The notes under the pieces were generated by a model. It had not been told where the DNA came from, ran no database searches, and saw only the letters and a program-made list of their open reading frames with translations. The translations under genes were made by a program, and so were the position numbers. From the IMG/VR virus record IMGVR_UViG_3300030328_002129, positions 1 through 29,959 of that record: DNA of 29,959 nt, one strand, 5' to 3'. The DNA is from a virus. Below, piece after piece: positions 1 to 29,959 of this stretch. Position 1 is the stretch's first letter; each line of letters opens with the position of its first letter.

Positions 1-80
1 TGTAGCCATCTCTTTTTTTCAGTATCCTGATATGCTACTTTGCTCATCTCAACCATTAGCTGTGCTGTTGATGGAATCAT
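1..80 (-). CDS. Portal protein, N-terminal fragment (cut by left window edge)
   Basis: An ATG at 78-80 opens a frame of 26 codons that runs off the left edge, beginning MIPSTAQLMVEM and ending KKRWL. A GGGAG Shine-Dalgarno lies about ten bases upstream, and the ATG overlaps the large terminase stop as ATGA, which is typical translational coupling. The fragment alone has no diagnostic motif. I call it the portal start because the portal gene normally follows the large terminase and because the portal reading frame at the right edge (from 29959) is open with no start. Joining the two ends directly shifts the frame by one base; one added base gives a continuous protein of about 424 residues. The identification rests on context. 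Confidence 0.7.
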   Translation of the reverse strand, partial: MIPSTAQLMVEMSKVAYQDTEKKRWL

Positions 81-1309
81 CTTGATATACTCCCTGTTAG
101 TGGTTTGATAATTGGGTATTCAAAATCAATAGCATATCTAAGTCCATCAGAAAAGTGTGTTCTATCCTTATTAGATTTGTCTATTTCTCTTGTGCCTTCC
201 TTATTAACTGTTTGCTCTAAATCTGTTATCAACCCTTTGCATTTAGGATCAATTATTAAATTCTTTTCACATAGCTTATTAACTGCATTAACTGAATCTA
301 TTACTCTTGGTGCTTTAGGCTTAACCTTAACTTTAAAGCCACCCTGTCTTAATAGATCATGATCTGTATGTAGTGCTGATGTATGCCTTTGATTAGCAGG
401 ATCAGGATATGCTATATATTTATTATTTGGGTATCTTTTCTTAATCTCCTGCACCATTCTTTCAGTTAAGATTTCACTTCCTCCACCATGATGTAACTCA
501 ACTTCATCAAACACCCTGACTTTTGGAGAGTGCTGATAGGTTTGGAATATTGATGCAGCCATTGGTGAGACATTGAAGTCCAAAGACACTTGGATGGGTA
601 AGGCAGGATTATATTTGTTTTCTTTGACATTGTTCTCCCTTGTAAATTGGTAATATGTAGCACCTTGTTGCAGGTTTACAAATTCACCATTCAAATATGC
701 TTTTAATAAGTTCTCATCATAGTTTTCTTTCAAGCTATTAATAAATTCTTCAGGTAGCATAGTATTATCTTCTGTTTTACCCCTGATTAATTTATAACCA
801 TCTTTAGGGTTATCACCCCAATACTTATACACAAATTTAAAGCCTTCAGGTGTTCCACTACCAAATGCTGTTAATGTGTTACCATCTCTTAACCTTGATA
901 GTAGCATTTTCCAAGCCCTATCATCTCTTAACTGATCTGCTTCATCTATACCACCAGCAGCTAAATTTAAACCAGCCCATCTCATGTAATTTTCTGCACT
1001 TCTCATAATAACATCACACCAACCACCCTTCCAATACACCCTGTATTTAGTTGATGTTGCAGTATATTCATAATCAAACCCAGCATCTTTTAATACTGAT
1101 TCAAATGTTGGCTGTAACACATCTCTAATCATAGGATATGTAGGTTCTGCAAGTAGTATTGTTTTACCTGCATTTTTAGAACATTGATTTAAAGCCATAA
1201 GGCAGAAAGCCATAGTTTTACCACTTCCTACTCCACCTGTAAGGAATGGGTATTTATCCTCACACATAACATAATCTAATTGATGTTTAAATAATTTAAA
1301 GGAGTTCAA
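77..1309 (-). CDS. terL: Terminase large subunit (packaging ATPase and nuclease)
   Basis: This is the motor that cuts concatemeric DNA and pumps it into the prohead through the portal. The 410-aa protein shows a Walker A at residues 26-32 (GVGSGKT), a Walker B at 119-125 (GGIDEAD, D122 and E123) and a coupling motif at 149-153 (FGSGT). The C-terminal RNase H-like nuclease has candidate metal-binding acids D244 (SLDFN), D303 (YPDP) and D388 (HFSDG). Length fits the family. The start is a TTG inside the end of the small terminase gene, with AAGGG about eight bases upstream; no in-frame ATG occurs before residue 15. The stop overlaps the portal ATG. Paired small terminase and circularly permuted map ends would fit headful packaging, but that is inference. 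Confidence 0.95.
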   Translation of the reverse strand: MNSFKLFKHQLDYVMCEDKYPFLTGGVGSGKTMAFCLMALNQCSKNAGKTILLAEPTYPMIRDVLQPTFESVLKDAGFDYEYTATSTKYRVYWKGGWCDVIMRSAENYMRWAGLNLAAGGIDEADQLRDDRAWKMLLSRLRDGNTLTAFGSGTPEGFKFVYKYWGDNPKDGYKLIRGKTEDNTMLPEEFINSLKENYDENLLKAYLNGEFVNLQQGATYYQFTRENNVKENKYNPALPIQVSLDFNVSPMAASIFQTYQHSPKVRVFDEVELHHGGGSEILTERMVQEIKKRYPNNKYIAYPDPANQRHTSALHTDHDLLRQGGFKVKVKPKAPRVIDSVNAVNKLCEKNLIIDPKCKGLITDLEQTVNKEGTREIDKSNKDRTHFSDGLRYAIDFEYPIIKPLTGSISR

Positions 1310-1607
1310 CCTTAAACCCTTCAGGTAATTCTGTTGTAGTTACTTCCTGCTTATCTGTTTGTCCTAAATATTGTTTTCCTAGCCATATTAACATAGCCAC
1401 ATTACCATTCTTTGCAGCAGTCCATTGATACTTCCTTAACCTTATCTTTCCACCATCCTGCCCTTTTGCAACATTCTTGGAATAACTCTTACTAATTAAA
1501 TCTTTACTGCATCCAAAAAAAGAAGCTATTTCAGTATTAGTGCAACCAAATCCTGCTAACTGTTCTACTTGCTTTGGATCAATATCATATTTTTTAGGTC
1601 TAGCCAT
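1296..1607 (-). CDS. terS: Terminase small subunit-like DNA-binding protein
   Basis: The 103-aa basic protein starts MARPKKYDID and carries a helix-turn-helix at about residues 23-42 (TNTEIASFFGC, then SKDLISKSY), the usual N-terminal fold of small terminases that recognise the packaging site. A conserved-looking segment with W and LGK near residues 62-80 could form the oligomerisation core. It lies directly upstream of, and overlaps, the large terminase, which is strong positional support. Its ATG overlaps the stop of the ParB-methyltransferase gene by eight bases (ATGGCTAG). A general HTH regulator is the alternative, but synteny favours TerS. Confidence 0.8.
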   Translation of the reverse strand: MARPKKYDIDPKQVEQLAGFGCTNTEIASFFGCSKDLISKSYSKNVAKGQDGGKIRLRKYQWTAAKNGNVAMLIWLGKQYLGQTDKQEVTTTELPEGFKVELL

Positions 1608-2739
1608 GTAATTTTGCTACCTTTCCTGTGTAATCTTCCCATCTTTTTATGATCACATCACAATAATATGGGTCTATTTCCATACCATAACATTTTCTTC
1701 CTGTTTTTTCACAGGCTATTAGTGTTGAGCCTGAACCAAGAAATATATCTAATACACTTTTATATTTTATATTTTTAAACAAACCCACATATAATTCTAT
1801 TGGTTTAGGGCAAGTATGTTTATCCAATAATAAATTTTTATTTGCTTCCTCATGCTTATTTAAGAATCCTGAATTTACATAAACCTCTATAAAATCATCA
1901 TCAAGAATTTTTTTAAATTCACCCCAAAATAGAATAGGCTCACATCTCCTAAAGTGGCTTACTTTCCCTCCACTCATTTTATTTCTACATATCCAATAAA
2001 TAATATCATAAGGGTCTTTATTTATCCAATATTTTTGATAAGCCCAGCCTGTTGTAATTATAATATTATTTGTATGTGCTTTTATATTATTAAACCATTT
2101 ATCACAAAACTCTAAATATTCATCTCCCTTTTTATCTTTATGTGAATTATATTCATATCCAATCCCATAAGGTGGATCAGTAAACACCATATCAGCTTTA
2201 TTACCATCCATTAATTTATCTACATCTTCTTTCTTTGTAGCATCACCACATAGCAATCTATGCTCTCCTAGTATCCACAGATCACCTTCCTTACAAATGC
2301 TTTCTTCTACTCCAGGAACATCATCATCTTCTGTTAAACCAGCTACAACTTCTTCTTCAGGTAATATAAGTTCATCTTCATCAAATCCCCAATCAACAAG
2401 TTCATCAACCTCAAAAAAATTAGCAAGACTATCCATATCCCATTCACCTGTATTTCTATTTAACCTAACATTCAATTCTCTTTCTCTTTCATAAGTTAAA
2501 TCTAATTCAAGCACAGGAACTTCTTTAATATTCATATCTTTAGCCACCTTAACCCTTTGATGCCCTCCAATAATAATATTCTTTCTATCTTTATTTTTAT
2601 TAACTAAAATAGGATCAACAAGCCCAAATCTATCTATTGAATCTTTCAGGTTCTTGTATTGCTCTTTGGTGAGTTGTCTAGGATTGTATTCTGCAAAGAT
2701 TAAGCTATCTATATCTCTTTGCACTAATTTATGTTCCAT
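1600..2739 (-). CDS. ParB-like domain fused to N4/N6 DNA methyltransferase
   Basis: This 379-aa protein has two parts. Residues 1-120 form a ParB/sulfiredoxin-type domain with NPRQLT (19-24) and GGHQR (58-62), the nucleotide-binding box of that family. Residues about 150-379 form an amino-methyltransferase: catalytic DPPY at 188-191, then the HTCPKP segment (309-314), then the SAM-binding motif DIFLGSGST (331-339). Motif IV before motif I marks the beta class, which methylates N6 of adenine or N4 of cytosine. Such fusions are common in phages and usually lack a paired restriction enzyme, so protection from host restriction or epigenetic control is the usual guess. A GAGGAA site precedes the ATG. 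A 62-base gap separates it from the C5 methyltransferase upstream. Confidence 0.92.
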   Translation of the reverse strand: MEHKLVQRDIDSLIFAEYNPRQLTKEQYKNLKDSIDRFGLVDPILVNKNKDRKNIIIGGHQRVKVAKDMNIKEVPVLELDLTYERERELNVRLNRNTGEWDMDSLANFFEVDELVDWGFDEDELILPEEEVVAGLTEDDDVPGVEESICKEGDLWILGEHRLLCGDATKKEDVDKLMDGNKADMVFTDPPYGIGYEYNSHKDKKGDEYLEFCDKWFNNIKAHTNNIIITTGWAYQKYWINKDPYDIIYWICRNKMSGGKVSHFRRCEPILFWGEFKKILDDDFIEVYVNSGFLNKHEEANKNLLLDKHTCPKPIELYVGLFKNIKYKSVLDIFLGSGSTLIACEKTGRKCYGMEIDPYYCDVIIKRWEDYTGKVAKLHG

Positions 2740-2801
2740 ATTTCCTCATAATTTTGGAAGTTAATTTATAATAAATAACTTGTATAATTAAAAGAATTTG
2801 T

Positions 2802-3431
2802 TTATGGATTAAATAAATCTTGTTGCTCTGTATCTAATTTTATACCTTTTGCTTGATTTAAAATATGCAATCCAAGTTCAGGCTCTACACAATTTCTTAA
2901 AATTTGCCTTTTGTTTTTTATATCATAATTAGATAAATCTATCATTTTTCTTTTTTGTAAAGATTCTACTGTTCCACTTCTGTGATCCCTGTTTTTTATT
3001 TTTATATTTTCTATTTCAAAATTACTCCATATATAATGACCACCAATAAACTTTGGTTCTATTAATGGATTGTAAAATGATCTAGTATTTTCTACAACAT
3101 ATTTACCTGTAAAATAATGTTTTAAAAATAATATTTCTTCATATAATTGCAAGTCAGGGTATATAGCTTTTGTTCCTCTATTTTTAAATCCTAAATTATA
3201 TCTTATCTGACTATGACTTTGACATGGTGGTGAAGTCCATATAAAATCAAATTTATTATAATTTTCTTCTAAATATTTATGTGCATCCCCTAAAAAAATA
3301 CTATCATCAGGATATAAATCATTATATATATCTAATATAGTTATATCATTTTCTACTGCTGTTACCTCAATATCCCCCCCCCATAATTTTCTATTACCAC
3401 CAATACCAGCATATAAATTTAGTATCTTCAT
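2802..3431 (-). CDS. C5-cytosine DNA methyltransferase, compact
   Basis: The 209-aa protein carries the core C5-methyltransferase motifs: SAM-binding motif I LYAGIGG (6-12), catalytic motif IV SPPCQS (67-72, nucleophile C70), motif VI ENTR (114-117) and a motif X-like RNCVEPELGLHI (179-190). It is much shorter than typical 300-400 aa enzymes and I see no clear QxRxR motif VIII or large target-recognition domain, so its specificity cannot be read from sequence. Codons 17-20 (WGGD) are written with nine consecutive G, unique in this AT-rich window and prone to slippage. The ATG overlaps the RusA stop as ATGA with GAGGAA upstream. No cognate restriction endonuclease is recognisable next to it. 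Confidence 0.88.
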   Translation of the reverse strand: MKILNLYAGIGGNRKLWGGDIEVTAVENDITILDIYNDLYPDDSIFLGDAHKYLEENYNKFDFIWTSPPCQSHSQIRYNLGFKNRGTKAIYPDLQLYEEILFLKHYFTGKYVVENTRSFYNPLIEPKFIGGHYIWSNFEIENIKIKNRDHRSGTVESLQKRKMIDLSNYDIKNKRQILRNCVEPELGLHILNQAKGIKLDTEQQDLFNP

Positions 3432-3838
3432 ATTTCCTCTATTATTATTTCAGTTCTAGGTTGCTTACTATAAATCTTTTCAGCTTGTATTCTGCATATC
3501 TGACTATCATCTAATATCATTCTATCTTTGCCTTGAATAGTATCACATATCATCTTCAATAAATTATCTAAATCAGGTGTGTTTGTATGATATTCAGGAA
3601 CTCCATCTTTTAAAACATTAGCATACTTACCTGTTCTGTAGTGGCTTTTAGGTCTAGGCATATAGAATGTAGCAAAAAGCATAATCTGTCCTTCTAGGGG
3701 TCTTTTTGGCTTAAATCTAGCTATTTGTAGCCATATCTGCTTCTTATCTTTAGCACTTGGATCATACATTCTACCTGATCTAGTGCTTCTATGCCTTTTT
3801 AAAGCAATAGGTTTGCCTTTTATTGTAAACTTAATCAT
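3428..3838 (-). CDS. rusA: RusA-family Holliday junction resolvase
   Basis: RusA enzymes are small metal-dependent nucleases that cut four-way DNA junctions, resolving recombination and replication intermediates before packaging. This 136-aa protein has the signature PDLDNLLK (88-95) followed by DD at 110-111. D89, D91, K95 and D110 have the same spacing as D70, D72, K76 and D91 of the Escherichia coli enzyme, so the active site looks intact. It overlaps the upstream PAPS-reductase-like gene by eight bases and the downstream methyltransferase by four, so it is translated with them. Together with the annealing protein at 6798-7340 it gives the phage a minimal recombination set. Confidence 0.93.
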   Translation of the reverse strand: MIKFTIKGKPIALKRHRSTRSGRMYDPSAKDKKQIWLQIARFKPKRPLEGQIMLFATFYMPRPKSHYRTGKYANVLKDGVPEYHTNTPDLDNLLKMICDTIQGKDRMILDDSQICRIQAEKIYSKQPRTEIIIEEI

Positions 3839-4571
3839 CTAACTCATTTATAGCTAAACCACAACTTAAATCACAGCTAATTGGTGGTTCTTTTTTAAAG
3901 TTACCTGCATTGGGATCAAGTTCATCTAAATATATTCTTTCATCTGTTTTTCTATCTCTAAAAATACTATGTTCTATTTTTCTTTCTATTTTAGCCATTC
4001 TATTAAAATGTTCAGGAAAATCTTTTCTAATCTGATTCCAATAACCCATACCACCCTTAACACATCCTATACAATTATTATGATTATATCCTAATTCATA
4101 CATTTTTGGTAGTTCTATTTGTTTATTCCATAATATGCCTAAACAATTTTCTTTTGTAATACCCTTATCTATTAATACCCAATCAACATATAATTCAGGA
4201 TTATAATTTTCAAACTTTTCTGCTCTATGCTTTTCTTCTACTGTGTAGCCAAATATATGTATATCATCAGGTCTTTGATATTTTATTCTTAATTTCTTTT
4301 TTAATTCTGTTGTGCATTTTGCACCCTGAACACCATTTAAATAACCTGATTCAAATACATCAAAATGATCTTTATATTTAGTAGCTTTTAATATTGTAAT
4401 TTCTTTTTTTATTAATTTTTCTATATCTAATAGAAATTTCCTATTACTTGAATGTTCACCACCTGTATCACAATAAACAACAACACATTTATCACCATAT
4501 TTTTTAATTGCATACATAGCAGCAATAGCAGAAGATGCACCACAGCTAAACCATACTACTGCCCTGCTCAT
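3831..4571 (-). CDS. PAPS reductase / N-type ATP pyrophosphatase-like protein
   Basis: The 246-aa protein begins with a PP-loop-like strand-loop (WFSCGASSA, residues 7-15), a variant of the SFSGGKDS loop of the phosphoadenylyl-sulfate reductase / adenine-nucleotide alpha-hydrolase family, followed by YCDTGGEH (33-40). Cysteines C86 (AKCTTELKK), C167 and C170 (CIGC), C233 and C237 could hold a metal or iron-sulfur centre, as in some sulfur-transfer members of the fold. Family members reduce PAPS, thiolate tRNA or contribute sulfur to DNA phosphorothioation (DndC); I cannot choose among these. The loop differs from canonical sequence (C10 and A12 replacing G and K), so substrate use may differ. 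It sits among DNA-processing and methylation genes and overlaps a lipoprotein gene upstream. Confidence 0.75.
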   Translation of the reverse strand: MSRAVVWFSCGASSAIAAMYAIKKYGDKCVVVYCDTGGEHSSNRKFLLDIEKLIKKEITILKATKYKDHFDVFESGYLNGVQGAKCTTELKKKLRIKYQRPDDIHIFGYTVEEKHRAEKFENYNPELYVDWVLIDKGITKENCLGILWNKQIELPKMYELGYNHNNCIGCVKGGMGYWNQIRKDFPEHFNRMAKIERKIEHSIFRDRKTDERIYLDELDPNAGNFKKEPPISCDLSCGLAINELDD

Positions 4572-4714
4572 TCTACCACCTTAACATAGCAAGGATTCCA
4601 ACTTTCATTACCACAATCAGAACCAGCAGCTTCAAGTGGTGCAATAGTGCAACTTGCTAAAAATATTGTTGTTAGTGCAGTTAAATATCCTAGTATAAAC
4701 CATTTGTATTTCAC
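4568..4714 (-). CDS. Small predicted lipoprotein, 48 aa
   Basis: A GTG at 4712-4714 with a TTAGGAG-type site six bases upstream opens a 48-residue frame. It starts MKYKWFILGYLTALTTIFLA, an ideal lipoprotein signal peptide, with lipobox LASC at 19-22 (acylated C22). The mature part is only 27 residues, with a second cysteine pair in SDCGNESWNPC (32-42) and an acidic end. The stop overlaps the next ATG (ATGA) and the previous gene ends one base before the GTG, so the operon is continuous only if this gene is real. Function is unknown; phage lipoproteins are known as superinfection-exclusion factors or outer spanins. Its place among early genes, far from the lysozyme, favours exclusion over lysis, as inference. 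Confidence 0.8.
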   Translation of the reverse strand: MKYKWFILGYLTALTTIFLASCTIAPLEAAGSDCGNESWNPCYVKVVE

Positions 4715-4715
4715 A

Positions 4716-5165
4716 TCAATCTCCTAAATATATTTTATAAATTTGCTTTCCATCTACTTCAAAATTAGTTATTTCAGCCATTGGTATTCTTTCATTTTTC
4801 ATTTCATGCCAATCTATAATTTTATGTTTTTTACTTTTAAAATTATAAACAAAAAAACTTAATGGCATAATTGTATTCCATTTTTTATATTGTTCATAAT
4901 CAGCAGTTTTTAAATGTAAATAATTATTATAACCCTTTACTTCTAAAAAATTTGCTATTTTATTTACAACAATAAAATCAGGCATTTTTTTTATCATAAA
5001 AGGTAGTTTATAAAAATGTTTCATTTCTATGGTATTATCTTCAAAACCCCAACCAAATCTTTTATAAAACAGATTATCAAAACCTTGCAACCATTCTTCA
5101 CATACATCTTCAGGATCAACACCTGTATATGTCCTTCTTTCTTCATATGTGTTAGTGCTATCCAT
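4716..5165 (-). CDS. PD-(D/E)XK nuclease-like protein
   Basis: I start this 149-aa protein at the ATG at 5163-5165, which has a perfect AAGGAGA site; the longer open frame to 5261 adds a hydrophobic stretch that belongs to another gene in a different frame. Residues 62-77 read PDFIV...FLEVKG: P62-D63 and E75-x-K77 match the metal-binding core of the PD-(D/E)XK nuclease superfamily. The region around it (NYLHLKTADYEQYKKW) resembles the helix that follows the core in such phage proteins. Likely roles are DNA repair, recombination or host DNA degradation. The substrate cannot be inferred. Neighbours are a 25-aa membrane peptide and the lipoprotein. Confidence 0.65.
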   Translation of the reverse strand: MDSTNTYEERRTYTGVDPEDVCEEWLQGFDNLFYKRFGWGFEDNTIEMKHFYKLPFMIKKMPDFIVVNKIANFLEVKGYNNYLHLKTADYEQYKKWNTIMPLSFFVYNFKSKKHKIIDWHEMKNERIPMAEITNFEVDGKQIYKIYLGD

Positions 5166-5173
5166 AAATCTCC

Positions 5174-5251
5174 TTAATTTAAAAATACAAATAATAAAAA
5201 ACCAATGATGCAACCTAACCAGCACCCAAATATAAAACAGGCAAAACTCAT
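5174..5251 (-). CDS. Tiny membrane peptide, 25 aa, glycine zipper
   Basis: An ATG at 5249-5251 overlaps the stop of the upstream 60-aa gene as ATGA, with GGAAGG upstream. The 25-residue product is almost wholly hydrophobic (starts MSFACFIFGCWLG, ends LLFVFLN) and has glycines at 9, 13 and 17, a GxxxGxxxG helix-packing pattern, plus cysteines at 5, 10 and 14. It would form a single transmembrane helix and could oligomerise. Its stop lies within the Shine-Dalgarno of the nuclease gene. Both ends fit the operon spacing, which is why I believe it is translated despite its size. Function unknown. Confidence 0.6.
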   Translation of the reverse strand: MSFACFIFGCWLGCIIGFLLFVFLN

Positions 5252-5430
5252 AGATCATCACCTTCCTGTGGTAAATCTAAATCTGCACCACAATCATTAC
5301 AGGTTAAACTTTCAGCTACATTAACATCAGGCTCAGCAGGTTGATATTCTTTATTTATATGTAAGCACATATCTTCTTCAACACAACAATCTTCTTCTAA
5401 TCCTGACCATAGTGATTTCATTTTACCCAT
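5248..5430 (-). CDS. Small cysteine-containing acidic protein, possibly zinc-binding
   Basis: The 60-aa protein is acidic and has cysteines at 15, 16, 22, 44 and 47; C44 and C47 lie in LTCNDCGADL, which looks like half of a zinc ribbon, and C22-x-H24 could be the other half. I do not recognise the family. Its ATG overlaps the stop of the replisome organizer (TAATG) with an AAGGAG site inside that gene, and its own stop overlaps the next small gene. It may be a small nucleic-acid-binding or inhibitor protein of the early operon. Confidence 0.7.
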   Translation of the reverse strand: MGKMKSLWSGLEEDCCVEEDMCLHINKEYQPAEPDVNVAESLTCNDCGADLDLPQEGDDL

Positions 5431-6182
5431 TACTTTCTCCTTATATTAAGAATTTTTTTTCTTTCATCTTCTGTTGCTATATCCTTATCATCTATTTTTG
5501 GTGCAACATACTTTGGAACTACAGGTCTTGATATTTCTTCTTTCTTGTTATTACTAAAATTATTATCAGCCCATCTTTTTAATCTTCTTGATATATCCCA
5601 AGTAGTTTGCTGCTCAAATTTCATCTTTGTATTGCTCTTATTAGGCTCTGACCAATAATTAAAGAAATTCTCTATTGTATCTTTATTGTATTGATTGCTG
5701 TGTTTTTCCAAAGACTCTTTAAATAACAACATTCTTTTATTTATATCATTTACTTTATTCTTATTTACTTTACTTTCTTTTACTTTACTGCTAGAGCCTT
5801 GCTTGGATTTTGCTTCTAGCATTTTTCTAGCCTTGCTTAAACCACCCTTCTTTCCAGCACTAGCTAACTTCTTCCTTTTCTCATCTAATGCTAACATTCT
5901 TCTCTTTAATGATTTAGAATAAAACATTGTATGACCTTTTATTTCAAACAAATCATAGTTTTCTACAATATCTTCAATCTTTTCTTTATCTACCCTTAAA
6001 TCAAATGAAATGCTATCTATATCATCAAATGTTAAGGTGTAATCCTTCTGCTCTCTTAATATTTCTATTATTCCAAAATAAACACCATACCCCTCCATTC
6101 CATATTTCATTCTAACTTTCATCAACCTTTGATCATTTCTAGCATTAGAATCATGGCTAAAATAATAAGCATCTTTAGACAT
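5430..6182 (-). CDS. Replisome organizer / Lin1244-Lin1753-like protein
   Basis: Residues 1-95 of this 250-aa protein match the pattern of the Lin1244/Lin1753-like winged-helix domain in phage replication proteins: DAYYFSHDSNARND, then LMKVRMKYGMEGYGVYFGII and a following helix-turn-helix. A basic linker (KRKKLASAGKKGG, about 101-113) is followed by a charged region and a C-terminal segment at about 160-205 (NYWSEPN, KFEQQTTWDI, RRLKRW) reminiscent of primosome proteins of the DnaD/DnaB-loader type. The likely job is origin binding and recruitment of the host helicase, since no polymerase or helicase is encoded here. A GGGAGG site lies nine bases before the ATG, which overlaps the upstream membrane gene by eight bases. 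Confidence 0.75.
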   Translation of the reverse strand: MSKDAYYFSHDSNARNDQRLMKVRMKYGMEGYGVYFGIIEILREQKDYTLTFDDIDSISFDLRVDKEKIEDIVENYDLFEIKGHTMFYSKSLKRRMLALDEKRKKLASAGKKGGLSKARKMLEAKSKQGSSSKVKESKVNKNKVNDINKRMLLFKESLEKHSNQYNKDTIENFFNYWSEPNKSNTKMKFEQQTTWDISRRLKRWADNNFSNNKKEEISRPVVPKYVAPKIDDKDIATEDERKKILNIRRK

Positions 6183-6327
6183 TAAAATCCTCCCTAGCTA
6201 TAAATACCATAAAAGCTGATATAATTGTTATAATAAAAAGTGGTAACCATACATGACCAGCAAATAAGTGGTAAATGGTCATCATTGATGAAAATACTAA
6301 TATTAATATTGATAATATATATGTCAT
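6175..6327 (-). CDS. Small membrane protein, 50 aa, two helices
   Basis: I start this gene at the ATG at 6325-6327, preceded by TAAAGGGCAAAAA, not at the longer frame beginning 6453, whose extra 42 residues cross a strong hairpin and a neighbouring gene. The 50-aa product has two hydrophobic segments, about 3-23 and 26-44, and a charged tail (AREDFNV). It could be a small holin-like or host-takeover membrane protein; nothing in sequence decides. Its end overlaps the replisome organizer start by eight bases, and it lies in the early cluster far from the lysozyme. Confidence 0.65.
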   Translation of the reverse strand: MTYILSILILVFSSMMTIYHLFAGHVWLPLFIITIISAFMVFIAREDFNV

Positions 6328-6346
6328 TTTTTGCCCTTTAAATTGT

Positions 6347-6378
6347 GCAGGGAGGAAACCCAAATGTAACCTCCCTGC
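6347..6378 (-). promoter_or_regulatory. GC-rich intergenic hairpin in early operon
   Basis: A perfect nine-base inverted repeat, GCAGGGAGG and CCTCCCTGC, with a 14-base loop fills the gap between the 49-aa gene stop (6383) and the ribosome-binding site of the 50-aa membrane gene. The stem is far richer in G+C than its surroundings. In the transcribed direction it is followed by ACAATTTAAAGGG, with no U tract, so it is a poor intrinsic terminator. A transcript-processing or stability element, or translational control of the membrane gene, is more likely. Confidence 0.5.
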
Positions 6379-6382
6379 TTTG

Positions 6383-6532
6383 TTATAATGAAACATCAGA
6401 ACCATGTGGTAGTTCTTCAATAGATACTTGAAATGAATTAGACAAATCTCCAATAATTTTATCTAACTTTTCCTGAGCAGCATCTAAGTCCTCCTCATGA
6501 ATATCTACCATTATTGTAGCCCTGTATCTCAT
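6383..6532 (-). CDS. Small acidic protein, 49 aa
   Basis: The ATG at 6530-6532 overlaps the stop of the SpoVG-like gene as TAATG, and the frame closes with TAA just before a hairpin. The 49-aa product begins MRYRATIMVDIHEEDLDAA and continues as an amphipathic acidic helix (EKLDKIIGDL) ending in VSIEELPHGSD. No family is recognised. The beta-alpha-beta look with a charged helix resembles many small phage accessory proteins. I accept it because of the exact operon overlap and because the interval would otherwise be empty. Confidence 0.6.
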   Translation of the reverse strand: MRYRATIMVDIHEEDLDAAQEKLDKIIGDLSNSFQVSIEELPHGSDVSL

Positions 6533-6798
6533 TAAAATGGTGTATCTTCTGTTGGTACTTCCATTTCCTGATGATAATACTTAATGGCTAAATCATTTGT
6601 TTGTTGCTTTAATTCCTTATCAGCCCAAACAGTATCATTATATTCATCATCTTTTTTTTGACTTGGAAATCCAACAAATAAACCATCATTTCCTTCAACA
6701 ATTTTAAAGCCTTTTATAATATAGCCTTCTTCTGTTTTTATGTCAAAAAAAGCAACAATTTTACCCCATTGTCCTCTTTTCATTCTATCTATTCCCAT
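6532..6798 (-). CDS. SpoVG-like nucleic-acid-binding protein
   Basis: Residues 27-46 of this 88-aa protein (GFKIVEGNDGLFVGFPS) closely match the core of the SpoVG family, in which a beta-strand, the EG-x-x-GLFV turn and a following PS(R/Q)K segment form the signature. SpoVG proteins are small DNA- and RNA-binding regulators first known from spore-formers and spirochaetes. The C-terminus (EDTPF) resembles the acidic tip of single-strand binding proteins, and the gene follows an annealing protein, where many phages place an SSB. It may therefore serve as an SSB-like or regulatory DNA-binding protein. It overlaps both neighbours by single bases. Confidence 0.65.
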   Translation of the reverse strand: MGIDRMKRGQWGKIVAFFDIKTEEGYIIKGFKIVEGNDGLFVGFPSQKKDDEYNDTVWADKELKQQTNDLAIKYYHQEMEVPTEDTPF

Positions 6799-7340
6799 TA
6801 CAAGGTCTCCTTATTATTTTCTTTGTTATATTCTGCTATTTTCTGTTTCATTTTAGTTAAAACACTTTCAGTTGCACTTAAAGAATCTGCCTTCAACCAA
6901 AAATCCTTAATCTCTTTCTTCTTACCATCAAAACAGGTATGTGATAATAATTTATCAAATTTTTCTTTTTGATTTTCTGTTTTTTGATAAGCTGGTGCTA
7001 CTTGTTTATATTGAGCATTTTTAACTTCATCTGCACTTGCAAATGAATCTTCAACTCCTATACCCATACAAGCTAATGCCCTACCTATTGCTGAGGTTTC
7101 AGCATTTTCTAAAGCAGAAGTTTTGTTAATTTGACTTGATCCAATTACTTCTTCAGCATGACCTGTAAATTTCCTGTTTGAATTTTCTATTTCAGGTATA
7201 ACTGTTGCTTTGAATATAAAGCTATTATCTGTAGCCTTTAATTCAGTTACTATACTTCCTTTAGGATAATGCTCATTAAAAAATATTATCCTATCTTTGA
7301 CCATTACATAGTCTTTTCCATGTATTTGTATTTTCTTCAT
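6798..7340 (-). CDS. Erf/Sak-type single-strand annealing protein
   Basis: The 180-aa protein has the segment SALENAETSAIGRALACMG (75-93) followed by ASADEV (101-106), typical of the ERF-like family of phage annealing proteins, in which this helix follows the beta sheet formed by the N-terminal half (residues about 25-70, including a strand of GHAEEVIGSS). The C-terminal third (KENQKEKFDKLL onward) is a charged, variable tail. Such proteins pair complementary single strands in phage recombination and replication. An SSB-like gene downstream and RusA in the same operon support this role. The family assignment is from pattern recall, so moderate confidence. Confidence 0.65.
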   Translation of the reverse strand: MKKIQIHGKDYVMVKDRIIFFNEHYPKGSIVTELKATDNSFIFKATVIPEIENSNRKFTGHAEEVIGSSQINKTSALENAETSAIGRALACMGIGVEDSFASADEVKNAQYKQVAPAYQKTENQKEKFDKLLSHTCFDGKKKEIKDFWLKADSLSATESVLTKMKQKIAEYNKENNKETL

Positions 7341-7543
7341 TAACTCTCCTGATTGTTATTAGGGAATAAAACATCTTTGCTTATTCCTAGTATTTTTGAA
7401 AACTTATCCATCAAATTGCTGGATAGTTTTTGTTGCCCTTTTTTAATTAAAGAATAATTACACCTGTGAACACCTGCCTGTCTGCATAACCAAGCAGGAG
7501 TTCTATCCCTCATCTTTAATATTTTATCTACATTATCTAACAT
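7340..7543 (-). CDS. HTH XRE/Cro-type transcriptional regulator
   Basis: The 67-aa protein is one helix-turn-helix domain of the Cro/C1 type: helix 2 and 3 lie at about residues 15-37 (TPAWLCRQAGVHRCNYSLIKKG) and the C-terminal helix includes LMDKFSKILGI. It probably controls early promoters, for example the one proposed near 7930-7958. No clear Shine-Dalgarno precedes the ATG (GACAATTTGGTTAA), and a 60-base gap separates it from the gene upstream, so it may have its own promoter or weak translation. With no integrase seen, lysogeny is not supported; a Cro-like switch in a lytic phage fits. Confidence 0.82.
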   Translation of the reverse strand: MLDNVDKILKMRDRTPAWLCRQAGVHRCNYSLIKKGQQKLSSNLMDKFSKILGISKDVLFPNNNQES

Positions 7544-7603
7544 TTAACCAAATTGTCTTAATTTTTATTTTACCATTAATTCTAGTTTTAAGATATACAA
7601 CCA

Positions 7604-7894
7604 TTATGCAACCTCTCTTCTTTTCAAATTAATTAAATGATACAAGCCAATTAAACTTCCTATTTCTAAATCTCTCTTAGTAGCATTATCTGATAACATA
7701 GTTTCTGTTTTATTGCTATCAATAAATTCTTTTAATAATTTTAATAATTTATCCCATTTTGCAGTTTCAAATACAACTAATGGATTAACTGAATAATCAT
7801 TAGTATTGTATTGATTCCAAGTTTCTGCAAATCTTACAGATAATATGTTTTTAAATAAGCTGTCAAAAGTTGTTTTTCTAATTTCTATTTTCAT
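7604..7894 (-). CDS. Hypothetical early protein, 96 aa
   Basis: I use the ATG at 7892-7894 because AAAGGG lies seven bases upstream; longer starts at 7924 (ATG) or 7942 (TTG) lack a usable site and would overlap a candidate -10 element. The 96-aa product begins MKIEIRKTTFDSLF, has a helical middle (WDKLLKLLKEFIDS) and a C-terminal segment NATKRDLEIGSLIGLYHLIN. No family is recognised. As the first gene after the terminator and candidate promoter, it is likely the earliest expressed, a position where phages often keep host-takeover or anti-defence proteins; that is inference. Confidence 0.65.
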   Translation of the reverse strand: MKIEIRKTTFDSLFKNILSVRFAETWNQYNTNDYSVNPLVVFETAKWDKLLKLLKEFIDSNKTETMLSDNATKRDLEIGSLIGLYHLINLKRREVA

Positions 7895-7929
7895 ATCTTT
7901 GCCCTTTATGTTATTTGTTTGCATACCTA

Positions 7930-7958
7930 AATATAAAAACAATTATAGATATAAACAA
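7930..7958 (-). promoter_or_regulatory. Candidate sigma70-type promoter for early operon
   Basis: On the minus strand, TTGTTT (7958-7953) and TATATT (7935-7930) are separated by 17 bases, giving a plausible -35/-10 pair just upstream of the first early gene. A second -10-like TATAAT occurs at 7947-7942. The region lies between the late-operon terminator and the early genes, where a promoter is required. In AT-rich DNA such matches arise easily, so this is only a candidate. Confidence 0.4.
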
Positions 7959-7992
7959 AACAATTTGTTTAGTTTTATTATTTATAGAGGAG

Positions 7993-8030
7993 AAAAAAAT
8001 GCTATGAGGGCAAATTCATAGCATCTTTTT
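7993..8030 (-). terminator. Bidirectional intrinsic terminator
   Basis: A perfect nine-base inverted repeat, ATGCTATGA (7999-8007) and TCATAGCAT (8016-8024), encloses an eight-base loop GGGCAAAT. On the minus strand it is followed by a run of T from positions 7999 to 7993; on the plus strand a T5 follows at 8026-8030. It sits after the stop of the last tail gene (8084), so it would end late transcription before the early operon. It is the clearest terminator in the window. Confidence 0.85.
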
Positions 8031-8083
8031 GTGTTCACTAGGCGTTGTATGGAGAGTTTATTGGGAGGACATTGTGGTAAGTT

Positions 8084-9055
8084 TTACCATACTTCTCTTA
8101 TGGTTAGAGATATATTATACATAGAATCAGTTATTTTCTTAAATTGAAAGCTATCTTGATCAAACATACATATTGCAAAATTATTAAAATCTTTATCAGG
8201 TTGAAATATAAAAGGCAATCCTACACTCTTATGTAGCACTTCAGAGAAAAAATTAGAATTTCCTGATGAATGTAGAAATGATTGTTCCCTGCTGTAATCA
8301 AAATCTATCCCTGAACCATAGGCTGTTAAACTTGAAATTTTAGGTAGTAAATCTTCTTGATCTAAATATGAAAAAGATAAATTCCATATTCTTCTACCAC
8401 TAAAAGCAAGTGGTGCTAATTCAGGTGTAGAAGCATCTATATGCCATGCAGGAAATCCATTTCCCCAATTAGGCTGCTTTTTCCAATAGCTGTTAGAAAG
8501 TGTAGAACCACCTTTAGTTTCTATAGTTTTAGTTCCACCATACTCTATACTCATAGTAAGATTTAAATCAGGGCTATGTGCCATTTCATAAAAATTACCT
8601 ATAACACAACTTGAAACAGGTGATTCATCAGAATAACTACCTTCATAATTTTTTTGTAATGTAAATTCAATTTTTTCAAAATCTGATTTATTTACTTTAC
8701 ATATAGAAAAACCATCATGTTCAGGATTTGTATCATCTTGAAAATTAACTACATCTTCAGATTCACCTGATTCCAATTTAACCCCATCAATAAAAATAAT
8801 TGCCTTCCTTCCACCTAATTGATGCCCTAATACTGCTACAAAAAATTCTTCATGTAATGAATTATGTGTATTTATTTCTCCTGCATTCCATGTTAATCCA
8901 TCTTCTGACAATCCACCTTCAAAATCTTCTCCTTTAACACCATTTGTAGGATTTGTTTTATAAATATTTGGTAAATAATTTTCTTGCCCTGTTGAATGCA
9001 GCCATTCTAAAACATTTACATAAAATTTTGGGGTTTTTACTTGTTGATAGCTCAT
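8084..9055 (-). CDS. Tail-associated virion protein
   Basis: This 323-aa protein is the last gene of the late cluster. The N-terminal part (YVNVLEWLHSTGQ) and a beta-rich middle are followed by a C-terminal segment at 280-323 (LPFIFQPDKD, FAICMFDQDSF, then ISLTIREVW) that I recall from tail proteins of marine siphophages, where it is thought to be a tail-tip or distal component. No enzyme motif is visible. The stop codon lies in the arm of a small hairpin (8073-8091), upstream of the main terminator. Function as a minor tail protein is inferred mainly from position after hub and dockerin genes. Confidence 0.65.
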   Translation of the reverse strand: MSYQQVKTPKFYVNVLEWLHSTGQENYLPNIYKTNPTNGVKGEDFEGGLSEDGLTWNAGEINTHNSLHEEFFVAVLGHQLGGRKAIIFIDGVKLESGESEDVVNFQDDTNPEHDGFSICKVNKSDFEKIEFTLQKNYEGSYSDESPVSSCVIGNFYEMAHSPDLNLTMSIEYGGTKTIETKGGSTLSNSYWKKQPNWGNGFPAWHIDASTPELAPLAFSGRRIWNLSFSYLDQEDLLPKISSLTAYGSGIDFDYSREQSFLHSSGNSNFFSEVLHKSVGLPFIFQPDKDFNNFAICMFDQDSFQFKKITDSMYNISLTIREVW

Positions 9056-9064
9056 AAATTACTC

Positions 9065-9577
9065 CTAATATGATGTTCCTGATGAAATTGATGCTGTTTG
9101 TGATGTCTCTTGCATAGAAGCAGTTACAGTACCACTTAAAATTTTATTACTATTATTTAAAAAGTTATTAGCCATAGTTTGATTATCTTTTTTTGATAAT
9201 AATAGTAAACTCCTGCCTATTCTTTCACCTACTGTATAAGTTGAATCTAAATCTTCTATGCTTATTGTTGAATCTTCAGGATTTGTTGATGATAATTCTG
9301 TATAATCTGTTTGTGCTTCAATAGTTACAGGTAAAAATTCTGCATTTGTATCTACTGCTTTAGCAGATATTATTTTAAATTCACCTTTATAATCAAATAA
9401 ATCTGTTAATAAACCCTGACCTAGTGGGTAAATAATTATTCTATGTGAATTAATATGAAAAGCAAAATTATTAGGTGTTTTATCCATCATTTCAATAGCA
9501 CCCCTGTAATCTATCTGAATTGCTCTACAATTACCATCTACAGAGCAATTACCATCACCATAAGTTAATCTAGCCAT
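9065..9577 (-). CDS. Minor tail protein, 170 aa
   Basis: The 170-aa protein begins MARLTYGDGNCSVDGNC and has a beta-rich first half (FAFHINSHRIIIYPLGQG, LFDYKGEFKI) that looks like a compact tail-tip barrel. The last 60 residues are low-complexity Ser/Thr-rich (VTASMQETSQTASISSG), probably extended and surface-exposed. Two cysteines at 11 and 17 lie close together. No named family is recognised. The ATG overlaps the end of the dockerin gene by eight bases (ATGGCTAG), the same overlap sequence as seen at the small terminase start. Confidence 0.6.
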   Translation of the reverse strand: MARLTYGDGNCSVDGNCRAIQIDYRGAIEMMDKTPNNFAFHINSHRIIIYPLGQGLLTDLFDYKGEFKIISAKAVDTNAEFLPVTIEAQTDYTELSSTNPEDSTISIEDLDSTYTVGERIGRSLLLLSKKDNQTMANNFLNNSNKILSGTVTASMQETSQTASISSGTSY

Positions 9578-10223
9578 TTAATACCCTATCACTTAATGCT
9601 ACTACATCAAAAGGTGTAACTTCACCATCACCATTAACATCTGCAAATTCAGGACTTTTTATTGCTTTTCCTTGCACTACATGATCTGATAATGCCACTA
9701 AATCCCTTAAATCTATAATCCCATCACCATTTACATCACCTGTATTATTTGATAGCTTATAATGGAATTTTAAATATATTTCTGCAACCCTTGAATTATT
9801 TAAAATTATCTGCATTATAATTGTAAATGCTTGTGATTTTGATGTATCTTGTATTTTAAAAAATTCCTGTTTAAAATTTACAAATTCTAATGTTTGCTGC
9901 GAAGCATCTATATCTATATCAATGGTTATATCTATATTTTCCATTAATATATCTATATTATTATTAAATGTAAAAAATCTTAATTTAGCTGTTTCATAAA
10001 AAACTTTTTCATTATTTTCATCTGTATTTATTCCAAATTTTGCTGTAATATTTTCAACAGATAAAACACCATCTTCTAATGATGGTATTAAAAGTGGTGA
10101 ATCTACTTCTATCCCATTCATTCTTGAATAGCTTATCTTTTGCCCTTGATTCCAATTTAAAGAACTTAAATAATAAGAATCTTCTACTTTAGCAGGTTTA
10201 ATATTTACTGAATTAAATATCAT
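9570..10223 (-). CDS. Virion protein with C-terminal dockerin-like domain
   Basis: Residues 1-155 are a beta-rich domain of unknown family with an acidic stretch (DITIDIDIDAS, 98-108). Residues 162-217 form a type I dockerin: two calcium-binding repeats, GDVNGDGIIDLRD (162-174) and ADVNGDGEVTPFD (194-206), each followed by a VALSDxV helix. Dockerins bind cohesins in cellulosomes and related surface complexes; no cohesin is recognisable elsewhere in this window. In a tail gene cluster the domain would lie on the tail tip, so a host-surface or particle-binding role is plausible. One of only eight CG dinucleotides in the window is here (9900). The start overlaps the hub gene as ATGA with little Shine-Dalgarno signal, suggesting coupling. 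Confidence 0.8.
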   Translation of the reverse strand: MIFNSVNIKPAKVEDSYYLSSLNWNQGQKISYSRMNGIEVDSPLLIPSLEDGVLSVENITAKFGINTDENNEKVFYETAKLRFFTFNNNIDILMENIDITIDIDIDASQQTLEFVNFKQEFFKIQDTSKSQAFTIIMQIILNNSRVAEIYLKFHYKLSNNTGDVNGDGIIDLRDLVALSDHVVQGKAIKSPEFADVNGDGEVTPFDVVALSDRVLNG

Positions 10224-13200
10224 GGTGAAAGCAGAGTAAAAAGATCAAGAGCATTAGACTGACTACCATCTACATAAAGTAAATGCCTTACAAAATCTGT
10301 TGTTATAGGACTTCCTAACTTTATTGCATAAAAAACTTCACCTTCTTCATATGTTGAAAATGTATTATTTCCTGATAATTCTTCAAGTTCTTCAAATTGC
10401 AAACTAGTTGAATTACTAAATGTATCACCATTAGGAAAAGACCCACCTACAGAACTACCAAAGCCTAATTGCATTGAGTCTACAACAGCATTTCCATCAG
10501 AATCCCATTTAAATTTTTGAATTTTTATTATGCCACTCAAAACTGAATCTATACTTGCTATTAAGCTGTAATTATAACTAGGTGATTGATAGAAATCATA
10601 ATTATTGCATTCAGTAAGAGGTTTGCTTATTGTTACTACATTCCAACCTGCATTCATTTGATGTTGTTCTATTGGAAATTCACAAAGACTATTATTAGTT
10701 ATTCCATAGCCTGTAACATTATTAGCACTCCATACATTACAACCTATAAACATTTGACAAGAACCATTATCATGTGTTGCACTAGAATCATAATTATCAA
10801 AATCAGAATCAGTACATCCTTCAACAACATCAGGAAAGGTACAAACTGTAGCATCATGGATAGTTGTTTGATATTGTTCTCCTGATGATGTTGTATGATA
10901 CTGATGATCTTCAGTATTGTTTGCATCTTGAGTTATATATTCACCATTTTCCCTTTGATACTCTCTTGTTGTGCCTGATTCACCAATAGCACATATTGAT
11001 GTTACAGGAAAACCTGTGCAGCTACCATCATCATTTGTAGCATCAGGATCATAATTTGTTGATCCTTCTAAAGTGCAACCATCAATTTGCTGCTGATAAG
11101 ATGTATCTGCATTATCAAGATCATAAGTACCTTCTTCATCATATAGATGATCTACTTGCATTAATTTATGTAGCTGTTCACACTCAATAGTAACCATTTC
11201 TAAAGTTTTATTTGTATTTGTAATTATAAACTTTGAAAAAAGATTTTGATTGTTCAAACTAGATGATGCAACAATAGCTCTATAGTCAATTCCATAAGGT
11301 CTAATTCCTCCAAGCAAACTATCAAATTCAACTATATCTCCAACTTCCATAACTAAACCTACTGACAAGGGCAATTTAACACTTAAAATTAAATGCTGAT
11401 TCACATGATAATCTAAAAGAAAATTAGCTAGATTTTTGGCTGTTGCTGAATCTCTTATGTATTTACCCCTGTGATCATCAACAATTAAAGTAGATTGTGA
11501 ATGATCAGATTCTAATTTATAATAATTAAACACAGCACTATAGTCTAAACCTGTAGTTCCATCATCTAAAGTTATTCCATCTCCTAATGATGCAACTACA
11601 CTTGCACCAAATTCTTTTCTTGCATAATCCCATTTATATTTCACTTCTACTTTTGTTTTTACATTTTCTACTTTTGTTCTTTTAAATGTAAAATCTATAA
11701 CTTTAGATTCTTGTATTGTATGATCTGCTGTAGGGTTAGTAGCAGGAATTACATCAAATTTAAAATTGCCTTGATTGTTAAAATGTGGTATAAAAGGTGA
11801 TGCTGATGCTAATTCTTCTATTAACTTTTTAGAATTAATCTTTTTATCTATTGTAAAAGCATAATTCATATCTACACTAAAACTAGGTGCTGTATCAAGA
11901 CTATTTGCATCTATTCCTAATTCATATTCTAATATATGGTTTATTGCACTAGGTGCAGCAACATCATTTGTAATAGATGAATTTCTTCCAACTATTAATC
12001 CAGCATAATAATCTTGCTTTATTAAATTATCTATTAACAAATAATTTTTTAAATTTAAACTGTGTATCCTTATTCTTGAACCTACTATTCCATTGCCATA
12101 ATTTTGATTTAGCATAGCATATATTAGCAAACTATTAGAATTTTCTATTTTTAATGTTTGTTCTGTTCCTGAGTAACCTTGAATATCAATAATTTCTTTC
12201 CATTCATTCCCCTCAAATCCTGTACCACTATGATAAAAAACCTCTGCTTTATCATTTGTTTTATTTCCACCTATCCTTAACCTAACTACAGTGGTACTAT
12301 CACTACTTCCTGAACCCCAAGAATACATATTGACAAGTTCTAAAGTTATTAAATATTTAATAATGCCAAAAGAATTTAAAAAACTGCTTCCTGATACTGT
12401 AGATGTATCAATAACACAGCCCATTAATGCCCTTTGATGCTTATCATCATCAGCAGTAGGATCACCATAAAGATTTATATATATATCTGTATCTTCTTGT
12501 AATCCTGCATTTGGTGCTGTAGGATTATCTACCCTAGAACCACCATCCCAATCATCATCCTCTTTTTCTGTTAAAATTGTTCCAAATACATCTTTTGTTC
12601 CATCTTCATCATAATATAAAGAATTATACCAACTTCTACCTTCATGTCCTCCCCATCCTGCATTTGTCCAATAATCTGATATTTGCATTAATGGATTTAT
12701 TTTCATATCTTGCAAATCAACCTCATGGAAACCTATAATTCTATCATCATTTATAGGATTAAAATTATCTGAATCAGTTTTTTCTACTAATAAAATAGAA
12801 TTATATGAACCTGATAATTGCCATTGTAAAATATTATTTTTATATTCATAATCATCTTCTTGAAATATATATTCACTATCTATATCTGCATTAATTTGAA
12901 ATGGAATTGATATATATTTTTCATCTTCATGTAAAGTTAAATGCTCTGATCCTTGTATTGATACATCTGTTCTACTGTCTGCAATAAATTCTAATCTATT
13001 GTTATTATATTTTGCTACTAAAGGACTATTTTCAACTCTACCATAAACCATTGGAATAGGTTTATTTTTATATTTATCAGGCACATTATCACCACTACCT
13101 AAATTAGCTACAGGCAAATCCTTTTGCAAATATGCCTGTGATCTATCTTCTAATTCTATTTTTACTTTATCATCTGTATGGCTATACCTTCTAACTGTTC

Positions 13201-13564
13201 CATCATAAACTAATAAAGCATCATTGTTAGAATTTAATACAGGTGATCCCCAAAATATCTGAACCCTAGAATTTATTAATGATTTACTTGAAACTAATTC
13301 TGAAAATCTTGTGCCTTCATATTTAGCATTGCTAATATCTAATGAAACTGAATTTATTTTATACTTTCTTGTTTCTAAATCTATTGATTCTTTTAATGAT
13401 GGAACATTTAACAAAAGTGGTTTATATGTTTCTGTATTAATTGTTACTGAATTTGTAGATATTCTTATATTTAATCCATCAACATCAATTACTACATAAG
13501 GAAATATATTAGTATGGTTGCCTTGTATATGATTATTAAAAGCATCAGGTATAGTTATAGGCAT
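10220..13564 (-). CDS. Tail hub / tip protein with disulfide-type adhesive repeats
   Basis: The 1114-aa protein is the largest in the window. Residues 1-180 resemble the N-terminal domain of tail-hub proteins in marine siphophages: GTVRRYSHTDDKVKIELEDRS, then KDLPV and NKPIPMVYGRV. The middle (about 550-800) has further hub-like beta segments such as KVEVKYKWDYARKEF and VMEVGDIVEFD. Near the C-terminus are two cysteine-flanked repeats, GCT...NYDPDATNDDGSC (829-849) and GCT...NYDSSATHDNGSC (916-936), and a degenerate third (941-963). Such repeats are common in secreted proteins of aquatic bacteria. The last 150 residues (GWNVVTISKPL onward) look like a surface beta domain. It follows the tape measure directly. 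Confidence 0.85.
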   Translation of the reverse strand: MPITIPDAFNNHIQGNHTNIFPYVVIDVDGLNIRISTNSVTINTETYKPLLLNVPSLKESIDLETRKYKINSVSLDISNAKYEGTRFSELVSSKSLINSRVQIFWGSPVLNSNNDALLVYDGTVRRYSHTDDKVKIELEDRSQAYLQKDLPVANLGSGDNVPDKYKNKPIPMVYGRVENSPLVAKYNNNRLEFIADSRTDVSIQGSEHLTLHEDEKYISIPFQINADIDSEYIFQEDDYEYKNNILQWQLSGSYNSILLVEKTDSDNFNPINDDRIIGFHEVDLQDMKINPLMQISDYWTNAGWGGHEGRSWYNSLYYDEDGTKDVFGTILTEKEDDDWDGGSRVDNPTAPNAGLQEDTDIYINLYGDPTADDDKHQRALMGCVIDTSTVSGSSFLNSFGIIKYLITLELVNMYSWGSGSSDSTTVVRLRIGGNKTNDKAEVFYHSGTGFEGNEWKEIIDIQGYSGTEQTLKIENSNSLLIYAMLNQNYGNGIVGSRIRIHSLNLKNYLLIDNLIKQDYYAGLIVGRNSSITNDVAAPSAINHILEYELGIDANSLDTAPSFSVDMNYAFTIDKKINSKKLIEELASASPFIPHFNNQGNFKFDVIPATNPTADHTIQESKVIDFTFKRTKVENVKTKVEVKYKWDYARKEFGASVVASLGDGITLDDGTTGLDYSAVFNYYKLESDHSQSTLIVDDHRGKYIRDSATAKNLANFLLDYHVNQHLILSVKLPLSVGLVMEVGDIVEFDSLLGGIRPYGIDYRAIVASSSLNNQNLFSKFIITNTNKTLEMVTIECEQLHKLMQVDHLYDEEGTYDLDNADTSYQQQIDGCTLEGSTNYDPDATNDDGSCTGFPVTSICAIGESGTTREYQRENGEYITQDANNTEDHQYHTTSSGEQYQTTIHDATVCTFPDVVEGCTDSDFDNYDSSATHDNGSCQMFIGCNVWSANNVTGYGITNNSLCEFPIEQHQMNAGWNVVTISKPLTECNNYDFYQSPSYNYSLIASIDSVLSGIIKIQKFKWDSDGNAVVDSMQLGFGSSVGGSFPNGDTFSNSTSLQFEELEELSGNNTFSTYEEGEVFYAIKLGSPITTDFVRHLLYVDGSQSNALDLFTLLSP
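10676..11080 (-). repeat. Three cysteine-flanked GCT...NYD...DGSC repeats in hub protein
   Basis: At residues 829-849, 916-936 and, in decayed form, 941-963 of the hub protein lie repeats of about 21 residues. The first two share GCT, NYD, AT, D and GSC at the same spacing; the third keeps the flanking cysteines and the final SLC. They are separated by a 66-residue linker rich in H, T and Q. In cellular proteins this repeat is typically secreted and probably forms a small disulfide- and metal-stabilised loop. Confidence 0.75.
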
Positions 13565-15076
13565 TTATGATACTCCAAGATTTTCACCCCTTCTAACTGC
13601 TTCCCTAATAGCAGGAATTATACTATCAACTACTGTATCATCTACAAGTGGTGCTGATATATTTAAAGTAATTGATCCACCTGATGGGGCATTTGGTGCT
13701 GGATCACCTCCAAGTGGAGTAATCTGCACCCTTTCCCTGCCTGATGGATTATCACCAACTTCAATTAACTGCCTACCATTTGTAACAAAATCACCACCTG
13801 TAGCAAATGATGGAATTTTTGACAAACCCTGATCTATTAAACCACTAACTGTAGCACCTGCACCTGCTGCTAAAACTGCATTTAATGGAAATGGAACTGT
13901 TTTAAATATTGATGCAATAAAACCTGCTATTGCTTCCATTGATTCAGCTTTTACTACTGATTTCATAGCATCTGATGCTTTTCCTGTTGTTAAAGCATAA
14001 CCTTTTAAATTTTCTTTAACATTTTTTGCCCTTTCTAAAGTGTTTCTTTTTATAGATTCAGTAGTTTTATCCCAAAAAGACATAGTAGTCATTTGTTGAA
14101 CTTCTACTTTTTTCAAATTACCTAAATAATCAGTATAAGCTACACTTGACATCATTAAACTTATATTTAATAATTTTAATTTTTCTGCTGTTAAATTTGT
14201 CTCATCTGTAAATATTGACATATTTGGAACAGTATTCATTAAATTTTCAGCTAAATCTTTTAACTCTTGATGTGATAAACCTCTAATTTCATTTTTAAAG
14301 TCTTTTATAGCTTTTTCATTTATTGATAACTGATCTGCTAATTCTAATGGGGCTTTGCCTAAATTTTCAAAAGCATCTATAACTGATACTGCACTTTCAC
14401 CTATTAGCTTTAATCCTTCTGCTAATGGAATAACTAATGGAAAAAGCAATCTTCCAAATGCTTCTCCTGCATCACCTAAGGCATTTGTCATTTGAGCCAA
14501 TTTACCTGACATTGTTTCTGCTTGTGCTGATGCTTGACCACCAAATACATTAGCTAAATTATTAGTTAATGATTCTAGCCTTTCAGTAGAACCAACTGCA
14601 CCTGTAACCTGTATTCCATATCTACTCATAGCATTAGTAGATGATCCCAATGTTTTAGATACTAAATCAGCAGCTACAGTTAAATCCATACCTTTAGCAG
14701 CAGCTAAATCTAATGTTGCAGCAGTTGCTAATTTTATTTGTTCTTCATCATTTACAAATGCACCTATTAATGCTTGTGCTGATATAATAGCTTCATCACC
14801 AAATGTAGTAACTTGCTGTAATGCCCTTGCCTGATCTAATAAACCTTGTGATCTTCTTCCTAATGCTGTTTCTAATGTCTTTTCTGCTTTTTCTTGCTCT
14901 CCTGCTAAGTCTATTGCTCTTTTCATTCCTGAAAGCAACATTCCACCACCAAAAAATGCACCTGCTGCTAATGCTGCCTTCCCAGCTAACCCACCTAAAG
15001 CAGTATTTAATCCACCTATATTTTTACTTGCTTTTTTAGCACCTTTTTCTTTTACATTAATTAAAAAATTAGGCAT
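13565..15076 (-). CDS. Tail tape measure protein
   Basis: This 503-aa protein lies between the G/GT pair and the hub, the standard tape-measure position. It has a hydrophobic alanine- and glycine-rich segment at about 27-50, long predicted helices (residues 50-330, e.g. EKAEKTLETALGRR and TMSGKLAQMTNALGDAGEAF), a second hydrophobic stretch (about 380-415) and the C-terminal motif FATGGDFVTNG with GDNPSGRERV (441-450), which is characteristic of many tape measure proteins. It sets tail length and helps DNA ejection. At roughly 1.5 angstrom per residue the tail would be about 75 nm, short for a siphovirus. GGAGG precedes the ATG, which overlaps the T-frame stop. Confidence 0.92.
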   Translation of the reverse strand: MPNFLINVKEKGAKKASKNIGGLNTALGGLAGKAALAAGAFFGGGMLLSGMKRAIDLAGEQEKAEKTLETALGRRSQGLLDQARALQQVTTFGDEAIISAQALIGAFVNDEEQIKLATAATLDLAAAKGMDLTVAADLVSKTLGSSTNAMSRYGIQVTGAVGSTERLESLTNNLANVFGGQASAQAETMSGKLAQMTNALGDAGEAFGRLLFPLVIPLAEGLKLIGESAVSVIDAFENLGKAPLELADQLSINEKAIKDFKNEIRGLSHQELKDLAENLMNTVPNMSIFTDETNLTAEKLKLLNISLMMSSVAYTDYLGNLKKVEVQQMTTMSFWDKTTESIKRNTLERAKNVKENLKGYALTTGKASDAMKSVVKAESMEAIAGFIASIFKTVPFPLNAVLAAGAGATVSGLIDQGLSKIPSFATGGDFVTNGRQLIEVGDNPSGRERVQITPLGGDPAPNAPSGGSITLNISAPLVDDTVVDSIIPAIREAVRRGENLGVS

Positions 15077-15464
15077 TAGCTACCTCCTGTTGGCTTTTTA
15101 CACAATTAACATATTCTTCTTCTATAATTAGAAAATCATCAAACAAATCTATAGGAACTTGATCTATGGATGGTGCTGGAGGGCAATTAAACTTCTTGCA
15201 AAAAGTATATTCTTTAATCCTGTTTTGCATATCTTCATCAACTAATAGTTCAGGATCAGCAAAAAAGAACAATTGACTATATAATGCTTCTCCCAAATTA
15301 TACCCCTTTTGATCTGCTATATCATAAAGCTTTATAATTTCATCATAAACATCTGAAATTGCCTTATATTCAGCATTTTTATTAGTTGATAGTTGTTTTG
15401 CTACATATGGGAAAGAAACCCCTGAAAATGCACCTTTTTTAAGATCATTAAAACTTATCCACAC
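15069..15464 (-). CDS. Tail assembly chaperone, T-like domain (reached by -1 frameshift)
   Basis: This frame encodes 131 residues from a GTG at 15464, but it is open further upstream (coding IDDALLRIN) back into the A10 tract at 15491-15500. A -1 slip there joins it to the 91-aa G-like protein, giving a fusion of about 231 residues, as in lambda gpG-gpGT. The domain is helical and acidic (YDEIIKLYDIADQKGYNLGEALYSQLFF) with a central cysteine at 38 of the last third (FNCPPAPSIDQVP). It lies between major tail protein and tape measure, where the GT chaperone coats the tape measure. Independent GTG initiation (AGGA five bases upstream) remains possible. Confidence 0.85.
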   Translation of the reverse strand: MWISFNDLKKGAFSGVSFPYVAKQLSTNKNAEYKAISDVYDEIIKLYDIADQKGYNLGEALYSQLFFFADPELLVDEDMQNRIKEYTFCKKFNCPPAPSIDQVPIDLFDDFLIIEEEYVNCVKSQQEVANA

Positions 15465-15487
15465 ATTGATCCTAAGTAGTGCATCAT

Positions 15488-15763
15488 CTATTTTTTTTTT
15501 CTAAATTGCTCAACTATTGTTAAAGCAATAGCAGTTATTTCTTCATCAGCAAACTTAAACACATCTTCTTCAGATAATGATGTAACATTTTCTATTATTT
15601 GACAAAAAGCATCAAATTCTGATAATTCTTGATTTTGTGTTTTGCTTAATAAGGTATTAACTAATTTCCTAGATTCCATGTTCCATAATTTTAATGGAAC
15701 TTCTATTTCTTTAAAATCAGTATGCCCTAAACTTTTATATGGTTTGGCTTTAATACTATTCAT
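15488..15763 (-). CDS. Tail assembly chaperone, G-like
   Basis: The 91-aa protein (NSIKAKPYKSLGHTDFKEIE at the start, an ISSLSE-like acidic helical middle, and EQFRKKK at the end) follows the major tail protein and precedes the tape measure, the conserved place of gpG chaperones. Its last four codons are AGA AAA AAA AAA followed directly by TAG, so the slippery run ends at the stop, the classic arrangement for producing a small fraction of extended product. No enzymatic motif is present. Confidence 0.85.
   Translation of the reverse strand: MNSIKAKPYKSLGHTDFKEIEVPLKLWNMESRKLVNTLLSKTQNQELSEFDAFCQIIENVTSLSEEDVFKFADEEITAIALTIVEQFRKKK
15491..15500 (-). other. A10 slippery site for -1 programmed frameshift
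   Basis: Ten consecutive A on the minus strand contain the canonical heptamer A AAA AAA and are followed directly by the TAG stop of the G frame. Slipping back one base yields ATA GAT GAT GCA and continues without a stop into the T frame. This is the expected signal for making a G-GT fusion in siphophage tail assembly. Confidence 0.85.
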
Positions 15764-15764
15764 T

Positions 15765-16868
15765 TTACCAAACTGTTGAAGCTTCAGCTAAAAATGTGCT
15801 GATCTTAAAAGCTTCTGTTGTGCTATTTTGAACACACTCAAAAGGCAAATTTAAATACAAACCACTTTCTGATAAATCTAAAGCTGGATCACCTGTATAT
15901 TGTATTTCAGCAGCTATATTGCACTCCCCTGCTGAACTTAATGTTCCATCACCAATATTCATAGCTAAAGACAATGTAGTGCCACTTATAAAATCTTGAA
16001 TTACATTATATCCAGCACTAAAATCATGTAAATCATCATATTTTATAGTTATATCTCCTGTAACAGTATATTCAGGAAAAGCATAAGCTTCTGCATTACC
16101 ATTAGTATCAAATCCAACCCTATTTACACCATTTGCAATATTAAAATTAAATGATCTTAATACAAATGCTTGAGTAGCATTTGCTTCTACATCTAATGTT
16201 TTTGTACTCATATCCATTATATTAAAATGTGTTGTTTCAGCAGCTACCCAAGAACCAGCCAAATTAGTTTCTAAAGAAGTAGTTGTACTTGCAGGATAAT
16301 CTGCTGATGGTGCTGCTGAGAATCCACTAAAATAATTTCCTGATATACTCAATAAGCCATTATTAGCTGCAATATCTCCTGATATTGTAAGATCAGAACA
16401 TACTGCACCACAAACCCTAATACCACCACCTGTACTTCCATCATACCAACCTATATTAACACTATGATTTGGTAGTGAATTACTACCACCTATAGAAGTA
16501 GCATTACTTGCACCATCTATCTCCATTTCATGAATATTAGAGCCATAATCATTTTCCTGACCAACTAATAAACAATGCTGTGCTAAAGTTCTTGGAGTTG
16601 CTAACATTTCAAAAGGCATTGTAACAGTTCCACCCCTTGCATTTATTATTGTATCAGCAGCATTTTTTACTGTTCCCCTACCTGATAAAAGCCTTGATTC
16701 TCTTGTAATATTAAATGTTGGTTTTTGTGCTTGTATAACAGGCTGTGTTAAATATGCTGTTGTATCACCACCTGTACTAAGATCACTATCTAAGCCTGTT
16801 CCAAGAGTTGCTTCAGATTTTAGCCCATATTTTACAGCACTTACAGGCACTACTCTAGTATCTGCCAT
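15765..16868 (-). CDS. Major tail protein
   Basis: The 367-aa protein (MADTRVVPVSAVKYGLKSE) is beta- and glycine-rich, with long Ser/Thr/Ala stretches, no membrane segments and no enzyme motif, as expected of the tail tube subunit. It has segments typical of tube proteins, such as FNITRESRLLSGRGT near 52-66 and SGDIAANNGLLSISGNYF near 162-179 followed by a strand-rich C-terminal half. It directly precedes the G/GT chaperone pair in transcription order, which is the near-universal order. Its ATG overlaps the upstream 61-aa stop as TAATG, with a GGAGATAA site. Confidence 0.88.
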   Translation of the reverse strand: MADTRVVPVSAVKYGLKSEATLGTGLDSDLSTGGDTTAYLTQPVIQAQKPTFNITRESRLLSGRGTVKNAADTIINARGGTVTMPFEMLATPRTLAQHCLLVGQENDYGSNIHEMEIDGASNATSIGGSNSLPNHSVNIGWYDGSTGGGIRVCGAVCSDLTISGDIAANNGLLSISGNYFSGFSAAPSADYPASTTTSLETNLAGSWVAAETTHFNIMDMSTKTLDVEANATQAFVLRSFNFNIANGVNRVGFDTNGNAEAYAFPEYTVTGDITIKYDDLHDFSAGYNVIQDFISGTTLSLAMNIGDGTLSSAGECNIAAEIQYTGDPALDLSESGLYLNLPFECVQNSTTEAFKISTFLAEASTVW

Positions 16869-17053
16869 TATTTATCTCCTTTTTTGCTTGATTTTACTAC
16901 TACAGCCATGCCTTTATTAATAAGACTTTCAGCATCATCTTTACTTAAATCTACAACTCCCCCTTCTTTTAATTTCTCTAATTTAGCCATAGAAAAATTA
17001 ACTGAGTTTGGATTTATTCTATAAATTTTATCTTCTAAACCTTTTATCTTCAT
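16868..17053 (-). CDS. Small conserved-type late protein, 61 aa
   Basis: The product (MKIKGLEDKIYRINPNSVNF, then LSKDDAESLINKGMAVVVKS) looks like a small alpha-beta fold with a basic tail (SSKKGDK). Small proteins of this kind occur between connector and tail-tube genes in many marine siphophages; I do not know a function. An AAGGAAAATC site precedes the ATG. Its end overlaps the major tail protein start, so the two are coupled, and a role in tail-tube assembly or capping is a reasonable guess. Confidence 0.65.
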   Translation of the reverse strand: MKIKGLEDKIYRINPNSVNFSMAKLEKLKEGGVVDLSKDDAESLINKGMAVVVKSSKKGDK

Positions 17054-17106
17054 GATTTTCCTTACATTAATTTAATTAAAATAACAAATATAATTTAGCC
17101 TTTATT

Positions 17107-18531
17107 TTATTCTTCTTCAATCCAATTAGAATTATCTGTATTAAAAGTTGTTCCTGCATGACCATTTCCTGAATAATCTGTTACTGCATCTGTTCCAAAA
17201 CCTGATGATTCATTGAATTTCCAAAAACATTCTAAATCCCCTGCTGATGTGTAATCTCCTGAATTTGATGCTAAATTTAAAGGAACATTTCTATTTCCTG
17301 AATTATATATTGCAGTAATTTCAGCAGCAGATAAGAAATCTGTCCATATTCCAACATAGCCAATGTAAAAATTACCATAATTGTTTTTATCACCAACACC
17401 CACCTTTACTTCTTTTGTTGTATTTGGAACATCAATATATGATCCTGCTGAATATGCACTTAAAGCACTTCCATTTAAATACAATGCTATTGCATCAGTT
17501 GCATTTGAATAAGTTGCACCTATATGATACCAAGTATCAGCAGCTAAATCAGGCAAATCTTCAAAGGCAAAACGCGCATTCTTTATTGAAAATTCTAATC
17601 TCTTATTAATACTTTCATATTCTATAGCCCATGATGCAGTAGAATGTACATACCTGCCTTTAGTAATTATTTCATGAGACTCTGTTACACTTTTAAATTT
17701 AATCCAAAAAGCAAGGCTAATAACACTAATATCTTCTAATTCATCTATATCACCAAAACTTACATATTCATCAGTACCATTTAATTCTAATGATCTTATT
17801 GCAGGAACATAAGTCCAATTAAATATATTTGATGCTGTATTAGCACCTGTTGCATTTATTCCTGTAAATTTATCTGCTAAAACCCTTATTGTAGTAGCAC
17901 CTAAAGCTGATGGTGTAAATGTAGCTGTGTAAACTGATCCTGAACCACTAAAGCTACTTAGAACACCATTAGTAACATCTACATCACTAGCAGCAAAGTT
18001 ATTTGAATCTCTGTTTAGTGTAAATGTTAAAGATAAAAACTCATCAGTTGAAGATACACCACTTGAAACCTGTGATGCTGTAATTGATAGTGCTGGTGTT
18101 AAGCTACTGTTAGCATGAACACATTTAAAATCCATATTTACTATATATTCATCAGGATCATCTTTGTTTATTTCAGTTGATTCTATTCTGCAATTATGTG
18201 CCTTTGAATTATCAGATAGTGTTAAAGTTGGATTATTAGAAATAACTTCTTCTACCCTAGAGGTTAATAACATTATTTGTGCAAAACCTCTATTTTTTAT
18301 ATTCTGATTTTTATAATGAAGTTCTAATGATAAACTAAATTCTCTAATTTCTGAATCTTGATAATATTCAATACTATCACTTCCTGCTGGTTTTATTTGA
18401 AGATATTGACTTGCTTCTGTTATATCTTTAATAGATGAATAAATCTTTAAGGTTTGACCAAATTCTGTTGATAATACACTTTGTAGCTTATTTATCAGTA
18501 ATTCCCAATTATTAGTAAAAGCCACACCCAT
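17107..18531 (-). CDS. Tail-completion-like protein with appended Ig-like and LamG domains
   Basis: The 474-aa protein has three modules. Residues 1-140 are a paralogue of the 144-aa protein just upstream: both begin with an NNWE segment, share EFG, a xxExREFS/YSF strand, LTLSD and a D-F-x-C-x-H end. Residues about 146-241 are a bacterial Ig-like domain (Big_12 type: LTFTLNRDSNNF, VTNGVLSSFSGSGSVYTATF). Residues about 246-440 are a LamG/concanavalin-like jellyroll (LELNGTDEYVSFGD, ISLAFWIKF, TWYHIGATY, LYLNGSALSAY, FYIGYVGIWTDFLSAAEI). The extra domains begin exactly where the paralogue ends. A lectin-like fold on a tail-completion protein suggests glycan binding at the neck or tail. Its lone CGT arginine codon lies in a GCGCG cluster. 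Confidence 0.88.
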   Translation of the reverse strand: MGVAFTNNWELLINKLQSVLSTEFGQTLKIYSSIKDITEASQYLQIKPAGSDSIEYYQDSEIREFSLSLELHYKNQNIKNRGFAQIMLLTSRVEEVISNNPTLTLSDNSKAHNCRIESTEINKDDPDEYIVNMDFKCVHANSSLTPALSITASQVSSGVSSTDEFLSLTFTLNRDSNNFAASDVDVTNGVLSSFSGSGSVYTATFTPSALGATTIRVLADKFTGINATGANTASNIFNWTYVPAIRSLELNGTDEYVSFGDIDELEDISVISLAFWIKFKSVTESHEIITKGRYVHSTASWAIEYESINKRLEFSIKNARFAFEDLPDLAADTWYHIGATYSNATDAIALYLNGSALSAYSAGSYIDVPNTTKEVKVGVGDKNNYGNFYIGYVGIWTDFLSAAEITAIYNSGNRNVPLNLASNSGDYTSAGDLECFWKFNESSGFGTDAVTDYSGNGHAGTTFNTDNSNWIEEE

Positions 18532-18965
18532 TAATTAACATTTCCTAAATGGCTACATAAAAAATCTATTTCTACTAAATAATGCTCTGAATCTTCCTGC
18601 TCTGCTATTAAATAATTATCCAAATTGCAATTAATAGCTAATGTGCTATCTGATAATGTAAGGCTTCTATTTTGATTAATAAGGGCTTCTATTCTGCATA
18701 ATATTCTAAGGAGGTTAATCATATCACTTTTTTCTGAACTAGCCTCCATCATGTATAAAACAAAAGTAAATGAATATTCTCTTGTTTCAGATTCTACATT
18801 TTTTTCTATAAGTTCACTTGAATTATATAAGATTTTTAAAAATTGTGATCCTGCATAATCACCCTCACCTAGATATACAGGAAGTGATGCACCAAATTCA
18901 CTTCTAAAAATATTTAAAAGCTTGTTAGATATATTTTCCCAATTATTAGCGTAGGTAACAGGCAA
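18531..18965 (-). CDS. Tail completion / neck protein
   Basis: The 144-aa protein lies between the connector and the tail tube, where tail-completion proteins that terminate the tube and join it to the head are encoded. It is an alpha-beta protein (ANNWENISNKLLNIF, TREYSFTFVLYMM, DFLCSH) with no enzyme motif. It is clearly related to the N-terminal domain of its downstream neighbour, so one arose by tandem duplication. The assigned start is TTG at 18965; no in-frame ATG exists between the upstream stop (18989) and here, and the Shine-Dalgarno is weak, so the start is uncertain. It ends in TAATG with the next gene. Confidence 0.75.
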   Translation of the reverse strand: MPVTYANNWENISNKLLNIFRSEFGASLPVYLGEGDYAGSQFLKILYNSSELIEKNVESETREYSFTFVLYMMEASSEKSDMINLLRILCRIEALINQNRSLTLSDSTLAINCNLDNYLIAEQEDSEHYLVEIDFLCSHLGNVN

Positions 18966-18967
18966 AG

Positions 18968-19960
18968 CTAAATACCATAACTTCTTCTAGTAAGTTGTAT
19001 ACCACCTGATTCTGCATTTGTTATCTTTCTATGCTCTGAATATACTTCTATTTCCCATATATCAGGAGTTTCACCTGCAACCATAGCAGCACCCTGAAAT
19101 CTAGCATATAAGCCACTATGAATTTCTTGTAATCCACCTGTAATAATTTTATCTGTATCTTCAGAACCTAAAAGTTTATCATTTCCATAATATTCAACCT
19201 TAACCTTTGCTACACCATAAGCACCAGCAGTAGTGCAAGTAATTTTTAATAAATCAAAGGCTTCACCTATATAAGCACCACCTGTTTCTATTATTTCCAT
19301 TGATCCACTACCCTGTATTCTACTGACTTTACCTTTACTATCATCTGCATCTACTTCAAAAGATAGCTTTGATTCACCCTTATTCAACTTATCAACAATT
19401 CCTGTGCCTTCTGTGTTAGTAACTAATGAATGATAATAATCTGCATCTTCTTGCCTATTTTCAGTTCTAAGTAGATTTGATGCACATATATAGCAAGTTG
19501 CTTTAACTATAATAGCATCATATTCTATAGCACTACTAGAATAAGCTGTATTTGCATCATATTGGGCATATTTTGGTATAGGTGTAGGGTATCTTCTATC
19601 TAGTAGATTATTGAGTTCCATTGAAGCATTTACAAGCATTTGATCAAAATAGGTAGCATTGTCTATACCTGCTTCCATCAGCATATCATTAGGATTTTTA
19701 CTTGTGTGGAACACTTGAACAGAATCAGTAGATGCTGAATAATTATATTCATAAATAGCATTAGGGCTATCTGTAACAGCAGTTCCCTCTATTCCATCAA
19801 AAAATAATTGTGTAATCAAACCTGTGTTATTTGCCTGATATTGATTTGTTGTATCTGTAGTTGTCCATCCAACTATTTGTGTCTTTGTATCAAATTGACT
19901 AAATGCTGGATAATACATTTCTAAATCAGATTGACTTGCATATTTAAAATCAGTAGCCAT
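18968..19960 (-). CDS. Head-tail connector with extra C-terminal domain
   Basis: The first about 170 residues of this 330-aa protein resemble gp6/Mu gp36-type connector proteins: YASQSDLEMYYPAFS at the start, LVNASMELNNLLDRRYPTP (about 110-128), and a helix with KATCYICASNLL (about 152-163). These form a ring between portal and tail completion proteins. The remaining part (about 190-330) is an additional beta-rich domain (KLSFEVDADDSKGKVSRI, YGVAKVKVEYYGNDKL, TPDIWEIEVYSEH) not present in typical 100-180 aa connectors. The ATG follows the 24-aa gene with GAAGGAAA upstream. The connector role is inferred from pattern and position. Confidence 0.75.
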   Translation of the reverse strand: MATDFKYASQSDLEMYYPAFSQFDTKTQIVGWTTTDTTNQYQANNTGLITQLFFDGIEGTAVTDSPNAIYEYNYSASTDSVQVFHTSKNPNDMLMEAGIDNATYFDQMLVNASMELNNLLDRRYPTPIPKYAQYDANTAYSSSAIEYDAIIVKATCYICASNLLRTENRQEDADYYHSLVTNTEGTGIVDKLNKGESKLSFEVDADDSKGKVSRIQGSGSMEIIETGGAYIGEAFDLLKITCTTAGAYGVAKVKVEYYGNDKLLGSEDTDKIITGGLQEIHSGLYARFQGAAMVAGETPDIWEIEVYSEHRKITNAESGGIQLTRRSYGI

Positions 19961-19962
19961 TT

Positions 19963-20037
19963 TTATTTCCTTCTTTTAGGTGTTTTCTTTTTAGGTCTGC
20001 CTACCTTTTTACCATAAGTTCCTGTTCCTTTTGGCAT
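19963..20037 (-). CDS. Tiny basic peptide, 24 aa, GRPKKK motif
   Basis: An ATG at 20035-20037 overlaps the preceding stop as TAATG, with AGGA upstream. The product starts MPKGTGTYGKKVGRP, followed by KKKTPKRRK: 11 of 24 residues are lysine or arginine. VGRPKKK resembles an AT-hook core. I recall similar MPKG-TYG-GRP peptides at the same position in other marine phages, so I think it is real and conserved. Its final codons double as the Shine-Dalgarno of the connector gene. A DNA-binding or head-associated role is inference. Confidence 0.7.
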   Translation of the reverse strand: MPKGTGTYGKKVGRPKKKTPKRRK

Positions 20038-21575
20038 TATTTTAATCCTATTACTTCAATTACTGCATTAATTTTACTATTACAACTTCTTCCTGCTACC
20101 TGCACTATAGAATTACCTGCTGTTGTTGTAAATTCATTACCACCTGCATGAGCAGTTCCATAATTAGCATCTACAACAAAATTAGCATTTGGTGGACATC
20201 CTTGCAAATCAATAGCACCTGTTTCATAATTTATTGTTCCATTACAAGCACCTAGTATATTTCCATGCCCATCATCATAAAAGAAAGCACTTGTATTTGG
20301 TATTGATACATTTGATTTTGGATTATTTATAGTATCTACAGGAAGTTTTGCAGGAACAGCAGCTTCTATATCTCCTACAGCCATGCTAATAGCACCAACT
20401 CCAAAAGGTGTTGTTCCACTTGCAGGTGCAGATATTGCTATTGCTGATGTTGATAAATGCTGTCCTGATGTAAATCTTATATCACCTGAAACTATAGCAC
20501 AATGAACCTTTTTATTTAACAAGTTAGAACTTGTTGTATAAAATTGAGCATCTAATGCTGCTTGAATCTTTTGTATCAAGCCATTAGTTCCACCAAAATT
20601 ACCATTAGAAGAATCTGTAGTAAAACTTAAAGTATGATCTGATCCACCATCTACTGCAATATCAAAAGCATAAGCAGTTGATGCTGCCAACCCTGTTTTA
20701 GTTGAAGCTGTGATTCCTGAAAGCCCTAATTCTTGATACCCTGCTTCATAAAATTTACCTGAAACTGATCCTGCTACTATACCATCTGCTTCACCTTCTG
20801 TTCTACCATAACCAAAAAAGTTCATACACTTAAATCTACCTGAAGCATCTGTTTGAGCAGTAGAAAACTTATCAAAATCTGCATAAGCATTAAAAAATGG
20901 AAACCTAAGTGCAGTATTATCAGAATGTGATGCTTTAGCTGATCCATGTGTTCCTCTTATTACTGTAAGTGTATCAGAGTTTATACCTGTAACTTCCATA
21001 ATTTCATTTTCTACTCTTATTAAATCACCTACTTTAAAAAAATCTCCATCATCTACATCTATTTCTGTTTCAGTTCCATCAATAGCTTCTGCTGCTAATT
21101 GTGCATCACTACCAGCAGGATTATCAACTGCAACATATAAAACAGGTGAAGAAATATCTCTTTCAGGTGCTTGATTTGTTAGCTGATAAGCATTTGCACC
21201 TGAAGCATCAGTAGAACCAAAGTTTATCTGCCTAAAATTTGGTAGCATCATATAATCACCAACAGCTAATAAGAATGTTTGATTAGATAAACCACCTGCA
21301 CCATCTGCATTAGTATCAGGAGTTCCATCAGCCCATTGTTCTGTTCTAATTTGTATTTCAGCAGATACTATGCCTGTGTTTTTAATTATCAATGTTTTAC
21401 AATCTTCTAAAACAGATTGACCTTTTGAGCCACCAAGCACTAATGTAATAAAACCATTCACATTATCACATTCTTGCCTTACATTAAAAACATCTTCATA
21501 CTGCCCTGATTTTGTTGCAGTTAAAGTATCTCCCCTTCCTGTTGTTATATTTGTTGTTGTTGTGAAATTTGGCAT
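20037..21575 (-). CDS. Structural (virion) protein, 512 aa
   Basis: This protein is beta-rich and rich in G, S, T, N and D, with no enzyme motif. The N-terminal 130 residues (NITTGRGDTLTATKSGQYEDVF, FITLVLGGSKG, AVGDYMMLPNFRQINFG) look like a virion domain; around 165-220 a small barrel (EIDVDDGDFFKVGDLIRVENEIM, VTGINSDTLTVIRGTHGS) is of the kind found in tail and decoration proteins; the C-terminal part (LQGCPPNANFVVDANYGTAHAGGN) is again beta-rich. The position between fibre-like genes and the connector fits a neck, decoration or fibre-base component. I cannot choose between these. Confidence 0.7.
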   Translation of the reverse strand: MPNFTTTTNITTGRGDTLTATKSGQYEDVFNVRQECDNVNGFITLVLGGSKGQSVLEDCKTLIIKNTGIVSAEIQIRTEQWADGTPDTNADGAGGLSNQTFLLAVGDYMMLPNFRQINFGSTDASGANAYQLTNQAPERDISSPVLYVAVDNPAGSDAQLAAEAIDGTETEIDVDDGDFFKVGDLIRVENEIMEVTGINSDTLTVIRGTHGSAKASHSDNTALRFPFFNAYADFDKFSTAQTDASGRFKCMNFFGYGRTEGEADGIVAGSVSGKFYEAGYQELGLSGITASTKTGLAASTAYAFDIAVDGGSDHTLSFTTDSSNGNFGGTNGLIQKIQAALDAQFYTTSSNLLNKKVHCAIVSGDIRFTSGQHLSTSAIAISAPASGTTPFGVGAISMAVGDIEAAVPAKLPVDTINNPKSNVSIPNTSAFFYDDGHGNILGACNGTINYETGAIDLQGCPPNANFVVDANYGTAHAGGNEFTTTAGNSIVQVAGRSCNSKINAVIEVIGLK

Positions 21576-21584
21576 TACTTCTCC

Positions 21585-22379
21585 TTATCTAATATGGTAA
21601 TAAATATCTAGTGCTAATGATACATCTCCTGTATCTGTTGCATTTTCTAAAAATCCTACTACAACTTTTCCACTATTTATATCAGCAGAATCTAGTGTAA
21701 ATGTTCCTGTCTTAACAGTTGATGATGTTGCAGGTATTGAGCCACTTGCACATACTGCACCATTTGACAAGTCTCCATGATTTGTTGTTGTATCTAAATC
21801 ATAGCTCATTAAGTGCATATTAATAGTTCCTGTGGTATCTGCTCTAACCATTGACCTTACAGAATCTAATGTAATATTATGTTGTATATACCAATATACT
21901 GCTATTGCATTTTCAGGATCAGTAAGTCCACTAACATCTAAACTTGTTGCAGGATCAGTTCCATTACCCCAATCATCATCATAAGTAAGTCCTTCTGCAC
22001 CTTGCATACCAACTCTATTTGCTATAAGTGGATAATGGTAACCTGCACTATTTGGTGAAAATTCATATACACCCATTTCTTTGTGCATTGTAAGGACATT
22101 TGCTAGTGATGCACCTGCTTTTACAGTAGAATCTGTTGTATTAGCTTGTAATATCTGATCACCACCTGCTGTTTGAACATTAAAATTTCCTGTAGAATCT
22201 AATGCTGAACTTGTAGGCTGAATATTTAAACCTGCTTTTCCAATTTTTACTGCACTAGCAACACCATCACCTGTTTCTATTGCCCTGCTAGAATTATCAA
22301 ATCCTGTATTAGAGGATTGACTAATTTGCATGATTCTTTTATAAAAACTTGATAGTGGATTTCCTTGAAATGTTGGCAT
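21585..22379 (-). CDS. Fibre-associated virion protein, 264 aa
   Basis: The 264-aa protein begins MPTFQGNPLSSFYKRIMQIS and has a segment of fibre-shaft type at about 30-105 (GDGVASAVKIGKAGLNIQPTS, STGNFNVQTAGGDQILQANT, SLANVLTMHKEMGVYEFSP). The C-terminal half (YWYIQHNITLDSVRSMVRADTT, TSSTVKTGTFTLDSADINSGKVVVGF) looks like a beta-sandwich. It lies next to the 345-aa fibre-like gene and may form a fibre or baseplate part with it. No enzyme or depolymerase motif is visible. Confidence 0.65.
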   Translation of the reverse strand: MPTFQGNPLSSFYKRIMQISQSSNTGFDNSSRAIETGDGVASAVKIGKAGLNIQPTSSALDSTGNFNVQTAGGDQILQANTTDSTVKAGASLANVLTMHKEMGVYEFSPNSAGYHYPLIANRVGMQGAEGLTYDDDWGNGTDPATSLDVSGLTDPENAIAVYWYIQHNITLDSVRSMVRADTTGTINMHLMSYDLDTTTNHGDLSNGAVCASGSIPATSSTVKTGTFTLDSADINSGKVVVGFLENATDTGDVSLALDIYYHIR

Positions 22380-22380
22380 A

Positions 22381-23418
22381 TTATTCTCCTGTTACCAAAG
22401 TTGCTGGTAGTGCTATTGCTTTCATTGTTATGGGTGGTGCTTGTTTTGAATTTCCACCATACCCCCATTGCATTCCATGATAAAAATAAGCCCTATTGCT
22501 TGATCCATTAGTCCTTCCCCAAACTGAATATGTATATGAAGTTCCTGCTGTCAATCCTGTAATAATCCAATTATAATGCTGCATTATTCTATCACTTTCA
22601 TCTATATATGTAGGGCTAAACTCATATGTATGAATTGCATTAACTTCTGTATAACTACTATTATCACTAGATAGTGATAATTCTACATAATCATTAGTAT
22701 TAGAAGCAAGAGCATTAAGAGTTATTTCTACATTTCCACTTGGTGGTGCTGTAAATGTTACCTCTGCTACTGTTCCTTGATAGCTATCAAATATTGCCCA
22801 AGTTGTTCCTGAAAATAGTATTGAACCCCTAGAAGTTGAATCTGTAGCATTTCTTAAATATGTCATACCTAATATCATTCCTGCATAAGAACTATTAGCA
22901 GCACTAAATTCAGTTCCTGCTTTTTTGGCTATAAATACTCCTGTTTCTGAATCTAGGGTTATATCACCATCTATATCCAAAGTTAAGTTTGCACCATTAC
23001 TAGCATTATCCTTTGTAACTAGTTTAGTTACACCATTTAAATTTGTATTAATATTAAAATAATCATCTTCACTAGCCCCACCTGCTTCATATAGGGTAAA
23101 ACTGCTTATATTCATAGCACTTGAAAATTTTACATATTCTGTGCCTTCATCTTTTACACTAACATCTCCTGTAGCATCTAGACTTATATCTCCACCACCA
23201 TCTAGCCTAAAACTACCTACTGTTCCAATATTTCCTGTCATAATTCCACCTGCTAAAGGCAATTTAGTGCTATCTGATACACCTTCAACATCACCTGTAA
23301 CCTCTAAATCTTTTACCCTTACTTTTTCTATAGATATTTCAAGGGCAGAATTTTGCCCTGCTACTTTTACAGGTCTTAAATTCTCATCAATACTATTTTG
23401 CAGGGTTAAATCATTCAT
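22381..23418 (-). CDS. Tail fibre-like receptor-binding candidate
   Basis: The 345-aa protein carries the LPLAGGIMTGNI segment (about 53-64) that is widespread in tail fibres, followed by repetitive shaft-like beta segments (FRLDGGGDISLDATGDVSV, LTLDIDGDITLDSETGVFIA) and a C-terminal beta-sandwich-like region (about 210-345: VTFTAPPSGNVEITLNAL, NWIITGLTAGTSYTYSVWGR, FYHGMQWGYG). This is the strongest fibre signature in the window, so this is the best candidate for host recognition. Its start overlaps nothing functional except the preceding small gene's end by eight bases. The C-terminal tip is expected to be the variable part. Confidence 0.75.
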   Translation of the reverse strand: MNDLTLQNSIDENLRPVKVAGQNSALEISIEKVRVKDLEVTGDVEGVSDSTKLPLAGGIMTGNIGTVGSFRLDGGGDISLDATGDVSVKDEGTEYVKFSSAMNISSFTLYEAGGASEDDYFNINTNLNGVTKLVTKDNASNGANLTLDIDGDITLDSETGVFIAKKAGTEFSAANSSYAGMILGMTYLRNATDSTSRGSILFSGTTWAIFDSYQGTVAEVTFTAPPSGNVEITLNALASNTNDYVELSLSSDNSSYTEVNAIHTYEFSPTYIDESDRIMQHYNWIITGLTAGTSYTYSVWGRTNGSSNRAYFYHGMQWGYGGNSKQAPPITMKAIALPATLVTGE

Positions 23419-23611
23419 CTATTTTCTTTGCTAACATCTTTACTTGTTCTTCTAATTTATCAATTCTGTTATCTGCATCATTAGGCAGTTCCATATAATT
23501 AAGCACTTTATCCAGCTTATATACCTTTGCAATATGATCCATAATTTTAGGCAATATCTTATCTCCTAAAACAAACTTTGCAATCATAGGTATAAAAGAA
23601 GCAGGTATCAC
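23411..23611 (-). CDS. Short helical protein, 66 aa
   Basis: It begins at GTG (23609-23611), which overlaps the previous stop as GTGA. The N-terminal 20 residues are hydrophobic (IPASFIPMIAKFVLGDKIL) and the C-terminus is a charged coiled-coil-like helix (RIDKLEEQVKMLAKKIDE). It is the last member of a series of small helical proteins after the lysozyme. A membrane-associated or fibre-chaperone role is possible. No family is recognised. Confidence 0.6.
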   Translation of the reverse strand: MIPASFIPMIAKFVLGDKILPKIMDHIAKVYKLDKVLNYMELPNDADNRIDKLEEQVKMLAKKIDE

Positions 23612-23808
23612 TTTTTAGCCATATCCTCAATTACATCTTTAACTGCTGACAATACACCTTCTGCTAATGCAATCTCATCTTTTTCACTAACAAATGGTAT
23701 ATCAACTTTAGATGCTATGTTTTTAGCTAATTCTTTTTTATTGGCTTCTAATTGACCTATAACCATATTAATAGCCATGCCTTTTATTGCTTTAACTAAT
23801 GCTTTCAT
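23608..23808 (-). CDS. Short helical protein, 66 aa, second of pair
   Basis: The product (MKALVKAIKGMAINMVIGQL, then KKELAKNIASKVDIPFVSEKDE and a final acidic helix VKDVIEDMAKK) is amphipathic and has no clear transmembrane helix. The IASKVDIPFVSEKDE segment resembles small proteins encoded beside phage and plasmid membrane proteins that I have seen annotated only as hypothetical. It overlaps both neighbours by one to four bases. Function unknown. Confidence 0.6.
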   Translation of the reverse strand: MKALVKAIKGMAINMVIGQLEANKKELAKNIASKVDIPFVSEKDEIALAEGVLSAVKDVIEDMAKK

Positions 23809-24113
23809 TATTTCCCTTTCATTTGTAAATCAATATAAATTTTTAAATCACTCTTAATTTCAGCCATCCACTTTTTAATCTTTTCTGTATCATCTCTTTC
23901 TTGGTCAAATCTCAAGTGCATTTGTTTCTTAATACTATCTAATTCTTTAATAAGGTTATCATGCCTTTCATCAAACCTGTTTAAAGTATCTTCTACTTTT
24001 TCTTTCAAAATATACCTTATAACGCTATATAATGCAAAAGCTAGGGCAATACTCATTGCAATAGGAAAACCTAGTTCCTGCACTAATCTTATGGCTTCAT
24101 CAGTCATTTGCAT
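23808..24113 (-). CDS. YvrJ-like single-helix membrane protein, 101 aa
   Basis: The N-terminus (LVQELGFPIAMSIALAFAL, residues 10-28) forms one transmembrane helix of YvrJ type, characterised by the (N/E)xGFPI start, followed by a charged coiled coil (FDERHDNLIKELDSIKKQM). It is a clear relative of the 93-aa protein at 24836-25117, sharing ELG(F/I)P(I/V)A, a following Y, and LD/FDE-(R/Q)xxxxx(I/L)I. Such proteins are often holin-like or lysis-regulatory. It lies four genes from the lysozyme. A CG dinucleotide at 24023 spans a serine-valine codon boundary. Confidence 0.7.
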   Translation of the reverse strand: MQMTDEAIRLVQELGFPIAMSIALAFALYSVIRYILKEKVEDTLNRFDERHDNLIKELDSIKKQMHLRFDQERDDTEKIKKWMAEIKSDLKIYIDLQMKGK

Positions 24114-24402
24114 ACATCTTTCTTTTAAGATATTCTATATCATCACTATTATTACTTAATTGAGCCTGTAAAAACTCAATAGTCTTGTCTTGCCTAATGT
24201 CAGAGGGAATTGGAAGGTCTTGAACTTTGACCAATTCTTTTACTGAGCTTACATTCATTTCAACATTATGCTCTAACATTCTAATTCTACTTTCTAAATC
24301 CCTATAGCCAAACACTAAAACTCCAATTAATCCTAGTGCTTGTAACGCCATAGGGAGACTAATTTTAAAGTGGCTTTTTTCATTTATGGTTGGATCACTC
24401 AT
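24100..24402 (-). CDS. Single-helix membrane protein, 100 aa
   Basis: A short polar N-terminus is followed by a transmembrane helix at about 14-32 (ISLPMALQALGLIGVLVFG), a charged region (YRDLESRIRMLEHNVEM) and a C-terminal coiled coil (IEFLQAQLSNNSDDIEYLKRK). This is the layout expected of an inner-membrane spanin or antiholin, but no partner lipoprotein is nearby, so the role is open. It overlaps its neighbours (14 and 4 bases). Its GCG alanine codon at 24345-24347 is one of the very few CG sites in the window. Confidence 0.65.
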   Translation of the reverse strand: MSDPTINEKSHFKISLPMALQALGLIGVLVFGYRDLESRIRMLEHNVEMNVSSVKELVKVQDLPIPSDIRQDKTIEFLQAQLSNNSDDIEYLKRKMYAND

Positions 24403-24839
24403 TTCTTTAAAGGCTTATCCTTTCCATACAGCACATCTTGATCAGATACATGGATATTTGTAGCACCTTCTGTTAAAGAAACTTCTTTATCACCTAGCCT
24501 GATTGATTGAGATTTGTTTTTTTCTGATTTTAAATGGTCAATTAGTGCAGCATTTTGCTCTGAATAACCCTTAATAATAGATACAATAGGATCTTCTTTG
24601 TCCTTATGTCCTGTCATAGTATTAAGAATTGAAATTAATGCCATTGATGTAGAAGATGTAGCTGCTGATATAATAGCAATAGCTGACATATCTTTAATAA
24701 ACACAATAGAACCAACAAGCCCAGCAAACAATAAAACAATAGTAGGTAAAGCCCATTTAGCAATATTAACAGCAGCCTTATCTCTCATAATTCTGATGTC
24801 TCTTGCTCTTTGCTGTTTTATCTTATCTATATCACTCAC
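24399..24839 (-). CDS. Holin-like protein with two transmembrane helices, 146 aa
   Basis: Residues 1-27 are basic and charged; two hydrophobic helices follow at about 28-48 (WALPTIVLLFAGLVGSIVF) and 52-74 (SAIAIISAATSSTSMALISI), then a soluble tail with charged helices (KEDPIVSIIKGYSEQ) and a beta-like end. Two closely spaced helices and a place two genes after the lysozyme make this the best holin candidate in the cassette. The charged N-terminus of about 27 residues and 70-residue tail are longer than in classic class II holins. Confidence 0.65.
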   Translation of the reverse strand: MSDIDKIKQQRARDIRIMRDKAAVNIAKWALPTIVLLFAGLVGSIVFIKDMSAIAIISAATSSTSMALISILNTMTGHKDKEDPIVSIIKGYSEQNAALIDHLKSEKNKSQSIRLGDKEVSLTEGATNIHVSDQDVLYGKDKPLKK

Positions 24840-25117
24840 TTTTTAATTCCATTTGATGTTTTTAAAGCCTTGACAACTTCTAAAAATGTTTTATAGATAG
24901 ACTTCATCTCTGTGTTGGTTTCTACTATTTTAGTGGTAAATTCTTTCTGAACATTGATCAGGGTTATTAATATATCTTCCTGCCTTTTAGCTTGTTCATC
25001 AAGTTTTTGCATTAACCTTCCATTTATAAAGCCTATTAAATAATAACAACCATAACCAAGAACACAGGCTACTGCTACAGGTATGCCTAATGATTCTATT
25101 AATCCTACTACATCCAC
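24836..25117 (-). CDS. YvrJ-like membrane protein, 93 aa, adjacent to lysozyme
   Basis: One transmembrane helix at about 11-31 (GIPVAVACVLGYGCYYLIGF) is followed by an amphipathic coiled coil (LDEQAKRQEDILITLINVQ) and a lysine-rich end. It is a paralogue of the protein at 23808-24113. It lies directly after the lysozyme and overlaps it by one base, as holins and antiholins often do. The single helix would suit a pinholin, antiholin or a scaffold for the lysozyme; I cannot choose. Confidence 0.7.
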   Translation of the reverse strand: MDVVGLIESLGIPVAVACVLGYGCYYLIGFINGRLMQKLDEQAKRQEDILITLINVQKEFTTKIVETNTEMKSIYKTFLEVVKALKTSNGIKK

Positions 25118-25524
25118 TAGCCATGATCTCTAACAACAGTAGCTAATCTATTTGCTCTATTTGGTGTTTGCTTTGACCATAGGCTGTCAAGCATTTCATC
25201 TGCTGCTTGTTTCCATTCTTTATTTTTCATATGTGCAATAGCTTTTTTAAACTTAGAGAATCCATGCACTCCTAATTGGAAGCACATTTCAACCACAACA
25301 CCCTGCACTTCAGGAGGTAGTTCATCATACCAAGCCCACTTATTTGATAATTCTAAGTGTAAACTTGATACTCTACCAGCTAATATGTGCAAAGATTCTT
25401 CTTCTGTAATCCAAGTGAAGCCATGTCCAATAGTCCAAACTCCCATAGTGCATTGATATGGTGTTCTCTCAAACCCTTCATTAGCACCTATTCTTTTAAC
25501 AAGTGATTTAAAATCAGGAATCAT
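25117..25524 (-). CDS. Endolysin, GH24 phage lysozyme with E-C-T triad
   Basis: The 135-aa enzyme cleaves peptidoglycan between N-acetylmuramic acid and N-acetylglucosamine at the end of infection. The active site motif E16-x8-C25-x5-T31, in NEGFERTPYQC and WTIGHG, is intact in spacing; the central residue is cysteine where T4 has aspartate (D20), a substitution known from other GH24 members. A second conserved region with LPPEVQGVVVEMCFQLG (75-91) and the GFSKFKKAI helix follows. No signal-arrest helix is seen at the N-terminus, so export would need a holin. The stop overlaps the next ATG. The gene sits between capsid and tail genes, an uncommon location for lysis. Confidence 0.92.
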   Translation of the reverse strand: MIPDFKSLVKRIGANEGFERTPYQCTMGVWTIGHGFTWITEEESLHILAGRVSSLHLELSNKWAWYDELPPEVQGVVVEMCFQLGVHGFSKFKKAIAHMKNKEWKQAADEMLDSLWSKQTPNRANRLATVVRDHG

Positions 25525-25664
25525 TTTTTCTTTGTATTTTTTTTAGAAGATGTTTCTTTTATTTCATCAAACATTTTAGCACAATTTTTAATATATTCTT
25601 CACTATGAACATTTGAATCTGTTTTAACAATAAACCCATTAGGTTTTTTAAATTTTCTTAGCAT
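25521..25664 (-). CDS. Small basic protein, 47 aa
   Basis: An ATG at 25662-25664, eight bases after an AAGGAG site, opens a 47-residue frame (MLRKFKKPNGFIVKTDSNVH, then EEYIKNCAKMFDEIKE and a lysine-rich end KKNTKKK). Its stop overlaps the lysozyme start as ATGA. It is the first gene after the capsid hairpin, and its basic ends and central acidic helix suggest a nucleic-acid or capsid-binding protein. Similar short basic proteins starting with a KKPNGFIV-like stretch occur in other phages, but I cannot name a family. Confidence 0.7.
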   Translation of the reverse strand: MLRKFKKPNGFIVKTDSNVHSEEYIKNCAKMFDEIKETSSKKNTKKK

Positions 25665-25679
25665 TTAATCTCCTTATTC

Positions 25680-25717
25680 AATATGAGGGCAAAGCACCTC
25701 AACCTCACCCTCATATT
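25680..25717 (-). promoter_or_regulatory. Hairpin between capsid gene and lysis block
   Basis: A ten-base inverted repeat, AATATGAGGG (25680-25689) and CCCTCATATT (25708-25717), with an 18-base loop sits just after the major capsid stop. On the transcribed strand no U tract follows, and the AAGGAG of the next gene comes within a few bases, so partial termination or protection of the capsid message from 3' decay seems more likely than full termination. It shares the 12-mer TATGAGGGCAAA with the main terminator at about 8003-8014. Confidence 0.6.
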
Positions 25718-25735
25718 TAATTAACAACTATTTAT

Positions 25736-26635
25736 TTAAGATACATCTGATGTTAAAGATACAGCAAATAAATCTTTTATCATAGTTTCACCCCAAAATC
25801 CTGTAGCAACAACTTCTGTTGCTCTTTTTGCAGCATTTCTTTGTTCTTCTATTCTAATAAGACCATCTACACCAATACCTACACCAAAAGCACCAGCACT
25901 AAATGCACAACCTTCTTCATCATCTCCTGATATTTCAGTTATTTGTGGAGAAGTATATACATCAAAACCTGCTAACCTTGTTACAAATCCATTAGTTGCA
26001 AGTTCTTGTCCTTGAGCCATTCCAAATGAAGAATAAGGTTTAGCATTAGAACCTGTTACAGCTACATCTGTAATTAACTTTCTAACACCTTTTGCACCCC
26101 ACACCTGCTTTGTTCCAAGTGCTAAATTTAAAGGTGCTGGTGCGCCATTTGCATTTAACAATCTTAAACAATCAAATATGTGAGATAATGCTAAAGTTGT
26201 ACCTGCACCACAAGCATCACTTGTCAATGAACCTGCTGCAAATAAATTAGCAATATCATCATCTAACCTCATAGCAACTGCATTACCAATCACTGCACCT
26301 GCTGTTTCTTTTAAACTTCCTGCACCATAACCCATTTGAGAAAGGTCTGTAATATCAACCTGTATTCCATGCTCTCCAATAGTAGCAGTTCTTGCTGTAG
26401 TAGCAAGTGCCTGAGCAGTTCCTGCTGTTCCTTCTGTTAATGCAGGAACATCTGCAAGTGCCACAGCAGTCCAATCAGAAAATTCAACTGATCCTGTTCC
26501 TTGTGCTGCCTGTTTTGATGTTACCAATGGAAGAAAGACATTTGTCTTATTAAATGCTACAACAGCATCTCCTATTGTCATTCCAATACCACCTGCTAAT
26601 GTGCTTGTAGTAGTTGCACCATCACTTAAAGCCAT
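25736..26635 (-). CDS. Major capsid protein (HK97 fold likely)
   Basis: The 299-aa protein is Ala-, Gly- and Thr-rich and has the look of HK97-fold capsid proteins from marine phages: an N-terminal arm, the beta-hairpin FSDWTAVALADVPALTEGT (about 52-70), GEHGIQVDITDLSQMGYG (88-105), a long helix (AVIGNAVAMRLDDDIANLF) and the C-terminal strands FDVYTSPQITEI and IRIEEQRNAAKRATEVVATGFWG. It follows scaffold-like genes and precedes the lysis and tail blocks. Two Shine-Dalgarno sites (GAGG at 26640-26660 region) support high expression. No decoration protein is separately recognisable. One CG is at 26143 (in a GCGC). Confidence 0.9.
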   Translation of the reverse strand: MALSDGATTTSTLAGGIGMTIGDAVVAFNKTNVFLPLVTSKQAAQGTGSVEFSDWTAVALADVPALTEGTAGTAQALATTARTATIGEHGIQVDITDLSQMGYGAGSLKETAGAVIGNAVAMRLDDDIANLFAAGSLTSDACGAGTTLALSHIFDCLRLLNANGAPAPLNLALGTKQVWGAKGVRKLITDVAVTGSNAKPYSSFGMAQGQELATNGFVTRLAGFDVYTSPQITEISGDDEEGCAFSAGAFGVGIGVDGLIRIEEQRNAAKRATEVVATGFWGETMIKDLFAVSLTSDVS

Positions 26636-26695
26636 AATTTACCTCTTATTTATCCTCTTTCAACTGCTTGTTAGCCTTCAAGTAGGATTAATTAA

Positions 26696-26974
26696 TTATT
26701 TATTTTTATTTAATGTTCCCTTACCAAATCCAGCAAATAAACCTAATCCAGCACTTTCAAGATTTTTTCCTTGTGATTTTTTATGATACCTATTTTCTAA
26801 TTCAGAAACATAATCATCATAATTTATTTTCTGATCTTTATGATATGTATCAGAACTTCCATCAGGATTAGTACAATGTTTTAATGTTTTATTTGGATCA
26901 ACATTGACACCAAAAGCATCATGTCCACCATCATTAATTTTAACCTTGTCTTTTTTTACTATTATTTCTGACAT
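26696..26974 (-). CDS. Small head-region protein, 92 aa
   Basis: The protein (SEIIVKKDKVKINDGGHDAF, then NVDPNKTLKHCTNPDGSSDT and a C-terminal Gly-rich, basic end) lies between the scaffold-like gene and the capsid gene, with a 60-base gap before the capsid gene. No family is recognised. A minor capsid, decoration or accessory scaffold role is possible. It begins directly at the stop of the scaffold-like gene (TAA ATG). Confidence 0.6.
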   Translation of the reverse strand: MSEIIVKKDKVKINDGGHDAFGVNVDPNKTLKHCTNPDGSSDTYHKDQKINYDDYVSELENRYHKKSQGKNLESAGLGLFAGFGKGTLNKNK

Positions 26975-27547
26975 TTAACCACCATAAGCTATTTTCACAC
27001 CACTACCTGTTACACCTCTTGATTTTTGATAGCCTTGTGGATCATTTGCAGCCCATTCAGCAGGAGAATTATATCCACCAAATTCACCCTTTGCAGTTTC
27101 ACCTGCTCTAGCTGAACTTGTTTTATTTGAATTTGCAACCATCTGCTCATCTTGAACAAACTTCTGCAAATTACCCATGCTCATACCATCTGTAATATAT
27201 CTCCTATCTTCAGGAACTTGATTAACAAGCCCTTCTCTAATAGCAGATAAATCATTTTTATAAACCTCATTCTGTTCTTTGAACCTACTAAGCTGTGAAT
27301 TAGTTTCATTGTATAGGGCTTCAAATTCTTGATTCTTTTTCATAGCTTCCTGTCTTTGTTCCTCCTGTGCTGATTCCATCTTTGAAAGCTGTGCTTTTAA
27401 ATCTTCATTTTCAGACTTAAACTGATTCTTAACTTGATTAACTTCTGCAAACCTATCATAAGGTACATCATTTTTATTAGCTTGTGTGCTAGGATTTGTT
27501 TCACTGTTTCCTTCAGTTTGTGGTTGAGCCTTTGTTTCTTCTGACAT
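26975..27547 (-). CDS. Scaffold-like protein
   Basis: The 190-aa protein is highly charged and largely helical: an unstructured N-terminus rich in Q, T, S and N (KAQPQTEGNSETNPST), a long coiled coil at about 35-105 (VKNQFKSENEDLKAQLSKME, KKNQEFEALYNETNSQLSRF) and a Gly-rich C-terminus (ARAGETAKGEFGGYNSP). That architecture and the position right before the capsid gene are typical of capsid scaffolds, which shape the prohead and then leave. No protease is encoded in the block, so scaffold exit rather than cleavage is likely. Confidence 0.8.
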   Translation of the reverse strand: MSEETKAQPQTEGNSETNPSTQANKNDVPYDRFAEVNQVKNQFKSENEDLKAQLSKMESAQEEQRQEAMKKNQEFEALYNETNSQLSRFKEQNEVYKNDLSAIREGLVNQVPEDRRYITDGMSMGNLQKFVQDEQMVANSNKTSSARAGETAKGEFGGYNSPAEWAANDPQGYQKSRGVTGSGVKIAYGG

Positions 27548-27590
27548 TTTAATTCCTCTTTTGTGAGTTAAAGTTATGCTTTAATTTAAG

Positions 27591-28037
27591 TTAGCCAATA
27601 TTAAAAGTACCACCTTTTATTTTACCAAGTTCTTTTCTAACATATTTATCAGCTTCTTTTAATACAAATTTTTCAACAGGTTTAGGTATAGGTTTTGATT
27701 CACTTGATATAACTCTTTTTAATTTAGCAAGTTGTTTAACTTTAGCACCTTGTGTTGGAAAGCCAAAAGTAAATCCATTTATCAAATATTTTACAAATTG
27801 AAAATCATTTAATAAATCTCCTGATAATACAGGTGCATTACTTTGTGAAAACTTTGATGAGATCCTTTTAATCTTCTTTGATTTTTTTGCTTTGTTGTAT
27901 TGTGATGTATATTGACCATATGATTTACCATCTACCTGCTTTGCTTTTGAACCACCACCAGCAGGATCAAATATATACTTTCTATATTCCTTAACAACTT
28001 CTGCTGCTATTTTTCTAAAGAATTTATTATCTAACAT
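27591..28037 (-). CDS. Virion morphogenesis protein-like, basic, 148 aa
   Basis: This lysine-rich protein (MLDNKFFRKIAAEVVKEYRK onward, with APVLSGDLLNDFQFVK at about 89-104, and KLKRVISSESKPIPKPVEKF) looks like the gpG/gp10-type family of phage morphogenesis proteins, where an alpha-beta core has the LSGxLxxS-type turn. Such proteins act in head-tail joining. It is coded between the MuF-like gene and scaffold. Its ATG overlaps the upstream stop as TAATG. The family match is by pattern, so moderate confidence. Confidence 0.6.
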   Translation of the reverse strand: MLDNKFFRKIAAEVVKEYRKYIFDPAGGGSKAKQVDGKSYGQYTSQYNKAKKSKKIKRISSKFSQSNAPVLSGDLLNDFQFVKYLINGFTFGFPTQGAKVKQLAKLKRVISSESKPIPKPVEKFVLKEADKYVRKELGKIKGGTFNIG

Positions 28038-28765
28038 TATTTCTCAAACTTTTTAGGGTTATATCCTTGATCTTCAGGTGATGATGATACTTCTTCCCAT
28101 TTATGTCTGCAATTCCAAATCTCATTATTCATATCACCAAATCTATTAATTATTTCCTGCCTTGTAGCTTCACCAAATCCTATCTTATCTATACATTCCT
28201 CCCTAGTCCTATCATCATAAGCACCTATATAAACATACTTTGTTTTTGCAGGTGCTTTTTCAGCCATCATATTAGTAACTGAATTGCTGTATTGATTAAA
28301 GCCTGTTTGTATTTCTTTCTGTATATTATCTGCTGAATATCCTAAATCTTCTAATCTGCCTTTAGAATCTTTTAATATTTGATTTGGAAATTTGCCTGTA
28401 GATATACCATCAACAATTATACTTCTTATATCATTACCAACTACATCAGTATATCTTGATGATAGCTTATTATCAACACTAGTTAAAAGCCCTCTTAATG
28501 ATTTTTCTGTTAATGGTGTTGTTGTTCTATATGTGTTTTCTAATATACTAATTGCACCTGCTTGTAATGTGCTTGATCTAATTGGCTTCTGTTTTAATTC
28601 TAATGCTTTACCTATATTTATACCTGATAATATTTCTATAGCTTGTTCTGATGTTTTACCTTCTACAAGTTTCAATAGTGCAGCAAAAACTTCATCAAAT
28701 GATTGCTCAAACTTTTTAGCTAACTCACTTGCTCTAGCTTCTAATTCATCATGTATATCAGCCAT
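28037..28765 (-). CDS. Head morphogenesis protein, MuF-like
   Basis: The 242-aa protein is helical for about 170 residues and then has the MuF C-terminal signature: YIGAYDDRTREECIDKIG (179-196, the usual D.R.R..C segment) and NCRHKWEEVS (218-227). MuF proteins are minor head components, located by the portal, that sometimes carry toxin or processing domains; none is present here, as the length is that of the basic form. It directly follows the portal (TAA then ATG) in standard order. No protease motif is visible. Confidence 0.85.
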   Translation of the reverse strand: MADIHDELEARASELAKKFEQSFDEVFAALLKLVEGKTSEQAIEILSGINIGKALELKQKPIRSSTLQAGAISILENTYRTTTPLTEKSLRGLLTSVDNKLSSRYTDVVGNDIRSIIVDGISTGKFPNQILKDSKGRLEDLGYSADNIQKEIQTGFNQYSNSVTNMMAEKAPAKTKYVYIGAYDDRTREECIDKIGFGEATRQEIINRFGDMNNEIWNCRHKWEEVSSSPEDQGYNPKKFEK

Positions 28766-29959
28766 TTACACAGGTGTAGTTAATGCCTGTAATAGTGGTG
28801 ATGCTTCTGCTGGTTCTTCTGTAACACCACTTCTTTCTGCAAGGTAATCTAAAGCATCTTGTCTTTCAGGGTATCTATCAGGGTCTTTCTGCATTAATAT
28901 ATCAGCAGTATCTATAAGCCCATTAGCTAATTCCCAATCCCACTTTTCCCTCTGCTCTTGATCTGATAGTATTTCTGTTGATTCCTCATAATCAACACTA
29001 AGCAGAAAACCAGCATCTTTTGCTAATTCAACTGCTAATATCCTTTCCTCAACTTCAAACATCTTATATTCTAATCTTTTATATTTTTCTACATCTGATC
29101 TTCTGCTATCCATCAACTCTTGATTCCTAAGCCTTAATGCAACACCTGATTCTGCTGTGCTACCTTCAACAAATGAAACAGATAAGTGATAATTCTGTGC
29201 TAACATCTTATAGCTTTCATTGATGCTATCAGTAAGTGCAGGAACACTATTAGGTGGTGCAACCATACTTAAAGTTCCATCATGTCCTAAGAAACTCCAC
29301 TTGTCCTGACCTATATCTAGCTTTTCTTTCTCTATATTACTACCTGTTATATATCCAAATCCAAATGATTGAAACATAATATTAGCATTCTTATTAAACT
29401 CTGCTACATTACAGGCTTCATTAGTAGCAATTAAATCAAGTGAAGCATCTGTATCAAAATAGCTTGATTCAGGCTTACCATTAGAATAACATTCAACAAA
29501 TGGTAGCATTGAATAGGGATTAATCATTTCAGGGTTATCAGGATCAACTATCTTTTTACCTGTACCTTTCTCATAAATGAAGTGATTATCAGCATCCCAA
29601 TATGCCCAATGTTCAGGAGTAGTATCCAGCACATTACTCCTAACAGACAAAGGGTAAGTAATAGCAGATGGAGTAAGTGGATCATCTGAATCATTATACA
29701 TAACCTCCCAATCTCTAATTATATCATACTCTATTTTCTCTTTTCTCCATGTAGGCTTAATCAATATCACCTCTAATAGATTGCATAGCTTTTCTGCTCT
29801 TTGCATCTTCATATCTTTTAAGTGAAAGAAATCAACAACATCTTCATTAGAATATTCCCTAATAGGTGGCTTCATATACACTAGGCTGATTCTATCTATA
29901 ACCCTTTTAGTTATGTTAATATTAGGGCATGGTATTTGATTAACCAAGCTATCAGAAAA
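28766..29959 (-). CDS. Portal protein, C-terminal part (cut by right window edge)
   Basis: The portal is the dodecameric ring at one head vertex through which DNA passes. The frame is open to the right edge, reading FSDSLVNQIPCPN; a TTG at 29945-29947 is not a credible start because no ribosome-binding site is needed if the coding region continues. Features fit the family: N-terminal helix (NITKRVIDRISLVYMKPP), beta domain around 90-200, and a helical stem and crown including SESSYFDTD-like, LAQNYHLSVSFVEGSTAESGVALRLRN and RLEYKMFEVEERILAVELAK. The missing N-terminus appears at positions 80-1. Confidence 0.9.
   Translation of the reverse strand, partial: FSDSLVNQIPCPNINITKRVIDRISLVYMKPPIREYSNEDVVDFFHLKDMKMQRAEKLCNLLEVILIKPTWRKEKIEYDIIRDWEVMYNDSDDPLTPSAITYPLSVRSNVLDTTPEHWAYWDADNHFIYEKGTGKKIVDPDNPEMINPYSMLPFVECYSNGKPESSYFDTDASLDLIATNEACNVAEFNKNANIMFQSFGFGYITGSNIEKEKLDIGQDKWSFLGHDGTLSMVAPPNSVPALTDSINESYKMLAQNYHLSVSFVEGSTAESGVALRLRNQELMDSRRSDVEKYKRLEYKMFEVEERILAVELAKDAGFLLSVDYEESTEILSDQEQREKWDWELANGLIDTADILMQKDPDRYPERQDALDYLAERSGVTEEPAEASPLLQALTTPV

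Follow-up and report, generated by a model that had tools for sequence, protein, structure and literature searches.

A G9 tract in a phage C5-cytosine methyltransferase gene: a likely phase-variation switch supported at the gene-family level

It was found that a small DNA methyltransferase gene of a metagenomic phage has nine consecutive G residues in the 5′ part of its reading frame. I consider it likely that this G9 is a contingency (phase-variation) tract in an orphan C5-cytosine methyltransferase, although slippage, reversibility, enzyme activity, benefit, and variation within this phage are inferred. The sequences directly reveal the tract and its frames, length variation among homologues, OFF genes that are intact, repeated origin, and both lengths in the contig of a relative. 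The support for a switch is thus strong for the gene family, while length variation in the phage of the window itself is unproven.

Results

The methyltransferase gene and its neighborhood

The window, i.e. the whole stretch of DNA analyzed here, is a virus record of 29,959 bases (IMGVR_UViG_3300030328_002129). It is AT-rich, with 28-35% G+C per 2-kb step, and the minus strand carries its long ORFs, among them terminase, tape measure-like, and tail genes. The gene with the G9 tract sits in a phage record, not in a bacterial genome. The relevant features are as follows.

1600..2739, minus strand: ParB-domain N6/N4 DNA methyltransferase, directly downstream (PF01555 and PF02195; phrog_498, E 2e-92)
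2802..3431, minus strand: C5-cytosine DNA methyltransferase of 209 amino acids (PF00145, phrog_363, AlphaFold2 model, fold comparison)
3374..3382, minus strand (C9 on the plus strand): G9 homopolymer in codons W17-G18-G19-D20, proposed slippage or phase-variation tract (sequence, relatives, tract lengths in homologues)
3428..3838, minus strand: RusA-like Holliday-junction resolvase, upstream of the C5 methyltransferase (PF05866, E 4e-23)
3831..4571, minus strand: PAPS-reductase-like or SspD-like protein (phrog_424, E 4e-50; PADLOC SspD, E 4e-16)

According to the ORF coordinates, the RusA stop and the C5 methyltransferase start overlap. No restriction nuclease was recognized among the window proteins that were scanned (with Pfam and PHROGs, and with PADLOC for three proteins); some ORFs remained unscanned, and a nuclease of an unknown kind could have escaped the scan. 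The nearest relative, L012, aligns at 92-97% around positions 1600-2739 and 3831-4571 of the window but has no match to most of the ParB-domain methyltransferase gene or to the PAPS-reductase-like gene. The cassette in which the G9 gene lies thus appears to be a mosaic.

The 209-residue protein matches PF00145 (E 8e-9; 35.7 bits, cut-off 22) and phrog_363 in PHROGs, and the NCBIfam dcm model scores it below the cut-off of that model. Motif I (LNLYAGIGG), which is near-invariant among 96 homologues, is encoded on the 5′ side of the tract, and the catalytic SPPC (Cys70) and the VEN motif are encoded on the 3′ side. The catalytic Pro-Cys (P69-C70) and the Glu-Asn of the ENV motif (E114-N115) are invariant across the homologue alignment. 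The AlphaFold2 model (pLDDT 93.5) superposes on DNMT3A/B, M.HhaI, and M.HaeIII with Z of 14-16 (DNMT3A, Z 15.8 over 185 residues; M.HaeIII, Z 14.2 over 186 residues). By profile, motifs, and fold, the gene meets the criteria for a C5-cytosine DNA methyltransferase; its 5mC activity and target site are inferred. In the model, the tract corresponds to the loop that connects beta 1 with beta 2, and the length of this loop varies among homologues. Since the loop is length-variable, in-frame changes of the tract should be tolerated, while out-of-frame changes should be null.

The G9 tract in the window

The plus strand of the window reads CCCCCCCCC at 3374-3382, so the G9 is on the minus strand. 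The coding-strand context is TTA TGG GGG GGG GAT ATT, codons 16-21 of the ORF. An earlier note had placed the tract here, encoding W17-G18-G19-D20, and had stated that all other G or C runs are five residues or shorter; both statements agree with the sequence and with a run census of the whole window, in which G runs reach 4 at most and C runs reach 5 (two such) apart from the single C9. The longest homopolymer of the window is a T10 at 15491-15500, at the 3′ end of the ORF at 15488-15763 on the minus strand.

GGG is the rarest glycine codon in the window ORFs (GGT 328, GGA 214, GGC 47, GGG 41; 41/630), and from these counts GGG next to GGG is expected at about 0.4% of Gly-Gly pairs. A shuffle test of G6 words was uninformative, because the single 9-mer counts as four overlapping matches while shuffles average 2.9. 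The position of the tract decides between a full-length and a short product. As had been predicted, a one-base change breaks the frame before the catalytic motif: tract lengths of 7, 8, 10, and 11 give predicted peptides of 20-23 residues instead of 209, and a restart on the 3′ side of the tract would give a product without motif I.

Conservation of the tract in relatives

A homology search returned one near-identical relative, the remainder having 53-54% protein identity or lower. L001, L002, L003, and L004 all keep exactly TGG GGG GGG G, although three of these four are at 53-54% protein identity, and L002 keeps the G9 despite many synonymous differences nearby. Mixed glycine codons in close relatives, which had been set beforehand as a refuting result, were therefore not seen. 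Is this codon choice common in the family? IMG/VR was scanned for W-Gly-Gly at the tract site with any glycine codons, and 45 loci were found. GGG-GGG is used in 33 of them, while about 1.0 is expected from the codon usage of each contig itself. When close relatives were collapsed by hand, GGG-GGG was present in 16 of 23 lineages. In L040, L043, L209, L210, and L211, the tract lies one codon later, as Ala-GGG-GGG-GGG-Ser.

Tract length and reading frame in homologues

A frame-blind scan required a run of 7 or more G behind the conserved motif upstream and left the downstream frame unconstrained; it gave about 40 family loci. Three further matches to the pattern (L179, L187, and L204) are other genes and were dropped, and L174, which ends just past its G12 tract, was left unscored. 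The scan revealed genes that are out of frame (OFF) at G9 (L180, L182, L185, L189, and L206) and at other lengths (G8 in L191, G7 in L198, and G10 in L202). In the genome collection, a Bacilli MAG (L135, G7) and a Lokiarchaeota MAG (L161, G9) also have OFF genes. Every OFF gene has 176-210 open codons downstream and retains the catalytic motif. The in-frame (ON) length differs by clade, being 8 or 9.

In summary, among 204 distinct loci, runs shorter than 7 are ON in 170 cases and OFF in none, while runs of at least 7 are ON in 24 and OFF in 10 (Fisher p 5e-9). Some of the short runs had been collected by homology ranking, which favors intact genes; thus, runs of 5-6 G were scanned separately without regard to frame. 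All 28 (24 distinct) are in frame (p of about 0.006 against the viral long runs). As the loci are related, these p-values are only guides. At the level of the gene family, tract length varies among relatives and the downstream frame stays intact, 10 of 34 long tracts being OFF.

No length variation was found in the window's own species, which is represented by two sequences (the window and L001/L012), both G9, or in the G9-GATATTGA group, where all five members including the window are G9. The phase-variable switch proposed in the earlier note is consequently supported by the out-of-frame tracts with intact downstream genes in homologues and by the contig described below, with only G9 seen in the species of the window.

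In IMGVR_UViG_3300033463_000374, the contig of a relative, the two ends overlap by 159/160 bases; they are identical except that one end has G9 (ON) and the other G10 (OFF). The simplest reading of this overlap may be that one sample contained two real lengths, at which the assembly broke off. The L174 and L210 contigs also end at most about 60 bases from the tract, which is no more than suggestive.

Where OFF and ON genes can be compared, nearly all of their differences are synonymous: 43 synonymous to 4 non-synonymous between L206 (OFF) and L199 (ON), 41 synonymous and 4 in non-synonymous codons between L206 and L200 (ON), and 10 to 0 between L189 (OFF) and L195 (ON). This indicates that the OFF genes have not decayed. 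The pattern fits OFF genes that were kept functional and switched recently.

A tree was built from the region on the 3′ side of the tract. It is a quick tree with SH-aLRT support only, and L161 lies on a long branch. The long-tract label changes 18 times on this tree, and at least 9 changes are forced by the starred branches. A single common origin of the tract is thus not supported. The loop that joins strands 1 and 2 seems to be a permissive spot for such a tract.

Other tracts in modification genes

L193 has the methyltransferase-RusA-PAPS gene order of the window. Its SspD/PAPS-reductase-like gene has a G9 of its own at 9489-9497 (C9 on the plus strand), which is out of frame with the remainder open; the two halves lie in 8917-9656 on the minus strand. 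L201 likewise has an SspD/PAPS-reductase-like gene with an out-of-frame G9. The homologue in the window has an A7 at the same site (4404-4410, T7 on the plus strand).

Several further observations were made in passing. An N4/N6-type phage methyltransferase (MVFTDPPY) at L255:2233-2257 on the minus strand has an in-frame G8 immediately before the catalytic motif. A C5 family member in a Bacteroidales contig (L150:2518-2525) has an in-frame G8 near the C-terminal end, not in the usual loop. L066 has, from position 468, in-frame TGA codons exactly at the conserved glycines (YA*L*GNR for YAGLGGNR), suggesting that the phage or its host may read TGA as glycine.

Discussion

In the proposed switch, replication slippage would add or remove one G. 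A tract of 9 would be read through (ON), whereas tracts of 7, 8, 10, and 11 would stop translation ahead of the catalytic Cys so that no enzyme is made (OFF), and further slippage would restore the frame. A burst would then contain mostly ON phages and an OFF minority. Phage orphan C5 methyltransferases are likely to shield DNA from restriction. The most likely benefit would be bet-hedging: ON would be favored where host restriction enzymes cut unmodified sites, OFF would be favored where the host enzymes are methyl-directed, as McrBC is, and switching would let part of the progeny escape methyl-directed restriction.

Could the OFF genes be errors of sequencing or assembly at homopolymers, with all true tracts in frame? 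All OFF cases lie at runs of at least 7, where errors are also commonest, and all come from metagenome assemblies for which no reads could be inspected. In the same contigs, however, A/T runs of at least 8 within genes gave 26 in-frame cases and not one true frameshift (26:0 against 24:10 for the G tracts, p 0.003); five apparent A/T-run frameshifts all proved to be gene junctions on inspection. Long homopolymers are therefore not generally misassembled in these contigs, while an error specific to polyG is not excluded. Moreover, the G9 and G10 contig ends were each supported enough to be assembled, and error leaves the GGG-GGG excess unexplained. I regard such error as rather improbable. It is hardly credible that the OFF copies are dead genes heading for loss. 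Only L098, which is in frame at the tract yet has an extra in-frame stop on its 3′ side, points in that direction; the open codons and catalytic motif of the OFF genes and their mostly synonymous change oppose it, and pseudogene decay is rejected wherever the comparison could be made.

If the tracts and their variation are real, they need not be beneficial. A tolerant Gly-Gly loop may drift to G runs on which slippage sometimes breaks the gene, a mutational liability without selection. The loop does tolerate length change, most loci are ON, and no benefit has been measured. Nevertheless, many lineages use GGG-GGG far more often than their codon usage predicts, though one synonymous change would remove the risk, it recurs on the tree, and the OFF genes are not decaying; I consider a pure liability unlikely, though not to be dismissed. 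RNA polymerase and ribosomes can slip on long G runs, and the OFF genes are conserved as if they were used. Programmed frameshifting might therefore let OFF genomes make some enzyme, the tract tuning its amount. This is quite doubtful since in-frame lengths predominate, clades differ in their ON length, the short peptides are merely 20-23 residues long, and no conserved alternative-frame product was seen among the homologues examined. The contingency tract remains the preferred explanation.

Similar switches are known. Campylobacter Fletchervirus phages are known to vary the phase of their receptor-binding proteins through polyG tracts (Sorensen et al. 2021, as cited in PMC11868660 and PMC11959909). 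The likeness lies in a phage genome with an intragenic polyG whose length sets ON or OFF; the difference is that the switched gene there encodes a receptor-binding protein, while here, across many unrelated phages from metagenomes, it encodes a DNA methyltransferase, on sequence evidence without experimental proof. In bacteria, phase-variable methyltransferases are well known, e.g. the Type III mod phasevarions (PMC13076061, PMC12707154). There too, production of a DNA methyltransferase depends on the length of a repeat tract, but most of the bacterial systems are N6-adenine systems of Type III or Type I, whereas the present enzyme is a small C5 orphan of a phage and may methylate the DNA of that phage. 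Among cultured phages, Vibrio phages 1.082.O and 1.182.O, Flavobacterium phage stinky9-1, and Gordonia phage Margaret encode members of the same C5 family (about 42-51% identity); in the two Vibrio phages, genes for recombination or nucleases again lie nearby. These four, read from INPHARED, have only 2-5 G at the site in contrast to the G9 of the window, and no cultured phage with a long tract was found among them. A literature search of partial coverage turned up no report of such a tract switch in a phage methyltransferase. A polyG switch that recurs on the methyltransferase of the phage itself thus looks like a new form of the known polyG and methyltransferase phase variation.

A wider reading can be offered only tentatively: polyG contingency tracts may have evolved repeatedly in DNA-modification genes of many unrelated phages. 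Besides the C5 methyltransferase, these genes would include the neighboring SspD/PAPS-reductase-like gene of one phage and an N4/N6 methyltransferase of another, and the resulting mixed modified and unmodified progeny would hedge between classical and modification-dependent restriction. Phase variation is usually treated as a strategy of bacteria, one of its uses being defense from phages. If a switch on phage methylation is indeed widespread and repeatedly evolved, phages would hedge epigenetically too. It would account for some of the phage methyltransferase genes that look broken in metagenomes and caution against calling them pseudogenes, and it would offer a ready test of bet-hedging between restriction and methyl-directed defense.

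Follow-up and report, generated by a model that had tools for sequence, protein, structure and literature searches.

A pair of predicted tail-terminator genes, one with an Ig-like and LamG extension, in an uncultured phage

The locus and its two terminator-like proteins

The window analysed here is the whole 29,959-nt stretch of an IMG/VR virus record (IMGVR_UViG_3300030328_002129), and its structural genes all lie on the minus strand. A short protein, P2, and a long one, P1, are encoded side by side between a connector-like gene and the genes for a 61-aa protein and the tail tube (Table 1). The first-pass annotation had described two adjacent genes with a homologous domain, and this was borne out, with 48 of 140 residues identical (34%, E = 3e-24, BLASTP) over a shared part that spans residues 1-140 of P1. 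The P2 stop codon and P1 start codon overlap in TAATG, so translation of the two genes is likely coupled. The placement of a terminator gene between connector and tube genes follows the order seen in both the window and its relatives, with the connector and tube roles themselves assigned from position and weak family matches. The 330-aa connector-like protein gave no family match in PHROG or Pfam, and the 61-aa protein is retained in most relatives. When genome contigs were scanned with a connector alignment, zero matches were returned and thus no host or prophage was found.

Table 1. Features of the terminator locus in the window
Feature	Position	Strand	Basis or remark
Connector/adaptor-like protein, 330 aa, upstream	18968..19960	-	Role inferred from gene position
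P2, short copy of the tail terminator (TrP)	18531..18965	-	144 aa, TTG start
TAATG overlap, P2 stop / P1 start	18529..18533	-	Sequence
P1, long tail-terminator copy, TrP - Ig - LamG	17107..18531	-	474 aa
P1 terminator domain, residues 1-142	18106..18531	-	Predicted fold and identity to P2
Big_12 bacterial Ig-like domain, P1 residues 146-245	17797..18096	-	PF19078; beta strands 147-240 in the model
LamG / pentraxin-like jelly roll, P1 residues 247-447	17191..17793	-	PF13385 and model
61-aa protein between terminator and tube genes	16868..17053	-	phrog_2616, E = 2.2e-5, unknown function
Tail tube protein (Phage_tube_2-like), downstream neighbour	15765..16868	-	Pfam E = 0.0077, below cut-off

Neither P1 nor P2 matched a terminator family in PHROG or Pfam, and the ‘tail terminator’ family phrog_176 was matched by one single-copy relative of 39 (E = 1e-4). 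Even with P1 left out, a profile of 39 short or single copies recovered both window genes (E = 2e-45 and 6e-34), so the domain shared by P1 and P2 is not a chance match. Six alignment columns that are invariant in those 39 copies are also kept in P1 and in the long copy of a related record, L053.

Structure prediction points to what the shared domain might be. The P2 model (AlphaFold2, with an alignment of relatives) reached a pLDDT of 84 and a pTM of 0.80, and its closest solved structures are the tail terminators of T5 (p142), Mu, GTA, monocin and lambda (gpU); the top-ranked chains are mostly terminators or neck proteins. The best match was T5 p142, with Z 15.8 over 135 residues at 2.2 A. 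The N-terminal domain of P1 (residues 1-143), modelled at high confidence, also matched T5 p142 best (Z 16.1). Both also matched the GTA terminator (Z 14.1 for P2 and 15.1 for the P1 domain) and lambda gpU (Z 13.7 and 13.5). The predicted secondary structure of the P1 domain (H8-24, E29-31, E42-56, E61-74, H81-98, E110-125, E128-140) recurs in the same order in P2. The first-pass annotation had staked its claim on a common fold of the two N-terminal domains, and the predicted structures agree with it. They suggest a tail-terminator fold of the lambda gpU/T5 p142 type, and so the domain that it named ‘tail completion’ is shared as described and is better called a tail terminator, the two terms being interchangeable in some papers (PMC11784142, PMC12886913). 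For lambda gpU and T5 p142, it is established that the terminator forms a hexameric ring atop the tail tube (PMC11784142). The predicted fold and the gene position both point to the neck, or top of the tail tube, where P1 had originally been placed.

The C-terminal extension of P1 is likewise genuine. Big_12 was found at residues 146-235 (E = 4.7e-10, 40.0 bits against a Pfam cut-off of 27) and Laminin_G_3 at residues 251-405 (E = 4.5e-15, 56.5 bits against 27.6), both as originally proposed for the downstream copy. In the model, residues 244-448 match the LamG domain of PAPP-A and the pentraxins, with Z of about 15-16. Outside the terminator domain the full P1 model is moderate (mean pLDDT 67, pTM 0.44, with LamG stretches below 50), so the geometry of the predicted Ig-LamG arms and the domain arrangement are not fixed by it. 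A Foldseek list for full-length P1 was dominated by unrelated proteins with a lectin jelly roll; no function was drawn from it. BFVD entries such as A0A516M548 and A0A516LWB6 gave low-TM alignments longer than 380 columns and may or may not share the P1 architecture. Folds of the LamG/ConA-like kind are also used in protein-protein contacts and assembly, which makes a glycan ligand for P1 an assumption.

Occurrence and origin of the second copy

When queried alone, P1 and P2 found no relatives in viral contigs or in 50,697 phage records, and relatives were therefore collected through neighbouring genes: the tube gene (39 loci), the capsid gene (10), the connector (50) and the connector of a further record, L046 (19). 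A scan of viral contigs with P1 and the L053 long copy returned only L053 itself, and the L046 long protein matched none of the 50,697 phage records. Copies were counted in 37 whole records, using the profile of short and single copies together with an ORF-level search. The terminator is single-copy in 31 of these, which agrees with the earlier view that the arrangement is unusual; two copies occur in the remaining six (the window, L053, L046, L103, L104 and L135).

Two designs make up these six. The L053 pair resembles that of the window, at 33% identity for P1 (E = 2e-66 over 458 columns) and 43% for P2; its genes also overlap in TAATG, and its long copy carries the same Ig and LamG domains as P1 in Pfam (Big_12, 50.2 bits). 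The second type, represented by L046 and found beyond the 37 records in L105/L121 and the fragment L137, has a short terminator of 155-161 aa followed by a TrP-LamG-x-LamG protein of 774-962 aa, with an ATGA overlap in L046. The N-terminal terminator domain of these long proteins is 34% identical to the short copy (E about 2e-19), and Pfam finds two LamG domains in them and no Big_12. Laminin_G_3 lies above its curated cut-off in L053, L046, L103, L104 and L135 as well as in P1. An apparent length of 81 aa for the L121 short copy is a contig gap, since a run of Ns interrupts it (1480-1960), and a real truncation was ruled out.

A maximum-likelihood tree of 73 terminator sequences gives some indication of how the long copies arose. 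The short and long copies of the L046 type group together (96/91), well away from the window type. Forcing every long copy into one clade was rejected by the AU test (p-AU 2.6e-9). A single origin of all long copies was thus discarded, and proteins that join a terminator to a lectin appear to have arisen at least twice, a statement made with caution given the long branches.

The origin of the window pair itself is less clear-cut. The first-pass annotation had suggested a tandem duplication, and the pair is paralogous; a tree with all four window-type copies forced together was neither rejected (p = 0.34, AU test) nor favoured. In the free tree the copies part company, with P1 and the L053 long copy joining L106/L108 (82/87) and P2 and the L053 short copy joining L057-L097 (81/82). 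This placement with different relatives, and not as sisters, would fit a second copy that was acquired from a different phage with terminator and lectin already joined in one gene. We give that history a little under an even chance: the tree supports are modest, the branches are long, the joint placement stands unrejected and the short and long copies of the L046 lineage do group. Either history would lead to the same mechanism in the virion.

Exchange of lectin modules

Comparisons within the L046 group show how the extension has changed on a preserved anchor. Over codons 1-170 of the long copies, pairs with dS of 0.36-0.75 gave dN/dS of 0.12-0.19 in a simple NG86 estimate; the terminator domain of this group is therefore under purifying selection rather than in decay. 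DNA identity in the anchor and short linkers is 80-98%, and LamG1, the inter-LamG segment, LamG2 and the C-terminal part have each been replaced in some pair, with sharp edges and, in many pairs, no DNA similarity between the replaced modules. Such cassette replacement would suit a part that has to follow shifting ligands. In L046 itself, LamG2 (nt 1601-2068) is 90% DNA-identical over 468 nt to the genome's own post-capsid LamG gene, a value that is too low for assembly collapse and that comes from one contig only. L103 and L104 have no recognisable LamG after the capsid gene.

LamG is a recurrent virion add-on in this group, since it turns up at several virion gene positions, the neck being one of them. 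A PF13385 scan found it in about sixteen of 67 records: in the terminator paralogue, in a gene that follows the capsid gene at a short distance (L009, L046, L047, L050, L125 and L127 among others) and in a tail-tip-like protein (L009). In the window it occurs in P1 only. Tentatively, and somewhat short of an even bet, the duplicated terminator may be a recurrent, independently evolved socket for exchangeable neck lectins, with cassettes passing between it and the capsid-side LamG gene of the same genome, so that one lectin pool would serve several virion positions.

The post-capsid LamG genes (L009 3264-4061, L046 2961-3740, L047 7206-8003, L050 4212-4964, L125 4464-5210) possibly encode head decoration proteins, and the window has none at that position. 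The capsid protein of the window (25736-26635) is 86-97% identical in L042, L043, L044 and L046, whereas for most neighbouring structural genes of those records the identity is 28-58%, which points strongly to recombination in the region of the capsid gene.

A proposed role at the neck

The reading that we favour is that P1 is probably built into or onto the terminator ring, where its Ig-LamG arms would make up an accessory collar at the neck that binds glycans. P2 would be the ordinary tail terminator, whose ring closes the tail tube on the side of the head, and would secure tail assembly. P1 would serve as a second terminator that keeps the ring-forming domain as an anchor, with the Ig domain as a spacer and LamG as the lectin domain at its C-terminus. 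At the neck it could be mixed into the P2 ring or stack with it as a ring or collar of its own. As many as six Ig-LamG arms might then project outwards from the head-tail joint, binding reversibly to glycans of the host surface or the environment. The second, independent lineage would follow the same design, with two LamG modules exchanged as cassettes. All of the material comes from metagenome-assembled contigs; the entry of P1 into the ring with P2 is put forward as a proposal, and we infer incorporation into virions, ring stoichiometry and glycan binding.

Parts of this arrangement have precedents. The terminators of lambda (gpU), T5 (p142), GTA and R-type pyocins resemble P1 and P2 in predicted fold and in position before the tube gene. 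In the papers searched, the known siphophage terminators are single-copy and without lectin domains, unlike P1, and where terminators are reported to have additional domains, these contact the sheath (PMC11784142). The neck passage structure (NPS) protein of lactococcal 936/P335 phages is a neck collar protein whose N-terminal ~180 residues are near-identical and whose C-terminal carbohydrate-binding modules are exchanged (PMC6669499, PMC10684548), the same logic of a conserved N-terminus and exchanged C-terminal modules as in the L046 group. The NPS anchor (936/TP901-1) is BppU-like and separate from the terminator, whereas the N-terminal domain of P1 matches the terminator fold instead of a BppU-like anchor, and its module is LamG. 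The whiskers of T4 (fibritin, wac) and Sf14 are accessory neck fibres, as the P1 arms would be, but they are separate proteins held by adaptor proteins (PMC11821841) and have no terminator domain or LamG. Ig-like and CBM decorations likewise place glycan-binding or adhesin domains on core virion proteins of the capsid, tube and baseplate (Douge, lambda, SPP1, 936 TpeX), and the Ig-like domains of Douge bind host glycans (PMC13033339); these sit on the main MCP or TTP copy, in contrast to the duplicated terminator of P1. Lectin-decorated siphophage virions are thus already known, and the new element would be the anchor: a terminator paralogue in this role was not found described in the papers searched, nor was any fusion of a terminator with a lectin, Ig or CBM domain, a weak absence given limited access to subscription papers.

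The same sequence and domain features could conceivably serve other roles. It seems unlikely that P1 decorates the virion structurally, as an additional ring or collar by which the head-tail joint is sealed or strengthened and whose Ig and LamG domains contact virion proteins and not host glycans. The conserved terminator domain and the probable translational coupling to P2 would suit such a part, and neck decoration proteins that brace such joints are known, as with the terminator/stopper decoration proteins of phage 812 (PMC12886913). Reinforcement predicts conserved extensions, however, and the lectin modules are instead wholly replaced between near-identical anchors, which counts against it. 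The window lineage, with only two members to compare, is in line with this, as the LamG of P1 is less conserved than its anchor relative to the L053 long copy (22% against 40% identity).

Slightly less credible still is a division of labour, in which P1 would be the tube terminator, P2 a head-facing (completion/stopper-side) ring and the lectin incidental. The two copies do have separate histories, each being orthologous to its L053 counterpart, and in T4 the tube and sheath terminators are separate proteins. On the other hand, one copy suffices in the 31 of 37 relatives, which have matching connector genes, and in neither lineage, among the records sampled, was a second copy found without a lectin extension, which also counts against this explanation. 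A chimeric contig or chance similarity, the obvious worry with metagenome-assembled virus contigs throughout, was ruled out, to the point of being highly improbable, by the orthologous pair in the separate contig L053 and by five second-lineage records with the same design from several different metagenomes.

Few working parts of long-tailed phages are as conserved as the tail terminator, which, to our knowledge, is not usually regarded as a site for host-binding parts. If a neck collar built on P1 is the correct reading, duplication would free one terminator copy to carry adhesins without endangering tail assembly, and these uncultured phages would have taken that step at least twice. Such an anchor could then be sought when predicting the host range or particle adhesion of metagenomic phages, and the long copies would constitute a natural allele set with the same anchor and different lectins. 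Independent recurrence together with lectin module exchange would go beyond ordinary domain fusion.

Another small module seems mobile between virion proteins in this group. Connector genes of about 400-426 aa (L034 8061-9341, L064, L068, L072, L073, L091 and L114-L117) contain an inserted stretch of some 70-90 residues, GDIIKVNDEYMIITSI...V.RG..GT.A..H, similar to about residues 153-242 of a 512-aa protein of the window (20037-21575), a stretch that matches tail-fibre/virion PHROGs. Elsewhere in the window, an auxiliary metabolic gene of the PAPS reductase-like kind (phrog_424, E = 4e-50) lies at 3831-4571, and a fusion of ParB-like and DNA methyltransferase domains (phrog_498, E = 2e-92) at 1600-2739.
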